64,000 nucleotides of DNA. It comes from Halonatronum saccharophilum DSM 13868 (GTDB taxonomy: Bacteria > Bacillota > Halanaerobiia > Halobacteroidales > Halobacteroidaceae). Positions 1 through 64,000 of this stretch are shown here, one piece after another (within the stretch, counting starts at the first letter, position 1; each line of letters opens with the position of its first letter). The notes below the pieces were generated by a model, which was not told where the DNA came from, ran no database searches, and was given only the letters and a program-made list of their open reading frames with translations. The stretch covers positions 453,688-517,687 of the forward strand of contig NZ_KI912097.1 of assembly GCF_000517025.1 (NCBI RefSeq). Direction: 5' to 3'. Made by a program: the position numbers and the translations under genes.

Positions 1-2
1 AA

Positions 3-473
3 GTTGAATTTTATGAACTATATAATTATTTATTTCATGTTACCCAATTAAAAGGATTAGAAGAATTATCAGAAGAAAATTTATTAGCAAATGAAATACT
101 TAAAAATTATACTGATGAATATATAGAGAAAGTATTCATTAAATTTGAAAAAACAACTAGATTATTAAAAAAGATTATGAATGGTTTGGAAAATAGAACT
201 CGATGTTTACTTGATTATTTAAATAATCATCCTGAAAGATTTAAGCCTGAATATATGGATAGACTTGAAATTGTGAATTTAGCAAGTGAATTAGTTGAGA
301 AGATTAATCCTAGTGAATTTGATTCTAGTAAAGATTATAGGTTACATGAAATTTTACAGATATTATATAACTGGAGAAAAAATCTAAAAGAGATAATTGA
401 AATTCCATCAATAATTTATTTATTTTTGAGTAGAGAATTAATCGAAGAATACTGTATCAGAAATAAAATATAA
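3..473 (+). CDS. hypothetical protein, 5' end outside window
   Basis: The reading frame is open from the first bases of the window, so only the C-terminal ~156 residues are visible and the start lies upstream. The visible part is acidic, charged and mostly helical in character, with no membrane segment, cysteine cluster or catalytic motif that I recognise. Base composition is very AT-rich, like the accessory genes that follow. An internal ATG at 177 could be mistaken for the start, but the frame continues upstream without a stop. It is followed within 50 bases by the 5' end of a group II intron relic, so it may be one exon of an interrupted accessory locus. I do not assign a function. Confidence 0.5.
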   Translation, partial: VEFYELYNYLFHVTQLKGLEELSEENLLANEILKNYTDEYIEKVFIKFEKTTRLLKKIMNGLENRTRCLLDYLNNHPERFKPEYMDRLEIVNLASELVEKINPSEFDSSKDYRLHEILQILYNWRKNLKEIIEIPSIIYLFLSRELIEEYCIRNKI

Positions 474-522
474 AAAAGTATTTAAACTAAAAAGCCGTAC
501 GTCAGCTAACATTAGTTTAACG

Positions 523-1245
523 GTGCGATTTGTTGTAATTTGAAAAGAATTACCTAAAACTGATAAATGTTTTAGAACTAAAAGACTTGACTAATCAAAT
601 GAAGGGGTAACGCCCTGAGAGAAGCGATTTTTGCTTCTTGAGGAAGTACTCTTTGGGTGCGACTGGAAGGGTTAGAGTTGATACTCCGAACTGCAAAGTA
701 ATTATTAAGAATTACTTTGTGGTAAGCTCGGTGAAGTCGGCTGAGAGCACCCCCTAATTATAGGAAATGTAGCTAGAGGTAGCCAAGGTTGTGATAGGTC
801 GGACTCCCACAAAATATCCAAGACTAGAATGTCTCTATGAGAGACTGACAAAATTCCGAATGTAAGGGTCTAAAGCTGCAATAATTAGAAATAGTTATAT
901 CCCTTATAGGCTTAACAGCCTAACGTAATAAATTTACGGAGATTGAGGTATCTGAGGTTAAGTAAGATTCGCTAATATGAACAACCTTATATGATTACAG
1001 GTTATGTCAAGGATACAGGCTTATAGGAATGGTCTAAAGATATATGCACGGGTAAAGTCTTTTGGAACAAAGAAAGCTAATAACAAGGAGAGCTTAATCT
1101 CAATGAATTGGTGATAGAGAAAGAATTATATAATCTTTCTTAATATTAGTTAGTGGCACAGTACCTATGAAACTTTAGAAGAAGAGTGGAGGGATAGCCA
1201 CAATTGATAGTTTTAAACTAGGAGGTACACATTTAAAATAAGGTT
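523..1245 (+). mobile_element. group II intron relic (5' domains, no reverse transcriptase)
   Basis: This stretch has no credible gene but looks like the 5' ribozyme half of a bacterial group II intron. It opens with the canonical GTGCG 5' boundary (523-527). A compact hairpin around GGGGTAACGCCC (604-615) follows, then a second GTGCGAC segment near 658. Near the 3' side are the phrases ACAGTACCTATGAAAC (1158-1173) and GGAGGGATAGCC (1188-1199), and an AGGAGGTA site (1221-1228) where the intron-encoded protein normally begins. No reverse transcriptase/maturase frame follows, and I find no convincing domain V hairpin. The 3' half therefore seems lost or displaced. Recognition is from memory of intron consensus elements; a covariance search of domains I-VI would settle it. 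Confidence 0.6.
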
Positions 1246-1439
1246 AATGTAAAAGCCAAAACCTTGTAGCATCAATGGAAATATGGAGAGAGATCAAAAC
1301 GTTGAAGCTCATAGCTTCGAATGGGCCAACATATTACGCTCGAGCTTTTAGCATCTGGGTGGGGACTAGAAATTTAACTTTGATGTTGGGCGTTGGCCCT
1401 GCAGGTGAAATGCTACCTTATACGAAAGGAGATAGTATA
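1246..1439. other. non-coding remainder after intron relic; block shared with 4.8 kb
   Basis: No convincing gene lies here. The frame open from 1275 into the next gene has no ribosome site of its own, and its first 55 codons do not resemble S66 peptidases. Positions 1357-1399 share a diverged block with 4796-4830: GGGGACT, then AATTTAACTT or AGTTAACTTA, then GCGTTGGCCCTG. This suggests both places carry pieces of the same repeated element. Confidence 0.45.
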
Positions 1440-2438
1440 ATGAAATTAAATAAATTGAAAAAAGGAGATATAATAGGATTTTACTCTCCTTCTTCACCGG
1501 TAACGTATACTTCACCAAAAAGATTTGAAAGAGCTAAGGAATATCTTAAAAGTAAAGGGTTTAATCTATTACCTGGAAAATTGACTGGTAAAGAAGACTT
1601 TTATAGATCAGGGAGTATAGAAGAAAGAGCAGAGGAATTAAATGAATTAATTAGAAACCCTAAAGTTAAATGTATTATGTCGACAATTGGTGGGACAAAC
1701 TCTAACTCAATATTACCATATATTGATTACAAAGCATTTAAGGAAAACCCTAAAATTATAATAGGTTATTCAGATGTAACTGCTATTTTATTAGCTATAT
1801 ATGCTAAAACGGGAATAAAAACTTTTTATGGACCAGCTTTAGTCCCTTCTTTTGGAGAATTCCCTCCCTTTGTTCATAATACATATAATTATTTTAGCGA
1901 TATTTTAATAGAAGAACAAAGCTTACCTTATAGCTATAAAGTACCAGAGTATTGGACAGATGAGCATATAAATTGGGAAGAAAAAGAAAGAGAAAAATTA
2001 AAAAATAAAAATGAGTGGATAGCAGTTAATAAGGGTAGAACAATTGGAAGAATAATAGGTGGGAACTTAAATACTATGTCTGGTATTTGGGGAAGTGAAT
2101 ATATGCCTGAGATTAAAAAAGGAGATATTTTATTTATTGAAGATACAACAAAAACTGCATCACATATGGAAAAAATATTTTCTTTACTTAAAGTAAGTGG
2201 TGTATTTGATAAAATATCAGGAATTATTTTAGGAAAGCATGAATTATTTGATGATCAGAGAACAGGTAGAGAACCTTATGAAATATTAAAAGAAGTTTTA
2301 AAAGATAAAAAGATACCTTTTTTAGCTAAATTTGATTGTTGTCATACTCATCCTATGTTAACCTTACCGATTGGTTCAAAAGTCGAATTAGATGTTACTA
2401 ATAAAAAAGTTAGTATATTAGATAGTCCGCGGGGGTAG
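1440..2438 (+). CDS. S66 family LD-carboxypeptidase / MccF-like serine peptidase
   Basis: A 332-residue S66 peptidase, the family that includes muramoyltetrapeptide LD-carboxypeptidases and MccF, which inactivates microcin C-type peptidyl-nucleotides. The nucleophile elbow reads GYSD with Ser111. The catalytic Glu is in LFIEDT (Glu234). The His is in the FDCCHTHPMLTLPIG segment (His302). All three positions needed for catalysis are present and the length is normal. I chose ATG 1440 because AAAGGAG lies 9 bases upstream; an in-frame ATG at 1275 has no such site and adds residues foreign to the family. It is cytoplasmic, with no signal peptide. Its closer resemblance to MccF than to LdcA, and its place between mobile-element relics, favour a resistance or immunity role over cell-wall recycling. 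That is inference. Confidence 0.85.
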   Translation: MKLNKLKKGDIIGFYSPSSPVTYTSPKRFERAKEYLKSKGFNLLPGKLTGKEDFYRSGSIEERAEELNELIRNPKVKCIMSTIGGTNSNSILPYIDYKAFKENPKIIIGYSDVTAILLAIYAKTGIKTFYGPALVPSFGEFPPFVHNTYNYFSDILIEEQSLPYSYKVPEYWTDEHINWEEKEREKLKNKNEWIAVNKGRTIGRIIGGNLNTMSGIWGSEYMPEIKKGDILFIEDTTKTASHMEKIFSLLKVSGVFDKISGIILGKHELFDDQRTGREPYEILKEVLKDKKIPFLAKFDCCHTHPMLTLPIGSKVELDVTNKKVSILDSPRG

Positions 2439-2540
2439 CACTACACCTAAACCAGCTAATAATGGCTATTTATATTATTTTATTTATATCAAAGAATTAC
2501 TCGTTCTATTGTTACTTCTTGGGGGACTAAAGTTGAAAAG

Positions 2541-3056
2541 TTGGCAGTTTCTTGTGGAGCAGAAAGTATTCCCAGGAAAGAGAATGTGTCAGCTAATGGA
2601 AAGAAATTCGATGTTAAAAAAGAGAAAGATGGAAAGAAGTATTATATTCAAGTAAAAAGTGGTCTCAATACAATGAATGTTGGTATGGTAGAATCTTTGA
2701 ATGAAATGATAGAGAAAATAGAAGAAAAAGATTCTAAAAATGTTGGGTTATTAGGTATGACTTTTGGTAATAAAAAGGCTATTTCAACTCAAATTATGGA
2801 TAATCTTATTAATGCTGATGAGAAAATTATAATTGGAAATGATTTTTGGGATTTTATTTCAGAAAAGTACAATATGTCAGAAGAATTATTGAATATAGTT
2901 TCAAAAGCTGCTTATAATTATCAAATTAAGCATAAGGAAAAGAAAATTTCTGACTTAATTGATATTAAAAAGGAAGAATTACTAGTTCAATGGGAAAATA
3001 CTTATGGAGGAATTAATAAAGAATCGTTGAAAAAAGCAGAGGATGTAAATTTATAG
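2541..3056 (+). CDS. type II restriction endonuclease, TdeIII-like, N-terminally truncated
   Basis: The 171-residue product carries a PD-(D/E)XK-type core: FDVKKEKDGKKYYIQVKSG gives the E/D-x-K strand pair, followed by LLGMTFG and a DFWDFISEKY helix, as in TdeIII/PmeII-type restriction enzymes. It stands 77 bases before a cytosine-C5 methyltransferase, a normal restriction-modification order. The first in-frame start is TTG 2541 with only a weak GGGGG upstream. The frame is open back to 2463 and those extra residues (RITRSIVTSWGTKVEK) look like family sequence. So the natural N-terminus has probably been lost by a rearrangement near 2440-2490. The enzyme may be inactive. Family assignment is from motif memory. 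Confidence 0.55.
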   Translation: MAVSCGAESIPRKENVSANGKKFDVKKEKDGKKYYIQVKSGLNTMNVGMVESLNEMIEKIEEKDSKNVGLLGMTFGNKKAISTQIMDNLINADEKIIIGNDFWDFISEKYNMSEELLNIVSKAAYNYQIKHKEKKISDLIDIKKEELLVQWENTYGGINKESLKKAEDVNL

Positions 3057-3133
3057 TTTTACTAGAATTATTTATATTGTACATACTAAAATAAATAGTA
3101 GTATAGTTGTAGTATTAAATGGAGGGTTAATAA

Positions 3134-4546
3134 ATGAAGTATAAAACAGTTGATTTATTTTGTGGTGCTGGAGGTTTTAGTAAAGGTTTCGAAATGTCAG
3201 ATAAATTTAATATTTTTAAAGCTTATGATGTTAATGAAGAAGCTTTAAAAACTTATAATGTTAATCATCAAGGAGAAGGAATTAATTATGATATTACTGG
3301 AAAAGTACCTGAATATTTAAAAGATCGTAGCATAGATGTATTAATTGGTTCTCCTCCTTGTCAAGGGTTTAGTGATGCTAAAGGAAGCCGAAAATTAGAG
3401 GATGAAAGAAATAATTTAGTTTTTCATTTTATTAGATGGGTAAGAGAAATACAACCTAAAGTAGTAGTTATGGAGAATGTGGAAGGAATTTTAACTATTA
3501 GTGATAATTTTCTTAAAGAGGTTGAAGATGAATATGATAAAAGTGGATACGTTGTTAAGTATGATGTATTAAATTCAAAGGATTTTGGAGTGCCTCAAAA
3601 AAGGAAGAGAGCTATTTTTATAGCTACTAAAAAAGATATGACTTGCCCTTCGTTGCCTAGACCTATTACTGGAAAGCAATTGAATTTATTTAATGATAAG
3701 CAATTATTTAAATCACATATAACAGTAGGAGATGCTATTTCTGATTTGCCAAAATCTAATATAGATAGTAATGAAATTTTAGATTATAAATTAAATTCTC
3801 AAAATAAATATCAAAGAATTATGAGACGGTATAGTAAAAAAGTTTACAATCATATTGCTAAATCTCCACGTGAAAAGGATATGTTTATAGTAGAAAAAAT
3901 TCCAGAAGGTAAAATGTATCGTAGTACTAGGTTTGGTAATAAATATGTAGGTGTTTGGGATTTGTTTAAAGATGAATTTACTTTTGAACAAAGACTAATA
4001 TTATGGTTTATAGCTAGGCACCGCGGGAGAAAGGCTTATAAGTTAGAGAAAAAGAGTGGCCCAGATTATATACCTGAAAATAAAATTATTGAGTCTTTAA
4101 AGAATAGAAAAGTTTTACAAGAAGCTATCAATTATGGTTTTAAAGAATTAATTGAACAAAAATTTAGTATAACTATTAAAGATATTAGAAGTTTAAAAGA
4201 ATCTGGTTGGTTACGTAAAAAAGAGAAAGAGGGAATAACAGCTTATGACCTTAATAGTAAATCAGGTATTAGACCTCGTTATATGAGACTTAACAGGGGG
4301 GATCAATCTAATACTATTTTAACTACAGATTTTAATGCTAGAGAAAAGTTGCATCCTTTTGAGAATAGAGGACTTTCTTTGCGAGAAGGAGCAAGAATTC
4401 AAAGTTTTCCTGATGATTTTATATTTGAAGGAGAATTTGATGCAATTGCCACTCAAATAGGTAATGCTGTTCCACCTTTAATGGCAAAAGCTATAGCTGA
4501 ACATATTATTCAGTTTTTAGAAAAAAGACAAAAAGAAGCAATTTGA
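3134..4546 (+). CDS. dcm: DNA (cytosine-5-)-methyltransferase
   Basis: A 470-residue C5-cytosine methyltransferase that transfers a methyl group from SAM to cytosine in its target site. Motif I is DLFCGAGGFSKGFE at the N-terminus. Motif IV is GSPPCQGFS with catalytic Cys76, motif VI is MENVEG with Glu114, motif VIII is QKRKRAIFIA. Motif X near the C-terminus reads GNAVPPLMAKAIAEHI. A long variable stretch of about 180 residues between motifs VIII and IX should hold the target recognition domain. All catalytic motifs are intact, so it is likely active. GGAGGG sits 8 bases before the ATG. It pairs with the truncated endonuclease upstream. The target sequence cannot be read from the protein by eye. 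Confidence 0.93.
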   Translation: MKYKTVDLFCGAGGFSKGFEMSDKFNIFKAYDVNEEALKTYNVNHQGEGINYDITGKVPEYLKDRSIDVLIGSPPCQGFSDAKGSRKLEDERNNLVFHFIRWVREIQPKVVVMENVEGILTISDNFLKEVEDEYDKSGYVVKYDVLNSKDFGVPQKRKRAIFIATKKDMTCPSLPRPITGKQLNLFNDKQLFKSHITVGDAISDLPKSNIDSNEILDYKLNSQNKYQRIMRRYSKKVYNHIAKSPREKDMFIVEKIPEGKMYRSTRFGNKYVGVWDLFKDEFTFEQRLILWFIARHRGRKAYKLEKKSGPDYIPENKIIESLKNRKVLQEAINYGFKELIEQKFSITIKDIRSLKESGWLRKKEKEGITAYDLNSKSGIRPRYMRLNRGDQSNTILTTDFNAREKLHPFENRGLSLREGARIQSFPDDFIFEGEFDAIATQIGNAVPPLMAKAIAEHIIQFLEKRQKEAI

Positions 4547-4660
4547 ACAAATGTTTTGAGAGCAGCTATATTTAGTTGCTCTTTTCATTATATTAATTTA
4601 GATCTATAAATTACTGATATATAGTTTATGATAAAAATTTATTTGGTAAAAAGAGGACTT

Positions 4661-4838
4661 CGTTTAAACTAGCTAATAAAATTTAAGGTTAAGTAAAGGT
4701 TGGCTAATATAAATGGTTTAAAGGGTATATTAAAGTAAGATCTTTTAGAACAAAAAAAGCGGATAAAACCATATGTAGGGTTTGAAGTGGCGGGGACTGG
4801 GAAGTTAACTTAGGCGTGAGGCGTTGGCCCTGTTTATA
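4661..4838 (+). mobile_element. second, shrunken copy of the intron-associated repeat
   Basis: Diverged and internally deleted version of sequence seen at 950-1400. The segment GGTTAAGTAAAGGTTGGCTA resembles GGTTAAGTAAGATTCGCTA at 957. The run around 4740-4760 (TCTTTTAGAACAAAAAAAGC) matches 1058-1078. The block ending GCGTTGGCCCTG at 4831 matches 1391-1400. No gene lies inside. With the copy upstream it brackets the S66 peptidase and the restriction-modification genes. Confidence 0.4.
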
Positions 4839-4897
4839 TACTAGGACTAAAAGACAAATTTCACCTTAAATCATAAAGAATTTAGGAGGTTATCGCT

Positions 4898-5008
4898 ATG
4901 CCATTTATTAATATAAAAATGGCTAAAGGAAGAATATTAGAAGACAAAGATATTGCTTATATTTGGGAATTAATAAAGAGAGATTTTAAAGAGCGGTTTA
5001 TTACGTGA
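4898..5008 (+). pseudogene. 4-oxalocrotonate tautomerase-like fragment
   Basis: Thirty-six codons starting at an ATG with a perfect TAGGAGGT site 7 bases upstream. The N-terminus MPFINIKMAKGR is typical of the tautomerase superfamily: the proline after the initiator Met is the catalytic base, followed by the first beta strand. Intact members are about 60 residues and continue with a helix and second strand. Here the frame runs off after a few helix residues and stops, so the gene is probably truncated or frameshifted. It lies just beyond the second intron-like relic, and the rearrangement may have broken it. A real 36-residue protein cannot be excluded. Confidence 0.4.
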
Positions 5009-5032
5009 TACATAGTTATAAATAGAAAAAAA

Positions 5033-5066
5033 CTTATCAAGGGAAGTCTAGACTCCTCTTGATAAG
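5033..5066. terminator. bidirectional hairpin terminator
   Basis: Near-perfect palindrome: CTTATCAAG and an AGTCTAGACT core pair with CTTGATAAG. An A-run lies on the left and CTTTT follows on the right. It closes the accessory region. Confidence 0.7.
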
Positions 5067-5315
5067 CTTTTAATATTATAGATAATTGAATTAAATTAAC
5101 TCTTTAATTTTATCCATTAATCTATTAATAGCAAAGTAAATAAATCCTAATGATTTTGCACTTGAGGTTTTAAGGTTTAAAAAGATAAAGATTAAAGGTA
5201 TTTGCACTGATTAGATCTGATAAGTGCGGATTAAGATCCGATAAGAGTGACAAAAAACAATAAATTAAAAATTAGGGTTAGAAGGAGTTTGGAACTTGTT
5301 TGAAGAATTAAATAA
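5067..5315. other. intergenic, repeat-derived sequence
   Basis: No gene supported. Positions 5168-5240 contain the words TTTTAAGG, AAAGATAAAGATTAAAGGTATTTGC and GATTAGATCTGATAAG. They recur in the repeats at 16.46-16.93 kb, so this is a relic of the same intergenic repeat family. AGAAGGAG at 5279-5286 is the ribosome site of the next gene. Confidence 0.45.
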
Positions 5316-5744
5316 TTGGAAGAAAACCCTATATATTATGACCATCTTGATATGGCAAAGGAGAAGATGATGAAGGATAAAAAACAATTAAGAGAAGAGG
5401 TTCTTGGGTTAGAGGAAAAATTACTTGATGCCAATGTACGTCAATCAGCAGAAAGTCTAAATCAACTGCTAGCAGATGATTTCAGCGAATTTTGTAGCTC
5501 TGGCAAAGTATATCAATATCAACCGGGAGATGTTTTTACTACTGGAGACTATAAGGAATCTTGGAAAATTAAAGATTTTTCTATTGATATATTAGCTGAC
5601 AACCTAATATTAGCTAAATATAAACTGCTCAAAGGTAATGATTTAGAAGGGCAGAAAAAACACTCCCTACGCAGTTCAATATGGAAATTAACAGATGATA
5701 ACTGGAAGATGTTATTTCATCAAGGAACATTAATCCCAAGGTAA
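5316..5744 (+). CDS. DUF4440/SnoaL-like (NTF2 fold) protein, possible 5' frameshift
   Basis: Small cytoplasmic protein with the DUF4440 pattern: an N-terminal helix (LREEVLGLEEKLLDANVRQS), LNQLLADDFSEF, and C-terminal strands ending SIWKLTDDNWKMLFHQGTLIPR. Family members have an NTF2 fold and mostly unknown substrates. The start is doubtful. TTG 5316 has no ribosome site and a stop sits directly before it. A good AGAAGGAG plus TTG 5296 lies in another frame and would begin MFEELNN before shifting into LEENPIYYDHL, which reads naturally across the join. A one-base frameshift near 5313 is likely, natural or a sequencing error. ATG 5352 is a fallback start. Monocistronic. Confidence 0.65.
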   Translation: MEENPIYYDHLDMAKEKMMKDKKQLREEVLGLEEKLLDANVRQSAESLNQLLADDFSEFCSSGKVYQYQPGDVFTTGDYKESWKIKDFSIDILADNLILAKYKLLKGNDLEGQKKHSLRSSIWKLTDDNWKMLFHQGTLIPR

Positions 5745-5876
5745 ATTATAATTTAAACTTTAATTATAAAAGTCCAGTACTATTAAGTAGAGATTAGGTT
5801 TAGAATATACATAGAAGATTATTTTGAAGGCAATAATAGTAAAAGTGAGTTTTAAATTAAAAAGGAGGGATTTGAT

Positions 5877-7685
5877 TTGTCTAATGAAGAAAGAAAGACT
5901 TTGCCAAAAAGGGATGAAGTAGATGAAAAATTCAAGTGGGATTTAACTTCTATATATGGGAGTGATCAAAAGTGGGAGGAAGAATTCAACAAAGTAAAAG
6001 AAGAGTTCCCAAAGATTCAAGAATATAGAGGAAAACTTGGTGAATCAGCAGCCAAATTATTAGAAGGGCTTAAATTTAGTGATGGGATAAGTAGAAAGTT
6101 AGAGAATCTTTATAATTATGCTTCCCGTAAGAGTGATGAGGATACAACCAATAATACTTATCAAGGAATGTTATCTAAGGTACAAGGCCTTTATAATGCA
6201 GTAGGAAGTGCCAGTGCCTTTATTGTTCCAGAGATTATTCAGATTCCTAAAGAGGAGATAGAAGGTTTTCTTCAAGAAGAGGAAGGTTTACAGATATATA
6301 AACATTCTTTAGATGAGATATTACGGCAGAAGGAGCATTTCTTATCTCCCAAGGAAGAGAGATTACTTGCTTTGGCTGGTGAGTTGGCCCAGGGTCCAGC
6401 AAATATCTTTGGGATGATTAATAATGCCGATATGGCCTTTCCTTCAATTAAAGGTGAAGATGGTGAAGAAGTAGAGGTAACTCATGGTCGGTATGTAGAG
6501 CTTTTAAAGAACAAGAATCGCCATATTAGAAGGGATGCTTTCAAAGCTTACTATAGTTCTTATCAAGAACTTGAAAATACTATAGCTACTACCTTAAACT
6601 CGAATATTAAGCGAGATCTATTTTATATGAGAGCTCGAAAGTATAATAGCTCTTTAGAGGCGGCATTAGATGGTAATAATATACCCGTTGATGTTTACAA
6701 TAATTTGATTAAAGTTGTAAGTGATAATTTAGATTCTATGTATAGATATATAGATTTAAGGAAGAGGTCATTAGGTGTTGAAGAGCTTCATATGTATGAT
6801 ATATATACTCCTATAGTTAAGGATGTTCAGATGAAGGTTAGCTATGAAGAAGCTCAAGATATTTTGATGAAAGCTCTAGCTCCTTTAGGAGAAGAGTATT
6901 TAAGCTTATTAGAGAGGGCTTTCTCTGAGAGTTGGATCGATATCTATGAGAATAAGGGTAAGAGAAGTGGAGCTTATTCGGCTTCATCCTATGATGCCCA
7001 TCCTTATATCTTGATGAATTATACCGAAGATATAGACGATCTATTTACCTTGGCCCATGAGCTAGGTCATGCTCTTCACTCTTATTATTCAAATGAAGAA
7101 CAGCCATATATCTATGCTGATTATAGTATCTTTGTAGCAGAGGTGGCATCTACAGTCAACGAAGCTCTATTGATGCAGCATCTATTAGAAACTACAGAAG
7201 ATGAAGAGAAGAGAAAGTATATTTTAAATCATTATTTAGAGCAATTTAGAGGAACTGTTTATCGCCAGACAATGTTTGCGGAGTTTGAAAAGCTGATACA
7301 CGATAAAGCAGAAGAGGGTGTACCACTAACCCCTGAATTGTTCTCTAAAGAATATCTAGATTTAAATCGTAAATACTATGGAGATAATATTACTTTAGAT
7401 GAGGAGATTGGAATAGAGTGGGCAAGGATTCCTCATTTCTATTATAATTTCTATGTTTATCAATATGCTACTGGATTCTCAGCAGCAATAGCCCTTTCTA
7501 GACAGATATTAGAGGTGGGGGAAGAGGCTGTAGAAAAGTATCTAAATTTCTTAAAAGGAGGAAGCTCTGATTATCCAATCGAACTGTTGAAGACTGCAGG
7601 TGTTGATATGAAATCGCCAGAGCCAATCCAAGAGGCATTAGATGAATTTTCTAAGTTGGTAGAAGAGATGAAGAGTTTAGTGTAA
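5877..7685 (+). CDS. pepF: oligoendopeptidase F (M3B metallopeptidase)
   Basis: A 602-residue PepF-type zinc oligopeptidase that cleaves peptides of roughly 7-17 residues in the cytoplasm. The zinc motif HELGH is at residues 394-398 within LFTLAHELGHALHSYYS. Downstream, EVASTVNEALLMQHLL supplies the third zinc ligand (Glu). The C-terminal DYPIELLKTAGVDM block is typical of the family. Length is standard. The TTG start is chosen because AAGGAGGG lies 8 bases upstream and homologues begin a few residues before KRDEV. It stands alone between an untranslated spacer and a strong hairpin terminator. Confidence 0.95.
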   Translation: MSNEERKTLPKRDEVDEKFKWDLTSIYGSDQKWEEEFNKVKEEFPKIQEYRGKLGESAAKLLEGLKFSDGISRKLENLYNYASRKSDEDTTNNTYQGMLSKVQGLYNAVGSASAFIVPEIIQIPKEEIEGFLQEEEGLQIYKHSLDEILRQKEHFLSPKEERLLALAGELAQGPANIFGMINNADMAFPSIKGEDGEEVEVTHGRYVELLKNKNRHIRRDAFKAYYSSYQELENTIATTLNSNIKRDLFYMRARKYNSSLEAALDGNNIPVDVYNNLIKVVSDNLDSMYRYIDLRKRSLGVEELHMYDIYTPIVKDVQMKVSYEEAQDILMKALAPLGEEYLSLLERAFSESWIDIYENKGKRSGAYSASSYDAHPYILMNYTEDIDDLFTLAHELGHALHSYYSNEEQPYIYADYSIFVAEVASTVNEALLMQHLLETTEDEEKRKYILNHYLEQFRGTVYRQTMFAEFEKLIHDKAEEGVPLTPELFSKEYLDLNRKYYGDNITLDEEIGIEWARIPHFYYNFYVYQYATGFSAAIALSRQILEVGEEAVEKYLNFLKGGSSDYPIELLKTAGVDMKSPEPIQEALDEFSKLVEEMKSLV

Positions 7686-7701
7686 TGATAATTATTCATA
7701 A

Positions 7702-7737
7702 AAGATAAGGCTTACTCCTAGGAGTAAGCCTTATCTT
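7702..7737. terminator. terminator of pepF (perfect stem)
   Basis: Perfect 17-bp stem AAGATAAGGCTTACTCC with its complement around a TA centre, with T-rich sequence on the right and A-rich on the left, so it can act in both directions. Confidence 0.85.
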
Positions 7738-7739
7738 TA

Positions 7740-7859
7740 TTCTTGTTACATTATTTTATACTTAAGATTTGACCCTACGAGTTTTAAAAAATAAAAACTC
7801 TCCGTAATAAAAATAATTGACTGACAGCTGAGGGCTGATAGCATATAGCTTTATTACTA
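7740..7859. repeat. intergenic repeat relic (AGCTGA family)
   Basis: Contains TGACTGACAGCTGAGGGCTGATAGC followed by the TAGCTTTATTACTA end seen on the MITE-like elements at 32.6, 38.3 and 61.6 kb. No gene seen. Confidence 0.4.
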
Positions 7860-8369
7860 TTAAGTATTCATCCAGGGCCAAACTTCACTCTCGTTTTCTG
7901 CTAACCAATCACCTGGACTCTCAAAGTAGTTGTAGACATTTTCTAAGGATTGGTAATGCCACTTTTCTTCTTGCATAAGGGCATGGAAGAAATCTCTCTC
8001 TTTTTCATTTTTGGCTTGTTTTGCAAGGCGCTCATAGATTTCATAGGTGTCTTGCTCTAGTTCCATAGCGTGCTTGTATATGTTGGTGTTAGACTCCTTC
8101 CAATCCTCTCTTTCTTTATCTGAGAACTCCTCAAAGACCTCTTTGACCTTATTTTCAATCTTTTGAGGATTACAGTCGTTATCTTCTATTGGTTTATCTC
8201 CAGCTATCTTCTTTACTTTATCTATGTGAGTTAATTCTTGTGAGGCCAAACTCTCTAGAACTTTTTTAGATAAGGGGTTTTCTGCGCCATCAATATGGTT
8301 ATTATAATAGTGATAGCTTTCCTTTTCCATTTTAATTGCTAAATCTAGTGATTCTGATTTAATAGCCAT
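7860..8369 (-). CDS. ferritin-like / rubrerythrin-type diiron protein
   Basis: A 169-residue four-helix-bundle protein with two ferritin-like half motifs. The first is EKESYHYY plus QELTHIDKV, the second ELEQDTYEIYE plus EEKWHYQSLEN. The E and ExxH residues are those that bind a diiron centre in rubrerythrin-like proteins. It lacks the C-terminal rubredoxin domain (no CxxC pairs), so a classical rubrerythrin peroxidase reaction would need another electron donor. Probably cytoplasmic and involved in peroxide or iron handling in this anaerobe. GGGGAGG precedes the ATG. It diverges from gdhA. Confidence 0.8.
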   Translation of the reverse strand: MAIKSESLDLAIKMEKESYHYYNNHIDGAENPLSKKVLESLASQELTHIDKVKKIAGDKPIEDNDCNPQKIENKVKEVFEEFSDKEREDWKESNTNIYKHAMELEQDTYEIYERLAKQAKNEKERDFFHALMQEEKWHYQSLENVYNYFESPGDWLAENESEVWPWMNT

Positions 8370-10015
<1,646 letters not shown>

Positions 10016-10030
10016 TTAAATAGATTGATA

Positions 10031-10064
10031 AAAGAGAAGACTAAGTTAACTTAGTCTTCTCTTT
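10031..10064. terminator. palindromic terminator after gdhA
   Basis: Perfect palindrome AAAGAGAAGACTAAGTT and its complement centred on GTTAAC, with TTTTGTTATTTT following. Confidence 0.85.
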
Positions 10065-10178
10065 TGTTATTTTGAGGTGGTTAAAGCTAAGTGGGATTTA
10101 TAATTCAAAAATTAATATCTTGATTTAAATTCGTGCTTATTCTTGTGGATTCATAGTTTCAAAGGAGGTTTTTTGCTT

Positions 10179-11267
<1,089 letters not shown>

Positions 11268-11416
11268 TTAAACTCCTTTTTTAATAATTACTTATATCTT
11301 TTCCTTAGTATTATCTATTATTCATTATCTTTTTCTCTATTTGTTAATTGCTAAGGTACATAACTTAAATTCTACTAGACTAATAGGTTAAAGTAGAAAC
11401 AATTAATTTGAATTAA

Positions 11417-12157
11417 TTATTTTACACCCATAAAGTAGTATAAATGTTTAGCAAATAAGACAATTATAGAGCAGAGGTGGTAGATGTTTTTTCTAAGGTA
11501 AAAGGACTTAGAAAAGTCATTATTTTGTAAATTATAAAAAGATATCATTTCTTTTGTGATATGAGCATCACTACCAAAAGTAGGTGATTTTTTGCTTTTA
11601 GTCATTATCTTAGAAGCAATAGAGTTCCTTCTCTTAGGGAGGGAGTGGTTATAGCTCTCTATTCCATCAACCTTAGGAATAATATCTTCAATATAATCTT
11701 TGTTCTTTATATAGTTCTTTTGAGCAATTCCGGATATATGGGGTATTGAGATAAAAGAGTCATAATTTTGAGCTTCTTTCAAATAATATTGATACCCTTT
11801 GTTGGTTCTGGTTATTTTATATCTGTTCTTAAATGGTTTTACATGGTTATTATAAAAATCTTTTAATTCAACTATATCTTTAAAATATACTAATAATTCG
11901 AAGCCATCTGAACAGCCAACTTCTATTCCTGGGACTATATTTAGTTCTTCTATTGTGTGTAGTTCTAAACAACTAGTTATCTCATTATGATCAGTAATAG
12001 AGATAAGGTGATTTCTATCTTTTAAAAAGTTCTTTAAAAATTTTGTAGTAATTAAGCCATCAGATGCTCTTGTGTGGATGTGAAGATCAACGTAGTCAAA
12101 AGAGTCTTGGGTTAAAAAATCATCAAAAAAAGTAGATAAAGAATATCTTTTTAACAT
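11417..12157 (-). CDS. PHP-domain metal-dependent phosphoesterase
   Basis: A 246-residue protein with the PHP signature set: DLHIHTRASDG near the N-terminus, ITDHNEI, PGIEVG, IPHISG and GSDAH. These His/Asp/Glu residues bind the metal cluster. The domain is alone, without polymerase or histidinol-phosphatase context, so it is closest to the family acting on 3',5'-bisnucleotides or other small phosphoesters. The exact substrate is unknown. The C-terminal ~30 residues (CSIIVLFAKHLYYF) are hydrophobic and could touch the membrane, which is unusual for the family. AAGGGG precedes the ATG. Divergent from the PTS IIA gene. Confidence 0.8.
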   Translation of the reverse strand: MLKRYSLSTFFDDFLTQDSFDYVDLHIHTRASDGLITTKFLKNFLKDRNHLISITDHNEITSCLELHTIEELNIVPGIEVGCSDGFELLVYFKDIVELKDFYNNHVKPFKNRYKITRTNKGYQYYLKEAQNYDSFISIPHISGIAQKNYIKNKDYIEDIIPKVDGIESYNHSLPKRRNSIASKIMTKSKKSPTFGSDAHITKEMISFYNLQNNDFSKSFYLRKNIYHLCSIIVLFAKHLYYFMGVK

Positions 12158-12419
12158 AATCGACCCCTTCTAAAGATATTTTATTATTATTATAACAATC
12201 TTAGCTATAATCTACAACTTAGATTTAAGATATTTAAAAGAGTTAAGAAATCTTCATTTAAATTTGTAATTTGAATATTAATTACTATATTATATTAACT
12301 TTCAAGATTCTTGATCATAGAATTCTTGATAAATTTTAATTATAAAGAAGGTTTTTTTGATTATGAAGATAATAATGAATAGTAGAAGTTTTTTAAATAT
12401 TTAATATGAGGTGATATTT
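12158..12419. other. divergent promoter region
   Basis: About 260 AT-rich bases between the PHP gene and the IIA gene, without a gene or a recognisable RNA element. The inverted words TCTTGATCATAGAATTCTTGAT lie near 12308-12330. The ribosome site for the next gene is GAGGTGA at 12408-12414. Confidence 0.35.
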
Positions 12420-12875
12420 ATGAATACAACTAATATATTAACTTTAGATATGATTGAATTGGATTTGAAAAGTAATAATAAGAAAAAAGTTTTATGGGAA
12501 ATGGTAGGATTATTACATAAAAGTGGGAGAATAGAGGATAAAGAAGAATTTTATGAGAAAGTTTTGGCTCGTGAAGAGGAAGGGTCTACAGGCATGGGCA
12601 GGGGTGTAGCTATCCCTCATGGAAAGAGCAGTCAAGTTAAAGAGTTATCTCTTGCTTTAGGGATATCTAGAAATGGGGTTGATTTTGATAGCTTAGATGG
12701 GAATCCAGTTCATATCTTTTTTATGGTAGCTGATTTTGAAGGTCATTCTAGAGAGTATTTAAAACTATTAGGTGGATTGGCCCATAATATACGTCAAGGG
12801 GAGTTTAGGGAAGAGTTATTGAAGGCAGATAGTAAGGAAGAGGTGTTAGATATAATAAAGACTAGTTTATCTTAA
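12420..12875 (+). CDS. PTS IIA domain protein (fructose/nitrogen type)
   Basis: A 151-residue stand-alone EIIA of the fructose/mannitol/PtsN fold. The phosphorylatable histidine is His67 in GVAIPHGKS. FEEKVLAREEEGSTGMGRG-type residues before it and FFMVADFEGHSREYLKLL after it complete the domain. No IIB or IIC gene is adjacent, so it either feeds a distant permease or acts as a regulatory phosphate acceptor. ATG 12420 is preferred over GTG 12411, because GAGGTGA overlaps the GTG and is correctly spaced for the ATG. The stop codon lies inside a perfect palindrome shared with the convergent pdxT. Confidence 0.85.
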   Translation: MNTTNILTLDMIELDLKSNNKKKVLWEMVGLLHKSGRIEDKEEFYEKVLAREEEGSTGMGRGVAIPHGKSSQVKELSLALGISRNGVDFDSLDGNPVHIFFMVADFEGHSREYLKLLGGLAHNIRQGEFREELLKADSKEEVLDIIKTSLS

Positions 12876-12899
12876 GATAAACTAGTCTTTATTATATCT
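12848..12899. terminator. 52-bp perfect palindrome shared by convergent genes
   Basis: Both 26-base arms match exactly, centred at 12873/12874 on CTTAAG. The palindrome includes the stop codon of the IIA gene and the last bases of pdxT, so one hairpin with A and T runs serves both directions. Confidence 0.85.
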
Positions 12900-13500
12900 A
12901 TTTAGCGATTTTTAGATTTGAATAGGAACTTTTTTTAACTTTATTTACGAAATATTTATGAAAACTCAGGTCATTTTCTAACTCTGGGTGGAAGGATGTT
13001 GCCAAAAGATTCTCTTCCTCTACACCAACTATCTTTCCATCTAATTTTAGTAATATCTCTGTACTAGGGCCAACCTCCTCTACAAAGGGTGCTCTAATAA
13101 AGACAAGGGGGATGGCTTTATTTGAAACTTTAGGAATAGAAACTTCCCTTTTAAAACTGTCCAATTGATTGCCATATCCATTTCTTCTAACCTTAATATC
13201 CATCAGGTTAAGGTGGCTTTTCTCCCCATCAATCTCCTTGGCTAGAAGTATCATTCCAGCACAAGTTCCCCAAAGAGGGATTCCTGCGTTGGCCCTACTT
13301 ACAATAGTATCTTTTAGGTCAAAGATATCTAATAATTTTCCGATAGTAGTACTCTCACCACCTGGAAGGATTAATCCATCTACTTTTAAAATATCATCCT
13401 TCTTCTTAACAGCCAAAGGCTCCACACCTTCAATTTGAGACAAGAGTTCTAAATGCTCCTCCACACCACCTTGTAAGGATAAAACACCTATTTTGCTCAT
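12898..13500 (-). CDS. pdxT: pyridoxal 5'-phosphate synthase glutaminase subunit PdxT
   Basis: Class I glutaminase that supplies ammonia to PdxS for direct PLP synthesis. GVLSLQGGVEEHL begins the domain. The oxyanion loop GGESTTIGKLL is present, the nucleophile Cys is in WGTCAGMILLA, and the His/Glu pair lies in ATSFHPELEND. I take the ATG two codons inside a possible TTG because GAAGGTG then has 7-base spacing. It follows pdxS in the same direction after a 126-base gap containing a hairpin and AGCTGA-type repeats. Confidence 0.95.
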   Translation of the reverse strand: MSKIGVLSLQGGVEEHLELLSQIEGVEPLAVKKKDDILKVDGLILPGGESTTIGKLLDIFDLKDTIVSRANAGIPLWGTCAGMILLAKEIDGEKSHLNLMDIKVRRNGYGNQLDSFKREVSIPKVSNKAIPLVFIRAPFVEEVGPSTEILLKLDGKIVGVEEENLLATSFHPELENDLSFHKYFVNKVKKSSYSNLKIAK

Positions 13501-13629
13501 TTGCAAACACCTTCTTTCTTTATTAGCTTTCAGCTGTCAGCTAAGATCAAGGGCTTAAAGGCTTTAAGTTCTTTAGCTGATAGCTGATGACTGATAGCTA
13601 ATTAGTGTAACTTTTAGTTACACTAATTA
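13501..13629. repeat. pdxS-pdxT spacer with AGCTGA repeats and hairpin
   Basis: The spacer carries CAGCTGTCAGCT and TAGCTGATAGCTGATGACTG words of a repeat family also found near 7.8, 14.7, 41.9 and 46.5 kb. It also has a stem-loop (13599-13629) of TAATTAGTGTAACT and its complement that overlaps the pdxS stop. The hairpin lacks a long T-run in the pdxS direction, so it may attenuate or protect the transcript rather than end it. Confidence 0.5.
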
Positions 13630-14508
13630 CCATCCGCGTTTAGCCAGTTTCTCTTCTTCTGGAAGGGTGCTTATATTAATTCCTACCATAGCTTCACCGA
13701 TATTTTCTGAAACTTCTGCAATCACTTTAGGATCATCGTAGTGAGCTGTAGCTTTAACTATGGCTCTAGCTCTCTTAGCTGGGTCTCCAGATTTAAAGAT
13801 TCCTGATCCTACAAATACACCATCACATCCTAATTGCATCATAAGAGCTGCATCAGCAGGAGTAGCTACTCCACCAGCAGCAAAGTTTACTACAGGTAAC
13901 TTCCCATTTTCTGCAACAAATTTAACTAAGTCAAAAGGTGCTCTAATCTCCTTAGCAGCAGCCATTAATTCGTGAGAGTCCATAGTAGTTAGACGACGCA
14001 TTTGAGAGTTCATAGTTCTCATATGGCGAACTGCTTCTACTACATTTCCTGTACCAGCTTCGCCTTTAGTTCTAATCATAGAAGCACCTTCACCTATTCT
14101 TCTTAGAGCTTCACCTAAGTTAGTTGCTCCACAGACGAATGGAACATCAAATAATGTCTTATCGATATGGTTATCCTCATCGGCTGGAGTTAAAACCTCA
14201 CTTTCATCTATGTAATCAACTCCAAGGGCCTCTAATACTTGAGCCTCAACAAAGTGTCCAATCCTTGCCTTTGCCATTACTGGAATCGATACAGCGTCAA
14301 TGATGCCTTTGATCATAGAAGGGTCAGAAGCTCTAGCAACTCCTCCTTGTTTACGAATATCAGCTGGAACTCTCTCTAAAGCCATTACTGCAACTGCTCC
14401 TGCTTCCTCTGCTATTTTAGCCTCCTCTGGAGTAGTTACATCCATGATAACGCCACCCTTTAACATTTGTGCCAAGTTCTTATTAAGATCATACCTACTA
14501 TCTGTCAT
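13627..14508 (-). CDS. pdxS: pyridoxal 5'-phosphate synthase subunit PdxS
   Basis: A 293-residue TIM-barrel synthase that builds PLP from ribose 5-phosphate, glyceraldehyde 3-phosphate and ammonia from PdxT. The highly conserved [20 protein letters not shown] and [12 protein letters not shown] segments are intact. The Schiff-base lysine lies in [10 protein letters not shown], and the second conserved lysine region is [12 protein letters not shown]. Length is standard. GGAGA precedes the ATG. The divergent neighbour is PdxR, so PLP synthesis and its regulator form one locus. Confidence 0.97.
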
Positions 14509-14581
14509 ATAGATTATCTCCTTCTCTTTTAAATTTTCTACTTTTTATTATCTTTACAGTAGATTCAATTTGGGTTATAAT

Positions 14582-14673
14582 AATTGTATTGGTACAATGT
14601 AATCAGAAAAGCCAATTGTACCCACTTGTTATTATATACAAAATTTAATTGTATTGTCAAGAGGGATACAATT
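14582..14673. promoter_or_regulatory. putative PdxR operator array
   Basis: Four AATTGTA-type boxes lie between pdxS and pdxR. ATTGTATTGGTACAAT (14583-14598) is itself an inverted pair. The others are AATTGTA (14614-14620), AATTGTATTG (14647-14656), and GATACAATT (14665-14673) on the other strand. MocR-type PdxR proteins bind repeated boxes in this position and sense PLP. Assignment to PdxR is inference from position and repetition. Confidence 0.6.
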
Positions 14674-14809
14674 AAACTTTACTAGCTGTCATCCATCAGT
14701 CTTCAGTCAGAATCAAGAGATTAAAGGTTTTGAACTTAGCTCATAGCTTATGATACAGGACTCACAGTTAGTAATAAAGCTATGCTTTACTAAAAAAGGG
14801 GGAATTGAT
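14674..14809. repeat. AGCTGA-family repeat relic before pdxR
   Basis: Contains CTAGCTGTCATCCATCAGTC, TAGCTCATAGCTTATGA and AGTTAGTAATAAAGCTATGC, related to the other AGCTGA/TAATAAAGC intergenic repeats. It forms the leader of pdxR. Confidence 0.4.
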
Positions 14810-16282
14810 ATGATTGAATCGATACAATTAGATAAAAATTCTAATAAACATCTTTATATACAGTTATATCGCCAGATAAAGGGGCTAATTGAGGGGAAGG
14901 CTATTAAGGAGCACCAAAAGTTACCTCCAATCAGGAGGTTTTCTAAAGTACTAGAGGTGAATAATGTAACTGTGGTGAATGCTTATAATTTATTAGAGGA
15001 AGAAGGTTTGATCTATAAGAAGGTTGGAAGTGGAACCTTTGTTTCTCCCTTCTATAAACCAGAAAGGGAGGGAATGGGTCTTGATAGTGAGGTTTATATC
15101 GATGAGGATACTAAATTTAGCTCTAAGGGAAAGGAAGAAGAGATTAACTTTGCTACTGCAGCACCAACTCCTGATCTCTTTCCTATAGATCCCTTTAAAC
15201 GCCTCCTTAATAGAGTTTTAGATCGAGATGGGGGATATGCATTTGGTTATCAGAAGAGTCAAGGATATCTTCCTTTACGAGAATCTATCAGTAATTACAT
15301 TCAGGGTTTTGGTATTAATGTTGGCCCAGAAGAGGTTCAAATAGTTTCAGGGGCACAGCAAGGGATAGATATTTTAGCTAAGACTTTTTTGGACTATGGG
15401 GATACTGTATTTGTAGAAAAGCCAACCTATCCTGGAGCAATTTCAGTATTTAAGTCTAGAAAAGCTAAAATATACGAACTTCCTATCTATGGGAATGGTA
15501 TAGATATGGAGTTGTTAGAGGATAAATTAAAGAAAGAGAAGCCTAAATTTCTTTATTTAATGCCTAATTTTCAAAATCCAACCGGATATAGTTATTCTAA
15601 AGAGAAGAAAGAGAGATTATTGGAATGGGCTAATAAATATGATCTATTAATTATTGAGGATGATTGTTTAAGTGACCTTAATTATGGTAAGGAAGAAGCT
15701 TCATCTTTAAAGTCTTTAGATAGGGAAGGCAGGGTTATCTATATTAAGAGCTTCTCTAAGATCTTTATGCCAGGTTTAAGGTTAGCATTTTTGATAATAC
15801 CACCTAGATATTATAATGATATACTCCTATCTAAGTATATGTCAGATATCTTTACTGATGGTCTTGTACAGAGAGTGTTGGACCTTTATTTTCGAGAAGA
15901 GGTTTGGGAAGAGCAGTTAAAGAAATTGAAGATGACTTATCAAGGAAGGTATGAAGAGATGATTAGCTCTTTGAGAACTTATATGCCTAAAGGGGTTAAC
16001 TTTATAGAACCAAAAGGTGGGTTGAATATTTGGTTGAACTTTCCTGATAATATATCAATAGAAAAAATTTATCAGAAAGCTTTAGCAAAGAGGGTAAATA
16101 CTGCTGTTGGGGGGCTATTCTACAGCGGTAGTAGTGAGGATAATAAGCTTAGACTAACAATAGCAGCAGTAGATAAAGAGGATATCCGGAGGGGTATCAA
16201 GATCTTAGCAGGGGTTATAAAAGAGGAGATTGGAAAAGAAGAAGGGTATAAGTGGGACCCGTCTTCAATGCCCTTAGTATAG
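14810..16282 (+). CDS. pdxR: MocR/GntR-family transcriptional regulator, PdxR-like
   Basis: A 490-residue fusion of an N-terminal GntR winged helix (HLYIQLYRQIKGLIEG, then KLPPIRRFSKVLEVNNVTVVNAYNLLEEEGLIYKKVGSGTFV) and a C-terminal fold-type I aminotransferase-like domain that binds PLP. The PLP lysine is in IKSFSKIFMPGLRLAF. Divergent placement next to pdxST makes a PLP-responsive activator of those genes the best reading. I chose ATG 14810 with AAGGGGG 9 bases upstream. The earlier in-frame ATG 14750 lies in repeat-derived sequence. Confidence 0.88.
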   Translation: MIESIQLDKNSNKHLYIQLYRQIKGLIEGKAIKEHQKLPPIRRFSKVLEVNNVTVVNAYNLLEEEGLIYKKVGSGTFVSPFYKPEREGMGLDSEVYIDEDTKFSSKGKEEEINFATAAPTPDLFPIDPFKRLLNRVLDRDGGYAFGYQKSQGYLPLRESISNYIQGFGINVGPEEVQIVSGAQQGIDILAKTFLDYGDTVFVEKPTYPGAISVFKSRKAKIYELPIYGNGIDMELLEDKLKKEKPKFLYLMPNFQNPTGYSYSKEKKERLLEWANKYDLLIIEDDCLSDLNYGKEEASSLKSLDREGRVIYIKSFSKIFMPGLRLAFLIIPPRYYNDILLSKYMSDIFTDGLVQRVLDLYFREEVWEEQLKKLKMTYQGRYEEMISSLRTYMPKGVNFIEPKGGLNIWLNFPDNISIEKIYQKALAKRVNTAVGGLFYSGSSEDNKLRLTIAAVDKEDIRRGIKILAGVIKEEIGKEEGYKWDPSSMPLV

Positions 16283-16948
16283 ATCTATCAGCTGTCAGTT
16301 AAAGCTTCTAGGAAGATCAAAAGCAAAAGCATAGACTCTGACAAGAGCCTGACAACTGAAGACAAAGGACAGACAAGAGCATAAAGAATAAAAAAGTTCT
16401 AGTCAGAGTAAGTCAAAGGTTTAGTCTGTGATTTTGTCAGGGTTAAAGATCTAGGTTTTAAGGCCTTAAAAAGATCAAAATCAAAGGCATTTGCGCAGCG
16501 CCCTGAGGGAGGAACGACCGAGGAGGACATTTGAAATTGAAATCCCACGAAGGGTTTATGGTTGTTATAAACCCTGAAGAAGTACTTATGGGGTGATAAA
16601 CACGGATAAGGTCTGATAAAGTTCTGATTAAAGTATAAAAATTAAAAAAAGGTTTAAATCAGATTTAATCGGCTTTGATCTGACTTTAATCTGCGTTAAG
16701 TCCTTGATTTTAAGGTTTTAATAAGATCAAAATCAAAAACAAAACATAGACTCTGACAAGAGCCTGACAACTGAAGACAAAGGACAGACAAGAGAATAAA
16801 AAACAGAAAATTTTTAGTCAGAATTTAGTCAAATGTTTAGTCGCAGGTGTTGTCAGAGTTAAAGATTTAGGTTTTAAGGTCTTAAAAAGATAAAGATCAA
16901 AGGTATTTGCGCAGAAAGAACACAGATTAGATCTGATAAAGTAAAGCT
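16283..16948. repeat. intergenic block with a ~170-bp direct repeat
   Basis: No gene is supported in this 666-base gap. Two diverged direct copies lie at about 16332-16500 and 16745-16912. Each starts with CATAGACTCTGACAAGAGCC, then CTGACAACTGAAGACAAAGG, and ends with GGTTTTAAGG...AAAGGCATTTGCGCAG or AAAGGTATTTGCGCAG. The sequence between them holds short inverted words such as GGGTTTATGG/CATAAACCC-like pairs and GATCTGATAAAG motifs, also seen near 5.2 kb. It has the appearance of a non-coding repeat that accumulates between genes. Confidence 0.65.
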
Positions 16949-17455
16949 TTAATGGTGATCTAATATAATGTCGGTGGCATCGCTAAGGTCTTCTACAGAA
17001 TAGTCGGCTTGGGGAAATTTGGCCCCTATCTTTATAGTCTTACATCCTGCTTTATTTCCAGCTATTACATCTGAATCTCTATCTCCTACCATGAAAGAAT
17101 TTTTTAGATTGACATCATACTTTTTTGCTAGTTTGGTAATCATACCAGGTTTTGGTTTTCTACAAGAGCAATCTTTTTTGAAGTGGGGGCAGTACTCAAT
17201 ATCATCTATCTTGGCTCCATCTGCTTTTAATCTTTCGGTCATATAATTATGAATACTATCTAAATCATTATCTGTAAAATATCCACACTCTATACCACCT
17301 TGGTTAGTAACTACGTAAATTTTATACCCAGCATTATTTAACCTTTTAATCGATTCTGAGGTCCAAGGGTACAATTCTAAATCATCTGCTTTGTTTACAG
17401 GTTTATCATAGGAGTTAATAACACCATCCCGATCTAGAAATACAGCTTTATTCAA
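16949..17455 (-). CDS. gmhB: D-glycero-heptose-1,7-bisphosphate phosphatase-like HAD-IIIA phosphatase
   Basis: About 168 residues with the HAD core: FLDRDGVIN carries the nucleophile Asp and the general acid two residues on, VVTNQGGI is motif II, and MVGDRDSDVIAGNKAGC is motif IV. The zinc-binding loop YCPHFKKDCSCRKPKPGM (CxH...CxC) is diagnostic of GmhB/HisB-N. GmhB dephosphorylates heptose bisphosphate for LPS core or glycan heptose. Heptose synthesis would fit a cell with an outer membrane, but no other heptose genes are visible here. TTG 17455 is preferred, since AGGAGA overlaps the GTG three codons upstream. Confidence 0.85.
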   Translation of the reverse strand: MNKAVFLDRDGVINSYDKPVNKADDLELYPWTSESIKRLNNAGYKIYVVTNQGGIECGYFTDNDLDSIHNYMTERLKADGAKIDDIEYCPHFKKDCSCRKPKPGMITKLAKKYDVNLKNSFMVGDRDSDVIAGNKAGCKTIKIGAKFPQADYSVEDLSDATDIILDHH

Positions 17456-17470
17456 GTTGATCACTCTCCT

Positions 17471-17596
17471 TATTACTAGTGTAAGTGTGAGTGTCTATGT
17501 CAGTAAAAACCTCAGACGAATCAGAAGAGAGCTAGAGTTACATTGAGGTTTGAGGGTTTGACTTTGCTGACACTAACACTGGCACTGACACTGTAT
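17471..17596. repeat. inverted-repeat element (family C)
   Basis: The flanks AGTGTAAGTGTGAGTGTC and GACACTAACACTGGCACTGA are inverted repeats around a core containing AGAAGAGAGCTAGAG. The same element lies in opposite orientation at 61.95-62.03 kb. No gene is present. Confidence 0.6.
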
Positions 17597-17633
17597 TATT
17601 ATTAAGCTTTACTTTTATAAACAATCATTTACC

Positions 17634-17672
17634 CTTAATATTTTCTTAATATCTTCATATTATACTTATAAT
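17634..17672 (+). promoter_or_regulatory. response-regulator operator and promoter of the two-component genes
   Basis: CTTAATA (17634) and CTTAATAT (17645) form an 11-bp-phased direct repeat. A -10-like TATACT follows at 17661, exactly 16 bases after the start of the second box. The same arrangement occurs before the Spy-like gene at 20541. OmpR/PhoB-type regulators bind such tandem sites, so autoregulation is likely. Confidence 0.6.
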
Positions 17673-17719
17673 ATAGATTGAATCGGCAAATTATATATAT
17701 TCCTGGAGGTGTTTTTAAA

Positions 17720-18403
17720 ATGGAAGGTAAGCGAATTTTAATTATTGATGATGACAAGAATGTCTTAGAGATATTGTCCTTATATTTAAAACGTGATAAT
17801 TTTGAAGTGATGATGGCAAAGGATGGAGAGGAAGGTTTGGATAAAGCTAAAGAGTTCAATCCTAACTTAATAATTTTAGATATTATGATGCCTAAAATAG
17901 ATGGTCTGGAAGTAGTGAAATCTTTAAGGAAGGATAATGAAGTTCCAGTTATTTTATTATCGGCTAAGGGTGAAGAGTTTGATAGGGTCTTAGGTTTGGA
18001 GTTGGGGGCAGATGATTATGTTACTAAACCCTTTAGTCCAAGGGAAGTTATAGCAAGGGTTAAGGCTATATTAAAGCGGGTAAATAGATTGGAGAATAAT
18101 AAGAAAGATCTTATAAGCTACCCTAATTTGATTGTACATCCTAAGGATAGAAGTGTAGAGGTCAAAGGAGAAGAGGTTGATCTTTCTCCAAAGGAGTATG
18201 AGTTGCTATTGTTACTAGCAAGGCATCCCAAACAGGTGTTTAAGCGGGAGGTCTTATGTGATAGGATTTGGGGAATGGATTATTATGGGGATACTAGAAC
18301 TGTGGATGTACACATAAATTGGCTTAGAGATAAGATTGGCCTTGATTATATAAAGACAGTTTGGGGTGTTGGTTATAAATTTGAGGTGAAAGTAGATGAT
18401 TAG
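17720..18403 (+). CDS. OmpR/PhoB-family response regulator
   Basis: A 227-residue regulator. The receiver domain has DDD at residues 10-12, the phosphoacceptor Asp54 in IILDIMMPKIDG, and Lys103 in VTKPFSPRE. The C-terminal Trans_reg_C winged helix ends GDTRTVDVHINWLRDKIG...TVWGVGYKF. ATG 17720 follows GGAGGTG and removes a 14-residue leader with no family similarity. It overlaps the kinase start by 8 bases, so the pair is translationally coupled. Linked operators indicate that it controls itself and the CpxP/Spy-like genes, an envelope-stress logic. Confidence 0.93.
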   Translation: MEGKRILIIDDDKNVLEILSLYLKRDNFEVMMAKDGEEGLDKAKEFNPNLIILDIMMPKIDGLEVVKSLRKDNEVPVILLSAKGEEFDRVLGLELGADDYVTKPFSPREVIARVKAILKRVNRLENNKKDLISYPNLIVHPKDRSVEVKGEEVDLSPKEYELLLLLARHPKQVFKREVLCDRIWGMDYYGDTRTVDVHINWLRDKIGLDYIKTVWGVGYKFEVKVDD

Positions 18404-20225
18404 AACCCTTTTTGCTAAGGTTATGGTATCTTATATTTTCATACCTTTATTAATTTTGTTAATTTTGATTACAATTTTACCAACTTACTTAGAGGAGTAT
18501 TTTTCTAGGGCCAAAGAAAGAGAGCTCTTAAATAAGAGTGAAGTTGTAGTTGCTTTAATAGAAGAGATTGATAAGCGAGAACTGAATAATTTAATATTAA
18601 ATTTAGAGAAGATAATGGATACCAGTATTCTGCTTTTCGACCAAAGGGGTAGAACTATTAATCAGGGTAGGATGATGAGAGATTTAATGAGAGATCATCA
18701 CTCTGGTAGAACGCATGAAATGCATAATAGGTTTCATGGAGAGATGGAGGATCATAATGAAATAGCGGGTAATATTAGAAGTAGAATTCATAATTATGGT
18801 GCTGTACGATTAGAAGAAGAGATCGATAGGGTTTTAGAGGGGAGAGAAGTTAGCTTTAAAGGTGAATCCCAAATGCTGGTTGAACCTATAATAGGTGTGG
18901 GAACTCCTTTAGATGAAGGGGGAGTATTCTTACTATCTCCTTTAAGGGGAGTTCAAGAGACTGTAGACAAGGTTAATGGATTAGCGCTTAGGGTAACTTT
19001 AGGTGGTGCTCTTTTGGCTCTAATTCTTGGTTTCTTTATATCTAGAGGGATTACTAAACCAATAAAAGATATGCAAGATAAGGTTAACAAGATGTCAAAA
19101 GGAGACTTTGCAGTTCCTTTAGAGAACTTACCTAAGGATGAGATTGGTAGTTTAGGAGATGCATTCAATACTCTATCAGAAAAATTAGAGTATAACATTC
19201 GAGCCTTATCTAATGAAAAGAAGAGAATGAAAGAGATGCTAACCAGTATGGCTGAAGGTGTTTTAGGAGTATCTATAGGTGGAGAGGTTATTTTAACAAA
19301 TCCTAAGATAGAGGAAATATTTAAACTGAATGAAGATATAATTGGAGAGGATTATTCAGATTGTTTTATAGATGAACTAAAGGTATTGATAGATAAAGTA
19401 TTAATTGAAGAAGAAGAGGTGAAAGGTGAGTTTGAATTTGAAGAGAAGGTTTTACTTGCTCATGGTGCACCTATTAAAGAGGATGGAGATAAGCTTTGGG
19501 GTGTAATTATTCTAATTAGAGATGTTACTGAGATTAGAAAGTTAGATGAGATGAGAAGATTATTTGTTGCTAATGTCTCTCATGAGTTAAAGACTCCATT
19601 AACAGCAATTCGTGGTTACTTAGAGGCTATAGTTGATGGAGTAGTAGAGGATAAGGAGGTAGAGTTAGATTATTTAAAGAGGGTTCTATCTGAGGGTGAT
19701 AGGATGTCAAGGCTGATTAAAGATATCTTAGATTTGGCCCGTTTACAATCTGGACAACTTGAGTTTAATATTGAATCATTCGATTTAACCTCTTTAGTCC
19801 AAGGTGTATTAAGAAACCTAGAGAGGAGATTCGAGGGAAGGGATGTAAAAGTCGTTGGCCCAGGTCAGCTGATAGTTAGAAGTGATCCAAATAGGTTAGA
19901 AGAGGTCTTGATCAATCTCTTAACAAATGCCATCAAATTTACAGAAGAAGATGGGAAGGTTGAAGTTAGGGTAAAAGAAGGAGACGGAGATGTTTTAGTA
20001 GAGGTTATAGATGATGGGCTAGGAATTCCTAAAGGAGAACTCTCTTATATTTGGGAAAGGTTTCATCAGGTTGATCGGGCTCGCAGGCCTGATAAAGAAG
20101 GAACTGGCTTAGGCCTTTCTATAGTCAAAGAGATAATAGAAGGTCTTGGAGGTAGACTGGGGGTAGAGAGTGAAGAAGGGGAAGGTAGTAGGTTTTATTT
20201 TGTTTTAAATAAATTATTTGATTAA
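18396..20225 (+). CDS. membrane sensor histidine kinase (HAMP-PAS-HisKA-HATPase)
   Basis: A 609-residue sensor. TM1 is near residues 8-31 and TM2 near 195-215, enclosing a ~160-residue extracytoplasmic sensor. The sensor is unusually rich in His and Met (RMMRDLMRDHHSGRTHEMHN), which hints at metal sensing. HAMP (TKPIKDMQDKVNKMSKGDF) and a PAS-like segment follow. HisKA has His396 in VANVSHELKTPLTAIRGYLE. The ATPase has an N box (NLLTNAIKFT), VIDDGLGIP and GTGLGLSIVKEI. Architecture matches PhoR/ResE-like kinases. It is cotranscribed with the regulator, and a 53-codon coiled-coil gene follows after 45 bases. Confidence 0.93.
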   Translation: MIRTLFAKVMVSYIFIPLLILLILITILPTYLEEYFSRAKERELLNKSEVVVALIEEIDKRELNNLILNLEKIMDTSILLFDQRGRTINQGRMMRDLMRDHHSGRTHEMHNRFHGEMEDHNEIAGNIRSRIHNYGAVRLEEEIDRVLEGREVSFKGESQMLVEPIIGVGTPLDEGGVFLLSPLRGVQETVDKVNGLALRVTLGGALLALILGFFISRGITKPIKDMQDKVNKMSKGDFAVPLENLPKDEIGSLGDAFNTLSEKLEYNIRALSNEKKRMKEMLTSMAEGVLGVSIGGEVILTNPKIEEIFKLNEDIIGEDYSDCFIDELKVLIDKVLIEEEEVKGEFEFEEKVLLAHGAPIKEDGDKLWGVIILIRDVTEIRKLDEMRRLFVANVSHELKTPLTAIRGYLEAIVDGVVEDKEVELDYLKRVLSEGDRMSRLIKDILDLARLQSGQLEFNIESFDLTSLVQGVLRNLERRFEGRDVKVVGPGQLIVRSDPNRLEEVLINLLTNAIKFTEEDGKVEVRVKEGDGDVLVEVIDDGLGIPKGELSYIWERFHQVDRARRPDKEGTGLGLSIVKEIIEGLGGRLGVESEEGEGSRFYFVLNKLFD

Positions 20226-20270
20226 TGAAGATACTAATAGTATTAAAAATTTATAAGGGGGTGCTTGTTA

Positions 20271-20432
20271 GTGAAGGAAGGAGTTCCAGAGGACTTAGAG
20301 AGTCAGTTATCAATATTAAATGCGAAGATTAAAGAGATGGAGGAGAAGCAAGAGAAGATGTATAGTCTTTTGCAAGAGAATATATCAGGAGATGAGCTTG
20401 AAGAGATAAGAGATGATTATTATCAACGATAG
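20271..20432 (+). CDS. small coiled-coil protein
   Basis: Fifty-three codons from GTG with AAGGGGGTG 7 bases upstream. The product (MKEGVPEDLESQLSILNAKI, then a KEMEEKQEKMYSLLQENIS heptad run) is a charged single-helix coiled coil with an acidic tail. It lies directly after the kinase and before a strong terminator, so it is likely the third gene of that operon. Family unknown; it could be an adaptor or a modulator of the kinase. It is short enough that gene finders may skip it. Confidence 0.6.
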   Translation: MKEGVPEDLESQLSILNAKIKEMEEKQEKMYSLLQENISGDELEEIRDDYYQR

Positions 20433-20439
20433 TTATTAT

Positions 20440-20469
20440 AAAATGAGCTATCTATAGATAGCTCATTTT
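20440..20469 (+). terminator. terminator of the two-component operon
   Basis: Stem AAAATGAGCTATC/GATAGCTCATTTT around TATA, followed by a T-run. Confidence 0.85.
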
Positions 20470-20540
20470 ATTTTTTTGAATAAAAGTATTTTTCTATGGC
20501 TTTTAAAAAATAACACTCTTTAAAGAAAATTTATAAAATT

Positions 20541-20573
20541 CTTAATACTTTCTTAATATTCTCTCCGTATAAT
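20541..20573 (+). promoter_or_regulatory. second response-regulator operator with promoter
   Basis: CTTAATA (20541) and CTTAATAT (20552) repeat with an 11-bp period. TATAAT begins at 20568, again 16 bases after the second box. The layout is identical to that upstream of the response regulator gene. Confidence 0.65.
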
Positions 20574-20608
20574 AAGGTTAAAGACATAAACATTAGGAGG
20601 AGATAATA

Positions 20609-21097
20609 ATGAAAAAGGTATTAAGTTTGGTTTTAGTAGGATTTTTGGTTTTAGGATTAGCTAATATTGGGTTTGCTCATAGTATGATGGGAAGAAGGGA
20701 AAGTGTTAGAGGTGAAGGTAGTAGTTACCATAGAAATTTAGATTTATCTACAGAACAAATTGATCAAATTAAAAGACTGGAAGATGAGTATTACCGAAAT
20801 AGAAGAGATCTAATGGAAGAGTTGAGAGATAAAAATTATGACCTTAGAAGATTATATGAAGATAAGAGTGTAGACTCTAAAGAAATAAAGAGATTAGAAG
20901 ATGAAGTTATTGAATTAAGGAATGAATTGACAAGGTTGAGACGAGATTATGATTTAGAGGTAAGGGAGTTATTGTTAGAGGATCAATTAAGAGAATACTC
21001 TAGATATGGAAGAGGAATGGATGAAGCAGATTGCTATGGAGCTAGAGGGAGTTCATTTAGAGGAAGAGGACATATGAGAGGTATGATGGGTTATTAA
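20609..21097 (+). CDS. CpxP/Spy/ZraP-like periplasmic stress protein
   Basis: A 162-residue exported protein with a clear signal peptide (KKVLSLVLVGFLVLGLANIGFA, cleavage after FAH-type site). The rest is a long charged helical region with an LTXXQ-like motif LDLSTEQIDQIKRLEDEYY. The C-terminus is rich in Gly, Arg, Met and His. CpxP/Spy proteins are envelope chaperones, and ZraP binds zinc. The MMG and GHMRGMMGY patches could bind metal. AGGAGGAG precedes the ATG. Its promoter carries the operator shared with the response regulator, so it is a probable target of that system. It acts in the periplasm of a diderm cell or at the outer membrane face. Confidence 0.75.
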   Translation: MKKVLSLVLVGFLVLGLANIGFAHSMMGRRESVRGEGSSYHRNLDLSTEQIDQIKRLEDEYYRNRRDLMEELRDKNYDLRRLYEDKSVDSKEIKRLEDEVIELRNELTRLRRDYDLEVRELLLEDQLREYSRYGRGMDEADCYGARGSSFRGRGHMRGMMGY

Positions 21098-21103
21098 TAA
21101 AAA

Positions 21104-21138
21104 AACTAGCAGATAATCACAGTGATTATCTGCTAGTT
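21104..21138. terminator. terminator between the two Spy-like genes
   Basis: Stem AACTAGCAGATAATCAC and complement around a single A, with T-run on the right and A-run on the left. Confidence 0.85.
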
Positions 21139-21282
21139 TTTTTATTTTGATTGTTTTTATTTGTTATTTAGAATAAATATTAAAAGAAGTATTATAATCT
21201 TCTGATACTCTTTTAAATAATTGATTATTCTTCAAGACATAATATAAATGTAGCAAAAAAATATCAAAAAGGAGGTGAAAAG

Positions 21283-21720
21283 GTGAAAAGAAGTGTTGGG
21301 TTTGCTCTCTTTTTATTGCTAGTGTTTTCTTTAGTGAATACACAGTTGGTCCATGGAATAATGGGGGAGAAAGAGGTGCCAAAAGAAGAAAAAAGTTTAG
21401 AAGAAAGGTTGAACCTTTCTGCAAGTCAGACTGAAGAGATAGAATTATTAAAAGAGAGGTATTTGAAGGAGAAAGAAGTTATAAAAGAAGAGTTAAGGGC
21501 CAAAGAATTTGAGTTTAAGGAAAAGTATTTGGACAAGAGTGTAGATTCTAAGGTATTAACTCTCTTACAAGAGGAGATAATATATTTAAAGAATAAATTA
21601 TTTAGGCTAAGAAATGAGTATAAATTAGAGATTAGAGAATTATTGTCAGAAGAACAATTAAAAGAGTGGGTAAGTGAATGGGAGAGTAGAAAGAGTAGTT
21701 GTCATAAAGAGAAGGAATAA
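21283..21720 (+). CDS. second CpxP/Spy-like periplasmic protein
   Basis: A 145-residue paralogue of the preceding protein. It has a signal peptide (RSVGFALFLLLVFSLVNTQLVHG), then LNLSASQTEEIELLKERYLKEKEVIKEELRAKEFEF, which lines up with the upstream protein, including the shared KSVDSK word and the RELLxEDQL/RELLSEEQL ending. The Met/His-rich tail of the first paralogue is replaced by a short C-terminal SSCHKEKE. GTG start with AAGGAGGTG well placed. It has its own terminators on both sides, so it is transcribed separately. I did not find the CTTAATA operator before it. Confidence 0.7.
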   Translation: MKRSVGFALFLLLVFSLVNTQLVHGIMGEKEVPKEEKSLEERLNLSASQTEEIELLKERYLKEKEVIKEELRAKEFEFKEKYLDKSVDSKVLTLLQEEIIYLKNKLFRLRNEYKLEIRELLSEEQLKEWVSEWESRKSSCHKEKE

Positions 21721-21733
21721 TTTAATATAAATA

Positions 21734-21774
21734 AAATAATAAGCAGGGCTGTTTAACAGCCCTGCTTATTATTT
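21734..21774. terminator. convergent hairpin terminator
   Basis: Stem AAATAATAAGCAGGGCTG and complement. It serves the Spy-like gene on the + strand and overlaps the stop of the small gene on the - strand. Confidence 0.85.
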
Positions 21775-21945
21775 AGTGTCTAAAGTTAAATTATTTCTTG
21801 CAACTGGAGGAGTTCCCTTATGATCCTGTCGACCTTCATTCATCTCTAAGGCATCTTCTTTTTTTAAAACTCGGGTAGTTAACTGATCATCTCTTTTTTT
21901 AGCAGACTTTATCCCTTGTTTAGCTAGAAGATTTTTTCTGTTCAT
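21769..21945 (-). CDS. small basic protein of unknown function
   Basis: Fifty-eight codons from an ATG with an ideal GAGGAGGG site 6 bases upstream. The product MNRKNLLAKQGIKSAKKRDD... is rich in Lys, Arg and Asp, without membrane segment or cysteines, and probably disordered. The excellent ribosome site and a terminator exactly at its end argue for a real gene. The first 20 residues loosely recall small spore or nucleoid-associated proteins, but I cannot assign a family. In-frame GTG 21960 is less likely because it would sit on the ribosome site. Confidence 0.5.
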   Translation of the reverse strand: MNRKNLLAKQGIKSAKKRDDQLTTRVLKKEDALEMNEGRQDHKGTPPVARNNLTLDTK

Positions 21946-22088
21946 TAGATCCCTCCTCACCTTATATTGTTTACCTTTTATAATTGATTTATTCTAAAAG
22001 AGGTTATAAATTAGCTATATAAAAGAAGATTTAATTGTATTAAATCTTGAAAAAAGAATAAACTAATTTAATGGGGGTGGAGTATAAG

Positions 22089-22394
22089 GTGATTTCTTTG
22101 GGAGATTGCTTCGATTATAAAGTGAAGAGAGAAGAGATTATTTTAAATTCTTTTGATTTAAAAGGTATGGTGGTTTCTTTTTTAGCTGAGATTATAGTAG
22201 TTGGAGTTACAGATAAAAAAGGGAAGCTATTGGGTGGTGTAGGAGGTTATTTGATACCTAAATCCCTTCTTCTTTTAAAGGATGAATGGTTTTCAATTAT
22301 TAAAATAGAGGAAGGAGAGCTTAATCGGAGTTTTGAAGAAGGGTTAGAGGGGTTATTTAAAGAAATAGTAGAGGGGAGAGGAAAGTTTACATAA
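22089..22394 (+). CDS. hypothetical protein upstream of pgeF
   Basis: About 101 residues from GTG 22089, which has GGGGGTGGAG 5-6 bases upstream; ATG 22071 is the alternative. Hydrophobic beta-rich core (GMVVSFLAEIIVVGVTDKKGKLLGGVGGYLIPKSLLLL) with an acidic C-terminus. Sequence ends 1 base before the next gene, so the two are cotranscribed and probably coupled. It does not look like a membrane protein, since the hydrophobic segments are short and strand-like. I do not recognise the family. Confidence 0.55.
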   Translation: MISLGDCFDYKVKREEIILNSFDLKGMVVSFLAEIIVVGVTDKKGKLLGGVGGYLIPKSLLLLKDEWFSIIKIEEGELNRSFEEGLEGLFKEIVEGRGKFT

Positions 22395-22395
22395 T

Positions 22396-23217
22396 TTGGA
22401 GGTGTTGAAGATCTTTAAACTGAAAGAGAAGAGTGGGATTAGGTATTATATTATTGAAGAGTTGGCTAAGACAGGATTGGTAGATCACTGTTTTACTACC
22501 AAAATTGGCGGAGTGAGTAAAGGAGATTATCAGAGTTTGAATATGGGCCAGCATGTAGATGATGATCTTGAAAAAGTAAATGAGAATAGAAGGAGAGTAG
22601 GATCTATATTAAAAGCTGACCTAAAGGATATGGTGGCAGCTAAGCAGATTCATGATAATAAAGTTTATATTGTAAGTGATAAAGATAAGGGTAGAGGGGC
22701 TTTAGATTATAAGGGGGCTATAGAAGAGATAGATGCTTTAATCACAAATAAAAGAGGCATTCTATTATCTTCTTACTATGCTGATTGCACTCCTATTATA
22801 TTACTAGACCCTAAAAAGAAAGTAGTGGGTCTTGCTCATGCAGGATGGAAAGGGACTGTAAAAAAGATAGGAGAGAAGACTGTCATAAAGATGAGTGAGG
22901 TTTATGGGAGTAATCCTGAGGATATTATAGCTGGTATTGGTCCAACGATAGGCCCTTGTTGTTATCAGGTGGATGAAAGGGTTGTTGGCCCTTTGTCAGA
23001 AGAATTAGATTATTGGAAAGAAGTAGTTGAAGAGGATGAAGAAGCAAGGTGGAGGCTGAATCTGTCTTTGGCAAATAAGAAGGGGTTAGAAAAAGTAGGA
23101 GTTGGGAGTATAATAGAGAGTAAATTATGTACATCATGTTATAGTGAGCTATTCTTCTCTTATAGGCGAGATGGAGGTAGAACAGGTAGAATGGCAAGTT
23201 TAATTAAATTAAAGTAA
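22396..23217 (+). CDS. pgeF: peptidoglycan editing factor PgeF (YlmD/YfiH family)
   Basis: A 273-residue protein of the former polyphenol oxidase/multicopper family, now linked to purine nucleoside phosphorylysis and to removing mis-incorporated amino acids from peptidoglycan precursors. The conserved zinc/catalytic residues are visible in YYADCTPIILLD, LAHAGWKGTVKKI and GPCCYQVDE. N-terminal HCFTTKIGGVSKGDYQSLNMG is typical. The start is uncertain: TTG 22396 or TTG 22405, because GGAGGTG lies between them. In many Firmicutes this gene sits beside ylmE/ylmH; here those are 20 kb away. Confidence 0.88.
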   Translation: MEVLKIFKLKEKSGIRYYIIEELAKTGLVDHCFTTKIGGVSKGDYQSLNMGQHVDDDLEKVNENRRRVGSILKADLKDMVAAKQIHDNKVYIVSDKDKGRGALDYKGAIEEIDALITNKRGILLSSYYADCTPIILLDPKKKVVGLAHAGWKGTVKKIGEKTVIKMSEVYGSNPEDIIAGIGPTIGPCCYQVDERVVGPLSEELDYWKEVVEEDEEARWRLNLSLANKKGLEKVGVGSIIESKLCTSCYSELFFSYRRDGGRTGRMASLIKLK

Positions 23218-23282
23218 AAATATTAATGTATGTGTTAGCAAATATTAATTGTTTTTAAGGAATAAATCCTTAGCTATCAAGA

Positions 23283-23318
23283 TTTCGTCACAGTTTCGTC
23301 ATAATTTCGTCTTATACT
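23283..23318 (+). promoter_or_regulatory. triple 11-bp direct repeat at a promoter
   Basis: TTTCGTC occurs three times with an exact 11-base period (23283, 23294, 23305) and ends against a -10-like TATACT (23313). This is the layout of PhoB/OmpR-type activator sites. The downstream transcript would include a small AAAGCTAGCCTAGCTTT hairpin and then the Skp-like gene. Confidence 0.6.
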
Positions 23319-23497
23319 ATAAAAAAAGCTAGCCTAGCTTTAATCCTTAATATTAATTTTAGTAAATTTAAATTAATTGAAGGTCTTTTGTTAAAGTTCG
23401 AGAATTTAATTATTATCATCTAATCTACTCTTTTATTTAAGTCTATTCTGGATTTAAATTGTAATAAGTAGATAATCTATTGGAGGGAAGTGTTATT
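23319..23497 (+). other. leader of the Skp-like gene
   Basis: AT-rich leader with one short hairpin (23326-23342) and no gene. GGAGGGAAG at 23482-23490 is the ribosome site. Confidence 0.4.
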
Positions 23498-23947
23498 TTG
23501 TTTAAAAGAAAGTTTAGTTATTTGGTAGTGGGAGTATTGTTTTTAGCAGCTGCTCTATTAGTTAATACTGGAGGAACATTTGCAGCAGGGACTAATGTTG
23601 CTTATGTTGATTTGTCAGAAGCTTATATTGTTCATCCTGAGGTAGAGAAGGCAAATCAAAGGTTACAGGAAAGAATGGGAGAATTACAAGCTTCATTACA
23701 AGAAGAGGCTAGTAATTTAAATCCTGAAGAGGATGCTCAAAAACTACAAGCTTTACAACAGAATTTCCAGCAACAATTTGAGATGGAGCAAAGAGAGGTG
23801 CAAAATAGTATCTTTGAAAGATTAGAGTCTGACTTAGACTCCTTTAGAGAGAAAAGAGGCTATGATGTTATCTTAAATGGAGAGTTGATTATAAGCGGTG
23901 GACAAGATGTAACTGCAGAGGTTATAGAGTATTTCCAAAGCTTATAG
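23498..23947 (+). CDS. OmpH/Skp-like periplasmic chaperone
   Basis: A 149-residue exported protein. The signal peptide (KRKFSYLVVGVLFLAAALLVNTGGTFAAG) is followed by VAYVDLSEAYIVHPEVEKANQRLQERM. Next comes a long coiled coil rich in Gln and Glu, and a short C-terminal strand (GYDVILNGELIISGGQDVT). This is the OmpH/Skp pattern: a trimeric jellyfish-like holdase that escorts outer-membrane proteins. TTG 23498 has GGAGGGAAG 7 bases upstream; an earlier in-frame ATG lacks a site. Its presence points to an outer membrane. Monocistronic, behind a probable regulated promoter. Confidence 0.8.
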   Translation: MFKRKFSYLVVGVLFLAAALLVNTGGTFAAGTNVAYVDLSEAYIVHPEVEKANQRLQERMGELQASLQEEASNLNPEEDAQKLQALQQNFQQQFEMEQREVQNSIFERLESDLDSFREKRGYDVILNGELIISGGQDVTAEVIEYFQSL

Positions 23948-23972
23948 AATTGAAAATAGAATAGATTTAAAT

Positions 23973-24113
23973 CGCTGAGTTCCAATTTTGGAAGTGGGGA
24001 TAATCAAATTTTTATTTTTATGGTGAATCTACTTTAGTAGAGGGGCTACCCTTGGCCCTAACCCTAACTGATTATCTTCATAAGCGTTAAAGGGGAATCT
24101 TAACGGTTATTAT
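23973..24113 (+). promoter_or_regulatory. c-di-AMP (ydaO/yuaA) riboswitch
   Basis: The region before trkA matches the ydaO consensus in order: CGCTGAGTTCC, a GTGGGGA turn, GGTGAATCT with a variable hairpin (ACTTTAGTAGAGGGG), CCCTAACCCTAACTGA, ATCTTCATAAGCG closing the first helix, then AAAGGGGAATCTT. A TCACT/AGTGA hairpin and an intrinsic terminator follow. ydaO riboswitches bind c-di-AMP and usually switch expression off, commonly for potassium transport. That agrees with the TrkA gene downstream. Recognition is from memory; a covariance search would confirm it. Confidence 0.8.
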
Positions 24114-24132
24114 CACTAAAAAGTGACTTCAG

Positions 24133-24165
24133 ATAAAACTGTGGAGGATTTCTCTGCAGTTTTAT
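24133..24165 (+). terminator. riboswitch expression-platform terminator
   Basis: Stem ATAAAACTGTGGAG/CTCTGCAGTTTTAT around GATTT, followed by TTTTG. It lies between the c-di-AMP aptamer and trkA, as expected for premature termination. Confidence 0.75.
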
Positions 24166-24216
24166 TTTTGTGTTTAAATAGGAAAACATACTATAATTTA
24201 AGGAGATGATATAATT

Positions 24217-24882
24217 ATGAAGGTAGTTATTGCTGGAGGAGGGGCCAATGGTCAGAAATTAATTGAACTTTTAAAGGGTTATTCAGATCATAAGCTTACT
24301 CTAATAGAAAATGATTCTAAAGTTTGTGAATTAATTTCAGAAGGTTTTCCTAAAGTAAATATTATCTGGGGAGATGCAACAGATACTAAAGTTTTAGAAG
24401 AAGCAGAGGTTAATAAAGCTAATGTATTTATAGCTATGACTGGTAATGACCATATAAATTTATTGTCAGCTAAAGCCGCTAAGAAGATGGGGGTTGCAGA
24501 AGTTATAGTTAAGGTAGTGAAGACTCAACATAAGAAGTTAGCAGAAGTAATGGATTTAGAGAATGTTGTCGATCCAGTCGATGCTATTTCTGCTCAGTTA
24601 ATAACTAGATTAACAGGGATAGATGTTGCTGAATTGATACATGAGCTACATTTAGATATGGAATTAAAGAGATGTTCTGTAGACGATTATCCTCAAATTG
24701 AAGGTGTTAAAATTACTGAGTTAGCTAAAATAATTAATGAAGATGTATACCCTATACTTATTATTCGTGATGATAAGCATCATTTGCCTTCAAATATTAA
24801 AAAGGTTAGAAAAGGTGATGTTGTAATCTCTTGGAAGCAAAAGAATAAAGACAAAGGTAACTTCTTTAATTTAAATATATAA
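24217..24882 (+). CDS. trkA: TrkA/KtrA-type potassium uptake regulatory protein
   Basis: A 221-residue cytoplasmic gating subunit. The RCK_N Rossmann fold has VVIAGGGANGQKLIELL, an acidic ENDSKV at the second strand and GDATDTKVLEEAEV. The RCK_C domain occupies about residues 135-210. It is a single-unit (KtrA-like) regulator that would bind nucleotide and gate a Trk/Ktr membrane subunit. No TrkH/KtrB lies adjacent; the next gene is a CLC channel 26 bases away. A c-di-AMP riboswitch controls the transcript. AAGGAGATGATATAATT precedes the ATG. Confidence 0.9.
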   Translation: MKVVIAGGGANGQKLIELLKGYSDHKLTLIENDSKVCELISEGFPKVNIIWGDATDTKVLEEAEVNKANVFIAMTGNDHINLLSAKAAKKMGVAEVIVKVVKTQHKKLAEVMDLENVVDPVDAISAQLITRLTGIDVAELIHELHLDMELKRCSVDDYPQIEGVKITELAKIINEDVYPILIIRDDKHHLPSNIKKVRKGDVVISWKQKNKDKGNFFNLNI

Positions 24883-24908
24883 ATAAGGTCTAAAGGAGAT
24901 TTTGATAA

Positions 24909-26213
24909 ATGAAACTTTTAAATAGTGATTTTTTTATAAAAACCAATGAATCAGTTAAATACATCTTTAAATGGACTGCTATATCTGTCTTGGTTGGTGT
25001 AGTGGTAGGTTTAGCTGCAGTATTATTTACTGCTAGCCTTAATTGGGGTATAAGTCTTTTGAATGGGTTACGTAACACATGGTTGGTATATGTTATGCCA
25101 ATTTTTGGTCTATTAATGAGTGGACTTATAACATCAACCTTTGCTCCAGAAGCTGCAGGGCATGGTACAGATGCCATTATTAAATCATATAATGAAAAAT
25201 GGGGGAAGGTAGATATTATTGTAGTCCCTGTAAAATTAATTGCTAGTGTATTTACCATTGCTTTTGGGGGATCTGCAGGAAGGGAAGGACCAACAGTTCA
25301 GATGGGTGGAGGCCTTGGCTATTTCATAGGTCAGAAGTTAAAACTTAAATTAACAGATGTGAAAAAGATAGTTATATGTGGTATGGCAGCCTCTTTTGGT
25401 TCTATATTTGTAGCTCCTATAGCAGGTGGAGTTTTTGGAGCCGAGGTTCTTTATATGGATGATACAGAGTATAATAGTCTCTTTATCAGTTTTATATCAA
25501 GTATAACAGCCTATTATATTCACTCTGTTATCCTTGGCCAAGATAGGCTCTTTAAATTTACTATTCCTACAGATTATACCTTCATACCACAAAGAGATAT
25601 TTTATTCTTTGTAATGGTTGGTATCTTTATTGGAATTTTAAGTTTAATATCTATCAAGGCTTTATATGGTTATGAAGAGTTAAATCATAAGCTTAAGATG
25701 CCTGATTACTATAAGACAGCTTTAGGTGGTGCTTTAACTGGTTTAATGGCTATTATAGCTACACCTTATATTTTAGGAACGGGTATGTCTTTGATAGAAG
25801 CCATATCAGTAGAATCTTCTTTTAGTGCAGGATTTCTATTCTTGCTAATGATAGGTAAGATTTTAGCTACAGCCTTTACTATTGGATCTGGAGGAAGTGG
25901 TGGTGTTGTTGCACCAAGTTTAACTATTGGTGCTCTTGGTGGAGCATTTTTAGCCAAAGTATTTAATTACCCATTTCCCTTTGCTTTAATTTCTGCTAGT
26001 GCTGTTGGACTATTGGGTAGTGCAGCGCATATACCTATAACAACGGTTCTATTAGCAGCAGAAGTTTTTGGTATGGAATTAATAAAGCCGGCTACAATAG
26101 TATGTTTTATTGGTGCTTGGATTGCTCGTAATGATACCATGTATAGAGAATCTTATGTTAGCAAAACTAGAAAATCAAAGGTTCTACATCGATTTGGTTT
26201 AGAAGAAGGTTAA
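24909..26213 (+). CDS. CLC-type chloride channel or H+/Cl- exchanger
   Basis: A 434-residue multi-pass CLC protein without CBS domains. The selectivity motifs are recognisable: GSAGREGPTVQMGG contains the gating Glu, and GSGGSGGVVAPSLTIGALGG is the second ion-binding helix. The gating glutamate is present, which is compatible with either an exchanger or a channel. It forms one transcript with trkA downstream of the c-di-AMP riboswitch, so K+ and Cl- movement are probably controlled together. That makes sense for turgor or internal KCl control in a salt-adapted anaerobe. AAAGGAG precedes the ATG. Confidence 0.92.
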   Translation: MKLLNSDFFIKTNESVKYIFKWTAISVLVGVVVGLAAVLFTASLNWGISLLNGLRNTWLVYVMPIFGLLMSGLITSTFAPEAAGHGTDAIIKSYNEKWGKVDIIVVPVKLIASVFTIAFGGSAGREGPTVQMGGGLGYFIGQKLKLKLTDVKKIVICGMAASFGSIFVAPIAGGVFGAEVLYMDDTEYNSLFISFISSITAYYIHSVILGQDRLFKFTIPTDYTFIPQRDILFFVMVGIFIGILSLISIKALYGYEELNHKLKMPDYYKTALGGALTGLMAIIATPYILGTGMSLIEAISVESSFSAGFLFLLMIGKILATAFTIGSGGSGGVVAPSLTIGALGGAFLAKVFNYPFPFALISASAVGLLGSAAHIPITTVLLAAEVFGMELIKPATIVCFIGAWIARNDTMYRESYVSKTRKSKVLHRFGLEEG

Positions 26214-26232
26214 AATTATATTTAGAATAAGG

Positions 26233-26280
26233 AATATAAAACTGCCATAAGCTCAAAAGAGCTTATGGCAGTTTTATATT
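26233..26280. terminator. terminator after the CLC gene
   Basis: Long stem AATATAAAACTGCCATAAGC and complement around AAAA, close to perfect over 22 bp. Confidence 0.85.
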
Positions 26281-26410
26281 TTACATATACATAAATTAAA
26301 GTCTATATAAGAAATTATAGGTTTAATTAATTGAATAAAAATCTTTAAATCTTCAAAGGCTAATTATTGACGTAATGGCACGAAACTGTCACTAGATAGG
26401 AGGTTTAGTA

Positions 26411-28657
26411 ATGAAACAGAAGTTAGATAGAACTCTTGGGCTTTATTCTGCAATAACAATAAGTGTAGGTACGATGATTGGCTCGGCTATATTCGTTCTA
26501 GCTGGGACTTCCTTTGACTTGGCAGGGCCATCGGCTTCATTAGCTGTACTTTTAGCTGGTTTAGCTGCGGTGTTTACAGCATTCTCCTTTGCTGAATTGG
26601 TAACCTTTATCCCAACAGCTGGGGGTGGTTATGCTTATGTAAGGGATGCCACTGATAATGGGGTATTGGGCTTTATAACAGGTTGGGGATTTTGGCTAGG
26701 TTATGCTATGTCCTGTGGTTTATTTGCTCTTGGATTTGGTACTTTTTTAAATTATTTCTTTCCATTTATACCACCTATGATAGGTTCTTATCTTCTGATT
26801 GCCTATGTAACTTTTACCAATATAAAAGGGGTTGAAAATTCAGGGAAGTTACAAAATATTATTACTACTGGATTGATGGTTTTATTATCTGGATATATTG
26901 TTTATGGTTATTTTTATATGGATTTAGCTAAGCAGACTCCTTATTTTCCGAGGGGAATCTCAGGGACCTTCACGGCTATGGGGGTACTTTACATAACTTA
27001 TATTGGATATGGATTAATTACCACAGCTAGTGAAGAGGTAATAGATCCAGAGAAGACGATTCCTAGGGCTATTATGATATCGTTGGCCCTTGTAACTTTT
27101 GTTAAGACTGCTGTATTTCTAATAGGTAGCTCGATAGTTAATTGGGAGAAGTTAATTCCTGCTTATACAGGCACCCCTATGATAGATACGGCCATAGAGA
27201 TAGCTGGAAGTATGGGAGGATACCTATTTGCTCTAGCAGGAATATTGGCTACAGTCTCTTCTATTAATACGGCAATGATGGCCGCTTCAAGGACCTCCTT
27301 TGCTATGGCAAGAGATAAACATTTACCATCTTTATTTAAAAGCATTAGCCCAAAGACTAAAACTCCAGTCTTTTCTGTAATTGGAGCAGCATTTATTGTA
27401 ATAATAGCAACGACTATACGAGATTTGGAGCATATATCAACAATTACAAGTATTTTCTCGTTGACAGGATATAGTTTTGTAAATGTGGCGGTAATTATAT
27501 TCCGTACTAAGTTGCCGACAGTTAAAAGAGGTTTTAAGGTTCCCTTTTATCCTATAACACCGATATTAGGGGTTTTAGTTAATATATTTTTGGTATTTCA
27601 GCTAATGATAAGTGATCTTATGGCTTTGTTTGTTGCTCTTATTATTTTGATTTTAGGTATAATATATTACTATGTTGTTAAACCAAAATTAAAGGGAGCG
27701 CCTAAAGGGATTACTCCTCAACCAATTCCAAGTTTACAATTTAAGGCTAAAGATAAACGGCAGGAATTAGAAAAATGCTATAAGGTACTTTTACCTATTG
27801 CTTATCCGGATACTATACACCCTTTATTACACTTAAGTATAAATATTGCTAAATCTTATAAGGGTAGAACTATTCCTTTACATGTAATAGATGTCCCAGA
27901 GGTTATCCCGATAGATTCTCGCTATGGACAATTTAAAGATGAGATGAATATGTATGAAAATATCATTAGAAGCATCGATGATTTCGAAGAATGTAGTCAG
28001 TATATAGCAGAACCTTTATCAGTTATTTCAAGGAATGTAGTCCATGCAATAAAATCTACTATGAATGAGACTGAGGCTGATCTTCTGTTGATGGGTTGGC
28101 ATAAGTCAGGGTTCTCTTATAAGATGTTAGGTGGGATTGTTCATAAAGTTCTTGAAGAGGTGCCAAAGACAATTGGTTTATTTAAAAGATCTAAGAGTAA
28201 AGAAGTAGATGGGGTTAAGAACATACTTTATCCCTACGGAGGAGGATATCACTCTCAAGCAACAGCCCAGATAATTAAGAGGATTGCTGAAGGCAGTGGT
28301 GCAAGTTTAACCTTTTATAGGGTAGTAGGTGAAGAAGTATCTAAAGGAGAGATTGAAGAAAAAAGAGAGATTATGTGTAAAGGTTTAGAGAACTTAGAGT
28401 TAGAAGGGGATGTTATTATAAAGAAAGCTCCTTCTATTGTAGAGGGTGTTATTGAGGAGTCAAAGGGATATGATTTAGTAGTCTTAGGGGCAAGTAGTGA
28501 ATGGGGAATTAAAGGTTATATCACTGGATCTAAGACAGATCAGATTATGGATAAGATTGAATGTAATGGTCTTGTTATTAGAGGGCCAAAGACTCTGTTG
28601 CAGAGAAAGAGGGTTAGAGATATCTCAACTAGGGTAAAGGGGCGGATAGAGAAATAG
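26411..28657 (+). CDS. APC-family amino acid permease with C-terminal USP domains
   Basis: A 748-residue fusion. Residues 1-430 form an APC transporter with about 12 membrane segments, beginning LDRTLGLYSAITISVGTMIGSAIFVLAGTSF (substrate-binding GSAIF motif). Residues 455-750 are cytoplasmic and contain two universal-stress-protein-like repeats; typical words are HVIDVPEV, TEADLLLMGWHKSGF, and later YDLVVLGASSEWGIKGYITG with SKTDQIM. The first half resembles amino acid or polyamine exchangers; the substrate is not readable. The USP tail may sense ATP or another nucleotide, which is inference. AGGAGGT precedes the ATG. Single gene behind the CLC terminator. Confidence 0.88.
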   Translation: MKQKLDRTLGLYSAITISVGTMIGSAIFVLAGTSFDLAGPSASLAVLLAGLAAVFTAFSFAELVTFIPTAGGGYAYVRDATDNGVLGFITGWGFWLGYAMSCGLFALGFGTFLNYFFPFIPPMIGSYLLIAYVTFTNIKGVENSGKLQNIITTGLMVLLSGYIVYGYFYMDLAKQTPYFPRGISGTFTAMGVLYITYIGYGLITTASEEVIDPEKTIPRAIMISLALVTFVKTAVFLIGSSIVNWEKLIPAYTGTPMIDTAIEIAGSMGGYLFALAGILATVSSINTAMMAASRTSFAMARDKHLPSLFKSISPKTKTPVFSVIGAAFIVIIATTIRDLEHISTITSIFSLTGYSFVNVAVIIFRTKLPTVKRGFKVPFYPITPILGVLVNIFLVFQLMISDLMALFVALIILILGIIYYYVVKPKLKGAPKGITPQPIPSLQFKAKDKRQELEKCYKVLLPIAYPDTIHPLLHLSINIAKSYKGRTIPLHVIDVPEVIPIDSRYGQFKDEMNMYENIIRSIDDFEECSQYIAEPLSVISRNVVHAIKSTMNETEADLLLMGWHKSGFSYKMLGGIVHKVLEEVPKTIGLFKRSKSKEVDGVKNILYPYGGGYHSQATAQIIKRIAEGSGASLTFYRVVGEEVSKGEIEEKREIMCKGLENLELEGDVIIKKAPSIVEGVIEESKGYDLVVLGASSEWGIKGYITGSKTDQIMDKIECNGLVIRGPKTLLQRKRVRDISTRVKGRIEK

Positions 28658-28723
28658 AGTTGCACTTTTCACTATAACAATATATAATAACTAGTAAAAT
28701 TAATAAGAAAGGTGGTATAAGTT

Positions 28724-29677
28724 ATGAAGAAAGGTGTTATTACTTTAGGTGAGGCATTAATTGACTTCATTCCTTTGGATAAGGAGAATATGGAGTTTAA
28801 GAAGAATCCAGGAGGGGCACCTGCTAATGTAGCAGTAGGAATAAGTAGATTGGGTGCTAAATCTTCATTTATAGGTAAAGTCGGGAATGATCTCATGGGA
28901 AGATTTCTTAAAAAGGTGTTGGATGATGAAGGGGTAAAGACACAAAGTATGGTATTAACTGATGAAGCAAAGACTGGTCTCGTATTTGTAACCTTAGGTG
29001 AAGGTGGAGAGCGAAGTTTTGAGTTTTACATAGATCCTAGTGCAGATACTCTATTAAGAGAAGAGGATATCAATGAAAGTATCTTTAAAGAGAATAAGTT
29101 ACTACACTTTGGTTCAATCTCTTTGATTCATCAACCTGCAGCTAGAGCTACCAGGTATGCTGTAGATAAGGCTAAAGAAGCAGGGATGTTAATATCTTAT
29201 GATCCTAACCTAAGATTGAATCTATGGCCAGATGAGCAGAGGGCCAAAGATACTATTATCTCTATCTTAGATAAAGCAGATATATTAAAGGTATCTGAAG
29301 AAGAATTAGAATTTATCACAGGTATTAAAGATCTAGAAAAAGGTGTAAAGGTTTTAAGTGATGAATATAATGTTGATTTAATCTATGTCACCTTTGGTAG
29401 TAAAGGTTCTTATTATTACCATAATGGTGAATTGAACTTTATTCCTGCTATGAAGGTAGAGGCTGTAGATACAACAGGGGCAGGAGATGCTTTCGTTTCT
29501 GGAATTTTGTATAATATTAATGAGATCAACAAGGATTTAACTGAACTTAACAAGGAAGAGATGGACAATATAACTAGGTTTGCTGCTGTTTCTGGTGCCT
29601 TAGCTGCGTCTCAGAAGGGAGCTATGTCAGCTTTGCCAACTTTAGATAAAGTGGAAGATATATTAGAAGAAAAATAA
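28724..29677 (+). CDS. scrK: fructokinase (PfkB family), sucrose locus
   Basis: A 317-residue PfkB sugar kinase that would phosphorylate the fructose released from sucrose-6-phosphate. The N-terminal ITLGEALIDFIP and GGAPANVAVGISRLG form the sugar pocket. The C-terminal signature AVDTTGAGDAFVSGIL has the catalytic Asp and anion hole. The length is standard. GAAAGGTGG precedes the ATG. It is followed by the LacI-type regulator and the sucrose PTS, so fructokinase is a better reading than 2-keto-3-deoxygluconate kinase. Confidence 0.9.
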   Translation: MKKGVITLGEALIDFIPLDKENMEFKKNPGGAPANVAVGISRLGAKSSFIGKVGNDLMGRFLKKVLDDEGVKTQSMVLTDEAKTGLVFVTLGEGGERSFEFYIDPSADTLLREEDINESIFKENKLLHFGSISLIHQPAARATRYAVDKAKEAGMLISYDPNLRLNLWPDEQRAKDTIISILDKADILKVSEEELEFITGIKDLEKGVKVLSDEYNVDLIYVTFGSKGSYYYHNGELNFIPAMKVEAVDTTGAGDAFVSGILYNINEINKDLTELNKEEMDNITRFAAVSGALAASQKGAMSALPTLDKVEDILEEK

Positions 29678-29694
29678 ATTTTTTCGTCAAAGAC

Positions 29695-29751
29695 TTGACT
29701 TTTAAATATATCTTGGGTATAATTTTAACATAATCACTGGGAACGTTCCCA
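29695..29751 (+). promoter_or_regulatory. scrR promoter and ScrR operator
   Basis: TTGACT (29695) and TATAAT (29718) are separated by 17 bases. The perfect palindrome TGGGAACGTTCCCA (29738-29751) lies just downstream, where a LacI-type repressor would block initiation. An identical operator lies before scrA. Confidence 0.85.
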
Positions 29752-29771
29752 ATAATCGAGGAGATGGAATC

Positions 29772-30782
29772 ATGAGACTAACAATAAAAGATATAGCTAA
29801 GCTATCTGGAGTCTCAAAGTCCACAGTATCTCGAGTTATCAATGATGCAGATAGTGTCAGTGATAAAGCGCGAGAGAAGGTAGAAAAGGTAATAAAAGAG
29901 ACAGGCTACGTACCTAATCACTTAGCAAAAGATTTAAAGAGAAATAAAACTAATACTATAGGTGTTGTCTTGCCAAAGATTAATACAAGTACCTTCTCAT
30001 CAGCAGTAGAGGGAATCTGTAATGTGGTATATGCTAAGGGATATAATCTTCTATTAACAAATACAAGGTTAGATTTAAAAGAGGAGATTAAGCACCTTGA
30101 CCTCTTAAAGAAGAAGAGGGTAAGTGGGATACTTTTCTTTGCTACTCAAGTAACTGATGCCCATAAGAAGGCTTTTGAAGATTTAAAGATTCCTGCAGTA
30201 ATAATGGGCCAAGATACAAGTGGAGAGATTGACCTTCCTTGTATAATCCATAATGACTTTAATTCAGCTAAAGATATAGTAAACTTATTAATAGATAATG
30301 GTCACAAAGATATAGCCTATATTGGGATTGAGGAGAAGGATATAGCTGTTGGTAAGCTCAGAAGAGAAGGTTACCAAAAAGCTTTGGAAGAGAACTCATT
30401 GACTTTTAGAGAAGAGTATATCTACAGAGGAGATTTTAGCATAAAATCTGGTTATAATGGTATGCTGGTTATATTAGAAAGGGTTAAAGAAGTACCGACT
30501 GCATTATTTGCAGCTACCGACCGTTTAGCTATTGGCGCTATTAAAGCTCTTAATGAGAAGGGTTATAAGGTGCCTGAAGATATATCTGTAGTGGGTATTG
30601 GGGATGCTCAGATGAGTTCTTTAATAACACCACCTTTAACTACTGTTCGTTATGATCATTTGAAGGTAGGAGAGATTGCTTCAGAGATATTACTAAAGTC
30701 AATAAAAGAGGGGCAACTGCCTAAAGATAAGGTGATAATGGACTATCAGATTATTGAGAGAGAGAGTATGCAAAAAATATAG
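29772..30782 (+). CDS. scrR: LacI-family transcriptional repressor of sucrose genes
   Basis: A 336-residue LacI/GalR regulator. The N-terminal helix-turn-helix TIKDIAKLSGVSKSTVSRVIN is followed by the hinge GYVPNHLAKDLKRNKT and a periplasmic-binding-protein-like effector domain (GDAQMSSLITPPLTTVRYD near the C-terminus). Its gene sits between the fructokinase and the sucrose permease. Both flanking regions contain TGGGAACGTTCCCA, a symmetrical site typical for this family. It is therefore likely autoregulated and represses scrA/scrB until a sucrose-derived ligand is present. GAGGAGATGG precedes the ATG. Confidence 0.92.
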   Translation: MRLTIKDIAKLSGVSKSTVSRVINDADSVSDKAREKVEKVIKETGYVPNHLAKDLKRNKTNTIGVVLPKINTSTFSSAVEGICNVVYAKGYNLLLTNTRLDLKEEIKHLDLLKKKRVSGILFFATQVTDAHKKAFEDLKIPAVIMGQDTSGEIDLPCIIHNDFNSAKDIVNLLIDNGHKDIAYIGIEEKDIAVGKLRREGYQKALEENSLTFREEYIYRGDFSIKSGYNGMLVILERVKEVPTALFAATDRLAIGAIKALNEKGYKVPEDISVVGIGDAQMSSLITPPLTTVRYDHLKVGEIASEILLKSIKEGQLPKDKVIMDYQIIERESMQKI

Positions 30783-30801
30783 ATGAAGATTGTGATCTAT
30801 A

Positions 30802-30843
30802 TTTTTTATTCTATTTGGGAACGTTCCCAAATAGAATAAAAAA
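30802..30843. promoter_or_regulatory. ScrR operator embedded in a 42-bp terminator-like palindrome
   Basis: The arms TTTTTTATTCTATTTGGGAAC and its exact complement meet at the centre of TGGGAACGTTCCCA. The structure directly follows scrR, so as RNA it could end scrR transcription, while as DNA it is the operator for scrA. Confidence 0.75.
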
Positions 30844-31018
30844 TATTTATATAGATATAGGTTCAAAATATTTATAAGATTATAAGAAATGATTTTGTGT
30901 TTTTAAGTTTACTCTAATAATAAAACAAGTTTTATTATTAGAAATAGAGGAAATGATAAGCTAATAAGAAAATAAGATCCTCTTTTATGTTATTTACTAA
31001 AAATGAGGAGGTAATAAA
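30844..31018 (+). promoter_or_regulatory. leader of scrA with stem-loop
   Basis: AT-rich leader without a gene. A perfect stem CTAATAATAAAAC/GTTTTATTATTAG lies at 30913-30940, and AGAGGA/TCCTCT words could pair further down. I see no antiterminator (RAT) consensus. GAGGAGGT before the ATG is the ribosome site. Confidence 0.4.
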
Positions 31019-32383
31019 ATGAATTATACTAAGATAGCCCAAGAGATTTTAGAAGCAATTGGTGGTATGGAGAATATTGATAGTGCAGCTCATTGTGCTA
31101 CAAGGTTACGTTTGGTATTAAAGGATAATGATAAGGCAGACAAGGGTAAAGTAGAAAGTGTAGAAGGGGTTAAAGGAGCTTTTGTTAACTCGGGACAGTT
31201 TCAAATCATCATTGGACAGGGTGTAGTAAATAAGGTCTATGCAGAGCTTAAAAGATCTGGTGATGTTGAAGAGGCAAGCACTGGAGATGTAAAGAAGGCT
31301 GCGATGAAGAATTTAAATCCAGCCCAGCGTTTTGCTAGAACTCTATCCAATATCTTTGTTCCAATCATTCCAGCGATTGTTGCTAGTGGTTTATTGATGG
31401 GACTTTTAGGTATGATGAATACCTATGGGTGGGTAGACGCTGATAGTTCATTATTGATTTTACTGGATATGTTCTCTAATGCGGCCTTTGTATTCTTGCC
31501 AGTAATTGTTGCTTTCAGCGCTGCTAAGCAGTTTGAAGCTAACCCTTATCTGGCAGCAGTATTAGGTGGAATTATGATCCACCCGGCATTACAGAATGCT
31601 TGGACATTAGGTGCAGGTGTTGAACAGACCCTTGATCTATTTGGTTTTGAGATAGCTATGGTAGGATACCAAGGAACAGTACTTCCTATCTTGATTGCAG
31701 TTTGGATTATGGGGTATATAGAAAGAACAACTAGAAGGTATGTACCAAATGCTTTAGATATAATAATAACTCCTTTCGTAACTATCTTGGCAAGTGGATT
31801 TATATCTTTGATGGTTATTGGCCCTTTTGGTAGGTTACTTGGTGATGGAATTTCAATGGCTTTATTTACAATTTATGATACTGCAGGTGTTTTGGCAGGG
31901 TTAATCTTTGGTGGAGTCTATTCTTTAATAGTAATTACAGGGGTACACCATAGTTTTCATGCCTTTGAAGCAGAGCTTTTGAATAATGTTGGAAGAAACT
32001 TCTTATTGCCGATTTGGTCAATGGCAAATATAGCTCAAGGTGGGGCAGCTCTAGCAGTCTACTTTAAGACCAAGAGTACTAAGATGAAGGCGATAGCCTT
32101 ACCAGCTGCTACCTCTTGTTTATTGGGGATTACTGAAGCTGCAATCTTTGGTGTTAACTTAAGGTTAGTTAAGCCCTTTATAGGAGCAATGATTGGTGGT
32201 GCCTTAGGTGGTGCTTATGTAGTTTTGACAAATGTAGGAATGACAGCTGTTGGACTTACTGCAATACCAGGTATAAGTATAGTTGAATCTGGAGGTATGA
32301 TCAATTATCTAATCGGTTTCTTAATCGCCTTCGGTGGTGCTTTTGCATCGGTTTGGGCAATAGGATTTGACGATGTGAAATAA
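31019..32383 (+). CDS. scrA: PTS sucrose-type EIIBC permease
   Basis: A 454-residue membrane protein that imports and phosphorylates sucrose. The EIIB domain occupies residues 1-90 with phosphorylated Cys26 in AAHCATRLRLVL. The EIIC domain begins with NIFVPIIPAIVASGLLMG and has about ten hydrophobic segments, including GVHHSFHAFEAELL. No EIIA domain is fused, as usual for sucrose enzymes that borrow a glucose-type EIIA. It is preceded by the ScrR operator and closed by a GC-rich terminator. ScrB lies downstream beyond an inserted repeat. Confidence 0.92.
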   Translation: MNYTKIAQEILEAIGGMENIDSAAHCATRLRLVLKDNDKADKGKVESVEGVKGAFVNSGQFQIIIGQGVVNKVYAELKRSGDVEEASTGDVKKAAMKNLNPAQRFARTLSNIFVPIIPAIVASGLLMGLLGMMNTYGWVDADSSLLILLDMFSNAAFVFLPVIVAFSAAKQFEANPYLAAVLGGIMIHPALQNAWTLGAGVEQTLDLFGFEIAMVGYQGTVLPILIAVWIMGYIERTTRRYVPNALDIIITPFVTILASGFISLMVIGPFGRLLGDGISMALFTIYDTAGVLAGLIFGGVYSLIVITGVHHSFHAFEAELLNNVGRNFLLPIWSMANIAQGGAALAVYFKTKSTKMKAIALPAATSCLLGITEAAIFGVNLRLVKPFIGAMIGGALGGAYVVLTNVGMTAVGLTAIPGISIVESGGMINYLIGFLIAFGGAFASVWAIGFDDVK

Positions 32384-32386
32384 ATT

Positions 32387-32413
32387 AAAAAAGGGGGCAA
32401 GCCCCCTTTTTTT
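32387..32413 (+). terminator. terminator after scrA
   Basis: Stem AAAAAAGGGGGC/GCCCCCTTTTTT with minimal loop, the strongest GC stem in the window. Confidence 0.9.
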
Positions 32414-32429
32414 CAATTTGAAAGAATAT

Positions 32430-32614
32430 AAGTAATTAAGTGTCACTTTCGTGCCACTAGTAATGGGTAATGAGTGAAGAGTAATGAGTAAAGTCAAAAT
32501 CTCAAGACCTCTTATAAGTCTTAGGTAACAAAGGGGTTTCTGTTTTTTTAAGGTTTTACCCATTACTCATTACTGATTACTCATCACCAGTAATAAAGTG
32601 ACGCTTTATTACTA
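32430..32614 (-). repeat. MITE-like element, copy 1
   Basis: One of three ~180-bp copies (others at 38.3 and 61.5 kb), here inverted. The outer ends are TAGTAATAAAG/CTTTATTACTA. Inside are oppositely oriented runs of GAGTAAT/CAGTAAT units, so the entire element can fold back on itself. It lies between scrA and scrB, and its left end has diverged. No coding capacity. Confidence 0.75.
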
Positions 32615-32638
32615 TTAAACGAAAGAAAGGAGAAGGTT

Positions 32639-34108
32639 ATGAAGAGAGACGAGATGTTGAGAGAAGCCAATAAGTATATAGAAGAGAATCGTGATAAGGT
32701 TAAGGATGGCTATTATAGACTGAAGTATCATATAATGCCACCAATTGGGTGGTTAAATGATCCTAATGGTTTTGTTCAATTTAAGGGAGAATACCATCTC
32801 TTTTATCAGTTTCATCCTTTCTCTGCAGAGAGTGGGCTCAAATATTGGGGTCATTATAAGAGTAAAGATCTGATTGATTGGGAAGAGCTTCCTGTAGCTC
32901 TTGCTCCAACTAAGTGTTATGAGTCCCATGGTTGCTATTCAGGTAGTGCAGTCGATAATGATGGTGAATTTACCCTTCTTTATACAGGTAATGTAAAGAA
33001 TGATGGGGTTAGAAGTGCTTATCAAATTTTAGCTAGCAGTGAAGATGGTATTGAATTCAAGAAAGAAGATGATCCTGTTATTAAAGAGCAACCTGAGGGT
33101 TATACAGCCCACTTTAGAGATCCTAAGGTTTGGAAAGAAGGGGACTATTGGTATATGGTAATTGGAGCCCAAACTATAGAAGAAGAGGGAAGGGTTTTAT
33201 TATATAGGTCTAAAGATCTAAAGTCTTGGGAATATATTAATATTATAGGTGGTAGTAATTATAATGGTTTTGGATATTTTGGTTATATGTGGGAGTGTCC
33301 AGATCTATTTTCGTTAAAAGGAAAGGATGTCTTAATTTTTTTACCCCAGGGATTAGAAGCTAAAGGTGATCTTTACAATAATATTTATCAGGCAGGTTAT
33401 GTTATTGGTAATTTAGATTATAATTCTGGTGAGTATAGCTATGGTGAATTTATAGAGCTTGATAGAGGTTTTGACTTTTATGCTACTCAGACAACCTTAG
33501 ATGATAAAGGTAGAAGGTTATTAATAGGATGGATGGGATTACCTGAAGAGGATCATAAATATATAGAGAGAGAAGAAGGCTGGATACACTCTATGACCAT
33601 CCCTAGAGTTTTAGATTTAAAAAATAATAAACTTATACAGAAGCCTATTGAAGAGTTAAAGGAGTTAAGAAAGAATCATATTAGCTACAATGATATCATC
33701 CTTAACAATGAGGAAATGAATTTTGTTGAGGTTGAAGGGGATGTTGTAGAGTTGTTGGTCCATTTCGAAGAATGGAATGCTTCCTCCTTTGGACTTAAGG
33801 TCAGAAGATCAGAAGATGCTAAAGAGGAGACTTTAATAGAATATGACTCTGTAGGAGAGAAATTGATTTTAAGTAGAGAGAGATCTGGTAGAGGTGGTAA
33901 AGGAATTAGGAGAGTTCTATTAGAAGATATAAATAAGCTGAAACTACAGATATTTATAGATAGATCTTCAATTGAGATCTTTGTTAATGAAGGGGTAGAA
34001 GTATTTTCAGCTAGAATATACCCTGATAAAGAGAGTAAGGGTATATCTTTCTTTGCTAAAAGTGGAAAAGTTAAATTGAAGAAGGTAGAGAAGTGGGATT
34101 TAGATTAA
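32639..34108 (+). CDS. scrB: sucrose-6-phosphate hydrolase (GH32)
   Basis: A 489-residue GH32 beta-fructosidase that splits sucrose-6-phosphate into glucose-6-phosphate and fructose. The nucleophile motif is GWLNDPNGF. FRDPKVW is the transition-state stabiliser (RDP). WECPDLF is the acid/base (EC). All three are intact. The C-terminal beta-sandwich (LKLQIFIDRSSIEIFVNEGVEVFSARIYP) is typical. No signal peptide, so cytoplasmic, as expected for the PTS route. GGAGAAGG precedes the ATG. A terminator and a MITE separate it from scrA, so it probably uses its own promoter. Confidence 0.94.
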   Translation: MKRDEMLREANKYIEENRDKVKDGYYRLKYHIMPPIGWLNDPNGFVQFKGEYHLFYQFHPFSAESGLKYWGHYKSKDLIDWEELPVALAPTKCYESHGCYSGSAVDNDGEFTLLYTGNVKNDGVRSAYQILASSEDGIEFKKEDDPVIKEQPEGYTAHFRDPKVWKEGDYWYMVIGAQTIEEEGRVLLYRSKDLKSWEYINIIGGSNYNGFGYFGYMWECPDLFSLKGKDVLIFLPQGLEAKGDLYNNIYQAGYVIGNLDYNSGEYSYGEFIELDRGFDFYATQTTLDDKGRRLLIGWMGLPEEDHKYIEREEGWIHSMTIPRVLDLKNNKLIQKPIEELKELRKNHISYNDIILNNEEMNFVEVEGDVVELLVHFEEWNASSFGLKVRRSEDAKEETLIEYDSVGEKLILSRERSGRGGKGIRRVLLEDINKLKLQIFIDRSSIEIFVNEGVEVFSARIYPDKESKGISFFAKSGKVKLKKVEKWDLD

Positions 34109-34149
34109 GATAGTGGCACTTTCGTGCCGCAGTTGTTTGCTACTAGTTT

Positions 34150-34821
34150 CTAGTTATTAGCTATCAACTCTTCAAATAATCTATTAAAACGGTCTTTAGA
34201 AGCTAGGATAGCGGTTGATTCTTTGATTACCTCTTTTATCATCTCTTTACTTTCTTTTAGATAAAAGGAGTTATATAGGTATCCACCTTCACCGTATTTA
34301 TCTCTTAGGTGATGGTAGATATCTTTCTGTTTAGCTTTAATATCTAAGTTAGGATAGAAGGAGTTGGAGTAATTCCATGCTCTAAGGATCATATCTCTTA
34401 TTTCTAAGCCATCCATTCTATCGCTATCGGCGATTATTTTGCCGTAGATGCTAGGAGGATTATCTTTGGAAGAAGCGCGATGATAGAGGCATGCTTGGGC
34501 AATTATATCTATCTCTTTGAGAGTGAAGAAATCCTTTAGCTTCTGGTCCATATGAACTAACTTTTCAGAATAGATATGATGTCTCCTTCTGCTTTTATTA
34601 GGGTTGTATTTTAGATAACCAAGACCTAGGTCGTGGTATGAAGCTGCAGTAAATACTATATTTGGATCTGCATTGAAAGAAGTATTTAATTTTAAAGCAG
34701 AGCTTATTACATTGTATATATGTTTTTTGTTATGTGCTTTATCAAATTTCTTATATTGTGTGATTATATTATTTTCGATATATAACTTTAATTTTTTGTT
34801 GACATCTAAAACTGTAGTCAT
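34150..34821 (-). CDS. HD-domain phosphohydrolase
   Basis: A 223-residue protein with the HD superfamily metal motif. KKHIYNVISSALKL supplies the first His, ASYHDLGLGY the HD pair, and HHIYSEKLVHM the next His. ADSDRMDG with a terminal Asp completes the metal site. Similar proteins act on nucleotides or (p)ppGpp-like molecules, but no synthetase or TGS/ACT domain is present and the substrate is unknown. It is convergent with scrB, with TGGCACTTTCGTGCC hairpin sequence between them. A good AGGAGGAG site precedes the ATG. Confidence 0.8.
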   Translation of the reverse strand: MTTVLDVNKKLKLYIENNIITQYKKFDKAHNKKHIYNVISSALKLNTSFNADPNIVFTAASYHDLGLGYLKYNPNKSRRRHHIYSEKLVHMDQKLKDFFTLKEIDIIAQACLYHRASSKDNPPSIYGKIIADSDRMDGLEIRDMILRAWNYSNSFYPNLDIKAKQKDIYHHLRDKYGEGGYLYNSFYLKESKEMIKEVIKESTAILASKDRFNRLFEELIANN

Positions 34822-35126
34822 TTTATATAATCTCTCCTCCTGTTTTGATAGTATATAGATATTTTAACACCTTTCAGATAAAAATTAAAACTAAACAATA
34901 AATTTGTAATATTTAAAAAGGTTTACTTAATAATATACAGTCTAGAGTATGGACAAATTACTTGACATCTAAAGTAAAAGAGTTTATAATTAACCTAAAT
35001 TATCACATATTATTCACATCAACGTTGATTAAAGGGTTAATTTGTCGTTTTTTAGTAGTTAGTAGTTAGTAGTGAGTAGAAGCGAAAAAAATGAGAAAAT
35101 TGAAATTAAAAAGAGGAGTGAGAAGG
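34822..35126 (+). promoter_or_regulatory. intergenic region with NSS transporter promoter
   Basis: Contains a near-consensus promoter TTGACA (34963), 16-base spacer, TATAAT (34985). Short tandem TAGTAGT/TTAGTAG units lie at 35054-35080. No gene or recognised RNA. GAGGAGTGAG is the ribosome site of the next gene. Confidence 0.6.
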
Positions 35127-36554
35127 ATGGAGAATAGCTTGAATAATCGTGAAAATTGGACATCAAGACTTGGATTTATCTTAGCTGCTGCTGGATCGGC
35201 AGTAGGTTTAGGGAATATTTGGCGTTTCCCATATGTAGCGGGAACTAATGGTGGAGCAGTATTTTTGTTAATTTATTTAGTGGCTATTGTATTAATAGGT
35301 TATCCAGTAATGACAGCTGAGATGGCATTAGGAAGAAAGAGCCATAAGAACCCTGTTGGAGCTTTTAAAGCTATTGCTCCTAAAACACCATGGTGGTTGG
35401 TTGGTGGATTAGGTGTATTTACAGGTTTTGTTATTTTGAGTTATTATTCAGTTATTGGTGGATGGTCAATGGCTTATATTGGAAAATCAATCGCTGGTTT
35501 TGCTAGTGGGGCAGAATTTGATGTGATGTTTGTAGAGCATATTGGTAGTGCTGGTTCTACTTTGTTCTGGCATGCAGCTTTTATGGCAGTAACAGTAGGA
35601 ATCATCAGTGCTGGTGTAGTTAAAGGAATTCAAAAAGCTGTAAAGGTTTTAATGCCGATATTATTTGTTTTATTATTACTATTGGTATTTCGTTCTATAA
35701 GCTTAGAAGGGGCATCTGCAGGTTTGGCATTTTATCTAACTCCAGATTTTAGTCAGATTACAACAGGAACTTTTAACGATGCTATTGCTCAAGCATTCTT
35801 TACATTAAGTTTAGGTATGGGAGCTATGATTACTTATGGTAGTTACTTGTCAGATAAGGACAGTATTAGTGACAGTGCCGGATTTGTAGTAGGTTTAGAT
35901 ACATTGATTGCTGTGTTAGCAGGTTTTGCTATCTTCCCAGCAGTATTTGCCTTAGGGTTAGATCCAGCTGCAGGACCAGGATTAACCTTTATTACTTTAC
36001 CTGCTGTCTTTGCTGAGATGCCATTAGGTGGAATATTTGGATTCTTATTCTTTGTTTTATTGACAATTGCAGCTGTAACTTCATCTATCTCTTTACTTGA
36101 AGTAGTTGTGTCTTATATAGTTGATGAGCATAATTGGGATCGTAAGAAAGCTTCAGCTATTGTTGGTGGAATTATTTTTGTAGTAGGAATACCACCTTTA
36201 TTAAGTTATAGTGTTCTTTCTGATGTTAGTTTCTTAGGAATGGATATTTTAGACACTTATGATTGGTTTGCTAATGATATCTTTTTGCCTTTAGGTGGTT
36301 TGTTAACAGCAATATTCGCTGGTTATGTTTGGGGAACTAAAAATACATCAGAAGAAATAGGTAAAAATACAAAAGGTAAATTTGGTTATTTAATTTCTGG
36401 TCTTATAGTTCCTTTTAATAAGGAAAAAGGAGAAGAGAGTGCAGAAGCTAGTAAAAAGGTTTATTTAGTTAATTGGTTTGAGATAATGCTTAAGTACTTT
36501 ATACCAGTTGCAATTGCTATAGTTATGTTTGCTGGTATTATAGATAAATTTTAA
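35127..36554 (+). CDS. sodium-dependent transporter (NSS/SNF family)
   Basis: A 475-residue multi-pass symporter of the LeuT/NSS fold. The N-terminal signature WTSRLGFILAAAGSAVGLGNIWRFPYVAGTNGGAVF holds the substrate and Na+ site in unwound TM1. TM6 region FFTLSLGMGAMITYGSYLS is also conserved. There are about 11-12 membrane segments. Bacterial members take up amino acids; the substrate here is not readable. ATG 35127 with GGAGTGAG 5-6 bases upstream is better than ATG 35091. Terminator directly downstream. Na+-coupled uptake fits a saline habitat. Confidence 0.9.
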   Translation: MENSLNNRENWTSRLGFILAAAGSAVGLGNIWRFPYVAGTNGGAVFLLIYLVAIVLIGYPVMTAEMALGRKSHKNPVGAFKAIAPKTPWWLVGGLGVFTGFVILSYYSVIGGWSMAYIGKSIAGFASGAEFDVMFVEHIGSAGSTLFWHAAFMAVTVGIISAGVVKGIQKAVKVLMPILFVLLLLLVFRSISLEGASAGLAFYLTPDFSQITTGTFNDAIAQAFFTLSLGMGAMITYGSYLSDKDSISDSAGFVVGLDTLIAVLAGFAIFPAVFALGLDPAAGPGLTFITLPAVFAEMPLGGIFGFLFFVLLTIAAVTSSISLLEVVVSYIVDEHNWDRKKASAIVGGIIFVVGIPPLLSYSVLSDVSFLGMDILDTYDWFANDIFLPLGGLLTAIFAGYVWGTKNTSEEIGKNTKGKFGYLISGLIVPFNKEKGEESAEASKKVYLVNWFEIMLKYFIPVAIAIVMFAGIIDKF

Positions 36555-36581
36555 TTTTAGAATATAATTTTATTAGACAAC

Positions 36582-36617
36582 AAAGAAGTTCTCCTTAGAG
36601 TCAAGGAGAACTTCTTT
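36582..36617. terminator. terminator after the NSS transporter
   Basis: Stem AAAGAAGTTCTCCTT and complement around AGAGTC. Confidence 0.85.
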
Positions 36618-36737
36618 AATTTAAATTACTTGAATAATATAGTGCATAACGTAAAGTTTATAATTATAAGTTTTTTTGAATAAAAACTTACTTTATGGTA
36701 TTATAGTCTAAGATTAAGATAATGAGGAGTGAGTAGG

Positions 36738-38225
36738 ATGATACAAACGCAAACTTTAGTTACATTTTTGGTCTACTTCATCTTTTTGATGGGGGTAGGG
36801 CTTTATTTCTATAAGAAAACAACAAATGTTGAAGATTATTTATTAGGTGGTCGTGGTATGGGAAGTTGGGTTACAGCCCTTTCAGCCCAAGCTAGTGATA
36901 TGAGTGGTTGGCTTCTTATGGGATTACCTGGGGCAGTTTATTTAGGAGGAGTAGAACAATCTTGGATTGCAATTGGGTTATTTATAGGTACAGCTTTAAA
37001 CTGGAAGTTTGTCTCCCCTAGATTGAGGGTTTATACAGGCAAGACCGATTCGATGACCTTACCCTCATTTTTTGAAGACAGGTTTAAAGATCCAACTGGT
37101 CTTTTGAGGATTATAAGTGCACTTATAACACTTATATTTTTTACAATATATTCATCTTCAGGTTTGGTAGCGTCGGGAATATTGTTTGAATCTATGTTTG
37201 GAATGAATTACACGTTAGCTGTAGTTATAGGGGCAGTTATAATTATTTTGTATACCTTCTTAGGTGGATTTTTGGCTGTTTGCTGGACAGATCTCTTCCA
37301 AGGTATATTAATGTTCTTTGCTATTATTATAGTACCAGCATTAGCTTATAATTCAGTTGGAGGTATGGAGGCTATAAGTGAAGCTATGTTAGCAAATGAG
37401 ATATCGACTTCTTTATTTGGTAATGGAAATTTCTCTTTGTTAGCTACTATCTCTACCTTGGCATGGGGTCTTGGTTACTTTGGTCAACCTCATATCCTTG
37501 CTAGGTTTATGAGTATCGATTCGATTAAGAAGATACCAAAGTCTATGACTATTGCTATAGTTTGGGTCTTTATCTCTCTTATTGGGGCAGTATTTGTAGG
37601 GTTAATCTCTATTCCTATGTTCCCGCAGATTGCAGATAGTGAGAGGGTTTTTATTGAGATGATCGCTTATATCTTCAATCCTTGGGTAGGAGGAATTTTA
37701 CTGGCAGCAATATTATCTGCTATTATGTCAACAATAGATTCGCAGCTTTTGGTTTCTTCATCTACTTTAACTGAGGATTTCTATAGCAAGGTAATCAAAA
37801 AAGAGGCTACAGAAAAGGAGCTTATGCATGTAGGAAGAATCTGTGTTCTTTTAATCTCTATAGTAGCTTTATTTTTAGCTTTAAATCCAGATAATACAGT
37901 CTTGGGACTAGTTGCTTATGCTTGGGGTGGCTTTGGTGCAGCCTTTGGCCCGATAGTTCTTTTTGCCCTGTTTTCCAAGAAGACTACTTGGAAATCTGCT
38001 TTAGCAGGGATGATAACAGGAACACTTGTCTTAGTTATTTGGAAGCAGGTAGGCTTAGATGCCCATCTTTATGAGATAGTGCCTGGGTTTATAGCTAATA
38101 TATTGGTCATTTATACAATGAACTTCTTTATTGTAGATGATAATGAGGAGATACTAGAGGAGTTTAATCAAGTAGAAGAAGCTGTTAAAGCAGGAGAGGT
38201 TATCAGTGGAGATATAACAGTTTAA
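36738..38225 (+). CDS. putP: sodium/proline symporter
   Basis: A 495-residue SSS-family transporter with about 13 membrane segments. TALSAQASDMSGWLLMGLPGAVYLGG and the Na+-site region STIDSQLLVSSSTLTEDFY match PutP closely, as does AWGLGYFGQPHILARFMSI. PutP imports proline with Na+, for nutrition or as a compatible solute. ATG 36738 is preferred over GTG 36729, which overlaps the GAGGAGTGAG site. Single gene with a terminator. Together with the adjacent NSS transporter it suggests heavy reliance on sodium-coupled amino acid uptake. Confidence 0.93.
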   Translation: MIQTQTLVTFLVYFIFLMGVGLYFYKKTTNVEDYLLGGRGMGSWVTALSAQASDMSGWLLMGLPGAVYLGGVEQSWIAIGLFIGTALNWKFVSPRLRVYTGKTDSMTLPSFFEDRFKDPTGLLRIISALITLIFFTIYSSSGLVASGILFESMFGMNYTLAVVIGAVIIILYTFLGGFLAVCWTDLFQGILMFFAIIIVPALAYNSVGGMEAISEAMLANEISTSLFGNGNFSLLATISTLAWGLGYFGQPHILARFMSIDSIKKIPKSMTIAIVWVFISLIGAVFVGLISIPMFPQIADSERVFIEMIAYIFNPWVGGILLAAILSAIMSTIDSQLLVSSSTLTEDFYSKVIKKEATEKELMHVGRICVLLISIVALFLALNPDNTVLGLVAYAWGGFGAAFGPIVLFALFSKKTTWKSALAGMITGTLVLVIWKQVGLDAHLYEIVPGFIANILVIYTMNFFIVDDNEEILEEFNQVEEAVKAGEVISGDITV

Positions 38226-38236
38226 TATTTTGATAT

Positions 38237-38276
38237 AAAAAAGATAGTTATCGCTTAGGTGATAGCTATCTTTTTT
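38237..38276 (+). terminator. terminator after putP
   Basis: Stem AAAGATAGTTATC with GATAGCTATCTTT and a T-run. Confidence 0.85.
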
Positions 38277-38296
38277 TATATGGGGATATTGTTTTA

Positions 38297-38475
38297 TAGT
38301 AATAAAGCGTAGCTTTATTACTGGTGATGAGTAATCAGTAATGGGTAAAACCTTAAGAAAACAGAAACCCCTTTGTTCCCTAAGACTTATAAGAGGTTTT
38401 GAGATTTTTGACTTTACTCATTACTCTTCACTCATTACCCATTACTAGTGGCACGAAAGTGCCACTTTATTACTA
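38297..38475 (+). repeat. MITE-like element, copy 2
   Basis: The best preserved copy, 179 bp with exact terminal inverted repeats TAGTAATAAAG/CTTTATTACTA, flanked on both sides by TA. Left half carries GATGAGTAATCAGTAATGGG. Right half carries the complement plus the hairpin GTGGCACGAAAGTGCCAC. No coding capacity. Confidence 0.8.
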
Positions 38476-38555
38476 TAAATGCTTGCGTTAATATTATAGC
38501 AAAATCAAATAAATGGTATTATAATCTATATAAATAGATAGTAAAGGGGAGATGG

Positions 38556-39272
38556 ATGAAGATGATCAAGATAGGGCATCGAGGAGCTTCAGGGATTGCA
38601 CCAGAGAATACTAGAAGTGCTTTTCTTAAAGCAATAGAGTTAGGAATGGATATGGTAGAGTTGGATGTGCAGTTATCTAAAGATGAAGAATTAATTGTTT
38701 TTCATGATAAAGATTTAAAGAGGATGGCTGGGGTTAAGCGGACTGTAAATTCAATGGACTTATTAGATTTAAAAGCTTTAGATATTGGAAGTAGTTTTGG
38801 AGATGAATTCAAAGGAGAAAGAATAATGACTTTAAAAGAGGTTATTGAACTAGCAAAAGAAAAGTTGAGTTTAAATATTGAGATCAAGGAAATGGGTAGA
38901 AAAAGAAAGTTGGTAGTTAAGAAGGTGATAGATCTTTTGGAAGAGGAAGATTTTAAGAGTGAGGTTATTATATCTTCTTTTAATAAAAAGCTTTTAAATA
39001 TGGCTAGATCTATGGATAAAGATATTAGTTTAGCCTTGATCTTTTCCTCCTCAAGAGTTAAAGCTTTAAAGATTAGTCAAGAGCTAAAACTTCAGGCTGT
39101 ACATCCTCATCACTCGATATTAACAGAGGGAAAGGTTAAAGGTTATAAGGGTTTAGGGCTAATGGTTAATACTTGGACGGTTAATGATAAAGAAAAAGCA
39201 GATGAACTTTGTGGGTGGGGAGTTGATGGAATTATGACAGATTTCCCAAAAATATTCAAAAATGAGGAATAA
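38556..39272 (+). CDS. ugpQ: glycerophosphodiester phosphodiesterase
   Basis: A 238-residue cytoplasmic GDPD that hydrolyses deacylated phospholipids to glycerol-3-phosphate and an alcohol. GHRGASGIAPENT near the N-terminus holds the first catalytic His and Arg. MVELDVQLSKDEELIVFHDKDLKR supplies the metal ligands and second His. The C-terminal VNTWTVNDKEKADEL...VDGIMTDFP is typical. AGGGGAG is 5 bases before the chosen ATG; an alternative ATG lies two codons further on. No signal peptide. Gene symbol by similarity to the small cytoplasmic class. Confidence 0.9.
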   Translation: MKMIKIGHRGASGIAPENTRSAFLKAIELGMDMVELDVQLSKDEELIVFHDKDLKRMAGVKRTVNSMDLLDLKALDIGSSFGDEFKGERIMTLKEVIELAKEKLSLNIEIKEMGRKRKLVVKKVIDLLEEEDFKSEVIISSFNKKLLNMARSMDKDISLALIFSSSRVKALKISQELKLQAVHPHHSILTEGKVKGYKGLGLMVNTWTVNDKEKADELCGWGVDGIMTDFPKIFKNEE

Positions 39273-39431
39273 CTCAATGTAAGATTTAAGTAAATATAAA
39301 TAACAAGGATATAAGACCAGTAAATGAATTTTCTATAATATTTCAAAAAATATGTAGGGATTATAGTGATGGAAGGAGAATTATATAAATATAGATAGAT
39401 TTAAAATTTTTATAAAGTAAGGTAGGTTCTT

Positions 39432-40352
39432 ATGAGAGATTATGGAAGAAAAACTAGTTATATTGAGAAGCCAAGCCCTAAAAAGTATAATTTGAACTCC
39501 TTTATTATAGTCGTAATGGGTCTTATAGTTCTTTCTTTATTAGTTATATTGGCAGTTAACTTTTTTGGATACCATTCGACTAGATTGATCACCACATCCT
39601 ATGGAAGGGTTAGGGATGAATTTAATACTAAAGGAATATTAATTAGGGATGAAGAGGTAACTTTAGCTTCAAAGGGAGGTATAGTCAAACTGCATCTGGA
39701 GGAAGGTAGGAGGGTTAGTATAGGAAACCATATTGCTACAATTGAAGACGCTGGAGAAAATGTCGATCTATATAATTATAGGTCTGGTCTTTTAAGTTAT
39801 AAAGTTGATGGTTTAGAATCAACTTTAAGGATGGAGGAGAGAGAGAAATTAGATTATTCTAGGTTTAATAGTTTAAAAGGAAAGTCTAACCCGATAAGAG
39901 ATGGTGACAAGGTAAATATCGGTCGACCAATTTTTAAAATTGTTGATAATTTCAAGTTCTATTTGGCAGTTCTTTTACCTCAAGAGCAATTATCAAAGTA
40001 TGAGGTTGGAACAGGTGTTGAAATTTTATTTTCAGAAGTAGAAGGTCAATATTTTAGAGCTAAGGTAGATAAAATAATACCTGATAATCCCCAGAACATT
40101 ATGTTGATAGAGATAAGGAGATATATCCCAGAACTCTTAAATTTACGAAAGACTGAGGTCAAAGTAGTTAGAAGGCAATATCATGGTATTGTTATACCCA
40201 ATTCTGCTTTAATTGAAAATAAAGATAAAATAGGAGTTTTGGTAAATGGATATACTAAGAATTACTTTAGAGAAGTTGAAGTGATTGGAGAGGTAGGAGA
40301 GAAGGCTATTATTAAGGGGATAGGACCAGGTTTTGATATCTTTGTTAACTAG
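39432..40352 (+). CDS. HlyD-like membrane protein of the ylm region
   Basis: A 306-residue protein with one N-terminal membrane segment (residues ~24-47, FIIVVMGLIVLSLLVILAVNFFG) and an extracytoplasmic part. It has a split biotinyl/lipoyl-like fold (GIVKLHLEEGRRVSIGNHIATIED ... NPIRDGDKVNIGRPIFKI), then beta-barrel HlyD_3-like segments and a VIPNSALIE word. The coiled-coil hairpin of true membrane-fusion proteins is short or absent. Similar HlyD-like proteins occur near ylmE/sepF/divIVA in Firmicutes, so a cell-envelope role is more likely than drug efflux. No transporter lies adjacent. Confidence 0.75.
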   Translation: MRDYGRKTSYIEKPSPKKYNLNSFIIVVMGLIVLSLLVILAVNFFGYHSTRLITTSYGRVRDEFNTKGILIRDEEVTLASKGGIVKLHLEEGRRVSIGNHIATIEDAGENVDLYNYRSGLLSYKVDGLESTLRMEEREKLDYSRFNSLKGKSNPIRDGDKVNIGRPIFKIVDNFKFYLAVLLPQEQLSKYEVGTGVEILFSEVEGQYFRAKVDKIIPDNPQNIMLIEIRRYIPELLNLRKTEVKVVRRQYHGIVIPNSALIENKDKIGVLVNGYTKNYFREVEVIGEVGEKAIIKGIGPGFDIFVN

Positions 40353-40459
40353 TTGGATATTATTTCAAAAAGTATGTTTTCTAAGGTAGAGACAGGTATT
40401 GTCTGATATATGATCTTTTATCGGATTTACCTGTTAATATAAAAAGAGGGGGAATAGCT

Positions 40460-41773
40460 ATGAGAAAAATTTACCTGTTGGATACAAATGTTATTTTACA
40501 TGACCCAAGGGCAATCTTTTCATTTGAAGACAACCTTGTTATTATTCCTATGGTTGTAATTGAGGAGGTAGACGATCAAAAGAAGAGACAAGATTCAGTA
40601 GGTAGAAATGCTAGATTATTCTCCAGGTATCTGGATGGATTAAGAAAAAAAGGCAAGTTATCAGAAGGTGTAGAATTAGAATCTTCTGGTCTTGTAAGGA
40701 TTGAGTCTGAATATGAAAAAGATTTTTCAGAAGGCCTTGATGTAAATAAAGCTGATAACAAGATATTAGCTACAGCTTTATATCTTCAAAGAAGTCAGGA
40801 CTATTCAGTTATATTGGTATCTAAGGATATAAATATGAGAATTAAATCTGATGCTATTGATATAAAAGCGGAAGATTATGAGACTGATGCTGTAAATGTT
40901 GATGAACTTTATTCTGGTCTTTTAAATTTGAAAGTTTCACCAGCTAAGATTGATAAATTCTTTAAAACTAAGAATTTATCATTAGAAGAATTAGGCTTGG
41001 AAGAGGAATTACACCCAAATCAATATGTTAATTTAGAGGATGAATTTGGAGGATCACAATCTGCTTTATGTCGGTATGATATGGTTCGTAAATCTTTGGT
41101 TCCTCTTATATTTGATAAGAAAGAGGTTTGGGGGATTAGCCCTCGAAATCGCGAACAGAAATGTGCTTTTGAATTGCTTTTAAATGATAATATTAAGTTG
41201 GTGACTTTAGTTGGTAAGGCAGGGACCGGAAAGACTTTGTTGGCTTTGGCAGCCGGTCTGCAAAAGGTTGTTGAAGAGAAGGAGTATAAGAAGTTGATAG
41301 TTACAAGGCCTATCGTTCCAATGGGCAATGACCTTGGTTATCTTCCAGGGGATAAAGATGAAAAGTTGGCCCCTTGGATGAAGCCTATCTTTGACAATAT
41401 GGAATTTTTAGTAGGTGGTAATGATAATGATGGTGGGAATCCAGTTGCTGATCTGAAAGCGATGAATCTAATTGAGATGGAAGCTATCACTTATATACGA
41501 GGCAGGAGTATTCCAGATCAATTTATTATTGTCGATGAAGCCCAGAATTTAACTCCTCATGAGTTAAAGACCATTATAACTAGAGCTGGAGAGAATAGTA
41601 AGATTATTCTAACTGGTGATCCATATCAGATAGATCACCCTTACCTAGATAGTAATAGTAATGGCTTGACTTATGTAGTTGAGCGTTTGAAGGATAAAAA
41701 GTTGTTTGGTCATATGACTCTAAATAAAGGTGAAAGATCTAAATTAGCTGAATTAGCTGCAAGTTGTCTATAA
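40460..41773 (+). CDS. PIN-PhoH fusion ATPase (PhoH2/YlaK-like)
   Basis: A 437-residue protein with an N-terminal PIN nuclease domain and a C-terminal PhoH ATPase. The PIN part has LLDTNVILHDP with acidic residues and VNKADNKILATAL. The ATPase has Walker A VGKAGTGKTLLALAAG, the PhoH signature VTRPIVPMGNDLGYLPGD, and Walker B FIIVDEAQNLTPHE with sensor ILTGDPYQID. PhoH2 proteins unwind and cleave RNA. All PIN acidic positions that I can recognise are present, so both activities should be intact. AGAGGGGG precedes the ATG. Cytoplasmic. Confidence 0.92.
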   Translation: MRKIYLLDTNVILHDPRAIFSFEDNLVIIPMVVIEEVDDQKKRQDSVGRNARLFSRYLDGLRKKGKLSEGVELESSGLVRIESEYEKDFSEGLDVNKADNKILATALYLQRSQDYSVILVSKDINMRIKSDAIDIKAEDYETDAVNVDELYSGLLNLKVSPAKIDKFFKTKNLSLEELGLEEELHPNQYVNLEDEFGGSQSALCRYDMVRKSLVPLIFDKKEVWGISPRNREQKCAFELLLNDNIKLVTLVGKAGTGKTLLALAAGLQKVVEEKEYKKLIVTRPIVPMGNDLGYLPGDKDEKLAPWMKPIFDNMEFLVGGNDNDGGNPVADLKAMNLIEMEAITYIRGRSIPDQFIIVDEAQNLTPHELKTIITRAGENSKIILTGDPYQIDHPYLDSNSNGLTYVVERLKDKKLFGHMTLNKGERSKLAELAASCL

Positions 41774-42017
41774 GCTACACTAGTTATCAGTTTTTAGTTA
41801 TCGGCCAAAGGTCTTAAGAACTTCAAGATCGTGATTTTAGTTAACGGTTGACCTGTGAGTTTTAAATCTTCGGTTTCAAAGTCTAAACTCTTCGTGGGAA
41901 GCCATTAAAAATTATTTATGACAAAAGACATTGGCTGATAGCTGACTATTTGATTAATATATTACTTCAAGTTGGATTTTTACATACCAAGTTTAAATTA
42001 AGGAGGAGTTATCAATA
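41774..42017. repeat. intergenic repeat relic before yggS
   Basis: No gene. AGTTATCAGTTTTTAGTTATC near the start and TTGGCTGATAGCTGACTATTTG near 41931-41952 belong to the AGCTGA repeat family. GAGTTTTAAATC... with TTCGTGGGAAGCC recalls the repeat block at 16.5 kb. AGGAGGAG is the ribosome site for the next gene. Confidence 0.4.
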
Positions 42018-42719
42018 ATGGAAGAGGTAAGAAAGAGACTCTTACAGGTGCAAGGGCGAATAGATAAAGCACTTTTGAAATCTGGTCGAAGTAAATCGGA
42101 GGTTAAATTAATATCGGTTTCAAAGAATCATTCCCTTGATAAGATGGAGGTTGTCTTAGAGGAGGGAATTATTGATTTTGGGGAGAGTAGAGTACAAGAG
42201 TTAGATGATAAGTACCAAAGCTTTTCTAAAGAGGTTAATTGGCATATGATTGGACACTTACAAAGGAATAAGGTTAAGTATTTAGCTAGAATACCAAGTT
42301 GCAAGCTTATTCATTCGGTAGATAGTATTAGGTTAGCTAAGGAGATAAATAAGAGGGCCAACAATGAAGAAAGAGTAATGAATATTTTGGTTCAAGTAAA
42401 TACAGCTCAAGATGATAATAAGTACGGTATTAGTTATAAAGAAGGGGTAGATTTTGTCAAGAAAGTCAGTGCTTTAGATAATGTAAAGGTAAAAGGTTTG
42501 ATGACTATAGCCCCTTACTCTTCTGATCCTGAAAATGTTAGACCTTATTTTCGGAAGCTAAAAGAACTTTCTTTAGAGATTAAAAAAGAAGGAATAGAGG
42601 GGGTAGAGATGAAAGAACTTTCTATGGGAATGAGCAATGACCTTGAGGTAGCTATAGAGGAGGGTGCTACTTTATTGCGAGTAGGATCTGGAATTTTTGG
42701 AGAAAGAGATTATAATTGA
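42018..42719 (+). CDS. yggS: YggS-type PLP homeostasis protein
   Basis: A 233-residue PLP-binding protein (YggS/YlmE/PLPBP), a fold-type III barrel that regulates free PLP levels. The PLP lysine lies in KLISVSKNHSLDKM. NWHMIGHLQRNKVKYL, VNTAQDDNKYGI, and the phosphate loop ELSMGMSNDLEVAIEEGATLLRVGSGIFG are typical. Start of a compact cluster yggS-proC-yggT-ylmH-divIVA transcribed together, matching the ylm cluster next to divIVA in other Firmicutes. SepF, often present, is absent here, and proC takes its place. Confidence 0.94.
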   Translation: MEEVRKRLLQVQGRIDKALLKSGRSKSEVKLISVSKNHSLDKMEVVLEEGIIDFGESRVQELDDKYQSFSKEVNWHMIGHLQRNKVKYLARIPSCKLIHSVDSIRLAKEINKRANNEERVMNILVQVNTAQDDNKYGISYKEGVDFVKKVSALDNVKVKGLMTIAPYSSDPENVRPYFRKLKELSLEIKKEGIEGVEMKELSMGMSNDLEVAIEEGATLLRVGSGIFGERDYN

Positions 42720-42735
42720 CAAAGCTTACTAGTGC

Positions 42736-42763
42736 TTGATTGCTAAAGTTGTTATGGTATAAT
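42736..42763 (+). promoter_or_regulatory. candidate promoter before proC
   Basis: TTGATT (42736), 16-base spacer, TATAAT (42758), in the short gap after yggS. It may add transcription of the proC-divIVA part of the cluster. Confidence 0.5.
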
Positions 42764-42813
42764 AAATTATAAAGATTATTAAGGGTTTATAAGAGATGAG
42801 GGGAAGGGGAAAG

Positions 42814-43623
42814 ATGAATAAGATAGGAGTTATTGGTGCAGGTGCTATGGCAGAAGCCTTGATTGAAGGTTTTTTATCTGAAGGTGTTTTTGCTTCTGAT
42901 GATATATATATAAGTGATATTAAAGATAGTAGAGTTAGAGAGTTAGAAAAGAAATATGGTGTAGTAGGAAGAGTTAACAATAAGGATTTAGTCTCTGATG
43001 TAGATTATATAGTCTTAGCTGTTAAACCAAAAGGTATTTTTAGTGTTTTAGAGGAGGTAAAGGAGGAGGTTAAGTTATCGCAGATAGTTATCTCTATTGC
43101 TGCTGGAATCTCTACTGAAAATATTGAAGAAATCTTGAAAGAAGGGGCCAAAGTAGTACGGTTGATGCCTAATACTCCCCTTTTGGTAGGTGAGGGGGCA
43201 ATTGCTTACTCTTTAGGTTCTTCTGTTAGCTTAGAAGAAGGAAATATAATTGAAGAGCTGTTAAGCCCAATCTCTTTAGTAGCTAAGGTTGGAGAAGAGC
43301 AGATGGCAGCCGTTACTGGTTTAAGTGGAAGTGGTCCTGCGTATATATACTTAATCATTGAAGCGTTAATGGATGCAGGGATAAATGTTGGTTTGGATAA
43401 AGAACTTGCTTTAGATCTTAGTCTACAAACTGTAATTGGTTCAGCTAAGATGGTCAAAGAATCTAACTTGCATCCAGCAGAGTTGAAGAATATGGTTACA
43501 TCTCCAGGTGGGACTACAATTGCAGCTTTGAAAGTTTTGGAGGAAAGAGGACTTCGTTCTGCTCTTTATGAAGCAGTAGAGGCATCAGCAAATAAATCTA
43601 AAAGGTTAAAGGAGGAGAGTTAG
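42814..43623 (+). CDS. proC: pyrroline-5-carboxylate reductase
   Basis: A 269-residue NAD(P)H-dependent enzyme for the last step of proline synthesis. The Rossmann motif GVIGAGAMAEALIEG starts the protein, followed by DYIVLAVKP and RLMPNTPLLVGEGA. The C-terminal LSGSGPAYIYLIIEAL and MVTSPGGTTIAALKVLEE complete the active site. ATG 42814 with AAGGGGAAAG is preferred over ATG 42796. The stop codon overlaps the GTG of yggT by one base. Proline is also a compatible solute, which fits the PutP gene nearby. Confidence 0.95.
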   Translation: MNKIGVIGAGAMAEALIEGFLSEGVFASDDIYISDIKDSRVRELEKKYGVVGRVNNKDLVSDVDYIVLAVKPKGIFSVLEEVKEEVKLSQIVISIAAGISTENIEEILKEGAKVVRLMPNTPLLVGEGAIAYSLGSSVSLEEGNIIEELLSPISLVAKVGEEQMAAVTGLSGSGPAYIYLIIEALMDAGINVGLDKELALDLSLQTVIGSAKMVKESNLHPAELKNMVTSPGGTTIAALKVLEERGLRSALYEAVEASANKSKRLKEES

Positions 43624-43889
43624 TGTTATTAATTAGAGGTGTTAATTTGATATTCCAATTTTATTATTATTTGATCTTGGTAAGAGTAATAGCTTCTTGG
43701 GTACAACCGCCAACTCATCATAAATTTATGAAAGATTTATTAAAGTTCACTTACAAGATGACAGAGCCGATTTTAGCTCCCTTTAGAGAACTTATTCCCT
43801 TAGGGCCAATTGATATTTCTCCAATAATAGCTCTTATTGTTTTGCAGATTATTAGAAGGGGATTGATTAATTTATTGATATATTTATAA
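43623..43889 (+). CDS. yggT: YggT-family membrane protein
   Basis: An 88-residue integral membrane protein with two hydrophobic segments and the conserved RVIASWVQPP motif in the first half. PILAPFRELIPLGPIDISPIIALIVLQIIRRGL is in the second. The GTG start overlaps the proC stop by one base, and AGGAGAG lies just upstream, so it is translationally coupled. YggT/YlmG proteins sit beside ylm and divIVA genes across Firmicutes and cyanobacteria and influence envelope or nucleoid organisation. The exact role is unknown. Confidence 0.9.
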   Translation: MLLIRGVNLIFQFYYYLILVRVIASWVQPPTHHKFMKDLLKFTYKMTEPILAPFRELIPLGPIDISPIIALIVLQIIRRGLINLLIYL

Positions 43890-43908
43890 ATATTTAGGAG
43901 TGATTTTT

Positions 43909-44697
43909 TTGCTAGATAAAGAAAAGATGCTTTCTCACATACAAGATAAGGATGACTTAATGGAGTTATCTAATATTTTAGATAAGGCAGAGTTGGCCCT
44001 TAAGAGGCATCAACCAGTATCAACTAATTTTTTAAATCCTTATCACTTACACTTAGCTAAGCCTATCCTAGAGAACATAGCTGATTTAAAGGTTATGGTC
44101 TTTGGTGGTTATAAGAGGGCTGAAAGGAATCGTATAGCCCTAATGCCAGATTATTATATAAATGATCTTGTTGATAGTCCTATAGCTCTCTTGAATATTA
44201 AAGGGCAGTTTAAGTTTCAAAGGGTTAGTCATAGAGACTTTTTAGGTGCCCTGCTTGGTTTAGGTATAAAAAGAGAGATGGTAGGTGATCTTCTTGTTAA
44301 TAAAGATGCATGCCAAGCTATAGTGGCAGAGGAGATCAAGGATTATATTATAATGAACTTAGATCAGGTTCATAAAATAGGTGTAAAGATAGAAGAGTTC
44401 TCTTTTGATAGGATTAATGTGGAGGAGGAGAAGGTTAAAATAATAAAAAGTACAGTGTCGTCATTAAGGTTAGATTCTGTAGCTAGTTCTGGCTTCTCTA
44501 CTTCCAGAAATAAGATGAGCAAAGAGATAGGACAAGGTAAGGTTAAAGTTAATTGGAAAGTTATAGATAATCCAGCTCACTCTATAGACTTGGATGATAT
44601 AATATCAATCCGGGGTAGAGGAAGGGTTGAGATCGATGAGGTTTTGGGTGAATCTAATCGCGGTAGAATCAAATTAAATCTAAAAAGGTATATTTAG
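43909..44697 (+). CDS. ylmH: YlmH-type S4 RNA-binding protein
   Basis: A 262-residue protein with an N-terminal YlmH domain (FLNPYHLHLAKPILENIADLKVMVFGGYKRAERNRIALMPDYY) and a C-terminal S4 domain (LRLDSVASSGFSTSRNKMSKEIGQGKVKVNWKV...DIISIRGRGRVEI). YlmH binds stalled ribosomal large subunits in Bacillus as a quality-control factor. TTG 43909 is chosen because AGGAG overlaps the earlier GTG 43900. Ends 11 bases before divIVA. Confidence 0.9.
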   Translation: MLDKEKMLSHIQDKDDLMELSNILDKAELALKRHQPVSTNFLNPYHLHLAKPILENIADLKVMVFGGYKRAERNRIALMPDYYINDLVDSPIALLNIKGQFKFQRVSHRDFLGALLGLGIKREMVGDLLVNKDACQAIVAEEIKDYIIMNLDQVHKIGVKIEEFSFDRINVEEEKVKIIKSTVSSLRLDSVASSGFSTSRNKMSKEIGQGKVKVNWKVIDNPAHSIDLDDIISIRGRGRVEIDEVLGESNRGRIKLNLKRYI

Positions 44698-44708
44698 GAG
44701 GGGTTAGA

Positions 44709-45272
44709 ATGTCTTTAAGACCAGATGACATATATAACAAAGAATTTAAGAAGAAATTAACAGGTGGTTATGATTCAAAAGAGGTAGATGATTTCTTAGA
44801 TTTAATTGCGACTTACTATGAAGAACTTTTTTCAAAAAATATCGACTTAAAAGCAGAGGTAGAAGATTTAGATAAGCAATTGCAACACTATAAGAATGAA
44901 GAAGGAAATTTACATCAAACATTAAAGAAGGTTCATAAGGTGTTTGAGTCAACAAGTGATAAAGCTAAAGAAGAAGCTGATAAGATTTTAGAAGAGGCAA
45001 GAGTTGAAAGAGATGAGCTTATTAGTAAAGCTCAGATAAAGGCTGATAACTTATTAGAAGAGGCTGAGAAAGAGGCACATAAAATATTAAAAGATGCAAA
45101 TGATAAGATAGTAGATAAAGAAGAGTACTATAAAGATTTATTAGAAAAAGAGAGATTGTTTAAACATAGGATAAGTTCTTTTTTAGAAGAGGGTATTGAT
45201 ACCTTAGGTGGTATGTTAAAAAAAGTAAATATTGAATTAGAGAAAGATGGAGAAAAACAAGAGGAAGAGTAA
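44709..45272 (+). CDS. divIVA: DivIVA-family cell division protein
   Basis: A 187-residue DivIVA protein. The N-terminal membrane-curvature domain reads LRPDDIYNKEFKKKLTGGYDSKEVDDFLDLIATYYEEL, with the conserved GY(D)xxEVDxFL signature. A long coiled coil fills the rest (residues ~35-175). DivIVA marks negatively curved membrane at septa and poles and recruits division or growth factors. GGAGGGG precedes the ATG. Last gene of the yggS-divIVA cluster. I saw no terminator hairpin immediately after it. Confidence 0.93.
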   Translation: MSLRPDDIYNKEFKKKLTGGYDSKEVDDFLDLIATYYEELFSKNIDLKAEVEDLDKQLQHYKNEEGNLHQTLKKVHKVFESTSDKAKEEADKILEEARVERDELISKAQIKADNLLEEAEKEAHKILKDANDKIVDKEEYYKDLLEKERLFKHRISSFLEEGIDTLGGMLKKVNIELEKDGEKQEEE

Positions 45273-45366
45273 TATTTGTAGGTTTAGATGGTATTTGTTT
45301 TGATAATTAATTTTTAATTATTAACTACTTAAGTATCAATTATAAATTGAAATTAAGGGGGTTGCT

Positions 45367-46071
45367 ATGAGGTTTGGTATTATTGGAGCTATGGAGATTG
45401 AAATTGAAAGATTAAAGAAGGGTATGGATATTGAAGAAGAGTTTAAGAAAGCTAATATGACCTTCTATTCAGGTAAACTAAAGGGTAAGAAGGTTGTATT
45501 AGTAAGGAGTGGTATCGGTAAGGTTAATGCTGCTGTCTGTACTCAAATTTTAATAGATGAATTTGAGATAGATAAGATTATCTTTACAGGAGTTGCAGGA
45601 GCAGTCGACCCCCAATTAGATGTCGGTGATATAGTCATATCAGAAGATGTAGTTCAACATGATGTAGATGTGACAGCTTTTGGGAGAGAACTTGGAGAGA
45701 TTCCTGAGTTGAATAGAGCATCCTTTAAGGCTGACAAGAACCTTGTTCAAATGGCTAAAGAGATAGGAGAGAAGGTTCTTAGTGAGGGTGGTGGTTCTAA
45801 AGTTAAGGTTGGTAGAGTCCTTTCGGGTGATCAGTTTATCTCTAATAATGACAAGGCCAAATGGTTGAGAGAAAAATTTTCTGGTTCTTGTACTGAGATG
45901 GAAGGGGCTTCTGTAGGGCAAGTTGCTTTCTTAAATAATATACCTTTTGTTATAATAAGGTCTATATCAGATAAAGCAGATGGTGAGGCTAATATCTCTT
46001 TTGATGAATTTCTTCCTTTAGCTGCGCGAAATTCTTACAATATAGTAAAGGGGATATTAGGAGAAATTTAA
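45367..46071 (+). CDS. mtnN: 5'-methylthioadenosine/S-adenosylhomocysteine nucleosidase
   Basis: A 234-residue MTA/SAH nucleosidase (Pfs) that removes adenine from MTA and SAH and so supports methionine salvage and AI-2 precursor formation. GIIGAMEIEIERLKKGM begins the domain. FTGVAGAVDPQLDVGDIVISEDVVQHDVDVTAFG is the core. CTEMEGASVGQVA binds ribose through the conserved Met-Glu, and RSISDKADGEA contains the catalytic Asp. A GGGGG site precedes the ATG. It lies between divIVA and ileS but has its own spacing, so it may be transcribed separately. Confidence 0.95.
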   Translation: MRFGIIGAMEIEIERLKKGMDIEEEFKKANMTFYSGKLKGKKVVLVRSGIGKVNAAVCTQILIDEFEIDKIIFTGVAGAVDPQLDVGDIVISEDVVQHDVDVTAFGRELGEIPELNRASFKADKNLVQMAKEIGEKVLSEGGGSKVKVGRVLSGDQFISNNDKAKWLREKFSGSCTEMEGASVGQVAFLNNIPFVIIRSISDKADGEANISFDEFLPLAARNSYNIVKGILGEI

Positions 46072-46090
46072 GGATCTTTTTTAATAAGGG

Positions 46091-46119
46091 TTGACTAAAT
46101 TGTTCTATTATATTATAAT
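46091..46119 (+). promoter_or_regulatory. ileS promoter
   Basis: TTGACT (46091) and TATAAT (46114) with a 17-base spacer, just before the T-box leader. Confidence 0.8.
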
Positions 46120-46126
46120 GAATTAC

Positions 46127-46385
46127 AAAATTATATAAAGAGTAAAAGCAAGGATAGAGGAGAGTAATTAAAGTGAAAGTTATAGCGAACTGGGGATGGT
46201 GGAAGCCTAGGGACTGAAATTTTAGTGAAGATCACCTCTTAGCTATTCTTCTGAAATTTTAAATTAGGAAGGATCGGTAAAGGCCGTTAACTTTTTTAAG
46301 TGAATGTATAATTAAGCTTATTATATATTAATTAGGGTGGTACCGCGAGAGACTCTCGTCCCTTACCAGGGATGAGGGTCTTTTT
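46127..46385 (+). promoter_or_regulatory. isoleucine T-box leader of ileS
   Basis: Stem I has the AGTGA turn and the distal GGGGATGGTGGAAGCC region. The specifier is ATC (46233-46235), an isoleucine codon, in GAAGATCACC. The antiterminator sequence AGGGTGGTACCGCG (46334-46347) pairs with the tRNA acceptor end. A terminator stem GACTCTCGTCCCT/AGGGATGAGGGTC with TTTTT follows (46352-46385). Uncharged tRNA-Ile would prevent termination and raise IleS. Confidence 0.95.
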
Positions 46386-46504
46386 GTAGTTAGGAATTAG
46401 GAATTGAGATTCCAGATTTTACAAAGGTTAAGTTTTTTATTAATGTGTTTTTGATCTTCAGCTGACAGCTGATAGCTTTTATAATAAAACAAGGAGTGTG
46501 GATG
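46386..46504 (+). repeat. post-T-box spacer with repeat relic
   Basis: Contains TAGTTAGGAATTAGGAATTG and CAGCTGACAGCTGATAGCTTTT, the AGCTGA repeat family, inserted between the T-box terminator and the ileS ribosome site AAGGAG (46491-46496). Confidence 0.45.
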
Positions 46505-49294
46505 ATGAGTTATAAAGATACTTTGAATTTACCTAAGACAGAGTTTTCAATGAGGGCCAACTTATCTAAAAAAGAGCCTAAGTTACAAAAAAAATGGGAA
46601 GAGAACAAGGTTTATGAGAAAGCATTAGAGAAGAGGGAAGGTGCTAAGCAGTTTATTTTACATGATGGGCCACCTTATGCCAATGGAGATATACACATCG
46701 GTCATGCTTTAAATAAGATATTAAAAGATGTTGTTACAAGGTATAATCATCTAAAAGGTTTCCAAGCCCCTTATGTACCAGGATGGGATACCCATGGATT
46801 GCCTATTGAAAATAAGGTAACCAAAGAGTTAGGTGATAAATTTAAAGATTTAAGTATCTCTGAAGTAAGAGAAGAGTGTAAAGATTATGCTTTAGGTTAT
46901 GTAGAAAGACAGAAAGAACAATTTAAAAGACTGGGTGTTTGGGGAGATTGGGATAATCCATATATTACTTTAAACCCTGAATATGAAGCCAAACAGATTG
47001 ATGTATTTGGTAAGATGGCCTTAAAAGGACTTCTATACCAAGGTTTAAAGCCGGTACACTGGTGTACTAGCTGTGGTACTGCTTTAGCTGAAGCAGAGAT
47101 TGAGTATGATGATAGAAGAGGGCCATCTATTTTTGTTAAGTTTCCCGTAAAGGATGGTAAAGTATTAGGAGGAGAAGAATTAACTAGCGATGATTATGTA
47201 GTTATCTGGACTACTACTCCTTGGACAATTCCTTCTAACTTGGCCATATCCGTCCATCCAGACTTCGAGTATGTAATAGTTGAAACTGAAGAAGATAGAG
47301 TAGTAGTTGCAAAAGAATTAGCAGATAAGGTGATGGATATCTGTGGTATTGAAGATTATTCAATAGTAGCTGAGTTTAAAGGTGAAGATTTGGAAGGAGT
47401 TAATTGTAAACATCCTTTCTATGATAGAGAATCTAAGTTAATTCTAGGAGACCATGTTACTTTAGAACAAGGTTCTGGTTGTGTACATACTGCACCAGGC
47501 CATGGTCATGATGACTATGTTATCTGTCAACAATATGATATAGATGTATTTGCTCCTATGGATGATAATGGATGCTTTACAGAAGAAGCTGGAGAAGATT
47601 TTGAGGGGGTTTACTATGATGACGCCAACATTATTGTAACAGATCTTTTGAAGAAGGATAACCTTCTAATGAATCTAAACTTCATTGATCACTCCTATCC
47701 GCATTGTTGGAGATGTAAGGAGCCAGTAATCTTTAGAGCTACTGAGCAATGGTTTGCTTCTGTTGAAGATATCAAAGACGAAGCTTTAGAAGCTATTAGC
47801 AAGGTAGATTGGTACCCGGAGTGGGGAGAGAAGAGAATCGGTAATATGATCGAAAATAGAACTGATTGGTGTATATCTAGACAGAGAGTTTGGGGTGTTC
47901 CAATTCCTATCTTTTATTGTCAGGACTGTGGAGATCCTTTAGTAACTGAAGAGACTATTGAGACTGTAAAGGAGTTATTTGCTAAAGAAGGGTCAGGGGT
48001 TTGGTATGAGTTAGATGCAAGTCAAATTTTAGCATCTGGAACTAAGTGTGAGTCTTGTGGTGGAGAAGAATTTGATAAAGAATCGGATATTATGGACGTT
48101 TGGTTTGATTCTGGAGCAAGCCATGCTGCTGTCTTAGAGAATTATGATATCTTGGATAGACCTGCTGATCTTTATTTAGAGGGTACTGACCAGTACCGTG
48201 GTTGGTTTAACTCTTCATTACTAACTTCTATTGCTGCAAGGGGTGAAGCGCCTTATAAAGCAGTTGTAACCAACGGATTTACTGTTGATAAAAAAGGTAA
48301 GAAGATGTCAAAATCAGTAGGTAATGTAGTATCACCACATGATATCATTAAACAATATGGTGCTGATATCTTGAGGTTATGGGTTGCTTCTTCTAACTTT
48401 AAAGAGGATGTTAGAGTCTCCGATAAGATATTAAAGGAGAACTCTGAGGTTTATCGTAGAATCAGAAATACTTCTAGGTATATATTAGGCAATTTATATG
48501 ACTTTGATCCAGTAAAAGATAAAGTCGATTCTAAAGATATGACTGAATTAGATAGATGGGTGCTATTAAAGCTAGAGAAGCTTGTTAAAGAGATTGAAGA
48601 GGCCTATGATGCTTATGAGTACCATAGAATCTATCATGGTGTTCATAACTTCTGTACAGTTGAATTGAGCTCCTTTTATATGGATGTACTAAAAGATAGA
48701 CTTTATACTCTAGAAGAGGATAGCCTTATCCGTAAATCTGGTCAAACAGCAATGTATGAAATTCTAACTACATTGATTAAGGTTGTTGCTCCAATATTAG
48801 TTCATACTGCAGAAGAAGTTTGGGATCATTTACCTGGAGAAGGAAAAGAAGAGAGTATCTTTTTGGAGGATTGGCCAGAATTTAAAGAGTCTTATTTAGA
48901 TGAAAGTTTAGAGTTTAAATTCGATGAATTTTTAGCAATAAGAAAGGATGTATCTAAAGCATTAGAGTTGGCCCGTAAGGATAAAGTAATTGGTCACTCT
49001 TTAGATGCTTCTGTAAAGATATATGCTTCTGATAAAGAGTATAATTTCTTGAATAAATTTGATGACTTGAAAGAGTTATTTATAGTATCAAGGGTGGAGG
49101 TAGCTTCTATAGATGTGTTAGAAAAAGGAGAAGAAGAGATTTATCCTGGAAAAGAGAGAAATATTAAAGTTGGTATCTCACAAGCACCTGGAGATAAATG
49201 TGATCGCTGTTGGAACTATAGTGAAGGTATAGGAGATAGTGAAAATCATCCAAAGATATGCCCAAGGTGTTTAGAAGTAGTAAGTAAATTATAA
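46505..49294 (+). CDS. ileS: isoleucyl-tRNA synthetase
   Basis: A 929-residue class I synthetase. The HIGH motif is in [16 protein letters not shown], and KMSKS is in [14 protein letters not shown]. The editing CP1 domain occupies roughly residues 190-400. The zinc-binding C-terminus [13 protein letters not shown]...[12 protein letters not shown] has its four cysteines. This is the bacterial (mupirocin-sensitive type) architecture with a C-terminal zinc domain. ATG 46505 gives 8-base spacing from AAGGAG; ATG 46502 and GTG 46496 are alternatives. Controlled by the T-box upstream. Confidence 0.97.
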
Positions 49295-49340
49295 ATAAAA
49301 AAGACCTAGAATTGATATCAATTCTAGGTCTTTTTTATTT
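49293..49340. terminator. 48-bp perfect palindromic terminator after ileS
   Basis: Arms AAATAAAAAAGACCTAGAAT plus TGAT match exactly across the centre GATATC, with A-run left and T-run right. Overlaps the ileS stop codon. Confidence 0.9.
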
Positions 49341-49511
49341 AGTGGTTAATTTTTTATAAATTAAATATTAGAATATATTTAATGACTAAGAAGGTATTTA
49401 TCTATTTTTAGTGAATTATATAGACTGTAAAAGGATTTTCTGGCATTAATATAGGTTTAATATAGTATAATTAATTAATCATATAAAAAGTAAAAAGGGG
49501 GGGAGAATTAA

Positions 49512-51035
49512 ATGTTAAATGTTTTTTATTTGTTGCTTATAGTAATACCGATTTTAGTTATTCTTTTTTATTCTTTATTTAATTTAGACCAACATCAATC
49601 TAAGTTGATAAGGTCAATTGCTTTGCTATTAATATTGCTAATATATAAGTCTTTTTTTGGTGATCTGAGTATATTTACTATATATTCATATATGGTTATA
49701 AGTATTTTAGTAGGTGGAATAAAAGGTGGGATAGTGTCTTTATTATTTTCCCTCCTTTTTGTGTTTTTATATCAATGGAACTTTATTCATATTGTATATT
49801 TTGTGGTTATCCTATTAATTGGGGGAGATATATACTATAAGGTGGAATCAGGTCTAAAAAAGAATATTGCATTGAATTTGAATTTAGCCGGGCAAATTAA
49901 GGAGTTAAGAGTACTAAGAGAAACCAGTGCTATATTGCAGGGTACATTAGAATTAAATAAGGTTTTGCAGATAATAATATCATCAATAACTGCAGGTTAT
50001 GGTCTAGGATTTAACCGAGCTATATTATTTTTAGTAGATGAGGGTAAAATAAAGGGAGAGCTTGGGATTGGCCCATTAACCAGGCAAGAAGGTTTACAGA
50101 CATGGCAGAATGTAGCGGCTAACAAGATAAATTTAGAAGATATGATATCTATTCAAGAGGAGTTAGAATTAAGTGATAAGAGATTAAATGATATTGTTAA
50201 AGAGATATCAATTGACTTAGGAAATAATAATATTGCAACAAAAGTAATAGAGGAGATGATCCCTTATAATATAAGTACTATTAACCCAGATGATAAGTTT
50301 CAAGTTCAATTAGCAGCTAAACTTAATATGGGCTCCTTTGCCTTAGTACCATTAATTGTTAAAGGTAAGACTATTGGATTAATTTCGGTAGATAACATAG
50401 CAAATCAAAGAAAAATAACTTATAAAAAGATAGATTCTTTAATGCCTTTTGCCAATCAAGCTGCTTTAGCGATAGAGAATGCTAGACTTCATAAGTTAAA
50501 AGAGGATATGGCAATCAAGGATAATTTAACAGGGCTATATAACCAGAGATACTTTCAAATTAGCTTGGAGGAAAAAATAGAGGAATCTAAGAACTTGGAG
50601 AAGCCTATGGCGCTGTTAATGATTGATATAGATTACTTTAAAGTTTATAATGATAATAATGGTCATCCCTTGGGCAATGAATCTTTAGTTAAGTTAGCTA
50701 AGATATTAGATGATAGTGTAAGAGATGATGATATAGTATGCAGATTTGGAGGCGAAGAATTTGCTATAATATTGCCTAATGTATCAGAAGAGTTAGCTTT
50801 AGTTATTGCTCAAAGAGTTAGAGAGAGGGTCTTTAAAACAGAGTTTAAGAAAGAGCAGACTCAGCCAAATGGTAGTGTTACTATCAGTACAGGTATTGGA
50901 ATTTTTCCTGAAGACGCTAAAACTGATCGTGAGTTATTAAATGTTGCTGATGAAGCTCTCTATTATGCCAAAAATTCAGGGAGAAATAATGTAAAGACTT
51001 ATAAGGAATACTTAAGTGGCAGAAGGGAGGGTTAA
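49512..51035 (+). CDS. membrane GAF-GGDEF diguanylate cyclase
   Basis: A 507-residue protein. Residues 1-107 hold about five hydrophobic segments. A GAF-like sensor domain follows (~130-320, ending MPFANQAALAIENARLHKL). A GGDEF domain (~335-500) has the active site CRFGGEEFAIILP. RDDD five residues before GGEEF is a potential inhibitory I-site. DIDYFKVYNDNNGHPLGNESL is the substrate region, with NDNNGH rather than ND..GH as usual. It should make c-di-GMP at the membrane. Preceded by GGGGGGGAG. It shares a short junction with the next gene. Confidence 0.92.
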   Translation: MLNVFYLLLIVIPILVILFYSLFNLDQHQSKLIRSIALLLILLIYKSFFGDLSIFTIYSYMVISILVGGIKGGIVSLLFSLLFVFLYQWNFIHIVYFVVILLIGGDIYYKVESGLKKNIALNLNLAGQIKELRVLRETSAILQGTLELNKVLQIIISSITAGYGLGFNRAILFLVDEGKIKGELGIGPLTRQEGLQTWQNVAANKINLEDMISIQEELELSDKRLNDIVKEISIDLGNNNIATKVIEEMIPYNISTINPDDKFQVQLAAKLNMGSFALVPLIVKGKTIGLISVDNIANQRKITYKKIDSLMPFANQAALAIENARLHKLKEDMAIKDNLTGLYNQRYFQISLEEKIEESKNLEKPMALLMIDIDYFKVYNDNNGHPLGNESLVKLAKILDDSVRDDDIVCRFGGEEFAIILPNVSEELALVIAQRVRERVFKTEFKKEQTQPNGSVTISTGIGIFPEDAKTDRELLNVADEALYYAKNSGRNNVKTYKEYLSGRREG

Positions 51036-51036
51036 T

Positions 51037-51522
51037 ATGTCGACACATACAATAAATATAGCTATGTTAATTTATTTATTAGTATTAATCTTTTTTGCTG
51101 AAAAAATTTATTTTATCACCTTATCCGTTCTAGCTAAGAGAAGGCTTAAGAAATTAGGATATGAGTTAAGTGAATTAGAGTTCTCCTTTGAACAGATAAG
51201 CTATTTGGTTGCAACACCAAGTAGCAACTGTGACTTTTGTAATCTGTCAATTGATAGATACAAGGTTGAAAAGGCTAAGGCTTGTCCCTTTAATCCGGCA
51301 AGTTTTGCTTTGAAAATTTATGCAAAAATGCCCGATGGTGAGGACAAATTACTAGCTATTTTAGATAAGGAGAGGTTTCCGGTTCCAATTTTAGATACAT
51401 TACTTTATTATAAAAAGATTAACCAAAGGGACTATGATATTTTAATTTCTTACTTATTTTCTCATTATAATACTCATCAATTAATTGTGCAAGAGGTTAG
51501 AGAGAGGCTTATAGAAAGGTAA
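51037..51522 (+). CDS. membrane-anchored protein of unknown function with CxxC
   Basis: A 161-residue protein with an N-terminal membrane segment (residues ~8-26, AMLIYLLVLIFFAEKIYFI) and a cytoplasmic remainder. The segment CDFCNLSIDRYKVEKAKACPFNP has a CxxC and a third cysteine that could bind metal. ATG 51037 with GGGAGGG is preferred over an in-frame start inside the upstream gene. It starts 1 base after the cyclase stop, so the two are cotranscribed. It might be a partner of the cyclase or belong to the remA block. I do not recognise the family. Confidence 0.6.
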   Translation: MSTHTINIAMLIYLLVLIFFAEKIYFITLSVLAKRRLKKLGYELSELEFSFEQISYLVATPSSNCDFCNLSIDRYKVEKAKACPFNPASFALKIYAKMPDGEDKLLAILDKERFPVPILDTLLYYKKINQRDYDILISYLFSHYNTHQLIVQEVRERLIER

Positions 51523-51778
51523 TTTTATAATAAATTTCTTGCAAATAATATTGTATATATGATATATTATAAACTAGTCTATAGTTAAAAGATTTAATTA
51601 TAAGAGATAGATTTATAAAAAAATATCATAAAATCAGTGTTAAGGCTTGGGGTATGGATTGATTCTATCATTCTTTAAATCTTAATTAAGAAGAGTTAAC
51701 CTAAAACTTTCATAGATGAGTAGAAGAGGGTTAGTATGTATTATTTATCTGAAGTAATTAATTAAAGGAGGAGTTAAA

Positions 51779-52024
51779 ATGAGTATTAAGTTGATTAATA
51801 TTGGCTTTGGGAATATAGTAGCAGCTAATAGAATTATTGCTATTGTAAGTCCAGAGTCTGCACCGATTAAAAGGATTATTCAAGATGCAAGAGATAGGGG
51901 TATGTTAATTGATGCAACTTATGGGCGTAGAACTAGAGCTGTAGTGATTGCTGATAGTGATCATATTATATTATCGGCTGTACAACCAGAGACAGTTTCA
52001 CAAAGACTAGTAGATGATGAATAA
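51779..52024 (+). CDS. remA: extracellular matrix regulator RemA (DUF370)
   Basis: An 81-residue RemA/DUF370 protein: [29 protein letters not shown] and [32 protein letters not shown] are family hallmarks. In Bacillus it is a ring-shaped DNA-binding activator of matrix and osmoprotection genes. It stands directly before gmk and rpoZ, the usual order (remA-gmk-rpoZ-coaBC) in Firmicutes. AAAGGAGGAG precedes the ATG. The 250 bases upstream are AT-rich without a recognisable RNA element. Confidence 0.95.
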
Positions 52025-52053
52025 AAAGTTTGGGGTTAGGGGGAATAGTAATA

Positions 52054-52638
52054 ATGTTAAATTCTAAGAATAATAAAGGTAACTTAATAGTTTTATCTGG
52101 TCCCTCTGCAGTAGGAAAAGGAACAGTGTTGAGGAGTTTATTGCAGGATTATAATGATATCTCATATTCAGTATCTGCTACCACTCGTAAGCCAAGAGAA
52201 GGTGAAGTAGATGGGATAGACTACTTCTTTATGTCCAAGGATAAATTTAAAAATTTAGTTGATGATGGTGAATTTATTGAGTGGGCTAAAGTACATAATA
52301 ATTATTACGGGACACCTAAGAACTATGTAAAGGAGACTTTAGCAAAAGGAAAAGATGTTATTCTTGAAATTGATATACAAGGAGCTAAGCAGGTTAGAGA
52401 TAACTTTAGTGGAGGGGTCTTTGTCTTTTTAGCCCCACCGTCTTTAGAAGATCTAAAGGATAGGATCACTAAAAGAGGAACTGAAAGTGATAGTGTAATA
52501 GATTTGAGGATGGAGAATGCAACCAAAGAATTAGAAGAAGCTAAAAATTATGATTATTTAATAGTGAATGATGAAGTAGATAGAGCAGTGGATAAATTAA
52601 GGTCGGTTATTATTGCTCAAAGGTGTATGATAAAATAA
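52054..52638 (+). CDS. gmk: guanylate kinase
   Basis: A 194-residue kinase converting GMP to GDP. The P-loop is LIVLSGPSAVGKGTVLRSLL, and the GMP-binding region is SVSATTRKPREGEVDGIDYFF. EWAKVHNNYYGTPK and VILEIDIQGAKQVR complete the fold. ATG 52054 with AGGGGGA upstream is preferred over TTG 52030. It lies in the remA-gmk-rpoZ-coaBC operon. Standard length. Confidence 0.96.
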   Translation: MLNSKNNKGNLIVLSGPSAVGKGTVLRSLLQDYNDISYSVSATTRKPREGEVDGIDYFFMSKDKFKNLVDDGEFIEWAKVHNNYYGTPKNYVKETLAKGKDVILEIDIQGAKQVRDNFSGGVFVFLAPPSLEDLKDRITKRGTESDSVIDLRMENATKELEEAKNYDYLIVNDEVDRAVDKLRSVIIAQRCMIK

Positions 52639-52670
52639 ATTTTTATAATTTGTTAGGGAGGTTTTAAAAA

Positions 52671-52871
52671 ATGTTAGCTTATCCTGATATGAATGATCTA
52701 GTAGATAGATGTGGATCTGCTTTTACTGCAATTATTATAGCAGCTAAAAGAGCAAGAAAGATAAATGATGGGGAAGATGAGGTTTTAGAAGAGTATCAAG
52801 GCGCTAAAGATGTTTCTAAAGCTTTAGAAGAGGTTGTTGCAGGTAAATTGCGTCCTATTAATGAGGAGTAG
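52671..52871 (+). CDS. rpoZ: RNA polymerase omega subunit
   Basis: A 66-residue omega subunit that helps assemble the beta' subunit. MNDLVDRCGSAFTAIIIAAKRARKIND matches the conserved core (the usual RYxLVxxxAKRAR pattern), and SKALEEVVAGKLRP is the typical C-terminus. GGGAGG precedes the ATG. Located between gmk and coaBC as in most Firmicutes. Confidence 0.93.
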   Translation: MLAYPDMNDLVDRCGSAFTAIIIAAKRARKINDGEDEVLEEYQGAKDVSKALEEVVAGKLRPINEE

Positions 52872-52879
52872 GTTATACT

Positions 52880-54070
52880 ATGTTAAAGGGGAAGAAGATT
52901 GTTATAGGAGTTACTGGTGGTATAGCTGTTTATAAAGCTGTAGATATAGTAAGTAGATTGAAGAAGTTGGGGGCTGAGGTAAACGTTATTATGACCAAAG
53001 CAGCTACAGAGTTTGTAACTCCTCTGACTTTTCAATCTTTAAGTCATAACCCAGTCGTTGTAGATATGTTTGGAAAAGCTCATTATTGGGATGTTGAGCA
53101 TATATCTTTGGCCGATAAGGCTGATTTGATGTTGATAGCACCTGCAACAGCAAATATAATAGGAAAGATTGCTAATGGGATTGCTGATGATATGTTGTCA
53201 ACAACGATTATGGCAACTAAAGCTAAAGTTGTTCTTTCTCCTGCTATGAATGTAAATATGTATAACAATCCTATTTTTCAAGAAAATCTGTCTTATTTAA
53301 AGGAGAAGGGTTATAAGGTGATTGAAGCTGATGCTGGTTATTTAGCCTGTGGTTATGAAGGAAGAGGTAGGTTACCAGACCCTGAAGAGATCGTAAATAA
53401 TGCAGTTGCGTATCTCCTAGCCCAAGAAGAGGATTTAAAGGGTAAAAGAATTATGATAACTGCTGGTGGTACAAGAGAGGAATTAGATCCTGTAAGGTAT
53501 CTTGGTAATAACTCTTCTGGAAAGATGGGTTATTCTTTAGCAAGGATGGCTAAAGCTAGGGGTGCGGATGTAACTTTAGTATCTGCTTCAACTGAATTAA
53601 GCCCTCCTAAGGGTGTAGATATTATAATAGCCCAGAGTGCATCCCATATGTATAAGGAAGTTTTAGAGAATAGAGAGGGTCAAGATGCTATTATTATGGC
53701 GGCTGCTGTAGCTGATTATCGTCCCAAAAGAAGGTTGGATTCTAAGTTGAAGAAGAAGGAAGGACCTTTATCTTTAGAATTGGATAGAACTGAAGATATC
53801 TTGGCCTCTTTAGGTAAGGATAAAAAGGATCAGGTTTTAGTAGGTTTTGCAGCAGAGTCAGATAATATTATAGAGAATGCTGAATCTAAATTAAAGCGAA
53901 AGAAAGCAGACTTGATAGTAGCTAATGATATTAGCAAGGATGATACAGGTTTTTCATCTGACTCTAATCAAGTGGTAATTATTAGTGAAGATAAGGAAGT
54001 TGAAATTCCTAAATCTAATAAATTAGTAATAGCGGATAAGATTTTGGATCAATTAAATATTCTTTTATAA
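52880..54070 (+). CDS. coaBC: bifunctional phosphopantothenoylcysteine synthetase/decarboxylase
   Basis: A 396-residue CoaBC (Dfp) catalysing two steps to 4'-phosphopantetheine. The N-terminal flavin decarboxylase has GVTGGIAVYKAVDIVSRLKK, the His in HISLADKADLMLIAPATANIIGKIANGIADD, and PAMNVNMYNNPIFQENL with the catalytic ACGYEGRGRLPDPEEI loop. The C-terminal synthetase has ITAGGTREELDPVRYLGNNSSGKMGYSLA and VGFAAESDN. It starts 8 bases after rpoZ and ends the operon at a hairpin terminator. Confidence 0.96.
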   Translation: MLKGKKIVIGVTGGIAVYKAVDIVSRLKKLGAEVNVIMTKAATEFVTPLTFQSLSHNPVVVDMFGKAHYWDVEHISLADKADLMLIAPATANIIGKIANGIADDMLSTTIMATKAKVVLSPAMNVNMYNNPIFQENLSYLKEKGYKVIEADAGYLACGYEGRGRLPDPEEIVNNAVAYLLAQEEDLKGKRIMITAGGTREELDPVRYLGNNSSGKMGYSLARMAKARGADVTLVSASTELSPPKGVDIIIAQSASHMYKEVLENREGQDAIIMAAAVADYRPKRRLDSKLKKKEGPLSLELDRTEDILASLGKDKKDQVLVGFAAESDNIIENAESKLKRKKADLIVANDISKDDTGFSSDSNQVVIISEDKEVEIPKSNKLVIADKILDQLNILL

Positions 54071-54097
54071 AAAGTAGGGTTTTACCCTGCTTTTTTT
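54070..54097 (+). terminator. terminator after coaBC
   Basis: Stem GTAGGGT/ACCCTGC with TTT loop and a T8 run. Confidence 0.85.
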
Positions 54098-54160
54098 GTT
54101 ATTTAATTAGGAAAAGGTTAATAATATATTTGTCTATAATGATTTTCTATGAATCTTTTC

Positions 54161-54407
54161 TTGACAAGATCACCAGAATTAATTATAATCTAGTATAATA
54201 CCAATAACATTCGTTACATTGTAGTTTGTAATAGGTAATTTGTAGCTAAGTAGGATTTGTAGTATGTAAGGCTGTAGGGATTTAGTGTATTAGTGTAGAT
54301 AAAAAAGTAGAACAGTAATTTGGTAGGAGATATTGTTTATTAAATGGGTGTAGTATAGCTATATCTATTTTTAGTATAAACCAGTCCTACGGGAGTGGTT
54401 TTTTTGT
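54161..54407 (+). promoter_or_regulatory. consensus promoter with long attenuator-like leader
   Basis: TTGACA (54161) and TATAAT (54184) with a 17-base spacer form the best promoter in the window. A ~190-base transcribed leader follows, rich in GTAGTTTGTA/GTAGTATGTA words. It ends in a terminator stem AAACCAGTCC/GGGAGTGGTTT (54378-54401) with a T7 run before the ABC importer genes. It is not a T-box (no GGTGGTACCGCG). The regulating signal is unknown. Confidence 0.6.
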
Positions 54408-54449
54408 ATATGATATTAAATAATAAGAGAAATCGAGGAGGAGAAGTGT

Positions 54450-55427
54450 ATGAAGAAGGTTATTACTTTTATTAGTATATTTTTATTAGGGTTAATTTTA
54501 ATTGGGTGTAGTAGTGAAGAAGCTAGTCAGGATGGAGAAAAAAGAATTGGAGTTATTCAGATTGTAGAACATCCAGCTTTAGATGCAGCAAGAGAAGGGT
54601 TTATGGATGTATTAGAAGAGCAAGGGTATAAAGATGGAGAAGGAGTTACTTATAATTATCAGAATGCACAGGGTGATATGTCAACAGCTCAGACAATTGC
54701 TAACCAATTTGCTAATGATAATTTAGATATGATCTTAGCCATTGCAACACCAACATCTCAGGCGGTAGCAAATAATATAAACGAGACACCAATTTTGATT
54801 ACAGCGGTAACTGATCCAAAGAGTGCAGGGTTGGTTGACAGTTTAGATAAACCTGGAAGTAACTTAACTGGTACAAGTGATCTAACACCGGTTAAGGAGC
54901 AATTAGAATTGATTCAGAGGATAAAACCAGATGTTCAAAGGGTAGGGATTCTTTATAACGCTGGAGAGAGTAACTCTGTAGTCCAAGTAGATTTGGCCCA
55001 AAAAGCAGCAGATGAGTTAGGACTTGAGTTGGTAAAAGCTACAGTAAGTTCAAGTAATGAGGTTTATCAGAGTGCACAATCTCTAGATGGTAGGGTAGAT
55101 GCTATCTATATTCCAACTGATAATACAGTTATATCGGCAATTCAATCGGTGGTGAGTGTAGCTAACGAGAGTAACATACCTTTGGTAGTTGGTGAGGACA
55201 ATGCAGTAGAAGAAGGGGCGTTGGCAACTGTAGGTATCAATTATTATCAATTAGGTCGTCAAACTGCCAAGATGGCTATTGAAGTCTTTGAAGGGGCAGA
55301 TACAGCCCAAATGCCTATTCAATATCTAGAGAATACAGATTTGGTAATCAATCTTAAAGCAGCTCAAGCAATGGGTATAGAATTAGATGAAGAGTTAATC
55401 AAAGAAGCTAAGAGGGTAATAGAGTAG
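54450..55427 (+). CDS. ABC importer substrate-binding lipoprotein (TrpX/COG2984-like)
   Basis: A 325-residue lipoprotein: signal segment ITFISIFLLGLILIGCSSEEAS with a lipobox ending IGC. The mature protein has the two-lobed fold of COG2984 (GVIQIVEHPALDAAREGFMDVLEEQGY, LAIATPTSQAVANN, VGILYNAGESNSVVQV, VGEDNAVEEGALATVGINYYQLGRQTA). Related systems import tryptophan or tyrosine, others have unknown ligands. GGAGGAGAAG precedes the ATG. It is first of a three-gene operon behind an attenuator-like leader. Confidence 0.9.
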   Translation: MKKVITFISIFLLGLILIGCSSEEASQDGEKRIGVIQIVEHPALDAAREGFMDVLEEQGYKDGEGVTYNYQNAQGDMSTAQTIANQFANDNLDMILAIATPTSQAVANNINETPILITAVTDPKSAGLVDSLDKPGSNLTGTSDLTPVKEQLELIQRIKPDVQRVGILYNAGESNSVVQVDLAQKAADELGLELVKATVSSSNEVYQSAQSLDGRVDAIYIPTDNTVISAIQSVVSVANESNIPLVVGEDNAVEEGALATVGINYYQLGRQTAKMAIEVFEGADTAQMPIQYLENTDLVINLKAAQAMGIELDEELIKEAKRVIE

Positions 55428-55438
55428 GAGGAGTAAAA

Positions 55439-56338
55439 TTGAACTTGAATTTTATCGTACCATCTATAGAACAAGGTTTAGTATATGGAATTATGGCTTT
55501 AGGGGTCTATCTAACCTTTAAGATACTGGACTTTCCGGATTTGACAGTGGATGGGAGTTTCCCATTAGGAGGAGCAGTAGCTGCTAAGATGATAGTTTCT
55601 GGGGCCAACCCCTTGGTAGCGACGTTAGTAGCATCTATATTTGGAGTTTTAGCAGGAGTAATTACAGGTCTTTTGCATACTAAGCTAAAGATTACTGGTT
55701 TATTATCGGGAATTTTAACGATGACGGCACTCTATTCAATTAATTTAAGGTTGATGGGAAGGGCCAACATCTCTCTTCTAAATGAGGTTAGGATTTTTGA
55801 TCACTTTAGAGGCTTAAATATCTTTGGAAGAGATAGGTTGATCTTCTTTCTAATAACAGTAATAATCTTGAAAGTTCTAATCGATTGGTTCTTAAGAACT
55901 GAATTGGGTTTGGCTTTAATTGCAACAGGTGATAATAAGAAGATGATTAGGAGTTTAGGTGTAAATACTGATTTAATGACTATTTTGGGGCTGGGTCTAT
56001 CTAATGGGTTAGTTGCGCTTTCAGGCGCTTTAGTAGCCCAATATCAAGGTTTTACTGATGTAGGTATGGGTATTGGTATTATTATTATCGGTTTGGCTTC
56101 AGTGATTATAGGAGAGACCTTAATTAGAAGTGATAAGATATGGTGGGCAACCCTTGGGGTGCTTTTTGGTTCAGTAATCTATCGCTTAGTAATAATGACA
56201 GCTTTAAGGTTGAATTTAAACCCTAATGACTTAAAGTTAATGACTGCTCTTCTTGTGATATTAGCTTTAGGTGGACCAGAGTTGAAAAAACTTAATTTAG
56301 GTATTTTTAGATCTAAGGAGGGTGAGGTTGATGCTTAA
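55439..56338 (+). CDS. ABC importer permease (COG4120-like)
   Basis: A 299-residue membrane subunit with about eight to nine hydrophobic segments. The start SIEQGLVYGIMALGVYLTFKILDFPDLTVDGSFPLGGAV and later VALSGALVAQYQGFTDVGMGIGIIIIGLASVIIGE are typical of this BPD_transp_2 permease family. TTG start with GGAGGAG. It follows the lipoprotein by 11 bases and overlaps the ATPase gene by 8 bases, so subunits are coupled in translation. Confidence 0.92.
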   Translation: MNLNFIVPSIEQGLVYGIMALGVYLTFKILDFPDLTVDGSFPLGGAVAAKMIVSGANPLVATLVASIFGVLAGVITGLLHTKLKITGLLSGILTMTALYSINLRLMGRANISLLNEVRIFDHFRGLNIFGRDRLIFFLITVIILKVLIDWFLRTELGLALIATGDNKKMIRSLGVNTDLMTILGLGLSNGLVALSGALVAQYQGFTDVGMGIGIIIIGLASVIIGETLIRSDKIWWATLGVLFGSVIYRLVIMTALRLNLNPNDLKLMTALLVILALGGPELKKLNLGIFRSKEGEVDA

Positions 56339-57128
56339 GGTTAAAGGTGCTTTAAAGGTCTTTAATAAGGGTACGATTAATCAAAATGTGGCTTTAAGGA
56401 ATGTGGACTTGGAGTTAAAGAGTGGAGAGTTTTTAACTGTTGTTGGTAGTAATGGTGCAGGAAAGTCTACTTTGTTAAATACAGTTGCAGGTAATTTTCC
56501 TTTAGATAAAGGGAGTATATCTATAGATGGAATAGATGTTACATCGTTTCCCGATTATAAACGGGCCAACCTTATTAGTCGTGTCTTTCAAGATCCATTA
56601 CAGGGAACAGCAGCCTCGATGACGATTGCAGAGAATTTGGTGTTGGCCCTTAAACGAAGTTCCAGATTAAGCTTGAAGCTGGGTATCAACTCTAAGCGTG
56701 AGGAGGAGTTTAAAGAGGCTTTAAGTATCTTAGGGCTAGGGTTAGAAGACAGGTTAGGTGATAAGGTAGGTCTCTTATCTGGAGGGCAGAGGCAAGCTCT
56801 CACTTTGGTAATGGCTACTTTAGAGAAACCAAAGGTATTACTATTAGATGAGCATACCGCAGCCCTAGATCCAAAAACTGCTAAAAATATAGTAGATATA
56901 ACAAAGAAGTTGATTAAAGAGTACAATTTAACAGTACTAATGGTAACCCATGATCTAAATCAAGCTTTAGATTTAGGAGATCGGACTATAATGATGGATA
57001 AGGGTGAGATCGTCTTAGATATTAGCGGAAAAGAGAGAGAGAAGATGACAATAGAAGGTTTATTAGAGCAGTTTAGCAGAGCACGAGGAAGTCGCTTAAG
57101 TAATGATAGAATATTATTAGCTCAATAG
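56331..57128 (+). CDS. ABC importer ATP-binding protein (COG1101-like)
   Basis: A 265-residue ATPase. Walker A is VVGSNGAGKSTLLNTVAG, the signature is LLSGGQRQALTLVMA, Walker B is VLLLDEHTAALD, and the switch His is in MVTHDLNQALDL. The Q-loop lies in ISRVFQDPLQGTA. The DEHTAALD variant is characteristic of the COG1101 group. ATG 56331 with AAGGAGGG 8 bases upstream is preferred over GTG 56322. Third gene of the importer, ended by a hairpin. Confidence 0.95.
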   Translation: MLKVKGALKVFNKGTINQNVALRNVDLELKSGEFLTVVGSNGAGKSTLLNTVAGNFPLDKGSISIDGIDVTSFPDYKRANLISRVFQDPLQGTAASMTIAENLVLALKRSSRLSLKLGINSKREEEFKEALSILGLGLEDRLGDKVGLLSGGQRQALTLVMATLEKPKVLLLDEHTAALDPKTAKNIVDITKKLIKEYNLTVLMVTHDLNQALDLGDRTIMMDKGEIVLDISGKEREKMTIEGLLEQFSRARGSRLSNDRILLAQ

Positions 57129-57143
57129 GAGAAAGATAATAGG

Positions 57144-57175
57144 GGTTGAGGTCAGAAATGGCCTCAATCTTTTTG
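57144..57175 (+). terminator. terminator of the ABC importer operon
   Basis: Stem GGTTGAGGTC/GGCCTCAATC with loop AGAAAT, then TTTTTG. Confidence 0.8.
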
Positions 57176-57514
57176 TGTAAATTAATGGATAGATACTTGC
57201 TGCTAGTTGCTAGCTATTAGCTAACTATATCCACTAAAGTAGGTTTTAAAGTTTTTAGCTAAAAGCCAGTAGCTAGAGAGGGTTTAAATATAAAGGAAGT
57301 TGCATAATTATTAACAAACTATGAATAAATATTAATAAATCCTTGAAAATAGATGGGGATTTTGGTATAGTATATCTTAGGGATAATTATAAATAGTATA
57401 ATATGCAGTTTTAAATTTAAAAAATAATGATATAGGAGTAAGAAATTACATTATTCCTATTGATTTCAAATAGTAGATATTTTAAATGAGTATTGATAAG
57501 GGAGGAATTGAAAG
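57176..57514 (+). promoter_or_regulatory. repeat relic and promoter before the MFS gene
   Basis: Positions 57194-57290 carry TTGCTGCTAGTTGCTAGCTA and TAGCTAAAAGCCAGTAGCTAG, an intergenic repeat that can fold. A promoter follows: TTGAAA (57343), 17-base spacer, TATAGT (57366). GGGAGGA is the ribosome site. No gene is supported. Confidence 0.5.
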
Positions 57515-58741
57515 ATGGAAGTTGTAGAGGATCAGAAATTTTCGCAACAAAAGAATAGATGGATGTACATACCTTTAGGACTTATAATCTTTATGTGTAT
57601 GGGTACTGTATATGCTTGGAGTATATTTAGAAAGCCAGTTGAGGAACTTTTTGGTATAAGTGCTACTCAAAGTGGTTTGCCTTATATGGCTTTTTTGGTT
57701 TCGTATGCAGTCTTAATGCCTATAGCAGGTGGGATGATAGATAAGTACGGGCCAAGAAAGATGACTATATCTGGAGGCTTGCTGGTATCTATAGGGTGGC
57801 TTTTAGCTGGATTTTCTCCAGAGATCAATTTTGCTTTTCTAATATTCTCCTATGGGATAATTGGTGGTGCAGGTGTTGGGATAGCCTATGGAGCTCCTAT
57901 GGCGGTAGCTGCTAAATGGTTTCCTGATAAGAAGGGCTTGGCAGTAGGGATGACCCTGGGTGGTTTTGGACTCTCACCTTTAGTAACTGCGCCTTTAGCT
58001 AATTGGTTGATAGATGGGTATGGACCTTTTGTTGCTTTTAAGGTAATAGGGATAGCATTTGCTATTATTATTACCATCTTATCCTTGCCTTTAAAATTTC
58101 CAGATGAAGAGCTTGGAGTTGAAGATGAGGATGACTTTGAGGCAAAGATAGATATTGATACTAAAAGTATGTTAAATACTCCTGTCTTTTATGGTCTCTG
58201 GATAACTTATATAATAGGTACTCTGACAGGGCTTATGGCTATTGGGATTGCTAGTCCAGTAGGTGAAGAGGTAGTAGGTTTAGAGGCAAGACAGGCAGCC
58301 TTTATGGTCTCTTTCTTTGCTATCTTTAATGGTATAGGTAGACCTATCTTTGGTTGGATTACCGATAGATACAGTCCTAAGTGGGCTGCAGTATCTTCTT
58401 ATATTTTAATCATTATTGCATCTTTATTGATGCTGATAGCAGGAGAGGGTAATGCCTTTATTTATGGGCTTGCTTTTGCAATATTCTGGCTTAATTTAGG
58501 AGGGTGGTTGGCAATTGTTCCAGCAGCTACGGCTATCTTCTTTGGTGATAAGCATTATAGTAAGAACTATGGTTATCTCTTTACAGCTTATGGAGTTGGA
58601 GCTATATTTGGTAACTTTATCTCTGGTAGGTTAAGAGATGTATTAGGAACTTATTTATATACATTCTATCCAACAGCTATTTTAGCTGGAATAGGGATTA
58701 TTATAGCAATCTTCTTCTTGGATAATGAGAAAATTGCTTGA
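57515..58741 (+). CDS. OFA-family MFS transporter
   Basis: A 408-residue major facilitator with 12 hydrophobic segments. PLGLIIFMCMGTVYAWSIFRKPVEELFGIS starts TM1, as in oxalate/formate antiporter relatives. GGMIDKYGPRKM is the loop 2-3 motif, and GRPIFGWITDRYSPK is its repeat in the second half. AFMVSFFAIFNGIGRPI and YGVGAIFGNFISGRLRD support the OFA group. Such proteins move small carboxylates, but the substrate is not certain. Single gene, converging on cooS across a large hairpin. Confidence 0.88.
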   Translation: MEVVEDQKFSQQKNRWMYIPLGLIIFMCMGTVYAWSIFRKPVEELFGISATQSGLPYMAFLVSYAVLMPIAGGMIDKYGPRKMTISGGLLVSIGWLLAGFSPEINFAFLIFSYGIIGGAGVGIAYGAPMAVAAKWFPDKKGLAVGMTLGGFGLSPLVTAPLANWLIDGYGPFVAFKVIGIAFAIIITILSLPLKFPDEELGVEDEDDFEAKIDIDTKSMLNTPVFYGLWITYIIGTLTGLMAIGIASPVGEEVVGLEARQAAFMVSFFAIFNGIGRPIFGWITDRYSPKWAAVSSYILIIIASLLMLIAGEGNAFIYGLAFAIFWLNLGGWLAIVPAATAIFFGDKHYSKNYGYLFTAYGVGAIFGNFISGRLRDVLGTYLYTFYPTAILAGIGIIIAIFFLDNEKIA

Positions 58742-58808
58742 TAGTTATTAAGTATGAGTGTTGGAAAATACAAAAATTTCCAGGAGAAAATAAATTTTAA
58801 AATAATTT

Positions 58809-58920
58809 AGCAACGAATTAACGCAAATCAAGCCAATTAAAGATCAAAAATCAAGGTCTAAAATTAATTTTAGACCTTGATTTTGATTTAAATTAGCGAA
58901 GATGGGTGTAATTCGTTGCT
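58809..58920. terminator. nested convergent terminator between MFS gene and cooS
   Basis: Inner perfect stem AAAATCAAGGTCTAAAATT and complement (58847-58884). An outer stem AGCAACGAATTA/TAATTCGTTGCT lies at 58809 and 58909. The inner hairpin with flanking A and T tracts should stop both transcripts. Confidence 0.75.
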
Positions 58921-58933
58921 ATTTTTATTAATG

Positions 58934-61066
58934 TTATTCTAATCCCAACTCTTTTCTCTTCTTATTGATATGATCTACATAGATATCTACTGTTTTTTCT
59001 GCATCCATCTCTACTACTACCTTTCCTAGTCCTAACTCTTCAGTAGTTTCGGTTAAGGTTTTAACCACTACATCACTACCTGTAATCGATGGAACTGGGG
59101 CAATATGGACTAACCATCCTAAGGCTATTGCTGTACAAGCATCTGCTACTGCTTTCTGCTCTAGGTACTCTGGTGCTCCAATGACTAAAGGTAGTTTATT
59201 TGTATCTACATCTAATTCATCAGCAATCTCTTTGGCTGTCTGAGTCATCTTACCGATATCAACACAGGCTCCATAGTTTAGAACTGGAGGAATACCTAAC
59301 TGTTCACAGACTGCTTTCAAACCGTCTCCAGCTTCTTGAGCGGCTTTAGGATCTGTTAAACCAGTATACTGCATAACACTGGAAGTACATCCTCCTGATA
59401 AGACAAGGATGTTATTCTCTATTAGACCTTTAGTAATCTTGAAGATATTACTCCCACCTTGTCCATATCTAGCAGTAGTACAACCAACAATAGTAGCAAT
59501 TCCTTTGATATTCCCATTGGCTATCTGTTCAATAAGGGGTGTAAAACTTCCTCCTAAGGCTTCTCTTACTGACTCTGTACTGAATCCTACAGTACAATCA
59601 GATACATAAGGAGGAATATAGGTCTCTTTATTCTCTTGTTTTCTCTCTTTGAAGGATTCTATTGCTTTATTTAAGGCTTTTTGGGCTTGTTCTTTCATCT
59701 TCTCTGGAATAAAATCTAAGGTTTCTGTTCCTTGTAGTTTGATTACTGGATGGGTACTCAATAGCTTAGTACCAAATTTCTTTGCAAATAAAGGCATAGT
59801 AGGAACTGTACAGTTATAATCGAACATAAACATATCGACGACTCCAGTAGCAAGAAGGTATTCTTGGGATAACCATTCTCCTTCTTGACCACCGTATCCT
59901 TTGGTATTGTGAGTTCCAGAGTAGTTCATAAGCTGTTGACCTTCACAGACATGGCCAAGGATTTGAATGCCATCTGCACCAGCATCTTTAGCTTTTTGTT
60001 GCCATTCATCACTAGAAGCAAGGTCGATTGCCACATGAGCAAGTAGTGGCATATGTCCATTTGTAATAACATTGACCATATTCTTTTCTAAAAGACCCAT
60101 ATTCTGTTTCTTTTTAGTAATTTCTTGGGTACCCATTAAGATCTCTTGTAGTATATCTAAGAGGAATAATCCTTGGTATTCATTAGCAATACCTAAGCGA
60201 ACAGATCTTAATAAAAATTCGATAGGATCAGAGTTGAAGTTGGTCATACATTGGGTTTGAGAATAGGCAACTTCACTATACCCACCTCCTGGGAACAATC
60301 CAAGCTTTCTCCATAACTTTTTTCTTTTTTCTGGAGCAAAGGCTTTGACAGCTTCAGATTCAAGGTGATAGGGTCTGTGAATATCGTCAATAACCCAATT
60401 AGCGAAATCGACTGCTAATTGTTCAATTGCTTTATTAGAATCTAACCCTGCCATTTCGGCAAATTTTTTTAACTTTTCTCCATCACGAATCTTTAATCCA
60501 CTCTCGGAGTGTTCACCAGCAGCTTTTAGTGTACGGGCAGCTTGTTGAGCGTGGAATATATTGGCTGATGTACCTATAGTCACATGTCTATACATAAAGT
60601 TTCTTGCTACCATTGTATGAGCATCGACGCCACAGGTCCCCCTAGATGCTTTTGGGTGTATCCTACAAGGTCCGTTGGCGCAGAGTTGGCAGGATAGCCC
60701 TTCAACACAGAATTTACACTGGATAGGTTGCTGTTGGCTAAAACGGTCGAAGACATTGGTTATATCGGCTTTGTTGACTACTTGATACATTTCTCTCATT
60801 GCTGGATCAATTATTACATTCATTGGGTATCCATCTATAGATTGATCCTTCTTTTCAATATGTTCTCTTTGCCATTTGTGGACCTCTTCCATTGATAGAG
60901 ATTTTTCTATCTTTTCATAATCTGCTTTAAACTTTTTGTGAATATCTTGGTGATTATCAGGCTCATTATAATCTTCATCAGATAATTGAGAGCCTATAGC
61001 CTTTCCGCTTCCTCTCATTCTAGCGGTACTTCGCTCATAAGATTCTTTTACATCTTTGTCAGACAT
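58934..61066 (-). CDS. cooS: anaerobic Ni-Fe carbon monoxide dehydrogenase catalytic subunit, divergent
   Basis: A 710-residue CooS that interconverts CO and CO2. Against CODH-II as I recall it, all C-cluster ligands remain: His338, Cys374, Cys419, Cys529, Cys560, Cys601; Lys638 matches the catalytic lysine. B-cluster cysteines 126, 129, 134 and 145 are in LSCQLCANGPCRI...GTCG. The D-cluster pair is CKFC (117, 120), the CX2C spacing linked to [2Fe-2S] D-clusters, instead of CX7C. The catalytic His93 position appears to be Asn169. The C295 loop reads GHVCEGQQ, not GICCTGNE. There is a ~100-residue N-terminal extension. No cooC, cooF, hydrogenase or ACS gene is adjacent. AAAGGAGGC precedes the ATG. 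Confidence 0.92.
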   Translation of the reverse strand: MSDKDVKESYERSTARMRGSGKAIGSQLSDEDYNEPDNHQDIHKKFKADYEKIEKSLSMEEVHKWQREHIEKKDQSIDGYPMNVIIDPAMREMYQVVNKADITNVFDRFSQQQPIQCKFCVEGLSCQLCANGPCRIHPKASRGTCGVDAHTMVARNFMYRHVTIGTSANIFHAQQAARTLKAAGEHSESGLKIRDGEKLKKFAEMAGLDSNKAIEQLAVDFANWVIDDIHRPYHLESEAVKAFAPEKRKKLWRKLGLFPGGGYSEVAYSQTQCMTNFNSDPIEFLLRSVRLGIANEYQGLFLLDILQEILMGTQEITKKKQNMGLLEKNMVNVITNGHMPLLAHVAIDLASSDEWQQKAKDAGADGIQILGHVCEGQQLMNYSGTHNTKGYGGQEGEWLSQEYLLATGVVDMFMFDYNCTVPTMPLFAKKFGTKLLSTHPVIKLQGTETLDFIPEKMKEQAQKALNKAIESFKERKQENKETYIPPYVSDCTVGFSTESVREALGGSFTPLIEQIANGNIKGIATIVGCTTARYGQGGSNIFKITKGLIENNILVLSGGCTSSVMQYTGLTDPKAAQEAGDGLKAVCEQLGIPPVLNYGACVDIGKMTQTAKEIADELDVDTNKLPLVIGAPEYLEQKAVADACTAIALGWLVHIAPVPSITGSDVVVKTLTETTEELGLGKVVVEMDAEKTVDIYVDHINKKRKELGLE

Positions 61067-61146
61067 TTTTTTGCCTCCTTTTTATTTTTAGTTATCACAT
61101 TTAATTTGTATTATTAAATCATTTTTTATACGAGATAAAGAAATAA

Positions 61147-61461
61147 ATATTAAAAGCCTATAAGTCAAACATACCTATAGTTAATTTAAGGGCTTTTGGT
61201 TTATCAGTCTTTTCTATGGGAGAGATTGATGAGAAGAAGGCCACTTTTGTAATCTTAGAAGAGGACTTAGATAATAATAAGTATACTTTAACCTTAGACT
61301 ACAAGATAATAGGGATGATTGTTGTAGGAGATATGGTTAAGGCTTTGGCTTTGCGAAAGGTTATAGCAAAAGGGATTGAGCTAGATGGGGTGGACTTTAG
61401 TGACTTATCGCCAGATGAGCTGGTTGAGATAATAGCTAAAGAAGGTTTTGTGATGGTATAA
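61147..61461 (+). pseudogene. C-terminal remnant of an FAD/NAD oxidoreductase
   Basis: A 105-codon open frame without start codon or ribosome site at its beginning; the first ATG (61216) lies inside it. The text LKAYKSNIPIVNLRAFGLSVFSMGEIDEK, then DNNKYTLTLDYKIIGMIVVGDMVKALALRKVIAKG, resembles the C-terminal part of rubredoxin/nitrite-reductase-type FAD-NAD(P)H oxidoreductases. In those proteins 'VFSxGDID' and 'KIVGAILVGD' are usual words. The FAD and NAD Rossmann domains are missing. Such oxidoreductases commonly accompany CooS with CooF, so this is probably the decayed partner gene. Identification is by eye. Confidence 0.55.
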
Positions 61462-61474
61462 AACTGATACTTAA

Positions 61475-61652
61475 TAGTAATATAGTGTAGATTTATTACT
61501 GGTGATGAGTAATCAGTAATGAGTAATCAGTAATGAGTAAAACCTTAAGAAAACAAAAAACCCTTTGTTAGCTAAGACTTATAAGAAGTTTTGAGATTTT
61601 GACTTTACTCATTACCCATTACTAGTGGCACGAAAGTGAAGCTTTATTACTA
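61475..61652 (+). repeat. MITE-like element, copy 3
   Basis: 178 bp, same orientation and internal order as the copy at 38.3 kb, including GTGATGAGTAATCAGTAATG and AAAACCTTAAGAAAACA. The left terminal repeat has decayed (TAGTAATATAG) and one GAGTAATCAGTAAT unit is duplicated. No coding capacity. Confidence 0.78.
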
Positions 61653-61697
61653 TATAATTTAGAATAGTATAATTGCTTAGAAAGGGGATAAACATTT

Positions 61698-61922
61698 ATG
61701 AGAAAAGTTAGATTCTGCGAAAATAATTTCAGTCAAGGCATAGAGAGGGTTATAAATCTATTAGAGGAGAAGTTTGAAGAGGTAAATGTAGAAGTAGAAC
61801 CGTGCTTGGGTTATTGTAATGACTGTGTCCTTGGCCTTTTTGCGGTAGTAAATGAACATTTTGTTCAAGGTGAGACGATAGAAAAATTATATGATGAAAT
61901 CAAAAGTGAGTTTGCTCACTAA
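61698..61922 (+). CDS. DUF1450 family protein (YuzB-like)
   Basis: A 74-residue protein with the DUF1450 pattern: VRFCENNFSQG near the N-terminus, then VEPCLGYCNDCVLGLFAVVNEHFVQGETIEKLYDEI. The cysteines (FC, PCxxxC, DC) are those conserved in YuzB relatives and could bind metal or a cluster. Function unknown. AAGGGG precedes the ATG. It is followed at once by the hairpin TTGGCACTTTCGTGCCAA. Cytoplasmic, single gene. Confidence 0.85.
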   Translation: MRKVRFCENNFSQGIERVINLLEEKFEEVNVEVEPCLGYCNDCVLGLFAVVNEHFVQGETIEKLYDEIKSEFAH

Positions 61923-62036
61923 TTGGCACTTTCGTGCCAATTAGTTTCAGTAAAGTCAAAAACTAAAACCTAAATATGGCTCGAGCTCTCTTCTGGTAGT
62001 CTAAGGTTTTTATTGACACAGAAACTTACACTGCCC
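61921..62036. repeat. hairpin and family C repeat, copy 2
   Basis: TTGGCACTTTCGTGCCAA (61923-61940) matches the MITE right end. Positions 61946-62030 are the reverse complement of the element at 17.48-17.57 kb; both contain an AGAAGAGAGCT core and a TGACTTT(A/G)CTG edge. No gene. Confidence 0.6.
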
Positions 62037-62076
62037 CTAGTAATAAAACATAGCTTGATTATTATATATCATAAAA

Positions 62077-62109
62077 ATAAAGTCAAGCCTCCTAGGAGAC
62101 TTGACTTAT
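62077..62109. terminator. terminator of the deacetylase gene
   Basis: Stem ATAAGTCAAG and AGGAG arms around CCTAGG with A/T-rich flanks; it lies directly after the stop of the minus-strand gene. Confidence 0.75.
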
Positions 62110-62114
62110 GAAAG

Positions 62115-63125
62115 TTATCTTTTGTAAGCAGGTATAGAAAGTAACTCATCTACAGTAACCATTTCAATATTTCTTTTTTGTAGTTCTTCAATTATTATCG
62201 CTAATGCTTCTACTGTAGGTCTTAAGCTTTGCCCTTCTCCACCGGCAGAGTGGAAGAGGATGTTGGCACCTCCATGTAAGTTAGGGATAGTCCTTTCTAT
62301 AACTTCTGATTTATCCTTGGCCCTCCAATCAAGGGAGTCTACCGACCAATTTACTACAGAGTAGTTCATATCATATAATTGCTTTAATACCTTATTAGAT
62401 ACTGCACCATAAGGTGGTCTTATCATAGCCGTTTTGCGACTAATTACTTTCTCTAGTGCTTTTTCAGTTCTCATTACCTCTTCTTCCACTCTTTCTTCGC
62501 TTATTCTTCTTAAGTCAGCATGTGACCAAGAGTGGTTGGCTATAGTATGTCCATCTTTTAAAATTTGTCGGACGACATCAGGGTGTTTCTCAACACGCTG
62601 ACCAACCAAGAAGAAGGTGGCTTTAATATTATACTCTCTTAATACATCAAGAACCTGAGGAGTATAAACAGCATCTGGACCGTCATCGAAGGTAAGTGCT
62701 GCTCTCATAGTATTTGGCCCTCTTCGATAAAGTTTTCTTTCAACCGGTGTCTCTTTTTGTGCAACTACGGCTTTATTATTCTCTCTAGATTGCCAAGCTG
62801 AATCTCTAAAAGAGGCACGGTTATTTGAGTTATTTCTTGAAGAATTATTGTTTGAGTTATTCACGATTCTTTCATTATTAGAACTAGATCCTGTACTTAA
62901 GGCAGGAACTGTAAGCCTATCACCAGTAAGAATTAAATTAGGGTTATCAATATTATTTAGATCAATTAAAGATGAGATTGATATACTAAATTTTTGTGAA
63001 ATAGTAAAGAGTGAATCTCCTTGTTGAACAGTATACCTTTGGTAGGCATCTGCTACTGAAGCGACTATAAGAATTAATACAACAACTAATGCTAATGTGA
63101 TAATGTGTCTATTATTTAGTTTCAA
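62115..63125 (-). CDS. LysM-containing polysaccharide deacetylase (NodB/CE4)
   Basis: A 336-residue exported enzyme. A signal or anchor segment (HIITLALVVVLILIVASVADA) is followed by a LysM domain (YTVQQGDSLFTISQKFSISISSLIDLNNI...) and an Asn/Ser-rich linker. The NodB deacetylase domain has TFDDGPDAVYTP with the catalytic Asp pair, NHSWSHADL with the metal histidines, RPPYGAVS, and NWSVDSLDW. All are intact. It probably deacetylates peptidoglycan or a surface polysaccharide. TTG 63125 with GGAGG 11 bases upstream is the best start. Similar LysM-NodB proteins occur in sporulating Firmicutes. Confidence 0.92.
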   Translation of the reverse strand: MKLNNRHIITLALVVVLILIVASVADAYQRYTVQQGDSLFTISQKFSISISSLIDLNNIDNPNLILTGDRLTVPALSTGSSSNNERIVNNSNNNSSRNNSNNRASFRDSAWQSRENNKAVVAQKETPVERKLYRRGPNTMRAALTFDDGPDAVYTPQVLDVLREYNIKATFFLVGQRVEKHPDVVRQILKDGHTIANHSWSHADLRRISEERVEEEVMRTEKALEKVISRKTAMIRPPYGAVSNKVLKQLYDMNYSVVNWSVDSLDWRAKDKSEVIERTIPNLHGGANILFHSAGGEGQSLRPTVEALAIIIEELQKRNIEMVTVDELLSIPAYKR

Positions 63126-63374
63126 TTTTTAATATACCTCCTTGATCTAATTGAGCTAAGATTAGATTATCATAAATGATAATTCTTCTCAAGGAGTAAA
63201 TATTGGGATGTTTTTTACTTAAATTGGCTTTATTGCTATGCTTTCAGAAAAAAAAAATAGAACTAAATTAGATTTTTGTTAGAATAATATTGAAATGTAA
63301 TCCTTGAAGAATAGTAATTAAATGGTATAATATACTTGTGACGATATCTAAACTATTTTTTAAGGAGGAGAAGA
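63126..63374 (+). promoter_or_regulatory. divergent region with promoter
   Basis: TTGAAG (63304), 16-base spacer, TATAAT (63326) face the last gene. The remainder is AT-rich, without gene or recognised RNA. An A9 run lies at 63250. AAGGAGGAG is the ribosome site. Confidence 0.55.
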
Positions 63375-64000
63375 ATGAAGAAAAGAACAGTTGTTATTGC
63401 AGTAATATTTATTTTATTGTTATCTTATGGAGTTTTGGCTCAAGGTGATTATTATGATCTTAGCTTAGATTTAGAGGAGGGTTGGGAGTATAAGTTAACT
63501 AATTCTATTACCCAAATTATTGAGCAAGATGTTATGGGGATGCCTATGTTAATGGAGCATTTTATGGAATTAGAATATTCTTTTGTGATAGATCAAATAA
63601 GTAGAGACCATAATTACCATTTAGGAGTTAAAGTTACTAGTGTGGATTTTGATATAGTGAGAATAGAAAGTGAGCTTCTTGATCGGTTAGAAGAAGAGAA
63701 TGAAGGGTTCTATGATGAAATAAATAGTGAACTCGATTCTTCTATGGAATCTTTAGAGGGTATGGAGTTTAAATTGGTCATTTCAAATAAAGGAAAAATT
63801 ATTGACGCCTCCGGGTATGGTGATTTGCTCAAAGAAATTTTAGATGATGATAATGCAGTGGGCTTAGATGCTTTTATGGATGATGATTTTATAGAGAGTA
63901 CTTGGAGTGAATTTTTGGCTTATTTACCTCAAGAACCTGTAAAAATTGGAGATAGTTGGGACAGTACTATTGAAGTCGGCGGGCCAATGGATTTTGTTAT
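63375..64000 (+). CDS. secreted DUF6263-like protein, 3' end outside window
   Basis: The first 208 codons of a gene that runs off the window. A signal peptide (KKRTVVIAVIFILLLSYGVLAQG) precedes a beta-rich sequence: LEEGWEYKLTNSITQIIEQ, then IDQISRDHNYHLGVKVTSV, FKLVISNKGKIIDASGYGD and PVKIGDSWDSTIEVGGPMDF. These words recall the DUF6263 family of exported proteins of unknown function. AAGGAGGAG is 5 bases before the ATG. Exported to the cell surface or periplasm. Family match is moderate. Confidence 0.65.
   Translation, partial: MKKRTVVIAVIFILLLSYGVLAQGDYYDLSLDLEEGWEYKLTNSITQIIEQDVMGMPMLMEHFMELEYSFVIDQISRDHNYHLGVKVTSVDFDIVRIESELLDRLEEENEGFYDEINSELDSSMESLEGMEFKLVISNKGKIIDASGYGDLLKEILDDDNAVGLDAFMDDDFIESTWSEFLAYLPQEPVKIGDSWDSTIEVGGPMDFV

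Follow-up and report, generated by a model that had tools for sequence, protein, structure and literature searches.

A carbon monoxide dehydrogenase-like protein of structural group D-2 in Halonatronum saccharophilum retains the C-cluster ligands within a CooS-V-like pocket

The window, the whole 64,000-nucleotide stretch of the Halonatronum saccharophilum DSM 13868 genome that was analyzed, encodes on its minus strand a 710-aa protein (58934..61066) from an open reading frame (ORF) with an ATG start and the ribosome-binding site AAGGAGG ahead of it. As stated in the original prediction, the substance of which was borne out by alignment, this is a protein of the carbon monoxide dehydrogenase (CODH) family: it scores 679.5 bits against the CODH model TIGR01702 (cut-off, 478), and alignment and tree assign it to structural group D-2 of clade D. 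The predicted structure (mean pLDDT, 92.4) has as its top fold match in the PDB the CooS-V protein of Carboxydothermus hydrogenoformans (rmsd, 1.5 Å), a member of group D-1 (PDB 7b7q) that also leads the PDB matches by sequence, at ∼38% identity. The PF03063 complement of the H. saccharophilum genome (2.88 Mb, 99% complete; same family as Orenia) consists of one class I hybrid-cluster protein (HCP), the D-2 protein, and one short HCP-like fragment, with no second CODH found among these proteins. Elsewhere in the genome, beyond the window, a 103-aa ORF next to a LuxS-like gene (C8:549520-549780; L003/L146) resembles a class III HCP from which a large internal segment has been deleted, starting like a class III N terminus and otherwise matching the prismane C terminus.

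On one side of the D-2 gene lies an MFS L-lactate-type transporter gene (57515..58741, plus strand; NF049980) whose product is 69% identical to its neighborhood counterpart in Orenia. Upstream of and divergent from the D-2 gene are the 3′ remnant of a FAD-dependent reductase gene with a Rubredoxin_C domain (61147..61461, plus strand; ATG ORF at 61216-61461) and a gene for a 74-aa DUF1450 protein with conserved cysteines (61698..61922, plus strand; PF07293, 5e-16), the only such gene in the genome, followed by a LysM deacetylase gene (62115-63125, minus strand). The remnant, the frame of which is closed upstream, aligns across 92 residues, at 46% identity, with positions 310-401 of a 405-aa Orenia reductase. 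The original prediction that no maturation or electron-transfer genes are adjacent thus has to be relaxed, given that the surroundings are not quite free of redox genes. In Orenia G087 (L136), the transporter, an intact reductase, DUF1450, and deacetylase genes occur in the same order without D-2; the D-2 gene therefore seems to have entered an existing locus in Halonatronum, with loss of most of the reductase, and the transporter marks the ancestral locus common to the two genera. The 81-aa neighbor was considered as a free-standing partner and rejected because it is a gene remnant, and the D-2-less Orenia locus likewise weakens the adjacency of DUF1450 in the window as proof of partnership. 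The D-2 gene adjoins a true reductase remnant and might itself be decaying and functionless, but its 710-aa frame is intact, its product is 87 to 89% identical to the Orenia orthologs, and 313 of 626 core positions are invariant across 45 D-2 sequences; given this conservation, decay is extremely unlikely.

The cluster and active-site residues were examined in a MAFFT alignment of the window protein, 44 other D-2 sequences, CooS-V, DvCODH, ChCODH-IV, and CODHs of other clades, using the residue numbering of CODH-II (His93, His96, His261, Cys295, Lys563, etc.). The ligand set of the C-cluster, one histidine and five cysteines, is complete, as the original prediction held, and all the following features are on the minus strand: His338 (His261; 60053..60055), Cys374 (Cys295; 59945..59947), Cys419 (Cys333; within Asn418-Cys419, 59810..59815), Cys529 (Cys446; 59480..59482), Cys560 (Cys476; 59387..59389), and Cys601 (Cys526; 59264..59266). 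Likewise, H172 corresponds to His96 and K638 to Lys563. The predicted change of the CCTGNE loop to VCEGQQ was also recovered, V373-C374 being aligned with Cys294-Cys295 so that valine replaces the first cysteine. The D-cluster motif is C117-X2-C120 (60707..60718), with serine in place of Cys47 and the next cysteine at the B-cluster position, that is, the Cys-X2-Cys-X5-Cys pattern of type III as defined by Inoue et al. (PMC6344411). The CX2C spacing had been singled out earlier and is confirmed; it is not diagnostic, and [2Fe-2S] D-clusters with this spacing occur in DvCODH and CooS-V as well.

Four other positions set the D-2 proteins apart from the class E/F CO-oxidizing Ni-CODHs (CODH-II, CODH-IV, and DvCODH), with which they share the fold, the B-cluster, the C-cluster ligands, and Lys563. 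The acid-base catalyst His93 is replaced by Asn169 (60560..60562) in 45/45 D-2 rows, where D-1 and clade C have tyrosine and canonical CODHs histidine; the loss of this histidine had been suspected, and an alignment with the CODH clades places no histidine there. Asn418, Glu636, and Asp642 are also fixed in all 45 rows, whereas the CO-oxidizing enzymes have at these positions, respectively, Gln (before Cys333), mostly Ser or His (two residues before Lys563), and Ile567 in nearly all cases. All three are present in CooS-V; clade C has the same Asn and Glu, and Asp in most rows. Glu636 belongs to the motif Glu636-Gln637-Lys638 (59153..59161), in which E636 and K638 occur in 45/45 rows, and stands two residues before the catalytic lysine, like Glu494 of HCP and Glu556 of CooS-V. 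Since the same residues are invariant in every D-2 sequence aligned, chance is no issue for this pattern.

The pocket is most like that of CooS-V, with which D-2 shares the CX2C D-cluster, the asparagine before the cysteine ligand, the Glu and Lys of the E-Q-K motif, and Asp642. The two differ in Cys374 for Glu295, Asn169 for Tyr, and Val373 for Ile, all other compared pocket positions being equal. CooS-V is a Ni-free hybrid-cluster enzyme that catalyzes neither CO oxidation nor CO2 reduction; its Glu556 ligates iron, and its Asn337, the counterpart of Asn418, hydrogen-bonds cluster water (PMC9311411). The replacement of Cys295 by Glu, which is considered the chief step toward the hybrid cluster (PMC9311411) and characterizes D-1, has not taken place in D-2, which has Cys374 there. 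Compared with HCPs of classes I and III, D-2 shares the prismane fold and the glutamate two residues before the lysine position, but it has a D-cluster and a CODH-type core, has a cysteine where Glu is found in CooS-V, and belongs to a different clade. A further distinction from CooS-V is an N-terminal extension (residues 1-84; 60815..61066, minus strand) that is kept throughout D-2. Its presence had been noted correctly and its length, given as ∼100 residues, overestimated: matches to most solved CODHs begin at query residues 84 to 95, for an extension of ∼84 residues. Conservation of the extension is lower (mean majority identity, 0.72, versus 0.89 for the core), and a PDB search found no relative of it.

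These features are those of a published group. Structural group D-2, represented by WP_015926279, is defined by Inoue et al. 2019 (PMC6344411) by a type III D-cluster, a complete C-cluster, replacement of the histidine by Asn, a retained Lys, and occurrence in bacteria only, and the window protein has all these sequence features (type III D-cluster, full C-cluster, Asn169, Lys638). No difference from D-2 was found relative to that description, which, rather than the WP_015926279 sequence, was the basis of comparison. In the tree, a quick ML search over 51 rows that covers neither D-3 nor D-4 and for which the program warns of long branches, D-2 forms one clade (support, 100), with D-1 including CooS-V as its sister (97), clade C joining next (99), and all His-bearing CODHs on the opposite side (99). 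The original prediction had taken the protein to be divergent, by implication outside the standard clades; instead, it falls within clade D at 97% support, and, with 44 other D-2 sequences carrying the same residues, it is a member of an already published, uncharacterized group rather than an outlier. Judged by sequence and tree, D-2 belongs to the CODH/hybrid-cluster superfamily. At the sequence level, the Asn418/Glu636/Asp642 signature is a new addition to the group description; neither Asn418/Asp642 nor the lack of CooC and acetyl-CoA synthase (ACS) is listed for D-2 in the text of Inoue et al. (PMC6344411) that was available.

The 44 other aligned D-2 sequences are all from Bacillota and are 68 to 89% identical to the window protein, and full-length homologs occur in Clostridia, Negativicutes (Sporomusaceae), and Halanaerobiia. 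Within the class of Thermohalobacter, 15/391 genomes carry D-2, compared to 6/59 for Halanaerobiia. The window protein is 79 to 84% identical to most D-2 proteins of other classes (68 to 71% for Sporomusaceae and genome G037), against 52 to 58% for the housekeeping protein CoaBC in the same comparison; this gap means that the protein is under strong constraint, has been transferred, or both. No CODH other than D-2 occurs in 10 of 30 genomes. D-1 was found in none of the D-2 genomes with classified PF03063 proteins and in 8 of the other 53 Halanaerobiia; we read this mutual exclusion as one role filled by two groups, the Halanaerobiia numbers alone not being significant.

In contrast to the class E/F enzymes, D-2 lacks a CooC or ACS partner. 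ACS (PF03598) is absent from Halonatronum, from the nine other D-2-only genomes tested, and, more widely, from 22 of 26 genomes with D-2; the remaining four, which do have ACS, also encode a canonical CODH. CooC, the usual but not strictly required maturase of CO-oxidizing Ni,Fe-CODHs, was searched for using a Thermohalobacter protein (L152:7125-7907) as the query; at E ≤ 1e-10, it was found in 8/8 control genomes with His-bearing CODHs and in neither Halonatronum nor the other D-2-only genomes tested. The absence of CooC is no proof that nickel is absent; what can be said is that no dedicated nickel insertion was found. Two of these observations are new: the genomes tested that have D-2 as their sole CODH lack both CooC and ACS, and D-1 and D-2 exclude each other. 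The main alternative sees D-2 as a genuine Ni,Fe-CODH that acquires its nickel independently of CooC and in which the part of His93 is taken by Asn169 or some other residue; such an enzyme would be slow or would be adapted to reducing CO2, scavenging CO, or balancing redox. Retention of all six C-cluster ligands and Lys563 and a score well above the TIGR01702 equivalog cut-off agree with such an enzyme, as may a Lachnospiraceae enrichment reported to have some CODH activity and no canonical CODH (PMC7000372); there, “Candidatus Galacturonibacter soehngenii” has two PF03063 ORFs, the better candidate of which was called an HCP homolog (PMC7000372). However, the pocket His, Gln, Ser/His, and Ile are all replaced, mutation of the acid-base catalyst abolishes activity, as cited by Inoue et al. 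(PMC6344411), the D-2-only genomes tested lack CooC and ACS, and Thermococcus CODHs made without CooC are Ni-free according to their PDB entry titles. A nickel enzyme of this kind is accordingly rather unlikely. For CODH-II H93A, a structure has been deposited (PDB 7zxl). The suggestion in the original prediction of a slow or oxygen-tolerant CODH is the less likely reading, and its other suggestion, a purpose different from CO oxidation, is the probable one: the histidine is lost, three more pocket residues are like those of CooS-V and HCP, and CooC and ACS were not found in the genome. CO oxidation thus appears unlikely as the role of D-2.

Gene context is informative at a minority of the D-2 loci: by our own count, stress-related or Fe-S neighbors occur at ∼16/56 (roughly 30%), and the remainder share little. 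For example, in Thermohalobacter (L007), the D-2 gene has as divergent neighbors the genes for a class III HCP, a Crp/Fnr regulator, and RIC/ScdA; those for a hemerythrin, DUF1450, and the reductase are convergent with it. In Orenia, D-2 lies beside a gene for a DUF438-hemerythrin protein, with flavodoxin as the next gene, and in Orenia G086, a further reductase-DUF1450 pair comes after D-2. Other neighbors include Crp/Fnr (L118 and L119), DUF1858 (L118 and L124), Mn catalase (L039), and, in four Anaerocolumna, suf genes. The reductase, DUF1450, and Crp/Fnr neighbors are shared with HCP in some loci, a gene-context link of D-2 to HCP partners that is new here. Comparison of near with far neighbors gave 4 versus 0 for DUF1450, 3 versus 0 for Rubredoxin_C, and 2 versus 2 for hemerythrin, which alone is therefore no signal. 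DUF1450 is present in 18/44 genomes with D-2 compared to 12/429 in sets that were drawn differently and, within one Clostridia sample that includes the center genome, in 3/15 D-2 genomes compared to 9/376 (p = 0.008), an excess that is suggestive only.

The NorW/NirB-like FAD reductase and DUF1450 genes also occur in tandem apart from D-2: in one locus (L126, G014:C10:82000-90000; 2192-5375, plus strand), the two genes lie ahead of class I hcp, and in another (L149, G077:C20; 7618-10499), they adjoin a class III HCP, near a D-1 protein. They are possibly an unrecognized electron-donor pair for hybrid-cluster proteins, and their separate link to HCP is the best hint of a donor chain that HCP and clade D proteins might have in common. 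In a further locus (L133, G005:C33; 2998-3526, plus strand), DUF1450 adjoins a 76-aa fragment of an HCP C terminus.

With respect to regulation, Thermohalobacter, Orenia, and G037 have sites that match the HcpR consensus wTGTGAN6TCACAw (PMC1274295) with at most one mismatch, at a distance of 33 to 129 bases upstream of D-2 (3 found versus 0.05 expected); the Thermohalobacter site also lies ahead of the divergent hcp, to which it may belong. The window promoter has no HcpR-like site, and FNR, Rex, PerR, Fur, NsrR, and HcpR2 motifs showed no clear excess in D-2 promoters. Regulators close by at some loci, the mostly solitary D-2 gene, and the redox-sensing roles suggested for clade D (PMC13056359) would suit a redox or gas sensor or other regulatory protein whose cluster reports O2, NO, or CO without turnover; yet a domain search found no output domain among the 710 residues, the chain of electron-transfer clusters is complete, and the deep conservation of the pocket fits catalysis equally well, which makes such a role distinctly improbable.

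Taken together, the evidence leans toward D-2 being a Ni-free, HCP-like reductase that would act in nitrosative or oxidative stress defense, not CO oxidation. In its favor we count the replacement of the canonical residues by Asn169, Asn418, Glu636, and Asp642, the CooS-V-like pocket, the fold match, the sister position of D-1, the lack of ACS and CooC, the exclusion of D-1, the HcpR-like sites in three lineages, and the neighbors at the minority of loci (class III HCP, RIC, hemerythrin, Crp/Fnr, DUF1858, SUF, Mn catalase, and the reductase-DUF1450 pair). Counted against it are the retention of Cys295, the majority of D-2 loci, which have no informative neighbor, the window promoter and reductase remnant described above, and the presence of a class I HCP in most D-2 genomes. 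As such a reductase, D-2 would presumably be a homodimer, like its family, with an active-site cluster resembling that of CooS-V/HCP, Ni-free and of Fe-S or Fe-S-O composition, in which Cys374 would replace Glu295 of CooS-V and Glu636 would be the hybrid-cluster carboxylate. Low-potential electrons would enter via the D- and B-clusters, and the substrate may be a small oxidized nitrogen or oxygen species, e.g., NO or NH2OH. The substrate is the weakest step, and a point against the proposal, because CooS-V reduces hydroxylamine poorly and NO not detectably (PMC9311411). A more tentative extension, on the doubtful side, is that D-2 holds a cluster type not seen before, a Ni-free Fe-S(-O) cluster with Cys where CooS-V has Glu, served in at least some species by NorW-like NADH reductase and DUF1450 carriers, and so adds one more type to the hybrid-cluster reductases of anaerobes.

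Databases label D-2 proteins as carbon monoxide dehydrogenase, and they would pass the filter of a recent survey, namely, five C-cluster cysteines plus intact B- and D-clusters (PMC13240472); if D-2 is Ni-free, counts of CO-metabolizing organisms made in this way are too high. D-2 stands between CODHs and hybrid-cluster enzymes, and because Cys295 is kept along with most of the remaining CooS-V pocket, it offers a direct test of which residues set the metal choice.

Several unusual relatives were also encountered. One D-2 gene (L115, G157:C15) has an in-frame TGA ∼66 codons in, maybe a sequencing or assembly error. On a single contig (L087/L168, G011:C157), three adjacent genes encode an HCP, a CODH-like protein of 899 aa, and a protein of 793 aa that is only ∼21% identical to CODHs. 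Finally, three Ruminiclostridium genomes (G006, G012, and G010; L157, L159, and L086) encode, in addition to D-2, a long-branch CODH-like group that keeps His93 and has Asp at the Cys333 position (L086).
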